The notes below the pieces were generated by a model. That model had not been told where the DNA came from, searched no databases, and saw only the letters and a program-made list of their open reading frames with translations. From positions 1 to 34,678 of the IMG/VR virus record IMGVR_UViG_3300042542_000873: a stretch of 34,678 nucleotides of DNA, one strand, 5' to 3'. Within the stretch, counting starts at the first letter, position 1; each line of letters opens with the position of its first letter. The translations under genes and the position numbers were made by a program. Shown in pieces: positions 1 to 34,678 of the stretch. This DNA is from a virus.

Positions 1-838
1 GCAAATTGCTGCAGAAGAAGCAGAATTAGAATTAACAAGACTTCAGCAGAATATAGATAATGCTAAGGTAGGTACACAAGCAAGGGCTGATGCTGAAATA
101 GCTTTTGCTGAAAAGAAAGCTGAAATTAATAATCAGATATTAGCATTAGATGATAGCCTAAATATAGCAATATTAGATAGGGCAGCTAAGACAAGGACTG
201 AACAAGAAGCATTATTAATTGCTGACTATGAATTAAGCAAGGCACTTGGTGATGCTAAGTTTCAAGATGAATTAGATTTATATGAAAAGACAAGGGCATT
301 AGAAAGACAGAATATTGAAGCAAGAATACATACTGCAGCAGAATTAGAAGCATTTGATAAACAAACTGCAGCAGGTAGAATACAGATTGAAAAGGCTACA
401 CAAGAAACTAAGTTGGCTATTATATCAGATGCATTGGGTGCAGTAGCAGATGCAGTAGGTAGGGAATCAGCAGCAGGTAAGGCATTTGCAGTAGCACAGG
501 CAGTTATGAATACATATAGTGCTGCCAACAAAGCCATGTCAGCTTACCCACCACCATTCAGTTTCATTGCAGCAGCTACAACAATAGCAGCAGGTTTGAT
601 GAATGTTAAGAAGATTATTAGTACACCATTACCTGCAACTGCAGGTGGGTCTAATGCAGGTGCATCAGTTTCAGCACCTGTAGCACCACCAACACCACAA
701 GCTATGACTACAAACCTAAGTCAATCAACTATCAATGATATTGGCAATCAGGCAGTAAGGGCTTATGTGATTGAAAGTGATGTTTCAAGTAATCAACAAA
801 GGATAGCTGCCATTAGACAAAGGGCACGATTTAGTTAA
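1..838 (+). CDS. Tape-measure protein, C-terminal part (continues from 33561)
   Basis: The frame is open from base 2 to the TAA ending at 838. It is the same frame that leaves the right edge of the window: the last two bases (GA) plus base 1 (G) make a Glu codon. The joined protein would be 651 residues, of which about 279 lie here. The first 130 residues are charged and coiled-coil-like (AEEAELELTRLQQN, then repeated Ala/Glu/Lys). A hydrophobic Ala/Gly stretch follows (PPFSFIAAATTIAAGLM), then a Pro/Ala/Ser linker and a short polar end. Tape-measure proteins run inside the tail tube and set its length. The ATG at 413 seen in this frame is internal and should not be used as a start. Confidence 0.85.
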   Translation, partial: QIAAEEAELELTRLQQNIDNAKVGTQARADAEIAFAEKKAEINNQILALDDSLNIAILDRAAKTRTEQEALLIADYELSKALGDAKFQDELDLYEKTRALERQNIEARIHTAAELEAFDKQTAAGRIQIEKATQETKLAIISDALGAVADAVGRESAAGKAFAVAQAVMNTYSAANKAMSAYPPPFSFIAAATTIAAGLMNVKKIISTPLPATAGGSNAGASVSAPVAPPTPQAMTTNLSQSTINDIGNQAVRAYVIESDVSSNQQRIAAIRQRARFS

Positions 839-860
839 TATTTTAAAAATACCTATTTAT
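831..860 (+). promoter_or_regulatory. Candidate late-type promoter A
   Basis: TTAGTTA at 831-837 and CCTATTTAT at 852-860 are separated by 14 bases. The same pair occurs at 29512-29542 with 15 bases between, and CCTATTTAT recurs at 4147-4155. In all three places an ATG follows 4-5 nt downstream (865 here). The arrangement suggests a phage-specific promoter giving nearly leaderless mRNA. It could instead be a translation signal. Confidence 0.4.
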
Positions 861-1452
861 GAATATGGAATTACCATTATACATGTTGGACATATCAGAA
901 GATTTACAGGATGATTCTGAAGTAAGTTTTGTAGCATTAGTTGACAAACCTGCAATTAGAAAGAATTGGAATGCATTTAAAGATGCACAGAAGTTTCAAA
1001 TTGTTAGTGAAGATAAGCACATTATTAGTGGCTGCCTTATGTTAGCTGATACCCCTATATATCGTAGGGATGAAACTTATGGTGAATACTATGTTTCATT
1101 TTCTAAGGATACTATTGTTAAGATTGCACAGAAGTTTTTCAAGAAAGGGTATCAATCTAATATAAACTTAGAGCATAGCCCATCAATGCAAGTGCAAGGG
1201 GTTACAATGTTTGAAAGTTTTATTAGTGATGCATCAAGGGGTATTGCACCTATGAAAGGATTTGAAGATGCACCTGAAGGTAGTTGGTTTGGTTCTATGT
1301 ATGTAGAAAATAAAAAAATATGGGATGAAGTAAAGAATGGCACATTCAATGGTTTTTCTATTGAAGGCATATTTAACTACAAACCAAAAATGACACAAGA
1401 AGAAATGATGATGGCTGAAATCAAAAAAATATTGCAGTCAGTTCAATTCTAA
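859..1452 (+). CDS. XkdF-like prohead serine protease
   Basis: This 197-residue protein resembles the XkdF/S78-type phage proteases that trim scaffold and capsid during head maturation. Visible signs are the early LVDKPAI segment, the block NLEHSPSMQVQGV followed by FESFISD (a likely catalytic His in LEHS), and the late block GTFNGFSIEGIF (a likely Ser). It directly precedes a scaffold-like gene and the capsid gene, the expected order. The start may be the second Met at 865, because the first ATG overlaps the CCTATTTAT motif that stands 4-5 nt before two other starts. The family call is from recalled motifs and the catalytic residues are inferred. Confidence 0.75.
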   Translation: MNMELPLYMLDISEDLQDDSEVSFVALVDKPAIRKNWNAFKDAQKFQIVSEDKHIISGCLMLADTPIYRRDETYGEYYVSFSKDTIVKIAQKFFKKGYQSNINLEHSPSMQVQGVTMFESFISDASRGIAPMKGFEDAPEGSWFGSMYVENKKIWDEVKNGTFNGFSIEGIFNYKPKMTQEEMMMAEIKKILQSVQF

Positions 1453-1494
1453 GTGATAAACTAAGTAATTAATTCACATTTAAAATAAAATACA

Positions 1495-2103
1495 ATGAAT
1501 CCAAAAGATGCATTATTAAAAATTAGGGCTTTATTTGAGGATATGCCACAAGAACCTGTAGTTGCTGCTGCACCTACTGAAGTACCTGCACCTGCAGAAA
1601 CTAAAGTTCAAATGGCTGAATATTCTTTAGTAGATGGAACTAAGGTTATGATTTCTGCTTTAGAAATCGGTGGTAAAGTTGAAATGGCAGATGGTACACC
1701 TGCACCAATGGGTGAACATCAATTAGCTGATGGAACTTCAATCCAATTAGATGAAGCAGGTATTATCATTGAAATATCTTCACCAAAAGAAGATGTAATT
1801 GTTGAAGAACCTGTAGCACCTGCTGCACCTGTACCACCTGCACAAGATGTTACTGCATTGGTAGCTGAAATGGAAAATAAATTTAATGCTCAAAAAGAGC
1901 AATTAGAAAATAAGATTTCTGAATTAGAAAGTAAAGTTAAACAAGGGTTTGCACAAGTAGCTGAATTAGTTGAAGCACTTTCAAATGTACCAAGTACTGA
2001 ACCTACACAGAAATCAAAAAATGCTTTTTCATCTTATATATCAACAAATGATATTAAAGAAGAAAGAATAGCAAAATATAGAAACGCAATTTTAAACAAA
2101 TAA
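1495..2103 (+). CDS. Scaffold-like capsid assembly protein
   Basis: This 202-residue protein has two Ala/Pro-rich linkers (about residues 22-35 and 108-122) that flank a compact segment with repeated ADGT/VDGT turns. A strong coiled coil follows (about 125-165: NKFNAQKEQLENKISELESK), then a basic C-terminus. A long coiled coil between a protease and the capsid gene is typical of scaffolds, which line the prohead and are then degraded. No sequence family was recognised, so the function rests on position and architecture. It has an AT-rich leader without a Shine-Dalgarno site, and the capsid gene starts 12 bases after its stop. Confidence 0.55.
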   Translation: MNPKDALLKIRALFEDMPQEPVVAAAPTEVPAPAETKVQMAEYSLVDGTKVMISALEIGGKVEMADGTPAPMGEHQLADGTSIQLDEAGIIIEISSPKEDVIVEEPVAPAAPVPPAQDVTALVAEMENKFNAQKEQLENKISELESKVKQGFAQVAELVEALSNVPSTEPTQKSKNAFSSYISTNDIKEERIAKYRNAILNK

Positions 2104-2115
2104 AAATTAATAAAC

Positions 2116-3069
2116 ATGTCATTTAATGTATCTGCATTAAGCAACTATACTAAAGAAAACGAAGCACTTTTGGTGACTTCAAGTGTATTAGGTGCAAAGA
2201 CTGCTGCTTTGATTCAAAGTGCAGGAAATGTTATGGTAGGTGTTAAATCTGCTGAAACAATCAATATCATGGACACAGATGCCGTTTTTCAAGCAGGTGG
2301 TACTTGCGGTTGGAACGCATCAGGTGCAACTACTTTTTCACAAAGAGCAGTAACCATTGGTAAAATTAAAGTACAAGAATCTTTATGCCCTAAAGCATTA
2401 GAAGCTAAGTATTTACAAAAGGCTTTACCTACAGGTTCTACTTATGATTCAATCCCTTTTGAAGAAGAATATTCTAAGAAGAAAGCTGCAACTATTGCTG
2501 CCCAATTAGAAACTGCTTTATGGCAAGGTGATACTGATAGTGTAAATGTTAACTTAAACAAGTTTGATGGTTTTGTTAAGTTGATTGGTGCTGCTTCAGG
2601 TGTTGTTGCTGCAAATGCTTCTACTTACATTTCAGGTGCACCTTTATCTTCAATTACTGCTGCTAATGTAGTTAGTATTTTTGATGGTGTTTACAAGGCA
2701 ATCCCTTCTAAGATTGTAGCTGCTGATGATGTAGTTATAGTTTGTGGTGATGATGTATTTAGAACTTACACTATTGCATTGAAAAATGCTAATATGTTCA
2801 ACTATACATTTGATGGTAAGGCTAATGGTGAATTAGTTTTAGCAGGTACTACTATCAAAATTGTAGCTTTACAAGGTTTGAACGGAACTAATAAGGTATA
2901 TGCAATGAGAACATCAAATATGTTCTTAGGTACAGACTTATTGAATGAGCAAGAAAAATTTGAAATCTTCTTCGCTAAAGAAGCTGATGAAGTAAGATTT
3001 GCTGCTGAATTCAAAATGGGTGTGAATGTTGCATTCCCTGATGAAATCGTTAAGTTCATCTTAGCATAA
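2116..3069 (+). CDS. Major capsid protein (HK97-fold candidate)
   Basis: This 317-residue protein follows the protease and the scaffold-like gene and is closed by a strong terminator, which fits a highly expressed head protein. The N-terminus is helical. The centre has the segment FEEEYSKKKAATIAAQLETALWQGD, like the long spine helix of HK97-fold capsids. Later strands include IVAADDVVIVCGDDVF and KIVALQGLNGTNKVYAMRTSNMFLGTDL, as in capsids of other Bacteroidota siphophages. The C-terminus (EFKMGVNVAFPDEIVKF) also fits. The length is normal for this fold. No conserved signature proves the family, so context carries much of the weight. Confidence 0.8.
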   Translation: MSFNVSALSNYTKENEALLVTSSVLGAKTAALIQSAGNVMVGVKSAETINIMDTDAVFQAGGTCGWNASGATTFSQRAVTIGKIKVQESLCPKALEAKYLQKALPTGSTYDSIPFEEEYSKKKAATIAAQLETALWQGDTDSVNVNLNKFDGFVKLIGAASGVVAANASTYISGAPLSSITAANVVSIFDGVYKAIPSKIVAADDVVIVCGDDVFRTYTIALKNANMFNYTFDGKANGELVLAGTTIKIVALQGLNGTNKVYAMRTSNMFLGTDLLNEQEKFEIFFAKEADEVRFAAEFKMGVNVAFPDEIVKFILA

Positions 3070-3075
3070 TTAATA

Positions 3076-3103
3076 GGTGGGGTGAAATATCCCCACCATT
3101 TTT
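3076..3103 (+). terminator. Rho-independent terminator after capsid gene
   Basis: GGTGGGG (3076-3082) pairs perfectly with CCCCACC (3091-3097) across an 8-nt loop TGAAATAT, followed by A and five Ts. It lies 7 bases after the capsid stop and before the tail gene, so it may lower rather than stop downstream expression. The core GGGGTGAAATATCCCC recurs at 18034-18049. Confidence 0.8.
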
Positions 3104-3127
3104 AAATAATATAAAAAAATAAACATC

Positions 3128-3646
3128 ATGGCATGTGCATTAACACAAGGATATACATTAGATTGTAAGGATTCCTTAGGTGGTATAACAGAAGTTTATT
3201 TTATGGCTTTTCAAGATGTTGCAAGTACAACTGAAGCAAGTGGTGTTATTACTGCTTTGACTAAGGATACAGGCAAAAGATTCTATAAATATGAATTAAC
3301 CAAAGGTACTTCTGTATTGACTGAAAATGTTAATAGCAATGTACAAAATGGTACTTTATATTATACACCTGAATTGACTATAATTTTAAACAAATTACAA
3401 GCGAATACAAGAAATGAAATCTTGTTATTAGCTAAGAATTTACTTGTTGCAGTTGCTAAAGATAACAATGGTAAATATTGGTATCTTGGTAAAACAAGGG
3501 GTATTGACCTTACTGCAGGTAGTGCTACAAGTGGTACTGCTGATGCAGATAGAAGTGGATATACTTTAACTTTTGCAGGTTCTGAACCTGAATTAGCACC
3601 TGAAGTAAATAGTTCAGTAGCTTCTGCCTTAACGACTGCAGGTTAA
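3128..3646 (+). CDS. Probable major tail tube protein
   Basis: This 172-residue, beta-rich protein begins MACALTQGYTLDCKDSLGG, a start I associate with structural proteins of Bacteroidota siphophages. It alternates short strands and Gly/Thr/Ser turns and ends in an acidic and then Ala/Ser-rich tail. It follows the capsid gene and is flanked by two terminators (3076-3103 and 3672-3702), suggesting independent control of an abundant protein. A tail tube subunit is the best guess because a 651-residue tape measure requires one and no better candidate is present. A head decoration protein is the alternative. Confidence 0.55.
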   Translation: MACALTQGYTLDCKDSLGGITEVYFMAFQDVASTTEASGVITALTKDTGKRFYKYELTKGTSVLTENVNSNVQNGTLYYTPELTIILNKLQANTRNEILLLAKNLLVAVAKDNNGKYWYLGKTRGIDLTAGSATSGTADADRSGYTLTFAGSEPELAPEVNSSVASALTTAG

Positions 3647-3671
3647 TAGTTTGTAGTTTTTCATAGTTGTG

Positions 3672-3702
3672 AACCCCTATCCTTAAAAAGATGGGGGTTT
3701 TT
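3672..3702 (+). terminator. Terminator closing the capsid/tail operon
   Basis: AACCCCTATC (3672-3681) pairs with GATGGGGGTT (3690-3699) in a 10-bp stem with one G-U pair and an 8-nt A-rich loop. A run of Ts to 3702 follows. It ends the unit that starts at 859/865 and precedes the large non-coding gap. Confidence 0.75.
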
Positions 3703-4123
3703 GTGTTAGGAATACCCACCATAAAGTTTCTTTTTTGACATTAATGATGGCATAATAAGTCATAAAATGCACTTTCTGATATGCATTTGTCCTTTATAAA
3801 ACCCATTGAGTAAAATTACTCATTGCATTGAGTAAAGTAAAATAGTAAAGTTATAGTTTTACTTTAGTGCCCATAAAGTAAAATAATAGCTTGACTTTAT
3901 AATGTTCACTTTTTTAGTATGTTCATGGTTCGTGAACACTTTAAAATAATGAACATTTGCGTAGTATGACTACCAAGATTTAACAAATTTTGTCACATAT
4001 ATATATAAATCAGTGACATATCTGCCCTAATTTTGTTACAATAATTAACAGAATTACCCATTAATATTTTACATATTGTGGCAAAATTGCATGGATTATT
4101 CGGAAAATTCATGCAGATAAAAG
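3703..4123. other. Non-coding region with stacked inverted repeats (possible origin or operator region)
   Basis: No convincing ORF is found in this longest gap. It carries a series of inverted repeats. GAGTAA/TTACTC is at 3808-3821. AAAGTAAAA/TTTTACTTT is at 3834-3842 and 3857-3865. ATAAAGT/ACTTTAT is at 3873-3879 and 3894-3900. AATGTTCA/TGAACATT (3901-3908, 3950-3957) encloses TGTTCA/TGAACA (3920-3925, 3933-3938). GTAGT/ACTAC is at 3961-3973. TGTCAC/GTGACA (3991-3996, 4013-4018) flanks an AT run. TGTTA/TAACA is at 4034-4050. AGTAAA also recurs directly. This could be an origin, a packaging site or a cluster of regulator sites. Confidence 0.5.
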
Positions 4124-4155
4124 GTTTTGCAAACATTCACATATTCCCTATTTAT
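4124..4155 (+). promoter_or_regulatory. Candidate late-type promoter B
   Basis: CCTATTTAT at 4147-4155 stands 5 nt before the ATG at 4161, as at 852 and 29534. The upstream element is weaker here (GTTTTG at 4124-4129 in place of TTAGTTA). It would start the portal and fibre operon after the terminator and repeat region. Confidence 0.35.
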
Positions 4156-4160
4156 AATTG

Positions 4161-4535
4161 ATGATACATTTAACTAAAGGTCAGACAAATAGCATAGTAT
4201 TAACATTAACTGAAAAGCAGTTATTGACTAATCCTAACTATCTTTTTGTGTTTACTAATAGAAGTAGCAATTTACAGGTTAAGTTTGTACAATTAAATGC
4301 TGCAGATGTTAGTTTGTACAAGGATAGGTACAATGAATTTAACATTGTTACTAATACTTATTTTGGTAGCAGCCTAAATGGGCAGTATGTTTATAGTATC
4401 TATGAGCAAACAAGTACTTCAAATACAAACCCTGCAGGGTTAAATTTATTAGAAACAGGTATATTGGAATTGGATGGCACAGGCATTTCATATACACAAT
4501 ATTCTACAACTGATACATATAAAATTAGACAATGA
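4161..4535 (+). CDS. Phage protein of unknown function, first gene of portal operon
   Basis: This 124-residue, beta-rich protein contains TKGQTNSIVLTLTEKQLL, YLFVFTNRSSN and GQYVYSIYEQ strands and a central Asn/Thr-rich loop. I do not recognise a family with a known job. The ATG at 4161 is chosen over the TTG just before it because it sits 5 nt after the CCTATTTAT motif. Its stop overlaps the portal start (ATGA), so the two are probably translated together, which makes a virion or head-assembly role likely. That role is inferred from position only. Confidence 0.7.
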   Translation: MIHLTKGQTNSIVLTLTEKQLLTNPNYLFVFTNRSSNLQVKFVQLNAADVSLYKDRYNEFNIVTNTYFGSSLNGQYVYSIYEQTSTSNTNPAGLNLLETGILELDGTGISYTQYSTTDTYKIRQ

Positions 4536-6526
4536 TTGATTTAAAAGTTTTTGAATTCGCTGAAGCAAAGCAACCTAAATTTCAAGAAAAGAAGGGTGCT
4601 GATGGTGGGTATATAAAGTATGGTGAAAATAATGATTACCCTGAATACTTAGTTGACCTTTACAATAAGTCACCTAAGCATGGTGCTATCATTAAAAGCA
4701 AGGTACACTATATTACAGGTAATGGTTGGATAGGTGGTGAAGATGCTGCACAATTTATTGATAAGGCAAATAGAATTGAAAGTTTAGATGATATTACAAG
4801 AAAGGTGACATTAGATATTGAACTATTTGGTGGTGCTTACATTGAAGTAATATGGTCTATAACAGGGCAGATTGCTGAACTATGGCATTGTGACTATGTT
4901 AAGATTAGAACCAATAAGGACAATACACAATATTGGTATTCAGAAAATTGGAAAGATAATAAGATTAAGCCTGAAGTTGTAGCTGCATTTAATCCTAAGA
5001 CACCTACAGGTAAGCAGATTCTTTATGTTAAGGAATACAGACCTAACATTGGCATCTATGCATTGCCTTGTTACTTTGCTGCCCTTAACTATATTGAAGC
5101 TGATATTGAGGTTTCAAAGCATGTTTTAGGTAATGCACAGACAGGCTTTAGTGCAAGTAAATTAATTACTTTGCCTAATGGTGAACCCCCTGATGAAGAA
5201 AAAAGAGAGGTTGACAAGTCTATTAGAAAGATGTTTAGTGGTGCTGATGGTAAAAAGTTCATGATTTCATTTGTTAATGATGCTTCAAGAAAGCCTATCA
5301 TTGATGATTTAGGTGCTTCAGATATTACTAAAGAAGATTTTGCAAAGGTTGATAGTTTGATTCAGACTAATATATTTAGTGGGCATCAGGTTACTACACC
5401 TTCAATCATGGGTATTGCTGAAGCAGGTAAGTTAGGTACAAGAACTGAAATGAGGGATGGATATGAAATCTTTAAAAACACCTATGTCAATAGCAAACAA
5501 ATGCATTTAGAAAGTGTGTTTAATATGTTAGCTGAAATTAATGGTGTAACATCAGAATTAAAATTGGTAGCAGTTGAACCTATAGGCATTGAATTTAGTG
5601 AAGCTACTATAGTTGCTAATGCACCTAAAGAATGGATATTAGAAAAACTTGGTATTGATTTAACTAAATATGGTTTACCTGCTGCAGGTGAAGCACCTAT
5701 AGCAGCAGAAGGGTTATCTGTTAATGAGCACATCAAAGGGCTTAAAGGCAGGGAATGGCAGAACATGCAAAGAATCATTAGGGAATTTAACAAGGGTAAG
5801 ATTAATAGAGAACAGGCATCTGCAATGCTTAAAACAGGATATGCTTTAAGTGATGAAGAAGTTGCTACATGGTTAGGGTCAGAAGAACTTCAGGCTGAAT
5901 TTGCAGAAGATGATTTTAAAGTATTCTTTGAATTTGGTGATGTAAAAGATGTTTATAATGTATGGCAGAAGAAAACAAGATTTTCAGATGATGCTGATTA
6001 TCAAATGTTTGCAGATGTAAACCAATTAGAATCAAATGTATTAGACCAAATTTCTAAGCAAAAGGATATTACACCTGATGTATTAGCACAAATTTTAAAA
6101 GTTGATGTTAAAGAAATTGTAGCAGTTATAAAAAGTTTAGAAGAAAGAAACATTATTAAAGCTATTAGTAAAACTATAGGCAGGGGTATTGATTCAAATG
6201 TTGTAACTGAAAGACAATTAGTAAAGCCATTAAGCAAAACTATTGGTGAAGTTACACCTACTACTACTGAAATGCTTGTTAGGTATTCGTATGAATGGAA
6301 AACAGGATTTAGTGATGCTAATTTAGGTACAAGCAGACCATTCTGCAAAAACCTTATTCAAGCAGATAAATTCTATAGCAGAAGTGAAATTGAACAAATG
6401 TCAGCAAGATTAGGATATTCTGTATGGGATAGGGGTGGTGGTTGGTGGACAAAGAAAGGCACTAATACACATTCAGTATCATGCAGACATGAGTGGAAAA
6501 CAAATATAGTAACAAGAAAAAAATAA
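4532..6526 (+). CDS. Portal protein with C-terminal extension
   Basis: The first 430 or so residues look like a portal: an N-terminal YGENNDYPEYLVDLYNKSPKHGAI block, a helical stem and clip region, and a VDSLIQTNIFSGHQVTTPSIMGI segment followed by KLGTRTEMRDGYEIFKN, as in portals of Bacteroidota phages. Portals form the ring through which DNA enters the capsid. At 664 residues it is long for the family. The extra part holds a helix-turn-helix-like segment (about 490-545, NVLDQISKQKDITPDVLAQILKVD) and a Trp/Cys/His-rich end (about 583-664: SRPFCKNL, GGGWWTKK, SCRHEW). The end recalls the Mu gpF-type minor head domain, which would make this a portal/minor-head fusion. That second part is inference. 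Confidence 0.75.
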   Translation: MIDLKVFEFAEAKQPKFQEKKGADGGYIKYGENNDYPEYLVDLYNKSPKHGAIIKSKVHYITGNGWIGGEDAAQFIDKANRIESLDDITRKVTLDIELFGGAYIEVIWSITGQIAELWHCDYVKIRTNKDNTQYWYSENWKDNKIKPEVVAAFNPKTPTGKQILYVKEYRPNIGIYALPCYFAALNYIEADIEVSKHVLGNAQTGFSASKLITLPNGEPPDEEKREVDKSIRKMFSGADGKKFMISFVNDASRKPIIDDLGASDITKEDFAKVDSLIQTNIFSGHQVTTPSIMGIAEAGKLGTRTEMRDGYEIFKNTYVNSKQMHLESVFNMLAEINGVTSELKLVAVEPIGIEFSEATIVANAPKEWILEKLGIDLTKYGLPAAGEAPIAAEGLSVNEHIKGLKGREWQNMQRIIREFNKGKINREQASAMLKTGYALSDEEVATWLGSEELQAEFAEDDFKVFFEFGDVKDVYNVWQKKTRFSDDADYQMFADVNQLESNVLDQISKQKDITPDVLAQILKVDVKEIVAVIKSLEERNIIKAISKTIGRGIDSNVVTERQLVKPLSKTIGEVTPTTTEMLVRYSYEWKTGFSDANLGTSRPFCKNLIQADKFYSRSEIEQMSARLGYSVWDRGGGWWTKKGTNTHSVSCRHEWKTNIVTRKK

Positions 6527-6530
6527 TTAA

Positions 6531-7106
6531 ATGAGTAAAAACATTTTATTCATATCTGTACAAAGTATAAAGGATAGGACAGGTTTACATGCTAATGTTG
6601 ATGAAAAATTAGTATTGCCTGAAATTAAGACTGCACAGGATATGTACATATTACCTGCATTAGGTAGTGCTTTCTATAATAGATTACAAACAGGTGTTGA
6701 TTCAAATAACTTAACTGCCAATGAATTAATATTAATAAATGATTATTTAGTTGATTGTTTAGTGTATTATGTAATGGCAGAATTGCCAATGGGATTATCT
6801 TACCAATTCTATAACAAAGGATTATTAAGAAAGTCAGGTGACAATCAAGAAAACCCATCAATGCAGGATATGATTGATGTAGCTAATAGATATAGAGCAA
6901 GGGCAGAATTCTATAAAGAAAGAATGATTAAATACCTTAAAGAATATGAACAATTGTATTTTGAATACTTAAATTTTGGTAGTGGTATTGATGCAATCAG
7001 ACCTGAAAATAATGGATATTCTGCATCTATATGGTTAGGTGACAATGATTGTTGTGATGGCAAAACATTATCAGAAAAGTATCAAGGTAATAATGGATGC
7101 AGATAA
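6531..7106 (+). CDS. Head-tail connector-like protein
   Basis: This 191-residue, mostly helical protein starts 5 bases after the portal stop. The N-terminal part (ISVQSIKDRTGLHANVDEKLVLPEIKTAQDMYI) resembles the first helices of phage head-tail adaptor proteins, which dock under the portal. The middle has NDYLVDCLVYYVMAELPMGL, then a long charged helix (RYRARAEFYKERMIKYLKEYEQLY). The C-terminus is short and Cys-containing (NDCCDGK). Similar proteins sit after the portal in other Bacteroidota phages. Role and position agree, but no catalytic or signature residue exists to confirm it. Confidence 0.6.
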   Translation: MSKNILFISVQSIKDRTGLHANVDEKLVLPEIKTAQDMYILPALGSAFYNRLQTGVDSNNLTANELILINDYLVDCLVYYVMAELPMGLSYQFYNKGLLRKSGDNQENPSMQDMIDVANRYRARAEFYKERMIKYLKEYEQLYFEYLNFGSGIDAIRPENNGYSASIWLGDNDCCDGKTLSEKYQGNNGCR

Positions 7107-7107
7107 T

Positions 7108-7221
7108 ATGAGTAAGAAAGCTAATATTAAGAATCAGAATAAACTTAAAGTTTATTTATCTAAAATAAAACCCAATGACATTAAACCAAATAGTAAAGGA
7201 AATAACAACAATAGGCAATGA
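7108..7221 (+). CDS. Small basic protein, hypothetical
   Basis: A 37-residue Lys/Asn-rich frame starts at an ATG directly after the connector stop (TAATATG) and overlaps the next gene by 47 bases. It is rich in Lys, Asn and Ile with no recognisable domain. Translational coupling makes it plausible, but the overlap and low complexity mean it may be spurious. An earlier in-frame ATG lies at 7093. Confidence 0.3.
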   Translation: MSKKANIKNQNKLKVYLSKIKPNDIKPNSKGNNNNRQ

Positions 7222-7612
7222 CCATGAACAGGTTAAGTATGTCTATTTTGGTGATGTATGGGAACGATTAAGCAATGGTGAGGTTACTTATCCTGCATTG
7301 TTTTTCACATTAAATTCTGCAGCTTTTTTAGCAAAGCAAATTCAGTACAATTTTTCTATATACTTAATGGATAGGATGCTAAGTGAAGAAACAAATGAAA
7401 CTGAAGTATTAAGTGATATGACATTGATAGGTGAAGATATGATGGCACAATTAAGAAAACCTACCCAACAATGGATAGTTTCTGATAATGCTTTAATTAC
7501 TTATTATACAGAATCAGACCCTGATTACTTAGCAGGTATTAAGATTGATATAACATTAACATTACCATCTATTAATAATAGATGTCAAGTACCAAGTACA
7601 TATGGAATCTAA
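7175..7612 (+). CDS. Tail completion/terminator-like protein
   Basis: This 145-residue alpha/beta protein has an N-terminal helix (LNQIVKEITTIGNDHEQVKYVYFGDVWE), a strand-rich middle (YPALFFTLNSAAFL, IQYNFSIYLMDRM), a helix with DMTLIGEDMMAQL and a C-terminal strand (GIKIDITLTLPS). This pattern and size match tail terminator or completion proteins that cap the tail before joining the head. It lies between the connector and the fibre and overlaps the fibre start by 11 bases. The assignment rests on fold-like pattern and neighbours. Confidence 0.5.
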   Translation: MTLNQIVKEITTIGNDHEQVKYVYFGDVWERLSNGEVTYPALFFTLNSAAFLAKQIQYNFSIYLMDRMLSEETNETEVLSDMTLIGEDMMAQLRKPTQQWIVSDNALITYYTESDPDYLAGIKIDITLTLPSINNRCQVPSTYGI

Positions 7613-10600
7613 AAAAATAAATCAGTTAGCAACTGCAGTCAGCCCATCTTCAAGTGACTTAGCTATTATTGGCGACCCTGTAACAGGGGTAAGTAAGAAG
7701 ATTACATGGCTTCAAGTTTCTACTTTAATTGGTACTGCTGCTAACTTGCAACAGGTTACAGATAATGGTGCAACTACAACTAACCCTGTAACTATTGGTG
7801 GTTTAACAATTACAGGATTAAGTACAGGGGTTTTAAAAAGTGATAGTGGGGTTATTAGTTCTGTACCTTTTGGTGCAGCTAATGGTGTAGCAACATTGGC
7901 AGGTGATGGCAAAGTGCCATCTAATCAATTGCCATCTTATGTTGATGATGTGGTTGAAGTAGCAAACTATGCTGCTTTGCCTGTAACAGGTGAAACAGGT
8001 AAGATATATATTACCTTAGATAATAATAAAGTTTATAGATGGGGTGGGTCAGTATATGTAGAAGTTGCAGCTAATCAAGCAGTATGGGGGTCTATAACAG
8101 GTACATTAGCTAATCAAACAGATTTACAAAATGCCTTAAATTTAAAGGCTACTGATTCTTTAGTAGTGCATTTAGCAGGTACAGAAACAATTACAGGTAC
8201 TAAGACATTCAGTAATGCTTCTAAAAATGATGGGGGGATATTATTACAAAATGGTTCATCATATTCACTAAGTGGGTATATGAATTTGGGTGGTATGACT
8301 GATGGGTTAAGATTTACAAGTGGTGGTGGTATTAGTAATTATTTCGCATTACCAAGTTCAGTTGGTTATACATATACATTCCCTGCCATTTCAGGTACAA
8401 TTGTATCAATAAGTGGTGGTAATTCTACACAATATATTGATGGCACAGGTTCATTACAAACATTTCCAACTTTACTTTCAAGTGATAACTTAGTTAAGTT
8501 AGTAAGAAATCAAAGTGGTGCTACAATGACTGCAGGTACTATTGTTTATATTAGTGGTGCTACAGGTAATAAGCCATTAATAACAAAAGCTATAGCTACA
8601 GGTGATGCAACAAGTGCACAGACTTTTGGATTAGTTCAGGCTAATATTGCAAACAATGCAGATGGGTATGTAGTTATTATTGGTAATATAGGTGATTTAG
8701 ATACAAGTGCATTAACAGAAGGTCAGCAATTATATTTGAGTGGTACAACTGCAGGTGCATATACAACTACAAAGCCATATGCACCAATACATTTAGTGTA
8801 TATAGGTATTGTTTTGCGTAGCCATCCTACACAGGGTATCATTGGTGTTAAGATTCAGAATGGTTATGAAATGGATGAACTGCATAATGTTGATGCATAT
8901 GCACCTTCTAATAATGACATTTTATCTTATAATACAACTACAAGTTTATGGGAACATAAGCAGATAGCAACTACATTAGGGTTCACACCAATATCATTAG
9001 CATCTTTAAGTGCAACAAGCCCTTTAAGTTATAATAATGGCACAGGTGCATTTAGTATTCAAGTTGCTACTGCATCACAAAATGGGTACTTATCTTCTAC
9101 AGATTTTTCAACATTTAATAATAAACAGGCTGCATTAGGTGGTACAGGATTTGTAAAAATTACAGGTAGCACAATCAGTTATGATAATAGCACATACTAT
9201 TTGGCATCAAACCCAAGTGGATTTATTACATTGGCATCTTTAAGTGCAGGTGCAGGTATTTCATATAGTAATACTACAGGTGTAATTAGTTCAACAATTA
9301 CACAATATACAGATGCATTAGCAAGGGCTGCATTTAGTGAATCAGTTGTAGGATTAGATTATAGTTCAAGTACAGGGGTTTTAAGTACTACAACAGGTTA
9401 TGCAATACCAACTACTGCAAAACAGGCAGAATGGGATTCAGCTTATTCAAATAGGATTACAAGTTTAACTACTTTATATTCAAGTGGTGCAGCTACATTA
9501 GTTGCTAATACTTTGAATATACCTACATATACATTGTCAGGTTTAGGTGGTCAACCATTAGATGCTGATTTAACTGCAATAGCAGCTTTAGCAGGTACAA
9601 GTGGATTCCTTAAAAAAACTGCAGCAGATACATGGGCATTAGATACAAATACATATTTAACAGGTAATCAGACAATTACTTTAAGTGGTGATATTTCAGG
9701 TAGTGGTGCAACTTCAATAACTACAACAATAGGTGCAGGTAAAGTTACTAATGCAATGTTGGCAGGTAGTATTGATTTAACTACAAAAGTAACAGGCTTA
9801 TTGCCTGATGCTAATATTTCAAGTGCAGCTACATGGAATGCAAAACAAGCAGCATTAAATGGTACAGGGTTTGTTAAAGCATCAGGCACTACAATCACAT
9901 ATGATAATAGTACTTATGTAACTACAACTACTGCACAAACAATTAGTGGTTCAAAAACATTTTCTGCTTCACCTATTATTGATGGTGGTTTTGCAACTGC
10001 AATACCTTTAAGATTTAAACAATATGATAGTGCTTCATTTAATTCAGATGGATATACTGATTTATATGTAATGAATGCTTATAGATTTGGGTTTGCTTTT
10101 AATCAAGGTTCAAGCAATTATAAAGGGTTTACTTTTAATGTAAATGGCATTACATTAAATACTTCAAGGGAATATACAATGCCTAATGCTGCAGGTACAT
10201 TAGCTTTAACTTCTGACATACCTTCTTTAGCAGGATATGTGCCATACACAGGTGCAACGCAATCAGTAAACTTAGGTGCAAATAATTTTACAGCAGGTGG
10301 TTGGATTCAAACAGGCACAAATACAAGTGCAATGGGGGGTGGTTTTAGTATGGCAATTGGTAATGGCACTAATACCTATGGCGGACAAGCTAATGCAATT
10401 AGTATTTATGCACCATCAAATCAACAATTATTTTTTGTTTATGGTAATGGTACATCAAATAAAATGATAGCATTAGTAGCTAATCCTGCAGATGCAAATC
10501 AAGCATATTTTAATTGGCCTGCAGCAACATCAGGTACTTTAGCACTAACAAGCAACATACCAACTAATAATAATCAATTAACTAATGGTGCAGGGTATAT

Positions 10601-12404
10601 TACAAGCTATACAGAAACTGATACCTTAGCAAGTGTAACAGGCAGGGGTGCTACAACAAGTACTGCATTAACTATAAGTAATAATATAACAATTCTAAAT
10701 GGCAGAATGGTTGTGCAATCAGGTGGTGCAAGTACTTATGGTATTTATTCAGGGTATGACCTTAATAGTAATCATTTAATTTCAATAAGGGCAAATATTA
10801 CACGCCCAAGTGGTACACCAACATTTACTGCAGGACATCAAACATGTTTTGTAGAATATGCAGAAGCTGATGATACTACAGGTTGGTTCTTTAAAACATC
10901 ATTTACTACTGACTATACAGAAGTTGCAAGAATTACAAGAACAGGAATTAATTGGAATGGTAATGTTGTTTTACATGCAGGTAATTATACATCATATGCA
11001 GTACCAACATCAAGAACTATAACTATTAATGGTACATCATATGATTTAAGTGCAAATAGAAGTTGGACAATTACAGGTACTTCACAATGGACTACAAGTG
11101 GTTCAAATATTTATTATAATAGTACAGGCTATGTAGGTATTGGTGTTGACCCTGTTGTTAAATTCCATGTAGTTTCAAATGGTGCTACATATACTGACCC
11201 TGCAATAAATAATGTTGCAGCTATATATGTAAAAAATACTAATGGTGCTGCAGGATTAGCACATTCAGTTATTTCATTAAGAACAGAAGGTGCAAATGGT
11301 GGTGACCCTTTTATAGCATGGGATTTAGATGGTATATTAGGATATGCAATGGGTATTGATAATAGTGATAGTGACAAATTAAAAATAAATTATGGGTGGG
11401 CTGCTTTAGGTTCAAATACTTTATTAGAATTTACAACTGCAGGTAGGGCTACATTTGGGTATGATGCAATAATAAATTCTAATCTTGGAGTTGGTGTGAC
11501 TACATTTTTAGGTGGTGCTACTGAAAGAACTATACATTTAGCTGCACCTGCTAATAATTATGCAACTTTTTATCTTACAAATAGTACAAATACAAAAAAG
11601 GGAATATTTGCATTATCAGACCCTACTTCTAAAATTTTTATAGGTACTCAATCAGACCATGACTTTGGTTTTGTTACTAATGATACAGATAAAGCTAAGA
11701 TAACAAGTAGTGGTAATTTTATTATTGGTACAAGTCTTACAGATACAGGTGGTAAATTACAGGTTGTTGGTGTACCACCACAATATTCAGGATTAGTAAA
11801 AATAGTAAATAATCAATCAGGCAATGGTAATGGTTTTCCTGCATTACAGGTTATTAATGCAAATGGTAATCATACCTATGGAGTTGTTGCAGAATTTAGA
11901 GTAACCAATGCTGACACAGGTGATAGACCTTGTATAATGTTTAGTAGAGCAAGTGGTATCAATTGGGTGATAGGTATGGGTGCAACTTCAGGTGGTAGTG
12001 ATAATTTTAGAATAGGTTATAGGGCTACATATCCACTTGATGCATGGGCAACAATGCGAATGGATATGGATGGGTCAGGAAATGTTACTTTTGCAGGTGA
12101 TGTTACTGCATTTTCAGATATTAGATTAAAAGAAAATATAGTAGTAATTGACAATGCTTTAGAAAAAGTACAAAAAATTAGAGGTGTTAAGTTTACAAGA
12201 AAAGATGAAATAGATGCCAATAAGGGCAGGGTGCATTCAGGATTAATTGCACAAGAAGTATTAGAAGTATTACCTGAAGTAGTAAATAAAAATGAAGGCA
12301 GTAATTATTATAATATTGCTTATGGTAATATGGTAGGCTTATTAGTTGAAGCTATTAAAGAGCAACAGAAACAAATTGATGAACTTAAAAAACAAATAGC
12401 ATAA
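7602..12404 (+). CDS. Long tail fibre with S74 intramolecular chaperone
   Basis: At 1600 residues this is the largest gene. It is rich in Gly, Thr, Ser and Asn with many short beta repeats (TGTLANQTDLQNALNLK, ISGSKTFS, AGTLALTS), typical of trimeric fibres. Two segments are near duplicates, each with GTGFVK followed by YDNSTY (about 9124-9210 and 9846-9920). The end, about residues 1503-1600, is a Peptidase_S74 chaperone: SDIRLKENI, then GLIAQEVLEVLPEVV, and a closing coiled coil (VEAIKEQQKQIDELKKQI). This domain trimerises the fibre and then cuts itself off at the Ser. The protein probably binds the host surface. Its stop overlaps the next start. Confidence 0.85.
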   Translation: MESKKINQLATAVSPSSSDLAIIGDPVTGVSKKITWLQVSTLIGTAANLQQVTDNGATTTNPVTIGGLTITGLSTGVLKSDSGVISSVPFGAANGVATLAGDGKVPSNQLPSYVDDVVEVANYAALPVTGETGKIYITLDNNKVYRWGGSVYVEVAANQAVWGSITGTLANQTDLQNALNLKATDSLVVHLAGTETITGTKTFSNASKNDGGILLQNGSSYSLSGYMNLGGMTDGLRFTSGGGISNYFALPSSVGYTYTFPAISGTIVSISGGNSTQYIDGTGSLQTFPTLLSSDNLVKLVRNQSGATMTAGTIVYISGATGNKPLITKAIATGDATSAQTFGLVQANIANNADGYVVIIGNIGDLDTSALTEGQQLYLSGTTAGAYTTTKPYAPIHLVYIGIVLRSHPTQGIIGVKIQNGYEMDELHNVDAYAPSNNDILSYNTTTSLWEHKQIATTLGFTPISLASLSATSPLSYNNGTGAFSIQVATASQNGYLSSTDFSTFNNKQAALGGTGFVKITGSTISYDNSTYYLASNPSGFITLASLSAGAGISYSNTTGVISSTITQYTDALARAAFSESVVGLDYSSSTGVLSTTTGYAIPTTAKQAEWDSAYSNRITSLTTLYSSGAATLVANTLNIPTYTLSGLGGQPLDADLTAIAALAGTSGFLKKTAADTWALDTNTYLTGNQTITLSGDISGSGATSITTTIGAGKVTNAMLAGSIDLTTKVTGLLPDANISSAATWNAKQAALNGTGFVKASGTTITYDNSTYVTTTTAQTISGSKTFSASPIIDGGFATAIPLRFKQYDSASFNSDGYTDLYVMNAYRFGFAFNQGSSNYKGFTFNVNGITLNTSREYTMPNAAGTLALTSDIPSLAGYVPYTGATQSVNLGANNFTAGGWIQTGTNTSAMGGGFSMAIGNGTNTYGGQANAISIYAPSNQQLFFVYGNGTSNKMIALVANPADANQAYFNWPAATSGTLALTSNIPTNNNQLTNGAGYITSYTETDTLASVTGRGATTSTALTISNNITILNGRMVVQSGGASTYGIYSGYDLNSNHLISIRANITRPSGTPTFTAGHQTCFVEYAEADDTTGWFFKTSFTTDYTEVARITRTGINWNGNVVLHAGNYTSYAVPTSRTITINGTSYDLSANRSWTITGTSQWTTSGSNIYYNSTGYVGIGVDPVVKFHVVSNGATYTDPAINNVAAIYVKNTNGAAGLAHSVISLRTEGANGGDPFIAWDLDGILGYAMGIDNSDSDKLKINYGWAALGSNTLLEFTTAGRATFGYDAIINSNLGVGVTTFLGGATERTIHLAAPANNYATFYLTNSTNTKKGIFALSDPTSKIFIGTQSDHDFGFVTNDTDKAKITSSGNFIIGTSLTDTGGKLQVVGVPPQYSGLVKIVNNQSGNGNGFPALQVINANGNHTYGVVAEFRVTNADTGDRPCIMFSRASGINWVIGMGATSGGSDNFRIGYRATYPLDAWATMRMDMDGSGNVTFAGDVTAFSDIRLKENIVVIDNALEKVQKIRGVKFTRKDEIDANKGRVHSGLIAQEVLEVLPEVVNKNEGSNYYNIAYGNMVGLLVEAIKEQQKQIDELKKQIA

Positions 12405-13303
12405 TGGCTTTACCAAGTTCAGGTGCATTAGGATTAGAAAAAATTGCTTCAACAGATGGTGCAAATTCTGTTGGAGTAGTTACACCTTATTCATTAAGAC
12501 AATTAAGTATATTAGCAGGTAAAACTTCTACACCAAATACTATAAGTAGTTTTTATAATTATGCAGGGTATGGGTATAAGAATAGTAGCCCTGATATATT
12601 ACATGATTTTGGATTAAGCAGCAGATACCCTACTAATTCAAGTTCAATAATTGATACAAGTGGTAATGCAAGAAATGGTACTTTTGTAACAGGTACAGGT
12701 AATGGTACTGCTACAAATGTAACAGGATTTACAACTTCTTTTCCTGCTAATATAGCTACACAAACTTCATCACAATATGCTATAAAATTAAATGATATTG
12801 CAAAATATGGTGGTACACAATCATTTACATGGTTAGTATGGTTTAGATGTACAAGTTTTCAAACATCATATAATGGGCTTATTGCTTGTGAAGGTAGAAG
12901 TGGTTCTACACCAATTGGGCATTCATTATATATATCAAATGCAAGTGGTACAACAATAAATTATCAAAGATGGGATGGCACATCAGGAAATCAACAAACA
13001 ATATCATTAACATTTGGTAGTGGTGGTGTACCTGCATTTGTATCAGGAAAATGGTATCAAGCAGTTGTGATATTTGCAAGTGGTAGTATGCAACTTGCAT
13101 TATATGTAAATGGCACAGGATATACAATTACTACTGCTAATTCATATAGTGTTGCAACAAGTGCAAGTTGGGGTTGTTTTGCAGGGCTTCGCTATAATAA
13201 TTGGTTGGATGGTAATATTGGGTATGTTGCTTGTTATTCAAGTAATCTTGGTAGTCAAGCATATTCTGATTTAAGCGTAAATACAAGATTAAGATATGAT
13301 TAG
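12404..13303 (+). CDS. Lectin-fold (LamG-like) tail adhesin
   Basis: This 299-residue protein starts with MALPSSGALGLEKIA, which looks like a virion-attachment segment. From about residue 60 it has features of a concanavalin/LamG-type jelly roll: DTSGNARNGTF, SFTWLVWFR, GKWYQAVVIF, MQLALYVNGTGY and DGNIGYVACYSS. Such domains bind carbohydrate. It follows the fibre in the same operon (TAATG overlap), so it is likely a second receptor-binding protein or fibre-tip partner. The fold call is confident, the ligand unknown. Confidence 0.7.
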   Translation: MALPSSGALGLEKIASTDGANSVGVVTPYSLRQLSILAGKTSTPNTISSFYNYAGYGYKNSSPDILHDFGLSSRYPTNSSSIIDTSGNARNGTFVTGTGNGTATNVTGFTTSFPANIATQTSSQYAIKLNDIAKYGGTQSFTWLVWFRCTSFQTSYNGLIACEGRSGSTPIGHSLYISNASGTTINYQRWDGTSGNQQTISLTFGSGGVPAFVSGKWYQAVVIFASGSMQLALYVNGTGYTITTANSYSVATSASWGCFAGLRYNNWLDGNIGYVACYSSNLGSQAYSDLSVNTRLRYD

Positions 13304-13451
13304 TATAATAAATATAAAACAAGTAAAAAGTGTTATAACATTAATAGCTATATTATTAATGGCTTATATACTATTAAATAGTAATATATCATATGTAATG
13401 CCTATAAGATTTAATAGTGCAGATTCAGTAATGACAAACTTTTACCCTTAA
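13296..13451 (+). CDS. Small membrane-anchored protein
   Basis: A 51-residue frame starts at an ATG overlapping the adhesin's last codons (ATGATTAG) and ends with TAA at 13449-13451. Residues 12-28 form a hydrophobic helix (SVITLIAILLMAYILLN) followed by a short polar tail ending TNFYP. It could be an inner-membrane or signal-anchored peptide. No family was recognised. The hydrophobic stretch and the coupled start support it as real. Confidence 0.55.
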   Translation: MISIINIKQVKSVITLIAILLMAYILLNSNISYVMPIRFNSADSVMTNFYP

Positions 13452-13469
13452 AATATAAAATAAAATAAA

Positions 13470-13745
13470 ATGAAAATTCAACCTGTTAGTATTTGGTATG
13501 ATGGAAAACAAGAAAATGCAACTATTTTAGTTGTTGATGTAACAAACTTAAATTTGGGTAAATCTGCTCAAATAAATTTTAGATTGTTTAGTTCATTAGA
13601 AGGTGAAGAAAACTATGCTAATTTATTATTAAGCAATGGTATTATCCCATTAAAAGGACAAGACTATTTAGATTGGGGTTCTGATGATTCTTATATATGG
13701 AATTATGTTGCTACTAAATTAAATTTGGTATTAATTCCTGATTAA
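13470..13745 (+). CDS. Hypothetical protein downstream of fibre genes
   Basis: This 91-residue, beta-rich protein contains QPVSIWYDGKQENATILVVDVTNLNLGKSAQINFRLF and an acidic, aromatic end (LDWGSDDSYIWNYVATKLNLVLIPD). I do not recognise a family. It has an A-rich leader and lies after the fibre module, so a small virion or fibre-accessory role is possible. Nothing in the sequence proves this. Confidence 0.65.
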   Translation: MKIQPVSIWYDGKQENATILVVDVTNLNLGKSAQINFRLFSSLEGEENYANLLLSNGIIPLKGQDYLDWGSDDSYIWNYVATKLNLVLIPD

Positions 13746-13757
13746 TTGATATATTTG
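13724..13757 (+). promoter_or_regulatory. Bacteroidota-type promoter candidate
   Basis: TTTG at 13724-13727 and TATATTTG at 13750-13757 match the -33 TTTG and -7 TAnnTTTG elements of Bacteroidota promoters, with a 22-bp spacer, slightly longer than usual. It lies 22 bases before the ATG at 13780 and could drive the genes leading into the lysis cassette. Confidence 0.45.
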
Positions 13758-13779
13758 CATATAAAATATATATATTATT

Positions 13780-14193
13780 ATGAAACTAACACTTCAGCAG
13801 GTCATTGACCTAAATTATGAATTAAATGGTTTAGCCGTTCAAACAAGTGAAGGCAAACAAATTCAACTTTCTAAAGGCATTTTAGCCCAAAAGACATCCA
13901 TGAAATTAAAACTTTATTTGCAAAGACTTAACAAAGTTGTAGCTGATGAAGTTAAGTTATATGATGATGCTAAGAAAGAAATAGTTGAAAAGTATTCAGT
14001 TGGTGAAGGTGAAGATAAAAAGATTCCTAAAGATAAATTGGATGAAGCAGATAAAGAGCATAAAGACTTAATTACTGCTGAAAAAGAAATTGATGTTGCA
14101 AACCTATGGTCAGGTAACATTACTATTGAAACCCTTGCTGACATTGAAACAGAAGAAAACTACCCTGTATTATTAAAACTTATAGATAAATAA
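13780..14193 (+). CDS. Hypothetical helical protein before the lysis genes
   Basis: This 137-residue acidic protein is mostly helical. After an N-terminal LTLQQVIDLNYELNGL helix, a long Lys/Glu/Asp-rich coil (about 45-110) dominates, and it ends with IETEENYPVLLKLIDK. No family with known function was recognised. It follows a candidate promoter, and the holin-like gene begins one base after its stop, so it is probably co-expressed with lysis genes. Confidence 0.65.
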   Translation: MKLTLQQVIDLNYELNGLAVQTSEGKQIQLSKGILAQKTSMKLKLYLQRLNKVVADEVKLYDDAKKEIVEKYSVGEGEDKKIPKDKLDEADKEHKDLITAEKEIDVANLWSGNITIETLADIETEENYPVLLKLIDK

Positions 14194-14194
14194 A

Positions 14195-14365
14195 ATGGCA
14201 CAAAGCAATCAAGCAGACACATTAACAATAGTAAGTGGATTAGGTGCAGTTGTAAGCATCACAAGCATTCAACCTATTGTGACATTATTAGCAAGTTTGG
14301 TTGCTATTGCATCAGGTTTATTTGCCATAAGATATTACTACAAGGCAGCAAAAAAATTTAAGTAA
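14195..14365 (+). CDS. Holin-like small membrane protein
   Basis: This 56-residue protein has two hydrophobic segments (about 9-30 and 30-46, including VTLLASLVAIASGLFAI) and a basic tail (YYYKAAKKFK). That is the usual form of a small two-helix holin, which opens the inner membrane to release the endolysin. It overlaps the next gene by one base, and the endolysin gene lies about 0.7 kb downstream. The holin call is inferred from topology and neighbourhood. Confidence 0.6.
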   Translation: MAQSNQADTLTIVSGLGAVVSITSIQPIVTLLASLVAIASGLFAIRYYYKAAKKFK

Positions 14366-14904
14366 TGTATAAGAACATTTTTATTGGAGTAGTAATATTT
14401 TTGTTACTACTCTTTTTGTTTAGCAAAAGTACCTACATTGGTAATACTATAACTATTACTAAGGTTGATACTATCTATAGTAAGCAGGAAATAGTAAAGT
14501 ACAAGAAGGGAAAAGATATACAATTTACTATCATTGATTCTGTACCATATCCTGTACATATTCATGTGCATGATACTATTCAGATTATATCTGATTATAG
14601 CCGTATATATGCGTATAATGATACAATAAATATGGATTCAAGCCGTTTTATTATTAATGATACTATCAGTCAGAACAGAATAATAGGCAGGAAATTTAAT
14701 GCATCTATTGCTGAAAAGACAATAACAATCAATAATACCAAGATAATTCAGCCTAAGAATGCTATATATGTTGGGGGTGATTTGACAAGTTATAATGGCA
14801 GATTAGAACCCAATATAGGAATAGGATTCAAAATGCCATCAGGTTTATTTATGGCTAAGTATGGCACATTAGGTTATTCAATTGGATATTATAAAAAGCT
14901 ATGA
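14365..14904 (+). CDS. Membrane-anchored envelope protein of lysis cassette
   Basis: This 179-residue protein has an N-terminal anchor (residues 4-20, IFIGVVIFLLLLFLFS), then a polar, strand-rich region facing outwards with many Asp-Thr-Ile repeats (VDTIYS, HDTIQI, NDTINM, NDTISQ). The end has beta-hairpin-like strands (LFMAKYGTLGYSIGYYKKL). Position between two holin-like genes suggests a spanin-like job joining inner and outer membranes at lysis. It lacks a lipobox, so it is not a classical outer-membrane spanin. A plain structural membrane protein is the alternative. Confidence 0.5.
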   Translation: MYKNIFIGVVIFLLLLFLFSKSTYIGNTITITKVDTIYSKQEIVKYKKGKDIQFTIIDSVPYPVHIHVHDTIQIISDYSRIYAYNDTINMDSSRFIINDTISQNRIIGRKFNASIAEKTITINNTKIIQPKNAIYVGGDLTSYNGRLEPNIGIGFKMPSGLFMAKYGTLGYSIGYYKKL

Positions 14905-15089
14905 AACAATTCTTTACAGAAGAAAATGGTAGGTTATCAATGAAAAGGCTTTGTGGCTTTTTCTGTACTTTATCATTATGTATTAAGCTATTAGGCACAC
15001 CTACAGAAGCATTAGTCTATTCAGTAGCAACATTAGGTGCAGCTTGTTTAGGGCTAACTGCTGCTGAAAAAATATGGAAAAAAGAATAA
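14901..15089 (+). CDS. Second holin-like membrane protein
   Basis: This 62-residue protein has a polar N-terminus (MKQFFTEENGRLSMKRL), two hydrophobic helices (about 17-32 and 37-53), and a basic Lys-rich end. Its start overlaps the previous stop (ATGA), and the endolysin begins 2 bases after its own stop. It is the holin-like gene closest to the endolysin, so it may be the main holin and the one at 14195 a partner or antiholin. Topology only; no family signature. Confidence 0.55.
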   Translation: MKQFFTEENGRLSMKRLCGFFCTLSLCIKLLGTPTEALVYSVATLGAACLGLTAAEKIWKKE

Positions 15090-15090
15090 T

Positions 15091-15597
15091 ATGAAAGACC
15101 AAGTAACTTTAGACAGAATTAATCTATTGCACCCAAAACTTCGTGATGAAGTAGTTAAGATGTATGATGAAATAGTAGCTGCCTTAACAGGGTCAGCTAT
15201 TTGCCGTTTTGCATATACCCTAAGAACCTTTGCTGAACAGGATGCATTATATGCACAGGGCAGAACTAAGGGGGGTCTTAAAGTTACTAATGCTAAAGGT
15301 GGGCAGTCATATCATAATTATGGGTTAGCTATAGACATAGTATTGTTGGTTGACAAGGATAAGAATGGCACATATGAAAGTGCATCATGGGATATTAAGA
15401 CAGACTTTGATGGTGATGGCAAAGCAGATTGGATGGAAATAGTAACCATCTTTAAAAGATATGGGTTTGAATGGGGTGGTGATTGGAAATTTAATGATGC
15501 ACCACATTTCCAAAAGACTTTTGGTAAGACCATTAATGAATTAGCTGAACTTCACAAGAATGATAAAGTTGATAAAAATGGGTTTGTCTTAATATAA
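15091..15597 (+). CDS. Endolysin, M15-family peptidase
   Basis: This 168-residue protein has the zinc-binding motifs of M15 (VanY/Ply500-like) peptidases: SYHNYGLAID at about residues 72-82 (His and Asp ligands) and DAPHFQ near 136-141 (last His ligand), with the preceding FEWGGDW. LRTFAEQDALYAQGRT is the usual early block. Such enzymes cut peptide stems in peptidoglycan. There is no signal peptide, so release through a holin is expected, matching the two holin-like genes just upstream. The length is normal for a single-domain endolysin, and there is no separate wall-binding domain. Confidence 0.85.
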   Translation: MKDQVTLDRINLLHPKLRDEVVKMYDEIVAALTGSAICRFAYTLRTFAEQDALYAQGRTKGGLKVTNAKGGQSYHNYGLAIDIVLLVDKDKNGTYESASWDIKTDFDGDGKADWMEIVTIFKRYGFEWGGDWKFNDAPHFQKTFGKTINELAELHKNDKVDKNGFVLI

Positions 15598-15602
15598 AAA
15601 AT

Positions 15603-16337
15603 ATGCTAAAAACCAAAAGAAGAAGATTATTCTTTGACATTGAAACAAGCCCTAACATTGGCTTATTTTGGGAAGCAGGTTACAAAAAGAATATTGATGT
15701 TTCAAACATTATACAAGAAAGGGGAATTATCTGTATATGTTATAAATGGGAAGATGAAAAAGAAGTTTACTACCTGACATGGGATAGTAAGCAGAATGAT
15801 AAAAGGATGCTGCAGCAGTTCATTGAAGTAGCTAATGTAGCTAATGAATTGGTAGGACACAATGGTGACAAGTTTGATTTGGCATGGATTCGTACAAGGT
15901 GTTTATTTCATGGAATAGAAATGTTTCCTGATTATGTAACCATTGACACATTAAAGATTGCAAGGCAGAAGTTTAGGTTTAATTCAAATAGGCTGAACTA
16001 TATAGCAGATTTCTTAGGCATAGGTACAAAGATTAAAACTGAATATAGTTTATGGAAAGACATTCTATTGCATAAGGATAAGGTAGCAATGGGTAAGATG
16101 ATTAAGTATTGCCAAAAAGATGTGGTACTACTTGAAAAAGTTTATAAGGCATTAAGTGGGCACATAAAGTCTAAAACACATTATGGTGTAGTATTTGGTG
16201 GTGACAGGGGTACATGTCCTGAATGTGGGTCAGATGATTTAATAAGAAATAATAAGGTGGTTACTGCTACAGGGTTGACAAGAATTCAATACAAATGTAA
16301 TACCTGCCATAAATACCATTCTAAAACTGACAAGTAA
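15603..16337 (+). CDS. DnaQ-like 3'-5' exonuclease with zinc ribbon
   Basis: This 244-residue protein has the three exonuclease motifs of the DEDDy group: FDIET (about 11-15, the metal-binding Asp and Glu), HNGDKFDLAW (86-95), and YCQKDVVLL (168-176, with the Tyr-x3-Asp of motif III). The C-terminus has two CxxC pairs (CPECG near 205 and CNTCH near 232), a zinc ribbon likely to bind DNA. It may proofread or process ends during phage replication or recombination. It lies just after the endolysin, and its stop overlaps the next start. Confidence 0.75.
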   Translation: MLKTKRRRLFFDIETSPNIGLFWEAGYKKNIDVSNIIQERGIICICYKWEDEKEVYYLTWDSKQNDKRMLQQFIEVANVANELVGHNGDKFDLAWIRTRCLFHGIEMFPDYVTIDTLKIARQKFRFNSNRLNYIADFLGIGTKIKTEYSLWKDILLHKDKVAMGKMIKYCQKDVVLLEKVYKALSGHIKSKTHYGVVFGGDRGTCPECGSDDLIRNNKVVTATGLTRIQYKCNTCHKYHSKTDK

Positions 16338-16540
16338 TGAGCAAACTTTTGTATTCAATTATTGATGATTTATTGTATAGAGAAGAAAAGGGTAGAATAG
16401 AATATGGCACTACAATGGACAGGACTGACCTGACTGAATTAGAATGGATGCAACATGCTTATGAAGAAGCATTAGACTTAGCAATTTATTTGAAAAAGAT
16501 TATAAAACTTAAAAAAGATGAAGATGCCAAAAGGGTTTAA
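16337..16540 (+). CDS. Small MazG-like protein
   Basis: This 67-residue helical protein has GRIEYGTTMDRTDLTELEWMQHAYEEALDLAIYLKKI, which resembles the helix with an EExxD motif in MazG-like nucleotide pyrophosphohydrolases seen in phages. Only one such helix pair is present, so it could work as a dimer or may not be an enzyme. It sits between the exonuclease and another small gene, with overlaps on both sides. The family call is tentative. Confidence 0.45.
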   Translation: MSKLLYSIIDDLLYREEKGRIEYGTTMDRTDLTELEWMQHAYEEALDLAIYLKKIIKLKKDEDAKRV

Positions 16541-16706
16541 CAAGTGGTCAGCAGTAGAACAGGAATCATGGTTAGTGAAAAGATTGCAGGAATACTATGC
16601 AGTTGAAACACAAATATCAAGAATGTTGGCATCTATTAGGGGTGGTCAAAGATTGCAGGTATCTGAAATTGAAAGACCTGATGAACTATTGTTAAAAGCA
16701 GTATAA
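16518..16706 (+). CDS. Hypothetical small protein
   Basis: This 62-residue, mainly helical protein (KGFNKWSAVEQESWLVKRL, then a YYAVETQISRML helix) ends in ERPDELLLKAV. It overlaps the previous gene by 23 bases and the next by one (TAATG). No family was recognised. The internal Met at codon 3 (16524) is also a possible start. Confidence 0.55.
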   Translation: MKMPKGFNKWSAVEQESWLVKRLQEYYAVETQISRMLASIRGGQRLQVSEIERPDELLLKAV

Positions 16707-17125
16707 TGAAAATAGCCATTATAACCTTATTTTTGGCAGTTATTTCAATTTTGGCATATCCATACACAAAACAGGATAAGTTTGAAATTCAAGGCACTTC
16801 TGTTGATTTAAGTGTTACCATATTGGTTACAGAAGATACTGCAAAAGCAGCAGCATATGTAAGGGCTAATTTAGATACTACTGCAAAGGGGTCAGATTTT
16901 GATTGCAGGGGGGTTACATTTCCAACACAGGATGGTAAGCCAATTATTATTTGGCTGCCTAATTTAGAAGATAAAGGGGTTATAAGTCATGAACTATTTC
17001 ATGCAACTATAAGCAAGATGCAATGGGCAGGTATATCATTGACAGATGATACAGAAGAAATATATGCCTATGAACTTCAATACTTAACTAACCAATTTAA
17101 TAATCATGTCAGAAGGTCTAATTAG
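16706..17125 (+). CDS. Predicted envelope metallopeptidase with HExxH motif
   Basis: This 139-residue protein has an N-terminal hydrophobic segment (residues 3-18, IAIITLFLAVISILAY), either a signal peptide or an anchor. It then has a compact domain with HELFH at about 95-99 and a following acidic helix (DDTEEIYAYELQYL) that could supply the third zinc ligand. This is the layout of a small gluzincin-type peptidase. It would act in the periplasm or at the membrane. It overlaps by 20 bases with the SPFH gene. The substrate is unknown, and a non-enzymatic role cannot be excluded. Confidence 0.55.
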   Translation: MKIAIITLFLAVISILAYPYTKQDKFEIQGTSVDLSVTILVTEDTAKAAAYVRANLDTTAKGSDFDCRGVTFPTQDGKPIIIWLPNLEDKGVISHELFHATISKMQWAGISLTDDTEEIYAYELQYLTNQFNNHVRRSN

Positions 17126-17627
17126 AATTTTTGAATGGATAGCTGAAATTTGGCGTGATTATCTAAGCCCTGTATTAGTTCTAAGATGTTATGAAGGTGG
17201 TGTGCTGCTTAGATTAGGCACATACAGAAAGAATTTAAAAGAAGGGATTAACTTTAAAATTCCATTAATAGATGAAGTTCATTTTGTTATTACAACTATA
17301 GATACTTTTCATATAAGCCCTGTTGACATTACTACAATGGATAATAAACAGGTTTCAGTTGAACCTATTATTAAGTTTGATATTATAGACCCTAAAAAAT
17401 ACCTTGTTGATGTTAATGAAGCAGCAGGTAACATACATGACATTGCAAGGGGGGTTATTGCAGATTACCTTACAGATTGTACATGGGATGAAATAAAGAA
17501 GAAAAGCACCCTGACTGCCATTAAGAATGCCCTTAAAAAGGAATGTGATGACATGGGCATTAATATCTATAAAGTGTATTTTGGTAGGATTGTTACCACA
17601 AAAATGTACACTATCTTTAAAGACTAA
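17106..17627 (+). CDS. SPFH/band-7 domain protein
   Basis: This 173-residue protein shows the stomatin/prohibitin pattern: an N-terminal amphipathic part (LIRIFEWIAEIWRDYLSPVLVL), then YEGGVLLRLGTYRKNLKEGINFKIPLIDEV, DITTMDNKQVSVEPIIKFDIIDPKKY, and a helical end with ARGVIADYLTDCTWDEIKKK. These proteins form membrane-associated rings and often control membrane proteases. It has no strong transmembrane helix but could dip into the membrane at its start. The gene before it is a predicted membrane peptidase, so the two may form a complex. Phage examples of this family are uncommon in my knowledge. Confidence 0.75.
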   Translation: MSEGLIRIFEWIAEIWRDYLSPVLVLRCYEGGVLLRLGTYRKNLKEGINFKIPLIDEVHFVITTIDTFHISPVDITTMDNKQVSVEPIIKFDIIDPKKYLVDVNEAAGNIHDIARGVIADYLTDCTWDEIKKKSTLTAIKNALKKECDDMGINIYKVYFGRIVTTKMYTIFKD

Positions 17628-17639
17628 CTAAGTTCTTTA

Positions 17640-17669
17640 GTAATTGTTGCTAATGTTTTTAGCAATTAC
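17640..17669 (+). terminator. Hairpin between SPFH gene and early control region
   Basis: GTAATTG (17640-17646) pairs with CAATTAC (17663-17669). An inner CTA/TAG helix, a 3-nt bulge and T-rich loop complete it. The Ts are in the loop rather than after the stem, so it is a weak terminator or a protein-binding site. It abuts the 30-bp repeat. Confidence 0.4.
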
Positions 17670-17696
17670 CATTCATCAGTTTTATTTGCCGTTCAT
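17667..17696 (+). repeat. 30-bp direct repeat, copy 1
   Basis: The 30 bases 17667-17696 (starting TACCATTCATCAG, ending TTTGCCGTTCAT) are identical to 27627-27656. It contains two TTCAT half-sites. Copy 1 ends 8 bases before the TTTG of a promoter. A regulator-binding site (operator or activator site) is the simplest reading. Confidence 0.85.
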
Positions 17697-17704
17697 GTAT
17701 TTTA

Positions 17705-17736
17705 TTTGGATATGTTGTGTGTATCCTGTATATTTG
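17705..17736 (+). promoter_or_regulatory. Early promoter 1 (Bacteroidota type)
   Basis: TTTG at 17705-17708, a 20-bp spacer and TATATTTG at 17729-17736 match the Bacteroidota -33/-7 consensus. ATCCTGTATATTTG is nearly the same as in the promoter at 27686. A leader with AACAAACAAAC follows, then the ATG at 17803. It should drive the replication operon. Confidence 0.75.
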
Positions 17737-17802
17737 TTGTATAGTTCTTTGATATATTAACAAACAAACAGGTGAGGCACACCATAAACTGCACAAACAA
17801 TT

Positions 17803-18024
17803 ATGAGCAAGTATCTTTATCAATCCAATGAAGGTAGAACAAGCACAATGACTTTTGAAGAAATTCAAAAAGATTGGGATGGAACTAAATTATTTATTAG
17901 GGTATTATTCTTAATGGATAAATTAAAAGTATCACAAGATGAAGCATGTAAAGTATCTAAATTAGAATTTAAAAAACTTAACAAAGACTACAAAAGTGCA
18001 ATTTATCAAGCATTAAATTATTAA
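17803..18024 (+). CDS. Hypothetical early protein
   Basis: This 73-residue protein has an N-terminal polar part and a helical C-terminal half (TKLFIRVLFLMDKLKVSQDEACKVSKLEFKKLNKDYKSAIYQAL). It is the first gene after early promoter 1 and 30-bp repeat copy 1, so it is among the first expressed after infection. Such proteins often act on host functions, but no family was recognised and this is not shown. A G/C hairpin follows its stop. Confidence 0.65.
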   Translation: MSKYLYQSNEGRTSTMTFEEIQKDWDGTKLFIRVLFLMDKLKVSQDEACKVSKLEFKKLNKDYKSAIYQALNY

Positions 18025-18031
18025 ACAAACA

Positions 18032-18051
18032 GGGGGGTGAAATATCCCCCC
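18032..18051 (+). promoter_or_regulatory. G/C hairpin in leader of 18067 gene
   Basis: GGGGGG (18032-18037) pairs with CCCCCC (18046-18051) around the loop TGAAATAT. No T run follows, so it is not a classical terminator. It lies 15 bases before the ATG at 18067. The core of 16 bases is identical to that of the terminator at 3079-3094. It may pause transcription, shield mRNA or control translation. Confidence 0.6.
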
Positions 18052-18066
18052 ATTAATATTACAACT

Positions 18067-18339
18067 ATGAGAACAGAAATTTATTCCTATGAACAATTAT
18101 GTCAAATGTATGGTAAGCATATTATTGACCCATTAGAAACTTATGAGTATTGGCAATTACAGACTACAGGACAGATTTTATTTCAAGGCACACCTTATGA
18201 CCTGCATGATTGGTTAGCTATTACCAAGAAAAAAGCAACACCATTTGCAGGGTATGACTATGAAGATGATGCATTTACATTTGGGCAATGGATGCAACAT
18301 CAGGCTGAAATGGAATATAACAAAATGATTGAAATTTAA
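18067..18339 (+). CDS. Hypothetical early protein
   Basis: This protein has 90 residues from the ATG at 18067. A GTG start at 18037 inside the hairpin is in frame, but it would place the hairpin in coding sequence and is less likely. The protein begins MRTEIYSYEQLCQMYGKHIIDP, contains TTGQILFQGTPYDLHDWL, and ends in an acidic helical region. No family was recognised. The leader TACAACTATGA is shared with the gene at 28006, which also follows a hairpin. Confidence 0.6.
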   Translation: MRTEIYSYEQLCQMYGKHIIDPLETYEYWQLQTTGQILFQGTPYDLHDWLAITKKKATPFAGYDYEDDAFTFGQWMQHQAEMEYNKMIEI

Positions 18340-18360
18340 TATCTTTATAAAAACTACAAA

Positions 18361-18990
18361 ATGAAAAACTTACTACAAGCACTTGTTAAATTTAACAATG
18401 AAGTGCACCCAATTATTAAAGGTGCAAACAATCCTTTCTTTAAATCTAAGTTTGCTGATTTAGCAACTATTCAGATGACCATTAAAAACCCATTAGGTAA
18501 AAATGGTTTAGTTATAACACAGGCAAACATATGGACTGATAGTCAATTGTTTGTTGAAACAAGAATATGGCATAGTGAATCAGGTGAAAACATAGCTTCA
18601 GTATTCCCTGTTATTGTAAACAAACAGGCAGCACAGGATTATGGGTCTGCAGTATCTTATGCAAAAAGATATTCACTAAGTGGGCTAATGAATCTAATCA
18701 TTCAGGATGAAGATGATGATGGTGAAAAAGCACAGGGCAGAAATAACCCTGCACCATTACCTGTTAATCTTAATGAAGATAAGAAATTGTATCTTATAAC
18801 ATTACTTGAAAAGACTGCCTATGATGATGATACTAAAGATAAGTTAGCTATGAAGATTGAAGCAATGAATACACCTGCACAATTTAAGAAGGCTGAAGCT
18901 AATTTGTTAGCTAATCAAATTGAAGATAGGAATAGGATAGCAATGGGCTTAAACTATAATCAATCAGACATTAAAAAAACACTTAAATAA
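18361..18990 (+). CDS. ERF-family single-strand annealing protein
   Basis: This 209-residue protein has ERF-family marks: NPFFKSKFADLATIQMTIKNPLGKNGLVI near the start, and GSAVSYAKRYSLSGLMNL followed by IQDEDDDGE (about 94-122). ERF proteins anneal complementary single strands and promote phage recombination or genome circularisation. The C-terminal 80 residues are a polar linker and helical end. A SSB-like protein and a VRR-NUC nuclease lie downstream, a plausible recombination set. The length is normal for the family. Confidence 0.85.
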   Translation: MKNLLQALVKFNNEVHPIIKGANNPFFKSKFADLATIQMTIKNPLGKNGLVITQANIWTDSQLFVETRIWHSESGENIASVFPVIVNKQAAQDYGSAVSYAKRYSLSGLMNLIIQDEDDDGEKAQGRNNPAPLPVNLNEDKKLYLITLLEKTAYDDDTKDKLAMKIEAMNTPAQFKKAEANLLANQIEDRNRIAMGLNYNQSDIKKTLK

Positions 18991-19385
18991 TGAGGGAATA
19001 TACTTTTGAATTTCTTACTGACAAGGCTGAAAAAATGTTGGATTACTTAGCAAAGCCATTACCTAAAAATGATACTGCTGACTTTCATGATTCATTAATT
19101 TCAAGATTAGATAACCTAAGTATTGCTATGACACAATCAGGTGAATATAGAACTGCTGCTGAATACAAAATAGATTGTGTAATTGATTTAGAAATAGGTA
19201 ATAAGATTGAAGAAATTATGGATGGTAAGTTAGCTACAAGCACTATCAATATGTGGGTTAAAAGCAAAGCAAGGGATTGGACAAGGCTTAGGAATGCATT
19301 TGACAGAATCAATGCATCTTCAGTACATCAGATTGATGCTATCAGAAGTATCCTTTCATGGGAAAAAGCTAAAATACAATTATAA
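18990..19385 (+). CDS. Conserved-looking helical protein next to ERF gene
   Basis: This 131-residue, mostly helical protein contains DSLISRLDNLSIAMTQSGEYRTAAEYKIDC and an end with WTRLRNAFDRINASSVHQIDAIRSILSW. The start overlaps the ERF stop by one base (TAATG). I do not recognise a named family. The location suggests a recombination or DNA-metabolism partner, which is inference. Confidence 0.65.
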   Translation: MREYTFEFLTDKAEKMLDYLAKPLPKNDTADFHDSLISRLDNLSIAMTQSGEYRTAAEYKIDCVIDLEIGNKIEEIMDGKLATSTINMWVKSKARDWTRLRNAFDRINASSVHQIDAIRSILSWEKAKIQL

Positions 19386-19386
19386 T

Positions 19387-19587
19387 ATGGAAAACAGATG
19401 GGGTATAAAAATTAGCAGGATTTCAATTCCTGAAGAAAAACTAACCTATAATCAATGGGTTAGGCAATTTAATGTTTCAAGTCTATATGAAGATAGGACT
19501 GAAATACTTAGCAAGTCATGTATTAATAATCAATACAATTTTTCAAAATTAAAACAAAAAAATGAGTCAAAAACTACAGGTGCTTAA
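19387..19587 (+). CDS. Hypothetical small protein
   Basis: This 66-residue basic protein starts at the ATG at 19387, directly after the previous stop (TAATATG). A longer in-frame extension upstream would overlap the previous gene by about 90 bases and is not favoured. It contains ENRWGIKISRISIPEEKLTYNQWVRQF and a Lys/Asn-rich end. No family was recognised. It overlaps the HTH gene by 26 bases. Confidence 0.5.
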   Translation: MENRWGIKISRISIPEEKLTYNQWVRQFNVSSLYEDRTEILSKSCINNQYNFSKLKQKNESKTTGA

Positions 19588-19768
19588 TCACCTTAAAAAA
19601 GAAACCCTAACACCATTAGTGGCATTAAGAAAGTATGGTACACTTAGATTAGCAGCTATTGTATTTAACCTTAGAAATGAAGGTTATAGAATTGAAACTA
19701 ATAGTATCAATGTAGGTACAAAGAAAAAACCTAAGTATGTAGCTAATTATAAATTAATAAAACTTTAA
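19562..19768 (+). CDS. Helix-turn-helix (winged) protein
   Basis: This 68-residue protein reads as one helix-turn-helix unit: QKLQVLNHLKKETLTPLVALRKYGTLRLAAIVFNLRNEGY followed by a beta wing (IETNSINVGTKKKPKYVANYKL). It resembles the short phage HTH_39-type domains. It lies in the replication operon and could be a regulator or a DNA-binding accessory. Which sites it binds is unknown; the 30-bp repeats are one possibility. Confidence 0.65.
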   Translation: MSQKLQVLNHLKKETLTPLVALRKYGTLRLAAIVFNLRNEGYRIETNSINVGTKKKPKYVANYKLIKL

Positions 19769-19770
19769 TC

Positions 19771-19992
19771 ATGTCAGAAGAAAAAAAGAAATATGGTGCT
19801 TGGAAAAAAGAAACATCTAAAGGTGAAGTAATTAACTTTTCTATTGAAGGCAAAAGATATTCAATGTGGGTTAATACATATAAAAAAGAATCAAGGCATC
19901 CTGATTATCAAATATTTGAAGATACATATGTGATGCCACCAAAAGAAGTACAAACCAATAACCAAGAATCTGCAGAAGATTTACCATTTTAA
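19771..19992 (+). CDS. Small protein with SSB-like C-terminal tip
   Basis: This 73-residue protein has a beta-rich front (KYGAWKKETSKGEVINFSIEGKRYSMWVNTYKKESRHPDYQIF) like small OB-type or DUF736-type proteins, then a polar linker and the final residues ESAEDLPF. The acidic-Leu-Pro-Phe end is like the SSB tip that recruits replication proteins. It is therefore a candidate single-strand binding protein. Its place between the HTH and DnaA-like genes agrees. It is shorter than normal SSB (about 110-180), so the OB fold needs proof. Confidence 0.55.
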   Translation: MSEEKKKYGAWKKETSKGEVINFSIEGKRYSMWVNTYKKESRHPDYQIFEDTYVMPPKEVQTNNQESAEDLPF

Positions 19993-19994
19993 TT

Positions 19995-20432
19995 ATGATT
20001 TCAACTACTAAACAAGAATTAATAAATACATATTCTTCTATAAGAAAAGGGTTTTCAGACCTACACAATATAATGAAAAAAGAAAATTTAATTGATGATG
20101 ACTTTTTTAATGTTCAATATCCAAAAATTGCAACACCTGAAAAAATAGTAGAATTAGTTAATGATTTCTTTGATGCTGATTTAAGGGCTAAGAATAGAAA
20201 GAAAACAACTATTTATGCAAGACAAGCAGCAGCATATATTTTAAGAAAATATACCCATTTGTCACTACAGGAAATAGCATTTAATGTAGGGCTTACAGAC
20301 CATACAAGTGCTATATATCATGTCAGAAAATGTCAGGATATTATGGATACAGAAGAATGGTTTAGGGATAAAGTTTATTATATTATTGCTGAAATAGAAG
20401 AATATTTAGTACATTTGAAGTCTAAAGATTAA
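19995..20432 (+). CDS. DnaA domain-IV-like DNA-binding protein
   Basis: This 145-residue protein has a C-terminal half matching the DNA-binding domain of DnaA: TTIYARQAAAYILRKYTHLSLQEIAFNVGLTDHTSAIYHVRK (about 75-116). LTDHTSAIYHV corresponds to the DnaA signature GRDHTTVIHA. The N-terminal half is helical and lacks the AAA+ ATPase. It may bind DnaA-box-like sites at the phage origin or interfere with host initiation. It directly precedes a structured RNA candidate and the initiator gene with internal repeats. Confidence 0.75.
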   Translation: MISTTKQELINTYSSIRKGFSDLHNIMKKENLIDDDFFNVQYPKIATPEKIVELVNDFFDADLRAKNRKKTTIYARQAAAYILRKYTHLSLQEIAFNVGLTDHTSAIYHVRKCQDIMDTEEWFRDKVYYIIAEIEEYLVHLKSKD

Positions 20433-20439
20433 TATTAAT

Positions 20440-20526
20440 GCTATGTCGTATATAGCTTACACAGACAATATTGGGTCAAGGATGAACTGCAGATACGACC
20501 TGCAGGGATTCTGCGACCCATTTTTT
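20440..20526 (+). ncRNA. Structured RNA candidate with complementary hairpin loops
   Basis: Hairpin 1 is GCTAT (20440-20444), loop GTCGTAT (20445-20451), ATAGC (20452-20456). Hairpin 2 is CTGCAG (20487-20492), loop ATACGAC (20493-20499), CTGCAG (20500-20505). The two 7-nt loops are perfect reverse complements, so they could kiss. Hairpin 2 is enclosed by TGGGTC (20472-20477) and GACCCA (20515-20520), followed by six Ts like a terminator. Four CpG occur in about 85 bases, in a genome that almost lacks them, suggesting the bases are kept for structure. It lies between the DnaA-like and initiator genes. No known riboswitch was matched. A chance arrangement is possible. Confidence 0.5.
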
Positions 20527-20531
20527 ATTTT

Positions 20532-21167
20532 ATGGCAAAAGACCCTGCAGTATTATTTTATACATCAGATTTTTTAAGTGGCACATTTACTTTAACAGAT
20601 GAACAGGTAGGTAAGTATATTAGATTGTTATGCTTACAACATCAGAAAGGAAAGCTAAGTGCAAAGGATATGCTAAGCATATGCAAAGCATATGATGTTG
20701 ACATTTATGAAAAATTTAAAGTAGAAGATGGTTTTTACTTAAATGAAAAGATGTACAATGAAACTATTAGAAGGCAAAAGTTTACAGAAAGTAGAAGAAA
20801 TAATGCTAAAACAACTAAAAATGATAGCATAAGCGAAGCACATGCTAAGCATATGCCTAAGCATATGGAAACTGAAACTGAAACTATAACTATAACTAAT
20901 ACTATAAATAGAAAGGAAAACTTTGAAAATTTAGTATCTGAATATAAAAGCCTACTAACTGAATCATATGATGAATTTATTGAATATTGGTGTGAACCAT
21001 CTAAAAGTGGTAAATTACGATATGAAGCAGAAAAGTTTTTTGATGTGAAAAGAAGGGTTAATACTTGGATTAAAAACAAACTTAAATATGGAAATACAAA
21101 AACATCTACACCAACTGCAGCAAGTACAAAAAGAATGTCAGACCTTGCAGATTGGGTTAATAGCTGA
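20532..21167 (+). CDS. Replication initiator-like protein (DUF1376-type N-terminus)
   Basis: This 211-residue protein has an N-terminal winged-helix-like domain typical of phage replisome organisers and DUF1376 proteins: DPAVLFYTSDFLSGTFTLTDEQVGKYIRLLCLQHQKG (about 4-40). A low-complexity middle (KHMPKHMETETETITITNT) follows, then a C-terminal domain with FDVKRRVNTWIKNKL. The middle of the gene carries five AAGCATATG-type repeats and an AT-rich stretch, so the gene probably contains the origin, as lambda O does. The protein would bind these repeats and load the helicase through a partner. Confidence 0.7.
   Translation: MAKDPAVLFYTSDFLSGTFTLTDEQVGKYIRLLCLQHQKGKLSAKDMLSICKAYDVDIYEKFKVEDGFYLNEKMYNETIRRQKFTESRRNNAKTTKNDSISEAHAKHMPKHMETETETITITNTINRKENFENLVSEYKSLLTESYDEFIEYWCEPSKSGKLRYEAEKFFDVKRRVNTWIKNKLKYGNTKTSTPTAASTKRMSDLADWVNS
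20675..20925. repeat. Iterons and AT-rich stretch inside initiator gene (origin candidate)
   Basis: AAGCATATG is present at 20675-20683, 20686-20694, 20847-20855 and 20859-20867, with AAGCACATG at 20836-20844. Neighbouring copies start 11, 11 and 12 bases apart, about one helix turn. Immediately downstream (20868-20925) is a run of GAAACT and ATAACT repeats rich in A and T, like an unwinding element. The arrangement parallels ori-lambda within gene O. Confidence 0.6.
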
Positions 21168-21831
21168 TAATGAAATATTAGAAGCATTTAAAGGTGATAA
21201 GTTAAACTTAGTATCACCTGTAACTTTAAAGCAAACATTGGCTTATATCTTTACTTTAATAGGATTAACTAAATATCCTGATGAAAATGAATTTGCTATT
21301 ATTGAAGATTACATAAGGACATCATATCCAAAATTTACTTTACAGGAATTTAGGATAGCATTTAAGATGGCTACACAAGGTAAATTAGATTGCCATGTTG
21401 ACCATTATGAAAAGTTTAGCCCTAAGTTTATTAGTCAGGTAATGAATGCATACAAGGGTAAAGCCAATGATATTAGAAAGATGCTGCAATATAAGCAGGT
21501 TGAAGAACTGCCTGTACCCAAATTAACTGATGACCAAATTGTTGACTTTAGCAAAAAGGAATGGCTTGAAAGCAAAAAGGATGACTTCAATAGATTGTTT
21601 AATGCAGACAGGGTATTTGATATACTTTACAAAAGGGGTGACATCAAAATTAATCCTGAAACAATTGCTGAAACATTAAAAATAGTTAGGGCAGATAATC
21701 TTTACAGGCTTAATAAACTATCAGTATTAGAAGCTAAAGAATTCAATAAGCAGATTAAGAATGAAGATTATATAGAAACACAATGTAAGAAGTTAACAAT
21801 AGTAAGATACTATGAAAATTTATCAGATTAA
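21088..21831 (+). CDS. Replication-module protein, possible helicase-loader counterpart
   Basis: This 247-residue protein contains NEILEAFKGDKLNLVSPVTLKQTLAYIFTLIGLTKYPDENEF, then FTLQEFRIAFKMATQGKLDCHVDHYEKFSPKFISQVMNAYK and a charged C-terminal half. I have the impression of similar proteins next to initiators in other Bacteroidota phages, but no proven function. The gene order (initiator, then this) is like lambda O and P, suggesting a helicase loader. The ATG at 21088 overlaps the initiator by 80 bases. A TTG at 21145 is an alternative start, and residues before about 25 may not be real. Confidence 0.6.
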   Translation: MEIQKHLHQLQQVQKECQTLQIGLIADNEILEAFKGDKLNLVSPVTLKQTLAYIFTLIGLTKYPDENEFAIIEDYIRTSYPKFTLQEFRIAFKMATQGKLDCHVDHYEKFSPKFISQVMNAYKGKANDIRKMLQYKQVEELPVPKLTDDQIVDFSKKEWLESKKDDFNRLFNADRVFDILYKRGDIKINPETIAETLKIVRADNLYRLNKLSVLEAKEFNKQIKNEDYIETQCKKLTIVRYYENLSD

Positions 21832-21988
21832 ATATACTAACTATGGCATTGTTAAATACTGCTATAGTAGTAACTTTGTTGATATTTATTTAAACTTTAC
21901 TGATGTTGAAATTGATAAAGATAAATTAATATTCCCTAAAGAATTCTATGATGCATTAAATAAATTCAATGGATATATCAGCAAATGA
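21812..21988 (+). CDS. Hypothetical small protein
   Basis: A 58-residue frame runs from the ATG at 21812 to TGA at 21986-21988, overlapping the previous gene by 20 bases and the VRR-NUC gene by 20. It reads MKIYQIKYTNYGIVKYCY and later FVDIYLNFTDVEIDKDKLIFPKEFYDALNKF, an alpha/beta pattern that looks like a true protein. It fills an otherwise empty gap of about 140 bases. No family was recognised. Confidence 0.6.
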   Translation: MKIYQIKYTNYGIVKYCYSSNFVDIYLNFTDVEIDKDKLIFPKEFYDALNKFNGYISK

Positions 21989-22283
21989 ATTAACTAAGTG
22001 GGCTAAAACCAATTTTGAATATATGGGTTATAGACTTAACAGGGTTAACAATATACCTTATGGCAAAAGAAAAGGCACTATTCAAAAAGGATGGGCAGAC
22101 CTACAGGGTTACACTACAGATGGTAAATATTTGGCAGTTGAAATTAAAAAACTTGGTGACAGATTAAGCATTGACCAAAAAGAAAGATTTAATGATATAC
22201 ATAAATGTGGGGGGATTGTGTATATTTGTACTGAAAAGGATAACAAGCCTATTCTTATAGAATGGTCAAAACTGAAATTATAG
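21969..22283 (+). CDS. VRR-NUC domain nuclease
   Basis: This 104-residue protein matches short phage VRR-NUC nucleases: GWADLQGYTTDGKYLAVEIKKLGDRLSIDQKERF (about 41-75) has the metal-binding Asp and the E-x-K core, and the basic YGKRKGTIQKG precedes it. HKCGGIVYIC follows as the last strand. These PD-(D/E)XK enzymes cut branched or structured DNA, so a role in resolving recombination or replication intermediates is likely. It overlaps neighbours on both sides. Confidence 0.8.
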   Translation: MDISANELTKWAKTNFEYMGYRLNRVNNIPYGKRKGTIQKGWADLQGYTTDGKYLAVEIKKLGDRLSIDQKERFNDIHKCGGIVYICTEKDNKPILIEWSKLKL

Positions 22284-22744
22284 CTAAGCTATGGGATAAC
22301 AAAGAAGTGAATGAAGCATTTTCCAAGATGCATCCTGTAGAACTGCAATATGATTTGAAGGCTGAAGTTTTTTTAGTTCTTTGTGAAATGGATGATGACA
22401 AGTTGATAGGAATGTATAACAGAAATGAAATAAGATTTTTTTTAGTTAGGGTTATGCTTAACATGATTAAATCAGACAGAAGTACATTTTGGAAACAATA
22501 TAGAAACTATACTGAATATGATGGTAAAGAACAGGTAGAAGTAGTACAGGCAAACATCATAGACAAAATGGAATCAAGCATTGAAAAACTACATTGGTAT
22601 CAAAAAGAAATATTAAGACTATATGCATTAGACTTTAACAAGAATGCAAAAGAACTAAGCAGACAAACAGGAATACCATACATGTCAATAATAAGAACTT
22701 TAAAACAAACTAAAACAGAACTAAAGAAAAACATTAGAACATGA
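22262..22744 (+). CDS. Sigma-factor-like transcription regulator
   Basis: This 160-residue helical protein ends with a sigma region-4-like helix-turn-helix: KLHWYQKEILRLYALDFNKNAKELSRQTGIPYMSIIRTLKQTKTELKK (about 111-157). The N-terminal half, with DLKAEVFLVLCEMDDDKLI and IRFFLVRVMLNMIKSD, has the look of a degenerate region 2. Phages use such proteins to redirect host RNA polymerase to late promoters. The repeated CCTATTTAT elements at 852, 4147 and 29534 are natural candidates for its targets. The family link is moderate, and an unrelated HTH protein is possible. Confidence 0.6.
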   Translation: MVKTEIIAKLWDNKEVNEAFSKMHPVELQYDLKAEVFLVLCEMDDDKLIGMYNRNEIRFFLVRVMLNMIKSDRSTFWKQYRNYTEYDGKEQVEVVQANIIDKMESSIEKLHWYQKEILRLYALDFNKNAKELSRQTGIPYMSIIRTLKQTKTELKKNIRT

Positions 22745-22977
22745 TTCAAATAATCTTAACTGCAATATGTGCATCACTATTTTTTAATACTATCCACAAG
22801 CTACACATTAAATGGGGAATCAATTTCAAGCCTTTCAGTTGTACAAGTTGTTTGGCTGCATGGATTGCAGCAGTATTGTGTTTCACACCTGAATTAGTGT
22901 TAAATTTAGCTTCTGCACTATTTATTAGTGGATTACTAACACCATTGGTGGAAAACTTAATGGAAAAATTATTTTAA
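22741..22977 (+). CDS. Small membrane protein with CxxC
   Basis: This 78-residue protein has hydrophobic segments at about 2-16, 36-52 and 54-70, with a FSCTSCLAAW motif (Cys-x2-Cys) between the first two. Its start overlaps the previous stop (ATGA). The Cys pair could bind metal or form a disulfide near the membrane. No function was recognised. Confidence 0.6.
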   Translation: MIQIILTAICASLFFNTIHKLHIKWGINFKPFSCTSCLAAWIAAVLCFTPELVLNLASALFISGLLTPLVENLMEKLF

Positions 22978-22978
22978 T

Positions 22979-23329
22979 ATGATACAAGAACACAAAGACT
23001 TTTTAATTGAAAACATTAACAATTGGCATACTGCACAGAATGGCTATGTAAGAAACTTAGATTTGCCATTGCTTAAAATGTATGAGCATATATACAGAAA
23101 ACACTTAGATGCTAATTTTGTACTTACCCATTGGTGTGGTGGTTGTAAGATGGAAATGATTACAAGGTTGTATAAGTACTATGAAAGTTTACCAATAGAA
23201 AACTTACCTGTAGAAAAGAAAGAAATTCTAATTGAATTAACTAATGATAATTTTGAAGAAGATTCAGTAATAACTTTTATAACAGAAGAACCTAAAAAAA
23301 AAGGTCGTAAACCAAAAAAGAATGGCTAA
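22979..23329 (+). CDS. Hypothetical protein with Cys-pair and basic tail
   Basis: This 116-residue protein has a helical body with LTHWCGGCKMEMITRLYKYYE (a Cys-x2-Cys near residues 53-56), then an acidic linker and a strongly basic end (KKKGRKPKKNG) like an AT-hook. DNA binding by the tail is plausible. It overlaps the acyltransferase start by 8 bases. No family name can be given. Confidence 0.6.
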   Translation: MIQEHKDFLIENINNWHTAQNGYVRNLDLPLLKMYEHIYRKHLDANFVLTHWCGGCKMEMITRLYKYYESLPIENLPVEKKEILIELTNDNFEEDSVITFITEEPKKKGRKPKKNG

Positions 23330-23825
23330 CTATATACATCCAACTGCTATCATTTATGATGGTGTAACATTAGGTGATAACAATTATATTGGTGCTTATT
23401 GCATTATAGGTGCACCTGCTGAACATAAAAAGTATTGGGGTAAAGAAACAGGCAAAGTAATTATAGGTAATAACAATATCATTACAGGTTTAGTTACAAT
23501 TGATGCAGGTACAGAAGATATTACTTATATCCAAGATAATTGCTTTATTATGAAACATGCACATATAGGGCATGATTGTACAATTTTTGATAATGTTACT
23601 ATCAGTTGTGGTGCTAAGATTGGTGGTCATTGTATCATTGAACCATATTCAAACATAGGATTAAATGCAGTACTACATCAATATGCACATGTGCATGAAG
23701 GTTGTATGATAGGTGCAAGTGCATTCTTTAAAGGTGAATCAGAACCATTTACAAAATATGCAGGTGTACCTGCAAGAAAATTAGGTAGCAATGAATATAG
23801 CCGTAATTTTATTGACCCTAAATAG
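23322..23825 (+). CDS. LpxA-like left-handed beta-helix acyltransferase
   Basis: This 167-residue protein is built of hexapeptide repeats (IHPTAIIYDGVTLGDNNYIGAYCIIG onwards), the left-handed beta-helix fold. It matches LpxA closely: NIITGLVTIDAGT corresponds to NIIREFVTINRGT, MKHAHIGHDC holds the probable catalytic His (about 79-86), and VLHQYAHVHEGCMIGASAFF matches the HQF...IG region. LpxA adds the first acyl chain to UDP-GlcNAc in lipid A synthesis. It is shorter than LpxA (about 260), lacking the C-terminal helices, so it may transfer another acyl or acetyl group to a sugar. Two glycosyltransferases follow. Confidence 0.75.
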   Translation: MANYIHPTAIIYDGVTLGDNNYIGAYCIIGAPAEHKKYWGKETGKVIIGNNNIITGLVTIDAGTEDITYIQDNCFIMKHAHIGHDCTIFDNVTISCGAKIGGHCIIEPYSNIGLNAVLHQYAHVHEGCMIGASAFFKGESEPFTKYAGVPARKLGSNEYSRNFIDPK

Positions 23826-24501
23826 AAGTGACTATTCTATTCAAGTGATTAACCAAAACTTTAAAAATAGTGGTTACAATGCTGACTGCTTTTTAATTGA
23901 TAATGGTAGTACTGATAAAGAATTTTTAAATGTAGCTAATGCATATAAATGGCATTTTGCTACATGGTCACAATCAAAAAGGGGAATAGCTGCAGGTGTG
24001 AATTTTGGGCTAACACTTACTAAAGATTATGATGCAGTTGTAATTATGGCAAATGATATTTTAATGCCTGAAAATTGGCTATTGTCAATGGTCAATCATT
24101 CAATCAATATACCAAGTACAGGAATCATTGGCATACATTGTGTAGAAGAATTACCCCCATTAGTTGATGGCATCCATAAGACACATACACCATTTGGTAA
24201 CAATCTTATTACAAGAAGTTTAATAGATACTATAGGTGGGTACAATACAGAATATGACCCATATGGAATGCAAGACAGGGATTATGCAGAAAGGGCTACA
24301 TTGGCAGGGTACACTAATTACTATCTGCCAAATATGAAAAGTGTACATATAGGGCATGATGTTGGTGAAAATTCTGAATATAGGATAATGAAAGATAATA
24401 GTTTAAACATAGCACAATTGGTATGGGAAAGATACCAACCAATATATCACCAACAAAAGAATCTGTTTATACCTTATGCGAATATTAGCAATAACAAGTA
24501 A
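23791..24501 (+). CDS. GT2-family glycosyltransferase
   Basis: This 236-residue protein is a GT-A type enzyme: the start MNIAVILLTLNRSDYS, then FLIDNGSTDKEF (about 35-46, sugar-nucleotide binding), VIMANDILMPENW (a D-x-D-like position), and YGMQDRDYAERATLAGY (about 158-174, the acceptor/base region). It would move a sugar from an activated donor. Its first 35 bases overlap the acyltransferase end in a different frame. The context suggests modification of host surface glycan or virion protein. Confidence 0.8.
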   Translation: MNIAVILLTLNRSDYSIQVINQNFKNSGYNADCFLIDNGSTDKEFLNVANAYKWHFATWSQSKRGIAAGVNFGLTLTKDYDAVVIMANDILMPENWLLSMVNHSINIPSTGIIGIHCVEELPPLVDGIHKTHTPFGNNLITRSLIDTIGGYNTEYDPYGMQDRDYAERATLAGYTNYYLPNMKSVHIGHDVGENSEYRIMKDNSLNIAQLVWERYQPIYHQQKNLFIPYANISNNK

Positions 24502-25471
24502 ATTTAGTGGGGTTGGCTATCATAGGATTATGATGCCTTTAGTTAATATGCAGAAAGATTATTGCATGATAACAGATACTTTGAGTGAAGAAATAATAGA
24601 TAACAAGTATGACATCTTAGTGATGAATAGAATGCTGACAGGTGTAACCCCTGAAGAATTACAAGCATGGCAAAAGAAATATGGCTTTAAGATTGTAGTT
24701 GACAATGATGACTATTGGGAATTACCCCCATCACACCCATTAGCATATGCCTACCAAATTAATCAAGTACCTGCACAGATTAAATCATTTATACAAATTG
24801 CTGACCTATGCACCTGTACACATGAAAGGTTGGCTGAAGAAATATCTGCATTGAATAAGGTAGTGGAAATACTACCTAATGCATTACCATATGGTGAAGA
24901 ACAATTTATGGATAATAAGATTGAAAGTGATTTAGTTAGATTGTTTTGGTCAGGTTCAGGTACACATGAAAAGGATATTGACATTCTTAGGAATCCAATG
25001 AAGAAAATTAATTTCCCTGTTAAGACAATTGTAGCAGGTTACAATGATGGTGAAAAATTAATATGGGGTCGCATTATTGATTCATTTACTAAAGGGCTTA
25101 AACTGAATCCTACCATCTATAACTACAATGAAGTGACAAAGTACATGGCAGCATATACTGATTCAGACATTAGTGTTATACCATTGGTTGACAATAAGTT
25201 TAATGCCATGAAGTCAAACCTAAAGATATTAGAAACTGCTACCAAGAAGAACCCTGCCATTGTATCACATGTCAATCCATACCTTAATATGCCTGTTCAG
25301 TATGTAAAGAAGCAAACAGATTGGTATAAACATATGCATCAATTAGTTCATGATAAAGAATTAAGGATAGGACTTGGACAGGAATTATATGACTATTGCC
25401 ATAAGCATTATAACTTTCACCAAATAAATAAGCAAAGGTTTGCTATTTATAATAAACTAATAGGCAAATAA
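24476..25471 (+). CDS. GT4/GT1-like glycosyltransferase (GT-B)
   Basis: This 331-residue protein has the two Rossmann-like halves of GT-B enzymes: N-terminal MRILAITSKFSGVGYHRIMMPL, VDNDDYWELPPSHPLAYAY, and a second half with LVRLFWSGSGTHEKDIDIL, VAGYNDGEKL and the donor-site-like VIPLVDNKFNAMKSNLKILETATKKNPAIVSHV. It resembles phage- and capsule-associated glycosyltransferases. It overlaps the GT2 gene by 26 bases and the next gene by one, so all three cassette genes should be co-translated. Confidence 0.75.
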   Translation: MRILAITSKFSGVGYHRIMMPLVNMQKDYCMITDTLSEEIIDNKYDILVMNRMLTGVTPEELQAWQKKYGFKIVVDNDDYWELPPSHPLAYAYQINQVPAQIKSFIQIADLCTCTHERLAEEISALNKVVEILPNALPYGEEQFMDNKIESDLVRLFWSGSGTHEKDIDILRNPMKKINFPVKTIVAGYNDGEKLIWGRIIDSFTKGLKLNPTIYNYNEVTKYMAAYTDSDISVIPLVDNKFNAMKSNLKILETATKKNPAIVSHVNPYLNMPVQYVKKQTDWYKHMHQLVHDKELRIGLGQELYDYCHKHYNFHQINKQRFAIYNKLIGK

Positions 25472-25665
25472 TGGAATTCTGCATACAATTTTATAACTTT
25501 AGAATCAGCTTATTTGTGCTGCCTGACTTCTTATTGATAGGCATAGGCTTAGGATATACCATTGATGAAAACAAGAACATTCACAAAAGTTTAAATATAG
25601 GTGCAGCATTCATTTGTTTAGCATTTACCATAATAGATGAAGAACCATACAAAAATTTATATTAA
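25471..25665 (+). CDS. Small membrane protein
   Basis: This 64-residue protein has two hydrophobic stretches (about 11-29, LFVLPDFLLIGIGLGYTI, and 41-55, LNIGAAFICLAFTII) and short polar ends. It starts at an ATG overlapping the glycosyltransferase stop. It may help the cassette at the membrane or be unrelated. No family was recognised. Confidence 0.55.
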   Translation: MEFCIQFYNFRISLFVLPDFLLIGIGLGYTIDENKNIHKSLNIGAAFICLAFTIIDEEPYKNLY

Positions 25666-25894
25666 ACATTTTGGGTATGGCTTAGAAGATTTTATACCTT
25701 GTGAAGTATGTGGGCAAAGGGCAGTTGATATACACCACATTGACTGCAGGGGTATGGGGGGAAATAAGAAGGTTGACACAATAGAAAACCTGATGGCACT
25801 ATGTAGGTACTGCCATGTGGTAATGGGGGATACTAAGACACATATGGAATATTTAAAACATAAACATAATATAGCATTAAATGGCAAAGGTTAA
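25637..25894 (+). CDS. HNH endonuclease
   Basis: This 85-residue protein has a full HNH motif: CEVCGQ (22-27, zinc Cys pair), DIHHIDCRG (about 31-39), NLMALCRYCHVVM (about 51-63, with the second CxxC and last His). HNH enzymes placed next to terminase genes often assist DNA packaging, as in HK97. Here it is followed by one small ORF and then the terminase subunits, so a packaging role is likely. A mobile homing enzyme is possible but less likely given the operon position. Confidence 0.8.
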   Translation: MKNHTKIYIKHFGYGLEDFIPCEVCGQRAVDIHHIDCRGMGGNKKVDTIENLMALCRYCHVVMGDTKTHMEYLKHKHNIALNGKG

Positions 25895-26003
25895 ATCAGA
25901 TAGCAGAAAGGTAAATTTTGGCAAAAGAAAAGAAGGACATGCTAAGAAATCATTTAATAAACATTCACCAAGACCCAAAAAGTACAGGGGTCAGGGCAGA
26001 TAA
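25881..26003 (+). CDS. Small highly basic protein
   Basis: A 40-residue frame starts at an ATG overlapping the HNH end and stops at 26001-26003. It is dominated by Lys and Arg (SRKVNFGKRKEGHAKKSFNK) and ends RPKKYRGQGR. It would bind nucleic acid strongly. It lies between HNH and the small terminase, so a packaging or DNA-condensing role is possible. No named family. Confidence 0.55.
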   Translation: MAKVKSDSRKVNFGKRKEGHAKKSFNKHSPRPKKYRGQGR

Positions 26004-26018
26004 AACAAAGGCAAAACA

Positions 26019-26399
26019 ATGGGCGAACTTATAAAACAGAAACATGGTGGTGCACTTAGACCATTAAAGAAAGGGCAGACTGCTAATCCAAATGGCAGAC
26101 CAAGAAAGTATATCTGCTTACTTAAAGAACAGGGGTACAAACTATCTGAAATCAATGATACAATACAGGCAATGATGTCTATGGATGAAAAGGAATTAAG
26201 GGCAGTATTAGCTAATGATGATGCAACCATTATGGAAAAGACTATTGCAAAGGCAATGATGAAGTCATACAAGAATGGTAGCCTATATTCAATGGACACA
26301 TTATTGACAAGGGTTTTTGGTAAGCCTAAAGAACAAATGGACATGAAAACAGATAGTACTATTGAAGTTATATTTGTTGATGGTAAAACCATTTTATAA
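26019..26399 (+). CDS. Terminase small subunit-like protein
   Basis: This 126-residue protein starts with a GALRPLKKGQTANPNGRPRKY motif region (about 10-30), typical of DUF5681-type phage proteins found before large terminases. A helical DNA-binding-like part and LLTRVFGKPKEQMDMKTD follow. It should recognise the packaging site and feed DNA to the large subunit. Its stop overlaps the large terminase start by one base. Confidence 0.75.
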   Translation: MGELIKQKHGGALRPLKKGQTANPNGRPRKYICLLKEQGYKLSEINDTIQAMMSMDEKELRAVLANDDATIMEKTIAKAMMKSYKNGSLYSMDTLLTRVFGKPKEQMDMKTDSTIEVIFVDGKTIL

Positions 26400-27550
26400 T
26401 GCAGATATTCCTGCCAACACCACATGCTAATCAGCAGAAAATACTTGAATCTGATAAAAGGTTTAGGGTCATTATGTGTGGTCGCAGATTTGGTAAGTCA
26501 GAACTTTCACAGATATTAGGGGTATCATATGCAGTCAAAGGTCTGCAGGTTGCATACATTACACCTACCTATGGGTTGGCTAAGGTATTCTTTGGTAGGC
26601 TAACTGAATCATTACCATTCCCTAAAAACAAGTCTGACCTAAAGATTGACTTCAGCAATGGTGGGCAAATAGAATTCTTTACAGGTGAAAGGTTGGATAA
26701 CCTAAGGGGTCGCAAATTCCATTTAGTAATCATAGATGAAGCATCATTTATCCCTGACCTTGAAAATGGTTGGAATAATAGCATTAGACCTACCCTGACA
26801 GACTACAAGGGTAAGGCAGTATTTCTTTCTACACCTAAGGGTAAGAACTTTTTCTATAGCCTGTTCATGAAGGCAGGTGAAAATGATTGGGCATCCTTTA
26901 AATTCACATCATATGATAACCCACATATAGACCCTAAAGAAATAGATGATGCAAGAATGCAACTACCTGAAGTAGTATTTGAACAGGAATACATGGCTAA
27001 CCCTGCAGAAAATAGTGCTAACCCATTTGGCAGCAAGTTCATCAGGGCATGTATCAAACCAATTAGCAACCAACAAATAGTCGCATTTGGGATTGACCTT
27101 GCTAAGTCTGTTGACCATACTGCAATCATAGGGCTTGATAATAGTGGCAATGTAGCCTATTTTGATAGGTTTCAGATGGATTGGCATAATACTAAGGAAA
27201 ACATTAAGAGGCTGCCAAGAAGCCCTATATTGATTGATAGCACAGGTGTGGGTGACCCCATCACAGAAGATTTAAAAAGAGAGGGCATAATGATTGAAGG
27301 GCTGAAGTTCACAAGTCAATCTAAGCAGCAGCTTATGGAAGGTTTAGCAACTGCCATTCAGCAGAACAGAATAGGATTCCCTGATGGTGTTATAGTCAAA
27401 GAATTAGAAATATTTGAATATATTTTTTCAAGTCATGGGGTAAGGTATTCTGCACCTTCAGGATTCCATGATGATTGTGTTATGGCATTGGCTTTAGCAT
27501 GGTCTAATTACAATCTTAGAAGGGGGTCAGGCAGGTATTCATTCGTTTAA
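26399..27550 (+). CDS. terL: Terminase large subunit
   Basis: This 383-residue protein has the packaging ATPase and nuclease parts. Walker A is CGRRFGKSE (about 27-35), Walker B with the catalytic Glu is LVIIDEASF (about 109-117), and the coupling segment FLSTPKGKNFFY follows. The nuclease domain has FGIDLAKSVDHTA (about 230-242), ILIDSTGVGD, and HDDCVMALALA (about 356-366). It cuts concatemers and pumps DNA into the prohead. The length is slightly below the usual 400-500 but all motifs are present. Confidence 0.9.
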   Translation: MQIFLPTPHANQQKILESDKRFRVIMCGRRFGKSELSQILGVSYAVKGLQVAYITPTYGLAKVFFGRLTESLPFPKNKSDLKIDFSNGGQIEFFTGERLDNLRGRKFHLVIIDEASFIPDLENGWNNSIRPTLTDYKGKAVFLSTPKGKNFFYSLFMKAGENDWASFKFTSYDNPHIDPKEIDDARMQLPEVVFEQEYMANPAENSANPFGSKFIRACIKPISNQQIVAFGIDLAKSVDHTAIIGLDNSGNVAYFDRFQMDWHNTKENIKRLPRSPILIDSTGVGDPITEDLKREGIMIEGLKFTSQSKQQLMEGLATAIQQNRIGFPDGVIVKELEIFEYIFSSHGVRYSAPSGFHDDCVMALALAWSNYNLRRGSGRYSFV

Positions 27551-27561
27551 TCAATCAATAG

Positions 27562-27583
27562 AAGTTGCTTTATAGTGCAACTT
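27562..27583 (+). terminator. Hairpin after large terminase
   Basis: AAGTTGC (27562-27568) pairs perfectly with GCAACTT (27577-27583) around an 8-nt loop. No T run follows directly. It lies 12 bases after the terminase stop and probably ends or slows that transcript before the second early control region. The rest of 27584-27626 shows only a loose ATGATT direct repeat. Confidence 0.5.
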
Positions 27584-27626
27584 TGAGCTGCAAATGATTC
27601 ATAATCGGCTCATTTATGATTGATAA

Positions 27627-27656
27627 TACCATTCATCAGTTTTATTTGCCGTTCAT
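27627..27656 (+). repeat. 30-bp direct repeat, copy 2
   Basis: Identical over 30 bases to 17667-17696. Copy 2 ends 29 bases before the TTTG of its promoter, so the spacing differs from copy 1 (8 bases). Being in non-coding DNA before two otherwise similar promoters makes a shared operator likely. Confidence 0.85.
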
Positions 27657-27685
27657 CACAAAGTTTAAAAATAGTTGGCTTAATG

Positions 27686-27718
27686 TTTGGAATGTGTATA
27701 TATCCTGTTATATATTTG
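27686..27718 (+). promoter_or_regulatory. Early promoter 2 (Bacteroidota type)
   Basis: TTTG at 27686-27689, a 21-bp spacer, and TATATTTG at 27711-27718 match the Bacteroidota consensus. The segment GTGTATATATCCTG just before is shared in part with promoter 1. It is followed by AAACAAACAAACAAACC and the ATG at 27739. Confidence 0.75.
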
Positions 27719-27738
27719 TGTAAACAAACAAACAAACC

Positions 27739-27954
27739 ATGCAAACTTTAACAACAAACAATCAAGAACAATTATTAAAAAAAGGTGATTATGCAACTTT
27801 TAAAACTATGTATGGTGACATAGTTAAAAGAAAAGTGCAATCTGTTTACAAGCGAATCAATGGAACTTATAGTTATAATACAAGTGGCAATAATGGTGGG
27901 CAGGGATGTAATGGTTATGCATTTATGAATGAAGATATTATTAAAATTAACTAA
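27739..27954 (+). CDS. Hypothetical early protein
   Basis: This 71-residue protein has a beta-type pattern (KGDYATFKTMYGDIVKRKVQSVYKRI), a Gly/Asn-rich loop (NTSGNNGGQGCNGYAF), and a final acidic strand. It is the first gene behind early promoter 2. It shows no clear similarity to the first gene of the twin module (17803). No family was recognised. Confidence 0.65.
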   Translation: MQTLTTNNQEQLLKKGDYATFKTMYGDIVKRKVQSVYKRINGTYSYNTSGNNGGQGCNGYAFMNEDIIKIN

Positions 27955-27988
27955 CCCCAAAAGTCAGGGGTGCGACTGACCAACGCAC
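27954..27988 (+). promoter_or_regulatory. Double hairpin in leader of 28006 gene
   Basis: ACCCC (27954-27958) can pair with GGGGT (27967-27971), and GTGCG (27970-27974) with CGCAC (27984-27988). The two stems share bases 27970-27971, so they either stack in trimmed form or exclude each other. The ATG at 28006 follows 17 bases later after TACAACTATGA, as in the 18067 leader. Translational or transcript-stability control is possible. Confidence 0.45.
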
Positions 27989-28005
27989 ATTTTAAAAATA
28001 CAACT

Positions 28006-28134
28006 ATGAACAGATTAAAAACAATACAGGAAAAAAGAAATGAGCAATACAAAGCAGAAAGCCTATCAGGTAAATGGTTTTGGTACATCATGGGTGCTGC
28101 TTTATTATTAACTGCCTTAATTGAAAACATATGA
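28006..28134 (+). CDS. Small membrane protein
   Basis: A 42-residue frame with a basic N-terminal half (NRLKTIQEKRNEQYKAE) and a hydrophobic C-terminal helix (about 24-40, WFWYIMGAALLLTALI). It is probably tail-anchored in the inner membrane. The stop overlaps the next ATG (ATGA). No family was recognised. Confidence 0.55.
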   Translation: MNRLKTIQEKRNEQYKAESLSGKWFWYIMGAALLLTALIENI

Positions 28135-28295
28135 CACAATATGAACTAAAGCAAAGCCTATTAGATAAGTTGGAAATAGAAGGTCTTATTGAAAGGATTC
28201 AAAAACTTGAAAAAGCATTGGCTTTAAAAGAATTAGAAGTTAAAACATTAACAAGGGAATTAATATCATTTCAGCATGAATACTATAAAGACTAA
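28131..28295 (+). CDS. Small coiled-coil protein
   Basis: A 54-residue, almost entirely helical frame with heptad-like Leu/Ile spacing (LLDKLEIEGLIERIQKLEKA, then LKELEVKTLTRELI). It likely dimerises. It overlaps the previous gene in the ATGA style, supporting real translation. Function unknown. Confidence 0.5.
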   Translation: MTQYELKQSLLDKLEIEGLIERIQKLEKALALKELEVKTLTRELISFQHEYYKD

Positions 28296-28296
28296 T

Positions 28297-28425
28297 ATGA
28301 AAGCAAAATTTAAACTAACCTGTGCAGCAGGTGCATATGAATCTGATACCTTTTGGGGTATCTTCATTGAAGTATTAAAACATAGGTTTTGGCATCTAAT
28401 GACAGATGGTAAATGGATTGATTAA
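28297..28425 (+). CDS. Hypothetical micro-protein
   Basis: A 42-residue frame starting just after the previous stop (TAATATG). It begins MKAKFKLTCAAGAYESD, contains the aromatic FWGIFIEVLKHRFWHLM, and ends DGKWID. No family was recognised; coding is supported by tight spacing. Confidence 0.4.
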   Translation: MKAKFKLTCAAGAYESDTFWGIFIEVLKHRFWHLMTDGKWID

Positions 28426-28435
28426 AAAACACATT

Positions 28436-28561
28436 ATGGATAAATTAGAAATGTATATCATGGCTTTAAAAAGCCAAATGGATAAGATTGAAGATAAAAG
28501 CAGTATTGTCTATAGGACATTAGATGCATGTTTAGAATTAGCTAAAGCCATAAATGCATAA
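28436..28561 (+). CDS. Hypothetical helical micro-protein
   Basis: A 41-residue frame, helical throughout (MDKLEMYIMALKSQMDKIED, then TLDACLELAKAIN). It sits 10 bases after the preceding stop and 2 bases before the next ATG. Function unknown. It may be a small host-directed factor. Confidence 0.4.
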   Translation: MDKLEMYIMALKSQMDKIEDKSSIVYRTLDACLELAKAINA

Positions 28562-28563
28562 AA

Positions 28564-28704
28564 ATGATTATAATAATTGGATTAATTGTCTTAATTTTGA
28601 TTTGGTTATGGTTAGCATATGAAATGCTATATGCACCAATGCTTGATGATGATGATAAAATTATAGACTTAGACCCTGACAATGAACATGATAATCTATT
28701 TTAA
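28564..28704 (+). CDS. Small single-helix membrane protein
   Basis: A 46-residue frame with a very hydrophobic N-terminus (residues 2-18, IIIIGLIVLILIWLWLA), then an acidic tail (MLDDDDKIIDLDPDNEHDN). This is an N-anchored membrane peptide with a strongly negative soluble end. It ends 2 bases before the tail chaperone gene. Function unknown. Confidence 0.5.
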   Translation: MIIIIGLIVLILIWLWLAYEMLYAPMLDDDDKIIDLDPDNEHDNLF

Positions 28705-28706
28705 CT

Positions 28707-29330
28707 ATGTGGCATAAAATTTCAGTTTGGCAATATCAGCAGATGTATCCCATCATTACTAACCCATCTAAAGATTGGACAGAATTTGATATTGAATGTA
28801 AGTTAGTAGGCATAGTAAATAACATGACTGAAAAGCAGGTTAGTGAATTGTCTAAGAAAGAACTTAATAAGCTAAGGGCTGAAGTGCTATTTCTTAAAGA
28901 TGATTATGAAGGTCAGCCTATAAAAAGAATATATACCAATGGCAAAGTATATAAGTTCATTGATGATGCTAAGCATATTAATGCAGCAAGGTATATTGAA
29001 AGTAAGTTTTTTTGTAAGGACATTATACCTAACCTTCACAAGGTAGCAGCTTCAATAGTCATACCACAAAAAAGGATATGGTTTAAATGGGTTGACTTAA
29101 AATATGATTCAGACATGCACCAAGAATATGCCAATGATATTCTGTATGCCAATTTTAAAGAAGTCTATTATTCGGTGGTTTTTTTTTATCAAGTATTTCA
29201 AGATTGGATGCCAATTACACAGGATTATTTGATAGCCAACCTGAAGCAGAAGGGGATGCAGGATATGAGGGCAGAAAAGGTGGCAGCAATTTTATGGAAT
29301 ATTTTGGATGGCAGTATTGTGCCAAAATAG
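28707..29330 (+). CDS. Tail assembly chaperone-like protein (G-type)
   Basis: This 207-residue helical protein begins MWHKISVWQYQQMYPIITNPSKDWTEFDIE, and contains TEKQVSELSKKELNKLRAEVLFL and AARYIESKFF. It precedes the neck and tail genes and the tape measure, where G/GT chaperones usually lie. A second frame (-1) overlaps its end and continues to 29458, and a run of nine Ts crosses the overlap, so a G/GT frameshift product is possible. It would coat the tape measure during tail assembly. The family call depends on context. Confidence 0.5.
   Translation: MWHKISVWQYQQMYPIITNPSKDWTEFDIECKLVGIVNNMTEKQVSELSKKELNKLRAEVLFLKDDYEGQPIKRIYTNGKVYKFIDDAKHINAARYIESKFFCKDIIPNLHKVAASIVIPQKRIWFKWVDLKYDSDMHQEYANDILYANFKEVYYSVVFFYQVFQDWMPITQDYLIANLKQKGMQDMRAEKVAAILWNILDGSIVPK
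29180..29186 (+). other. Possible -1 frameshift site (T-run)
   Basis: Nine Ts occupy 29179-29187. In the frame of the 28707 gene, 29180-29186 reads T TTT TTT, a slippery heptamer, and the -1 frame is open from there to 29458. A 250-residue fusion would result. A second weak slip point is CCA AAA TAG at the gene's own stop (29322-29330), which would join 207 residues to the T-like part. Which, if either, is used cannot be told from sequence. Confidence 0.35.
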
Positions 29331-29458
29331 TTTCTGACCATGAGCACATACCATTGCAAGATGCATATGAACTTAAAGTGGTACATTTTTTAAATACATT
29401 GTCTTACCTTAAAGCTAAATCAGATTATGATTCAGAACAGGTTAAGAAAATAAGATAG
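29294..29458 (+). CDS. T-like extension or small separate gene
   Basis: The frame overlaps the chaperone gene by 37 bases from the ATG at 29294 and ends at 29458, encoding 54 residues. The sequence YFGWQYCAKIVSDHEHIPLQDAYELKVVHFLNTLSYLKAK is helical and protein-like. It may be the T part of a G/GT chaperone made by -1 frameshift, or a short gene read by reinitiation. The frame remains open upstream to the T-run at 29180, but its translation there looks like a shadow of the main gene. Confidence 0.5.
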   Translation: MEYFGWQYCAKIVSDHEHIPLQDAYELKVVHFLNTLSYLKAKSDYDSEQVKKIR

Positions 29459-29486
29459 TTTGTTGGTTAATAAATAGAGCAATCGT

Positions 29487-29512
29487 ACCCCTGCCATTTC
29501 TATGGTGGGGGT
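29487..29512 (+). terminator. Terminator before late tail operon
   Basis: ACCCCTGCCAT (29487-29497) pairs with ATGGTGGGGGT (29502-29512) in an 11-bp stem with two G-U pairs and a 4-nt loop. A T-rich stretch (TTATTTTAT) follows after a few bases. It separates the chaperone unit from candidate promoter C, whose upstream element begins at its last base. Confidence 0.6.
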
Positions 29513-29542
29513 TAGTTATTTTATAACCTTTGCCCTATTTAT
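29512..29542 (+). promoter_or_regulatory. Candidate late-type promoter C
   Basis: TTAGTTA at 29512-29518 and CCTATTTAT at 29534-29542 are 15 bases apart, matching the pair at 831-860 (14 apart). The ATG at 29547 follows 4 nt later. The match of both elements and spacing, in a place directly after a terminator, makes this the best-supported member of the class. Confidence 0.45.
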
Positions 29543-29546
29543 ATAC

Positions 29547-30242
29547 ATGAGCATCAACAGGAATCAAATAGAAGCATTAAGGGATGGCTACATTCAAAAG
29601 ATAGGTAGTGGTGACTATAAAGTTTTAAATAGCAAGAAACTACCCATACTTGAACAGGCTTTATTAGAATTTGGTAAAGACTTTAATGATGCTATAGTGG
29701 ATAATTTAGAAAAGGCAGGTGCTATTGGTAGGGGTAAACTTGCTGAACCTGCTTTTCCTACCATTACAAAATTTGGTACTAAGTATGTTTTAAACTTAGG
29801 TTATCCTACAGGTAGTGAACAGATTGAATATTTTGATTATATAAATAAAGGGGTTAAGGGTGTAAAAAGTGGTACACCTGCAGATACACCATATTCATTT
29901 AAAAGTATATACCCTAACAGAAAAATGGCAGCCAATATCTTTAGTTGGCTTAATACTGCAAGAAAGAAAGCAAGTGCTGATAATGTAGCAACAAGCCCAA
30001 CTGAAAAGAAAAGACAGGGATTAAAGCAAACACTTACAGGTGCAAAGAATAAAAGAAGTTTAGCTTATGCAATATCTGTAAACATTAAGAAAAGGGGTAT
30101 TGCTCAAACTAAATACTTTGACAATGCAGTAGCACAGGTATTTAATAAGGAATTTACAGATGCAGTAGCTTATGCAGTTATAAGTGATGCAGCAGTTAGG
30201 ATAGTAGCAAATATTACAAAAGAAACAAAAGGAAATAAATAA
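29547..30242 (+). CDS. Neck/HK97 gp10-like tail completion protein
   Basis: This protein has 231 residues from the ATG at 29547. An in-frame ATG at 29502 lies in the terminator stem and is rejected. It begins MSINRNQIEALRDGYIQKI, has an LEQALLEFGKDFNDAIVDNLEKAG helix, a beta-rich centre (YVLNLGYPTGSEQIEYFDY), and the end SVNIKKRGIAQTKYFDNAVAQVF. That last part resembles gp10-like neck proteins that join tail to head. It overlaps the next gene by one base. Confidence 0.5.
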   Translation: MSINRNQIEALRDGYIQKIGSGDYKVLNSKKLPILEQALLEFGKDFNDAIVDNLEKAGAIGRGKLAEPAFPTITKFGTKYVLNLGYPTGSEQIEYFDYINKGVKGVKSGTPADTPYSFKSIYPNRKMAANIFSWLNTARKKASADNVATSPTEKKRQGLKQTLTGAKNKRSLAYAISVNIKKRGIAQTKYFDNAVAQVFNKEFTDAVAYAVISDAAVRIVANITKETKGNK

Positions 30243-31468
30243 TGGCAATAACAATACAAAGTAGCCCTGCAACCTATGCAAGTATGCATGATGACTTATG
30301 GTTTGTAGCATCTTCAACTAATGTAGGTGAAACTTCATTTAAGTTTGTATATGATGTTTATGTGAATGGTAGTCAGGTTAGCAGAACAAAGGTATTCCCT
30401 GCACCAAGTGCTGAAGGCAGCTATGGTATTTTTAATAGTTCACCAATGGTTAGGTCTTATGTTACTAACTACTTTGAACCATCAGGCAGTTCAATATTGG
30501 TAGCATCTAATAATAAGATAAAGGTTGATTATACACTACAGATAGGTGAAGAATATGTTTCAGGTGGTAATTTAGTTACTACATTAAATATGGCATCAGG
30601 TGCATTGTCAGCTTACAATTATTACCCACCATTGTTTGCAGATATATTCTATGTTAATAATGACACACCATTGGTATTGTCAGATTATTATGAAAACCTT
30701 TTAATTGAAAACTTTACAGATGATTGGTTGACTGAAAGGAATAATGATGAAATAGGTATTGAATATGGTGATAATTTTTATGCTACATACTTAAAGATTA
30801 CTGCAGGTACATATGTAGCATGGGTTGATGTGGTAAATGAAGCAGGTGCAGTAACAGATACTGCAAGTGCTAATATTACATTAAGTGGGCAGATGAACTT
30901 ATTTAATTGTCAGGCAGGTCATATTAATACATGGGCAGGTAGGACTTTAATTACTGCTGCAGCTTATGGGTATCATGTATATCTTAAAAGGGGTGTAGCA
31001 ATATCAAGAAAGTTAAAGTTTGTTCAGAAGTGTTACCCTAAGTTCAAACAATATAACCTTCACTTCTTAAACAGATTAGGTGGTTGGGATACTATGAAGT
31101 TTGCTTTAGTTAACAGAAGGTCAACAGAACTACAAAGGGCTTCGTACAGAAGAAACGATTGGCAGCTAAGTGGCAATAGAATGACTAACATTGATACATA
31201 TAACAAGTACAATGAAACTACTTTGAACTATGCTATTCAGCATAAGGATAAGTTTAAACTTATATCTGATTGGGTAACCTATCAGGATTATGAATGGTTG
31301 GCACAATTGGTAGCAAGTACAATCACTTATATAGAAGTACAGGGTGCATATTTTCCTGTGACTATAAGCAGCAATACTTATGAATATAAGGTTAAGAATG
31401 CTGATAAGATATTTAATTTTGAAATTGACATTGAAGTAGGTAAATATTTAACAAGCCAATTTAGATAA
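30242..31468 (+). CDS. Tail/baseplate structural protein
   Basis: This 408-residue, beta-rich protein starts MAITIQSSPATYASMHDDLWFV, has a Gly/Ser-rich middle with a possible Ig-like part (GTYVAWVDVVNEAGAV, ASANITLSG), and the segment NLHFLNRLGGWDTMKFALVNRRSTELQR. That segment is familiar from structural proteins upstream of tape measures in Bacteroidota phages. The end YKVKNADKIFNFEIDIEVGKYL suggests a tail-distal or baseplate protein. Both neighbours are overlapped or adjacent. No family number is claimed. Confidence 0.55.
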   Translation: MAITIQSSPATYASMHDDLWFVASSTNVGETSFKFVYDVYVNGSQVSRTKVFPAPSAEGSYGIFNSSPMVRSYVTNYFEPSGSSILVASNNKIKVDYTLQIGEEYVSGGNLVTTLNMASGALSAYNYYPPLFADIFYVNNDTPLVLSDYYENLLIENFTDDWLTERNNDEIGIEYGDNFYATYLKITAGTYVAWVDVVNEAGAVTDTASANITLSGQMNLFNCQAGHINTWAGRTLITAAAYGYHVYLKRGVAISRKLKFVQKCYPKFKQYNLHFLNRLGGWDTMKFALVNRRSTELQRASYRRNDWQLSGNRMTNIDTYNKYNETTLNYAIQHKDKFKLISDWVTYQDYEWLAQLVASTITYIEVQGAYFPVTISSNTYEYKVKNADKIFNFEIDIEVGKYLTSQFR

Positions 31469-33561
31469 TGATAAGTACTGAAATATATATTGAAGATTAT
31501 AAATTAGACCTGTTACAGGATATAAGTTCTGAATTTACTTATACCATTGATGACATTGCTGATTTTGGGTCAAAGAATACATCATATAGCAAAACAATAT
31601 CTTTATCAGGTACTGCAAAGAATAACCAAATATTTGGGTTTGTATTTGACTTAGGTAATGCAAACTTTACTGATGACACATTTCCAAATGTCAACTATAA
31701 CTTTAATGTATCCAAGTCAGCACAATGTAAAATATTTATTGACAAGGTACAGATATTTAAAGGGTCATTAAGGATATTAGAAATAGTAAGTCAGCATGAT
31801 ACTATAGAATATCAATGTTCTGTATTTGGTGAATTGGGTGGTTTTATAACTGCATTAGGAAATAAAAGATTAACAGGTAATGATAATATTGCAGATGATT
31901 TAGATTTTAGTGCATATAACCATTCTTATACTACTACTAATATTTCAAATAGTTGGGATGCTGCAAGGGGGTCAGGGTATTATTATCCATTGATTGATTA
32001 TGGAAATGTAAGTACAGGATTATATGGAACTGCTAAAGTAGATTTTCAATATAGTGCATTTAGACCTTCATTCTATGTTAAAGAATATATAGATAAAATA
32101 TTTGCAGCTACAGACTATACATATGAATCTGATTTTTTTAATACTGATTTCTTTAAAAGATTAATTATACCTAATAATCAAAAGACATTATCAGGGTATA
32201 GTACATCAGGTTTAAATGTTTCTGCCTATCAACAAATATATGATACAAGTTCATCCATAGTACCAATTGAATATGATATTAAAACATTATTAGGTAATTT
32301 TACTGCTAATGCTGAAAATACTTTATTCACATATACAAGTGCTACACCTAAAACAGGTACATTAAGTGGTAATGTATTAGGTAGGTATAGAACTGCTAAC
32401 TATGAAGGCAGGATTAAAGTATTAAAAAATAACACAGAAATATTTTCATATTCAGTAGGTACAGGTAGTACAGGTAATTATTTTAATGTAGGGTTTCAAT
32501 TAGAGAATATAACATTTAATAATAATGAAACTTTACAAGTACAATTTGTAAGAATTGGTGGTAATCAATTTATTACTACATTACTTGATATTTATAGTGC
32601 CGATATTATATTAACTTCAGGTGCATCAGAAATTACACCTATAAATTATGGTGAAGCAATTGCAGTAAATAGCACATTGCCAAAAGGTATATTTCAAAGG
32701 GATTTTATATTGAGCATTGCAAAGATGTTTAATTTATATATTTTTGATGATGTATATGATGACAAGAAAATACATATAAGACCTTACATTGATTTTTACC
32801 CAAATGTTTCTGACAATGCTTTAGATTGGTCTAATAAAATAGATAGGTCTAAGCCATTAAGCATTAAACCAATGAGTGAATTAAATGCAAGGTATTACCA
32901 TTACAAGTTTAAAGAGGATAACGATTTTTATAATGAAAACTACAGAAAGAAGTATAATGAAAGCTATGGTGATAGGGTATATGATACTTCTTATGATTTC
33001 AGTAAGAATACAGAAAGTGTTGAAGTAATATTTGCACCATCTGTATTGTATCAGGCTACAGGTACTGATAAAAAATATGCTGCTATATATAAAAAGTCTA
33101 ATAATAATACTACAGAAGATACTATAGATAGTGTTATAAGAATTATGCAGGTTAAGAAAATTACAAGTGTAGCATCTTGGACTATTAAAAATGGTGCAAC
33201 CACATTAGCAACATATACATCATATGGTTATGCAGGTCATTTGGATGACCCTAATAGCCCTACCAATGATATTAATTTTGGTGCACCTAAGGAATTGTTT
33301 ATATCAGTTGGCACATATCCAACTACTAATGTATTCAATGCATATCATTCTGAATACATAGCTGAAATTACAGATAAGAATAGCAAGTTGCTGACATGTT
33401 CAGCTTTGCTAAGCACTATAGATATATTGAATTTAGACTTTAGCAAATACATTTGGATTGATGGTGTACTATTCAGATTAAATAAAGTTGATGGGTTTAA
33501 CCCAATGGAATACAACACTACAAAAATAAGTTTATTAAAAGTAATTGAAACTGAATACTAA
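31468..33561 (+). CDS. Large tail/baseplate structural protein
   Basis: This 697-residue protein is mainly beta. The N-terminal part (IDDIADFGSKNTSYSKTISLSGTAKNNQIFG) resembles the start of large tail structural proteins seen next to tape measures in Bacteroidota phages. The middle (about 400-450) has DFILSIAKMFNLYIFDD and KIHIRPYIDFY, a pattern like gp44/gp27-type tail hub proteins. The end returns to short strands. It sits directly before the tape measure (TAATG overlap at 33559-33563). A tail hub or tail-tip role is inferred. Confidence 0.55.
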   Translation: MISTEIYIEDYKLDLLQDISSEFTYTIDDIADFGSKNTSYSKTISLSGTAKNNQIFGFVFDLGNANFTDDTFPNVNYNFNVSKSAQCKIFIDKVQIFKGSLRILEIVSQHDTIEYQCSVFGELGGFITALGNKRLTGNDNIADDLDFSAYNHSYTTTNISNSWDAARGSGYYYPLIDYGNVSTGLYGTAKVDFQYSAFRPSFYVKEYIDKIFAATDYTYESDFFNTDFFKRLIIPNNQKTLSGYSTSGLNVSAYQQIYDTSSSIVPIEYDIKTLLGNFTANAENTLFTYTSATPKTGTLSGNVLGRYRTANYEGRIKVLKNNTEIFSYSVGTGSTGNYFNVGFQLENITFNNNETLQVQFVRIGGNQFITTLLDIYSADIILTSGASEITPINYGEAIAVNSTLPKGIFQRDFILSIAKMFNLYIFDDVYDDKKIHIRPYIDFYPNVSDNALDWSNKIDRSKPLSIKPMSELNARYYHYKFKEDNDFYNENYRKKYNESYGDRVYDTSYDFSKNTESVEVIFAPSVLYQATGTDKKYAAIYKKSNNNTTEDTIDSVIRIMQVKKITSVASWTIKNGATTLATYTSYGYAGHLDDPNSPTNDINFGAPKELFISVGTYPTTNVFNAYHSEYIAEITDKNSKLLTCSALLSTIDILNLDFSKYIWIDGVLFRLNKVDGFNPMEYNTTKISLLKVIETEY

Positions 33562-34678
33562 TGGCAGAAGAAAAATTAAATTTGCAGATAACAATTGATA
33601 CTGCAGCAGGTACAGAAAATGTTGACAAACTTAATAATAAGACTAAAGAAACTGCTAAGTCTGCCAAAGAAGGGCAGGGTGCATTTTCTTCATTAGGTAA
33701 TACTATTAAGTCATTGGGTATTATATCTGTTATTGCAGGTGCATTCAATTTCTTTAAAGAAACATTATCTAAGAATCAGAAGGTAGCAGATTCAGTAGCA
33801 GCAGTATTCAATACTATTGCTACAATAGTTAATAAATTAGTGGACATATTTATTGATGTTACAGATGCAGTAGGTAAGAATACTAATGGATTTGATGCAC
33901 TTGGTAAAGTAATGACAGGCTTACTTACTTTGGCAATTACCCCTTTAAAGTTGGCTTTTGGTGGCATTAAGTTATTTATTCAAGAAGCACAATTAGCATG
34001 GGAAGATTCATTTTTAGGTGGTAAGGATGCTGACAAGATTAAAGAACTTACAAAGAATATTGGTGAAACAAAGAAATTTTTAGGTGAAACTACAGACAAT
34101 GCAGTTGAAGCAGGTAAAAAGATATATAACAATTTTGGTGCTGCAGCATCTTCAGTTGTTGATGTGATAAGTGGTGTAGTTGATAAGGCATCTAAAATAA
34201 ATGTAGGTGCAATATATGAGCAATCAAAAGCTACTATAGCCCTACAGAATAATGCAAAGTTAGCTGCTGCTGAATTAGCAGGGTTAGTTGAAAAATATGA
34301 CAGACAGGCTGAAACATTAAGACAGGTTAGGGATGATGAATTTAAAAGTATTGATGATAGGATAGCAGCAAATGAAAGTTTAGGGCTTGTTTTAAATGAG
34401 CAAGAAAAGGCAATGAAGAAACTTGCTGCTACAAAAGTAGCTGCTGCTGCTGCTGAATTATCACAAAATAAAACAAGCATTGACTTACAGGTAGCATTGA
34501 AAGAAGCTATTAATGAACAGGCAGGAATTGAAGCACAGGTTGCAGGGTTAAGGTCAGAATACTTAGTTAATCAGACAGGGTTAGCAAAGGAAAAGTTAGC
34601 TATAGATGCATCTATTGCAGCAAGTGCTAATAAGATAACATTAGATGAACAAAAGGCAAATGCTGAATTAATTAAGGA
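33561..34678 (+). CDS. Tape-measure protein, N-terminal part (continues at 1)
   Basis: The start is clear: ATG at 33561 overlaps the previous stop. It begins MAEEKLNLQITIDTAAGTENVDKL, then has a hydrophobic stretch (about 50-66, SLGIISVIAGAFNFF), a second near 110-135 (ALGKVMTGLLTLAITPLKLAF), and a long coiled coil rich in Ala, Glu and Lys. The frame is open to the last base. Joined to bases 1-838 it gives 651 residues, which at about 0.15 nm per residue predicts a tail near 100 nm. Confidence 0.85.
   Translation, partial: MAEEKLNLQITIDTAAGTENVDKLNNKTKETAKSAKEGQGAFSSLGNTIKSLGIISVIAGAFNFFKETLSKNQKVADSVAAVFNTIATIVNKLVDIFIDVTDAVGKNTNGFDALGKVMTGLLTLAITPLKLAFGGIKLFIQEAQLAWEDSFLGGKDADKIKELTKNIGETKKFLGETTDNAVEAGKKIYNNFGAAASSVVDVISGVVDKASKINVGAIYEQSKATIALQNNAKLAAAELAGLVEKYDRQAETLRQVRDDEFKSIDDRIAANESLGLVLNEQEKAMKKLAATKVAAAAAELSQNKTSIDLQVALKEAINEQAGIEAQVAGLRSEYLVNQTGLAKEKLAIDASIAASANKITLDEQKANAELIK

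Follow-up and report, generated by a model that had tools for sequence, protein, structure and literature searches.

Regulatory DNA can act by titration, as exemplified by datA for DnaA, where extra binding sites are proposed to lower the amount of free regulator. Short palindromic intergenic modules are also found as REP, BIME and MITE repeats, which consist of many dispersed copies of one module, while the target sites of homing endonucleases can hold a nuclease gene at the centre of a palindrome. Mobile mystery protein A (MmpA, TIGR02612) is the partner of a Fic protein. To our knowledge, the phage counter-defences described so far are mostly proteins or RNAs. In the AbiE type IV toxin–antitoxin system, AbiEi is reported to repress its own promoter by binding to a pair of 23-bp inverted repeats with a 3-bp spacer (PMC3985639). 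Here we have examined a non-coding gap in a stretch of viral DNA of 34,678 nt, the whole of which we refer to as the window. The reading that we favour, giving it about an even chance of being correct, is that the gap holds a modular array of operators in fixed order, in which three recurrent palindromic words (designated C, D and F) copy host operators and are probable decoys that titrate host regulators.

The gap spans 511 nt (3647–4157) between a gene for a 172-aa protein, which follows a capsid-like gene, and the portal operon, its right neighbour being a 125-aa gene that precedes the portal gene. No convincing ORF was present at 3647–4157 in the ORF list. Other gaps returned by a crude ORF picker (1–412, 20433–21087 and 28140–28706) contain ORFs of at least 40 aa, and the initial annotation was therefore fair in calling this region the largest non-coding gap. 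The same annotation had described a chain of inverted repeats at 3703–4050, between a strong terminator and the portal operon, and this chain is real. Inverted repeats in the 511-nt gap are far above those of shuffled sequences: 3703–4050 contains eight centres with perfect arms of at least 7 nt, against a mean of 1.46 and a maximum of 7 in 300 dinucleotide shuffles (p ~0.003), and folding of the whole gap gave a z-score of −5.94, with none of 100 shuffles equally stable. A nested pair around TGTTCA...TGAACA was likewise recovered at 3903–3955, with TGTTCA at 3903–3908 and 3920–3925 and TGAACA at 3933–3938 and 3950–3955; taken as repeat arms (3901–3925/3933–3957), these sequences are 25 nt long and 80% complementary. 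The repeats do lie within the limits first given, but the feature is longer, since a further dyad is found at 4088–4115 and variation among relatives extends from ~3703 to ~4123.

Relatives were represented by 80 loci (L002–L081) drawn by portal protein, of which 79 were compared (L032 is without the left gene). In these 79 relatives, the same pair of genes is separated by a gap of 86–2034 nt with nearly constant borders. On the left is a terminator-like hairpin, predicted in the window at 3671–3700 on the plus strand; on the right is an end of ~33 nt (4124–4157 in the window, plus strand), which adjoins the downstream gene, is kept even where the gap is empty and is possibly the promoter of that gene. 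The gap was empty (86–93 nt) in 20 of the 79 relatives, a count that is not deduplicated. Four relatives with portals 99% identical (L002–L005) had fillings of 511–845 nt with differing content, that of L004 being nearly the same as the filling of the window. Each filling is a mosaic built from palindromic words that recur: 16 strings, the two borders among them, gave 7.7 hits per gap in the 26 gaps of at least 300 nt as compared to 0.4 in base-shuffled gaps, and only scattered word hits occurred in the relatives' loci outside gaps. In one relative with an empty portal gap (L017), a word E, accompanied by other words recognized by eye, was found downstream of terL. Words next to terL are also present in L067.

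An origin, a packaging site or a regulator array had been put forward as the function of the region. A replication origin or packaging site could explain an AT-rich, repeat-rich element that usually occurs once per contig fragment, and the window encodes a DnaA-like HTH protein at 19995–20432 (Bac_DnaA_C, 53.5 bits). An origin would, however, be expected to be kept in close relatives and to show initiator boxes or a change in skew. The empty gaps in a quarter of the relatives make it doubtful that an indispensable origin or packaging site lies at this position, and the 34.7-kb record of L077, where the gap is empty, contained no hit to the words tested. GC skew, the cumulative form of which had been suggested as a check, was positive in every interval of the profile with no change, and no TTATCCACA-like DnaA box with up to one mismatch lies inside the gap. 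Loss or shuffling of the region in close relatives had been named in advance as evidence against its proposed function, and for the origin this is what the relatives display. Both the origin and the packaging site are poorly supported, and we regard them as extremely improbable. The suggestion of a regulator array is supported in an unexpected form, in that the palindromes are similar to operators that control accessory genes of bacteria rather than to proven sites for the HTH or DnaA-like proteins of the phage. The HTH protein, encoded at 19562, is a winged HTH (HTH_39).

The words are spread well beyond the relatives. Stretches of viral contigs matching the word B pattern numbered 96 and those matching the word C pattern at least 119. 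The four marker genes of the window family were all lacking from 114 of 141 new loci, partly because many of these loci are short fragments. As named by eye, the flanks of the arrays comprise a terminase large subunit with a terS-like gene, a YqaJ-like nuclease, small peptidase-like genes, glycosyltransferase/acetyltransferase genes and the genes of the window family. Three or more words were present in 185 loci, representing 153 distinct arrays. With inverted words left aside, 1977 of 2020 word pairs in the 153 distinct arrays agreed with the order M A B C D L E Q F G H I J K and 43 opposed it, a count that is not an independent test because this canonical order was fixed by eye before counting. 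An inverted word was present in 26 of the 153 arrays. There is usually one array per fragment, the exceptions being single extra words, and the many genome-wide copies typical of dispersed repeats such as REP and MITE were not observed; those families multiply one module, whereas the arrays are each one chain of different modules. A blastn search with the L058 array (E 1e-5) gave no match in 50,697 phage and 72,556 plasmid records, nhmmer with single words had too low a sensitivity, and a full-text search of open-access papers found no published report of such an array. As far as we have searched, there is no precedent for an ordered and mobile array in which operators of several host accessory systems are copied; the single operators themselves are no new kind of thing.

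Within the window, words A (3716–3787) and H (3980–4049) were called by local alignment to word consensus strings, which were written by eye. Between them lie words C, D and F, followed by GTAGTATGACTAC at 3961–3973, which resembles the end of word G by eye against the G consensus and was uncalled by the aligner. The dyad TGCATGGATT/AATTCATGCA at 4088–4115 is a repeat pair resembling word K, which the aligner did call in L004, whose gap is nearly the same. Downstream of terL, another intergenic site contains a single reversed word B (27584–27623, minus strand).

Arrays other than that of the window also fold stably, with a mean z of −5.5 over 40 arrays and 35 of the 40 below −3, as would a structured non-coding RNA built of modular hairpins. 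This reading was dropped after tests of strand preference and covariation, neither of which gave the signal of an RNA. Both strands were equally stable when compared with their own shuffles (z of −5.76 and −5.10 in 66 arrays), mismatches in the dyads comprised 120 G-T versus 104 A-C pairs, and double changes numbered 13 versus 27 expected. Moreover, scans of the window with Rfam and for tRNAs found no family and no tRNA, and the inverted words in some arrays speak against such an RNA. A raw strand difference, in which 86% of 128 arrays were more stable on the other strand, was a consequence of base composition. Protein-binding DNA fits the strand-equal folding and the lack of covariation better than does an RNA, which we consider very unlikely.

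Word C matches a bacterial element. The window at 3806–3835 (TTGAGTAAnnnTACTCAnnnnATTGAGTAA) is identical, letter for letter, to the 23 fixed bases of a pattern that occurs in at least 117 stretches of genomes, with titles naming many phyla, and it contains the cluster of TTGAGTAA dyads with fixed spacing. Among 80 fetched genome loci with word C, 58 had a neighbouring gene of one family, characterized by AAA_14 and DUF4143 domains, and 22 were without such a neighbour; the neighbour protein scores 607 bits to PDC-S01, the name of a candidate system in PADLOC. Repeats of the TTGAGTAA type were upstream of all 49 full-length genes, partly by construction as these loci were fetched by the pattern, and two or more were downstream of only 2 of the 49. 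When genomes were instead sampled by protein similarity, a close homologue of the ATPase was found in 6 of 60, and all six loci had TTGAGTAA or TTACTCAA at upstream positions. The word in the window thus appears to be a copy of the PDC-S01 upstream element, differing from it in the absence of the gene: DUF4143 genes were detected in none of 390 viral loci, and no adjacent ATPase gene accompanies word C in the phages. In bacteria, the TTGAGTAA cluster upstream of AAA_14/DUF4143 genes (L223–L302) is conserved across many phyla. As an unusually well-kept operator-like element in front of a gene of unknown function, this cluster is of interest by itself.

For word D (3844–3898), the likeness is one of geometry. 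A D-type pattern was found in 4 of 178 genomes versus 2 with the reversed control. In one of the four (L343), tandem D copies precede an HTH gene encoding MmpA (143.1 bits; cut-off 122.6), while the hits in the other three (L340–L342) look like chance. The MmpA family occurred above cut-off in 23 of 295 genomes. A strict D pattern, with up to two mismatches, was present in 8 of 25 MmpA upstream regions versus 11 of 500 control windows; a general D dyad, fixed after viewing those upstream regions, was present in 13 of 23 versus 36 of 1150. Gene-free arrays contained 103 sites for the general dyad (in 71 of 139 arrays) versus 0.15 in base shuffles. With the strict pattern, and in arrays deduplicated by identity only, the distance between successive phage dyads was 33 nt for 31 of the 41 pairs (32 nt once, 34 nt seven times and 40 nt twice), and with a relaxed pattern MmpA dyads were 33 nt apart in 19 of 23 pairs and 32 nt apart in the other four. 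The two dyads of the window (3845–3862 and 3878–3895) have the same 33-nt period as the tandem dyads of MmpA promoters. No MmpA gene with a promoter box was found downstream of word D in the phages, and thus the phage copy differs from the MmpA operator in having no MmpA gene and in mostly missing the box.

This box is TAnnTTTG, which we take to be the Bacteroidota −7 consensus. It was present in 20 of 23 MmpA upstream regions (one strand, 172 nt) versus 12 of 93 phage D/N regions, which were scanned on both strands and were somewhat shorter than 172 nt. Depletion extends across the arrays, with 52 boxes in 139 gene-free arrays, whereas 100 dinucleotide shuffles averaged 106 (sd 9) and never gave fewer than 86. 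A looser promoter box at word C fails to discriminate, being present in 64 of 93 arrays and 51 of 58 gene loci. From the promoter box and the genomes in which cognates of D and F were found, we infer that the host belongs to the Bacteroidota.

Word F (3901–3957) corresponds to the nested pair of inverted repeats. The F dyad, with up to one mismatch, occurred in 6 of 291 genomes versus 4 for the reversed control. At L572, L573, L574 and L577, four of these six loci, the dyad is at the start of a gene for a protein of ~325–340 aa, which is followed by a gene that is nucleotidyltransferase-like by eye. Both of the first-gene proteins tested have an AbiEi_2 domain (87 and 94 bits; cut-off 21); the one partner protein tested had no match in Pfam, and the AbiEi_2 proteins had none in PADLOC. 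Two outer and two inner half-sites have identical offsets in word F of the window and in all four AbiEi-like promoters. TAnnTTTG is within 30 nt of the dyad in three of these four promoters, but in only 4 of 73 array F dyads. There is no AbiEi gene at the gap of the window and no TAnnTTTG near its word F, and this phage copy is chained with other sites. Word F of the window accordingly appears to be an operator copy rather than an abiE promoter. As the genome counts for both F and D are near those of the controls, the case for these words rests on neighbours and spacing.

Operators with neither genes nor promoters might alternatively be fossils, the remnants of an island of self-regulated genes in which genes and promoters have been deleted and the operators persist without use. 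The fixed order would fit common descent with recombination, and the array is missing from the gap in some relatives while some slots still hold genes. Mere remnants would not, however, be expected to keep their spacing, as seen for the 33-nt period of word D and the half-sites of word F in the window, while the promoter box is depleted, nor to occur in several unrelated gene contexts. We therefore view this explanation as improbable.

The genes that do occur in slots of the arrays run opposite to the array order, in all but one case, a small ORF. Around slot D is a protein of 162–168 aa with T5orf172/MUG113 and HTH (HTH_3) domains, the HTH being weakly like that of MmpA (24 bits); the position of this gene is not fully constant, since in L151 it is located ahead of the word C call. 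Slot F contains an Endonuclease VII protein, and a related protein is found in slot I of L477, where the gene splits at its centre a word I dyad of which L432 and L443 have unbroken copies. By eye, the promoters of slot genes have the half-sites of their own slot around a TAnnTTTG-like box. A tblastn search of 390 viral loci placed 12 of 13 hits for the D-slot protein and 8 of 9 for the slot F protein inside arrays, the thirteenth D-slot hit (L355) being beside a word L. The gap of the window contains no nuclease gene.

These genes give rise to the main rival of the operator reading, in which the palindromes are target and docking sites of homing-type nuclease cassettes, each of which would enter its own site, spread and later be lost, leaving mostly empty sites. 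The nuclease domains in slots D, F and I, the splitting of the word I dyad, which recalls the target sites of homing endonucleases, and the location of nearly all the tblastn hits inside arrays favour such landing sites. Yet there are about a dozen sites here, kept in order, mostly empty and in several cases like the operators of regulators. Word C is one-sided in bacteria and its DUF4143 genes were absent from the viral loci, MmpA and AbiEi_2 are regulators and not known nucleases, and it is hard to see what a phage would gain by keeping a dozen bare cleavage targets in order. We judge landing sites to be an unlikely explanation overall, although they account for the slot genes better than decoys do. 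The decoy reading predicts neither the conserved order nor the slot nuclease genes, which count against it, and both uses may occur together.

Returning to the operator array, the resemblance to host operators extends to three words only, each matching a bacterial gene that regulates itself and has links to toxin–antitoxin or candidate defence systems: word C matches the element of the AAA_14/DUF4143 defence candidate, word D that of MmpA and word F that of AbiEi-type antitoxin-repressors. The identity of these words, their geometry, order and spread, and the depletion of the promoter box are established from the sequences. Array copies have no genes and mostly no promoter box, and replicating phage DNA would multiply the operator copies and could thereby sequester scarce autorepressors or antitoxins of the host. 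Sequestration would disturb control of the cognate host loci to the benefit of the phage, whether through raised antitoxin, an unbalanced toxin or otherwise. Binding of the cognate proteins and a benefit to the phage are what we would predict from the sequence resemblance. The array is also a place in which nuclease genes with matching promoters occur (slots D, F and I). Compared with datA, such an array would have many different sites in one mobile chain that are directed at host accessory genes, with titration being putative.

These patterns suggest that phages may carry a reusable decoy panel. A wider and more tentative proposal, in which our confidence is somewhat below even, is that phages from many lineages draw on a common, exchangeable stock of roughly a dozen operator decoys against autorepressors of toxin–antitoxin and defence systems, carried as a mobile array of fixed order. 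If so, counter-defence could be exerted by bare DNA, and the unmatched words would point to defence regulators that are yet unknown. A DNA-only panel of operators would be a new type of counter-defence and would explain clusters of non-coding palindromes in phages. The operator reading also makes a testable claim as to the host loci whose disturbance profits a phage, and words still lacking a match could be used as probes, each being expected in the promoter of some self-regulated gene.

Searches for further cognates in sampled genomes gave hits for words B, H/I, K and L at or near the level of the reversed-pattern control. Word B was found in none of 14 chosen genomes and, with two to three mismatches, in 4 of 178; both of the hits examined sit inside ordinary genes and were rejected. 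Word H/I occurred in 4 of 291 genomes, below control, and word K with three mismatches in 2 of 225 (control 1). For word L, a strict pattern was found in none of 218 genomes and a relaxed pattern in 6 of 225, with ~10 genomes for the reversed control. In one locus (L582:1501–1577), a Fic_N/Fic gene follows a pair of L-like dyads with a spacing of 40 nt, which is a weak lead for a cognate of word L because the hit count is at control level.

Several minor observations concern single loci. At the intergenic site downstream of terL in the window (27551–27738), the reversed word B encloses a GTTGC/GCAAC hairpin. In L061 (803–1642), the match to the left gene extends only to residue 148 of 172, and directly after it come 361 nt that the L062 array shares without a difference, a junction that is either a deletion or an assembly chimera. 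The core of word F occurs at many unrelated sites in viral contigs, including promoters of XRE genes and tRNA clusters, and such hits were rejected as leads to a cognate. An F-type dyad (GTTCACGnTTCGTGAAC) is present in tRNA clusters of large phage contigs (L367:2276–2292, L397:1921–1937, L399:6932–6948 and L402:5368–5384). In nine viral loci (L366, L368, L372, L373, L374, L389, L392, L410 and L425), this same dyad is ~30 nt from a gene for a 69-aa XRE-type protein, and the dyads near XRE genes are possibly of independent origin.

Follow-up and report, generated by a model that had tools for sequence, protein, structure and literature searches.

A putative LytTR-type operator heads both main gene units in a group of uncultured Bacteroidota phages

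What reads a 30-base sequence that a phage genome carries, letter for letter, in front of two promoters 10 kb apart? The virus record analysed here (34,678 bp, examined whole and called the window) has all its evident genes rightward. Copy 1 of the 30-mer TACCATTCATCAGTTTTATTTGCCGTTCAT (17667-17696) lies between a Band_7/SPFH gene and an ERF recombinase/HTH_39/DnaA_C operon that extends as far as terS/terL; copy 2 (27627-27656), also on the + strand, lies 77 bp past terL, ahead of small ORFs and then the structural genes, so that its module stands upstream of these as well. Open frames at both ends of the record suggest circular permutation and, if the record is permuted in this way, the two promoters would divide the genome into two rightward units. 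The phage-encoded protein directly upstream of copy 1 (window 17106-17627) carries the Band_7/SPFH domain.

The surroundings are those of an uncultured group: a DNA search found no cultured relatives, and terL reaches only 26-35% identity among its best-ranked matches in cultured phages. Here we ask which part of the repeat is conserved, how it is placed relative to the promoters and which protein is most likely to bind it.

Two modules share a paired half-site

The window holds no further copy of the 30-mer at up to three mismatches, and none is expected from shuffles, which bears out the identity noted in the preliminary description. The promoters behind the two copies are, as it also stated, nearly identical (TTTG, 20 or 21 bp, TATATTTG), although the distance from repeat to promoter differs, and both modules continue with an AACAAAC leader, a small ORF and a second ORF after TACAACTATGA (Table 1). 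The G/C hairpin that had been assigned to both is a plain GGGGGG/CCCCCC hairpin in module 1, whereas module 2 has an H-type pseudoknot instead.

Table 1 Features of the two control modules and their surroundings in the window
Feature	Position	Strand	Description
Inverted repeat	17640..17669	+	GTAATTG(TT)GCTAA / TTAGCAATTAC; adjoins copy 1; read from sequence
Putative operator copy 1	17668..17697	+	half-sites ACCATTCATC 17668-17677 and GCCGTTCATG 17688-17697; 20-bp period; pair conserved in relatives
Promoter 1	17705..17736	+	TTTG 17705 (-33), 20-bp spacer, TATATTTG 17729-17736 (-7)
Leader element	17771..17792	+	GGTG-AG-GCA-CACC-ATAAAC-TGC; 10 nt before start codon
First ORF, module 1	17803..18024	+	73 aa; hypervariable slot
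Hairpin	18032..18051	+	GGGGGG/CCCCCC; between first and second ORFs of module 1
Second ORF, module 1	18067..18339	+	followed by ERF recombinase
ERF recombinase	18361-18990	+	downstream of module 1 second ORF
HTH_39	19562-19768	+	module 1 unit
DnaA_C	19995-20432	+	module 1 unit; terS/terL at end of unit
160-aa conserved protein	22262-22744		HTH-like C-terminus by eye
Hairpin	27562..27583	+	AAGTTGC-N8-GCAACTT; after terL
Putative operator copy 2	27628..27657	+	half-sites ACCATTCATC 27628-27637 and GCCGTTCATC 27648-27657; 20-bp period
Promoter 2	27686..27718	+	TTTG 27686, 21-bp spacer, TATATTTG 27711-27718
First ORF, module 2	27739..27954	+	71 aa; hypervariable slot
H-type pseudoknot	27963..27989	+	GTCAGGGGTGCGACTGACCAACGCACA; stem 1 TCAG/CTGA, stem 2 GTGCG/CGCAC
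Second ORF, module 2	28006..28134	+	42 aa; small hydrophobic protein; conserved in relatives

Relatives were fetched by terL and by the Band_7 protein. As these define it, the conserved unit is the direct repeat ACCGTTCATC-N10-ACCGTTCATC and not the whole 30-mer: the half-sites and the 20-bp period are fixed, and the linker is freer, varying between copies and genomes. As the linker differs in this way, we take the exact identity of the 30-mer here to be a local feature, and the identical linkers of the two copies may perhaps reflect recent copy-to-copy conversion.

With terL as the anchor, and the motif playing no part in selection, the element was found after terL in 57 of the 67 distinct relatives' downstream regions, against 0 of 75 reversed control regions; since the other 10 do without it at this place, it is not essential to the family. 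The collected loci contain 94 half-site pairs at exactly the 20-bp period and few at other periods, the reversed control giving one. Among whole records, 13 of 22 have a match at up to three mismatches and 11 of these 13 hold at least two copies, each with a same-strand pair 9.8-11.3 kb apart, which in one record (G013) spans the record's ends. The element also heads related modules in loci without terL similarity, where ERF or a relative of the protein encoded at 28006 follows. Extra copies on the opposite strand were seen at position 1331 (-) of locus L017 and in records G003 and G011; a leftward promoter follows at least one of them.

A control element shared by two promoters with different first genes, as originally proposed, is thus an architecture that relatives conserve and, given both, a single regulator reading the two modules would be the simplest account.

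The paired site is phased with the promoter

The Bacteroidota sigma-ABfr consensus places TTTG at -33 and TAnnTTTG at -7 (PMC7366714), and both window promoters have these elements. Strict matches to TTTG-N19-21-TAnnTTTG occur only twice on the two strands of the 34.7-kb window, each adjoining a repeat; shuffles give a mean of 1.4 per window, so the count of two is not significant by itself. A scan for E. coli-type promoters (98 in the window, 114 in shuffles) was uninformative. Upstream, the inverted repeat that adjoins copy 1 forms a weak stem without a T-run and is a possible candidate for the end of the preceding transcription unit.

The 9-mers of copy 1 end 8 bp ahead of the -33 box and those of copy 2 end 29 bp ahead of it, two turns further and in phase. 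Measured from half-site 2 to the start of the -7 box, the distances are 31 bp in module 1 and 53 bp in module 2, which belong to different distance classes. Across 29 sites that are mutually less than 80% alike, this distance is only ever 31-34, 40-41 or 50-55 bp, with no site at 35-39 or 42-49 bp. The steps correspond to one helical turn (Rayleigh test on the distinct distances alone, p ~0.015; p is far lower when sites are counted singly, but independence is then overstated). One relative (L068) lacks 20 bp compared with its kin, a natural two-turn deletion. Such phased distances are as expected of a protein that would touch RNA polymerase from one face of the DNA.

The element resembles LytTR operators

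LytTR operators are built from direct repeats of 9 bp with 10-13 bp between them and usually stand immediately ahead of the -35 box (PMC6193735, PMC11347149). The phage element has 9-mers ACCATTCAT/GCCGTTCAT in the window and the consensus ACCGTTCATC in relatives, separated by 11 bp at the period seen in all 94 pairs, and the 8 bp between copy 1 and the -33 box fall within the reported 4-11 bp. The half-site is identical to the site of the Pseudomonas aeruginosa regulator AlgR at rhlI (rhlI-ABS, CCGTTCATC, core CCGTTCGTC), and the variants found at algD, CCGTTCGTC in RB1/RB2 and CCGTTTGTC in RB3, are both seen in the phages (PMC4064291). AlgR sites are, however, often single or irregularly spaced, whereas the phage sites are always paired at exactly 20 bp and, unlike those of AlgR, lie in phages with Bacteroidota-type promoters.

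The operators of HdrRM/BrsRM (PMC6193735) and of the AgrA type are likewise 9-bp direct repeats, two turns apart, upstream of a promoter, and the BrsR site ACCACTTAT-12-ACCGCTTAT resembles variants in two relatives (L031, L061). The phage operators differ in their gap (11 bp rather than the usual 12 bp of LytTR systems), in copy 2 lying two turns further from its promoter and in having neither a LytTR gene nor a membrane inhibitor adjacent, unlike HdrRM/BrsRM. The phage encodes no operon of regulator and membrane inhibitor of the kind that makes up a LytTR regulatory system (LRS), and the LytTR domain (PF04397) was found in 0 of 38 distinct phage records including the window, several of the records being fragments.

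Scanned with a strict pattern, 84,980 species, represented by one genome apiece, returned three matches, one of them in a Saprospiraceae genome (L101/G031) in which two stand-alone LytTR genes flank three half-sites at the 20-bp period; a search of sequences in the PDB gave no relative for one of these LytTR proteins. Two further Bacteroidota pairs (L230/G064 and L339/G764) follow genes for LytTR-domain response regulators at distances of ~30 and ~115 bp. As two of the three genomes with LytTR-adjacent pairs have only 21 and 5 LytTR genes, chance would not be expected to place so few matches next to such genes. Close chromosomal matches to the pair are rare: 9 of 395 Bacteroidota genomes have one, mostly by chance. 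An exact pair in another Bacteroidota genome (L237, 1500-1540) stands upstream of what by eye is an L-rhamnose isomerase-like gene, with no LytTR gene within 1.5 kb in the 3 kb examined, and a gammaproteobacterial match (L103) stands upstream of a sigma-factor gene. Scanning the whole phylum for the motif as a host search gave few matches, mostly chance, and a terL search across the order of G031 gave a best identity of 39% and no close prophage.

The LytTR-like operator, the chromosomal LytTR neighbours and the lack of a LytTR domain in the phage records together make a host LytTR regulator the leading candidate, and the best explanation of the repeat is probably a LytTR operator read by such a protein. 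In the proposed mechanism, two direct half-sites of 9-10 bp (ACCGTTCATC type), which share one face of the DNA at a distance of two helical turns and lie upstream of a Bacteroidota housekeeping promoter, would be bound by a dimer of a host LytTR-family regulator, which may be a response regulator of the AlgR/AgrA type or a stand-alone LytTR protein. The bound regulator would contact RNA polymerase, most likely activating it, and both rightward units, one for recombination, replication and packaging and the other for small genes and structural genes, would answer to the same host signal. LytTR as the binder, its host origin and activation over repression are the parts of this explanation that we infer.

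Alternative binders and functions

As possible binders the preliminary description had listed, besides host extract, two phage proteins, HTH (19562) and DnaA-like (19995), and a phage-encoded binder, be it one of these or the HTH-like 22262 protein, could in principle coordinate both units. A self-encoded regulator is simple, and the candidate genes, which lie in the operon behind copy 1, are widely conserved: the 22262 protein is present in 48 of the loci collected for comparison, with no significant Pfam match and no match among cultured phages. Yet two relatives (L033, L050) keep all three genes and show no operator pair, after terL or elsewhere, in the DNA examined, a pattern that disfavours a phage binder while staying compatible with one of changed specificity. 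The sequence, spacing and position of the half-sites are moreover of the LytTR operator type, and the chromosomal pairs adjoin LytTR genes; we regard a phage binder as unlikely and both originally named proteins as poor candidates. At the two module starts of L033 no shared repeat pair was recognised as a replacement operator. A repeated AATGCACTTT motif at L033 11360-11430 stands after terL, where the LytTR-type element would be, and is possibly a site for another regulator.

That the host LytTR protein acts instead as a repressor, or that the host uses the site to shut off incoming phage promoters, finds precedent in AlgR, which both activates and represses and represses rhlI from this very half-site (PMC4064291), and in CoxC, a LytTR repressor. 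The CoxC operator overlaps the -35 box, however, unlike the site here, which precedes the promoter, in phase with it and ~45-95 bp ahead of the start, as suits activation; nor would one expect phage promoters to retain sites at which a host repressor acts. We consider repression quite unlikely.

Replication-origin iterons or packaging sites that lie near promoters by coincidence might be suspected, as the direct repeats adjoin AT-rich DNA, one copy comes straight after terL and the genome encodes a DnaA-like protein. With just two units per site, however, two copies 10 kb apart that are both linked to a promoter at helically phased distances, and similar pairs beside host LytTR genes, this reading is very improbable. 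A chance duplication or recombination scar of no regulatory role, suggested by linkers that are identical between the copies of this genome and not in the relatives compared, is scarcely credible, and a scar was rejected as the repeat's origin, when dozens of diverged genomes conserve half-sites and 20-bp spacing while linkers change.

Exchangeable first genes and RNA elements follow the promoters

The ORF immediately behind the promoter is a hypervariable slot, with 43 families at 72 sites. The first ORF of module 1 is replaced by an unrelated one in three relatives (L001-L003), and in two of them (L001, L003) the swap behind copy 1 begins at the start codon, the promoter being nearly identical. 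Small size, exchangeability and a place straight after a strong promoter typify genes for early host takeover or counter-defence, so these hypervariable ORFs may be candidates for such functions.

The leader element ahead of the module 1 ORF is a candidate mini H-type pseudoknot. Its motif recurs as GTGAGGCACAC-TATAAAC-TGC in six relatives (L015, L017, L113, L136, L144, L176), and GCA/TGC changes to ACA/TGT in relatives.

Behind the first ORF, module 2 and many relatives carry the RNA CAGGGGTGCGACTGACCAACGCACA, which is widespread in IMG/VR (at least 157 distinct contexts). We based the counts on a looser, sequence-based set, in place of one chosen with pairing as a criterion. Among the matches listed, stem 2 (GTGCG/CGCAC) pairs in 157 of 157 distinct contexts and stem 1 in 156 of 157, both stems show compensatory changes and the first pair of stem 1 is seen as C-G, G-C, T-A and A-T; in the loci fetched by pattern, neither side of that pair was constrained, and its covariation there is not a product of selection. 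Median distances are 10 nt from the preceding stop codon to the pseudoknot and 21 nt from its end to the following start codon, and about half of these pseudoknots have an operator within 1.5 kb upstream. Searched against Rfam, the window returned chance matches that all fell below threshold, six relatives returned nothing and the pseudoknot has no match. The simplest guess for its role is translational control of the following gene.

Discussion

Phage promoters with sites for a host two-component response regulator have a parallel in cyanophages, in which host PhoB acts on selected genes through Pho boxes (PMC10976474). Those boxes control selected stress-responsive genes, whereas the element described here heads both main units and points to another regulator family. 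The promoters share the -33 and -7 elements of sigma-ABfr promoters (PMC7366714), the phased operator being the new part. A literature search of partial coverage found no description of LytTR sites on phage promoters.

A wider reading, which we offer tentatively, is that a large uncultured group of Bacteroidota phages gates both main units, and thus its whole infection programme, by host LytTR signalling, so that the envelope, density or stress state of the host would set expression; the same promoters would also serve a slot in which hypervariable small genes are exchanged, with a conserved pseudoknot behind it.

A putative operator that heads the two main units in a widespread group of phages provides a testable case of infection tied to host signalling. 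The paired box, phased promoter, hypervariable first gene and pseudoknot form a portable signature for finding early accessory, possibly counter-defence, genes in uncultured phages, and matching LytTR regulons offer a search handle for the hosts of these phages.
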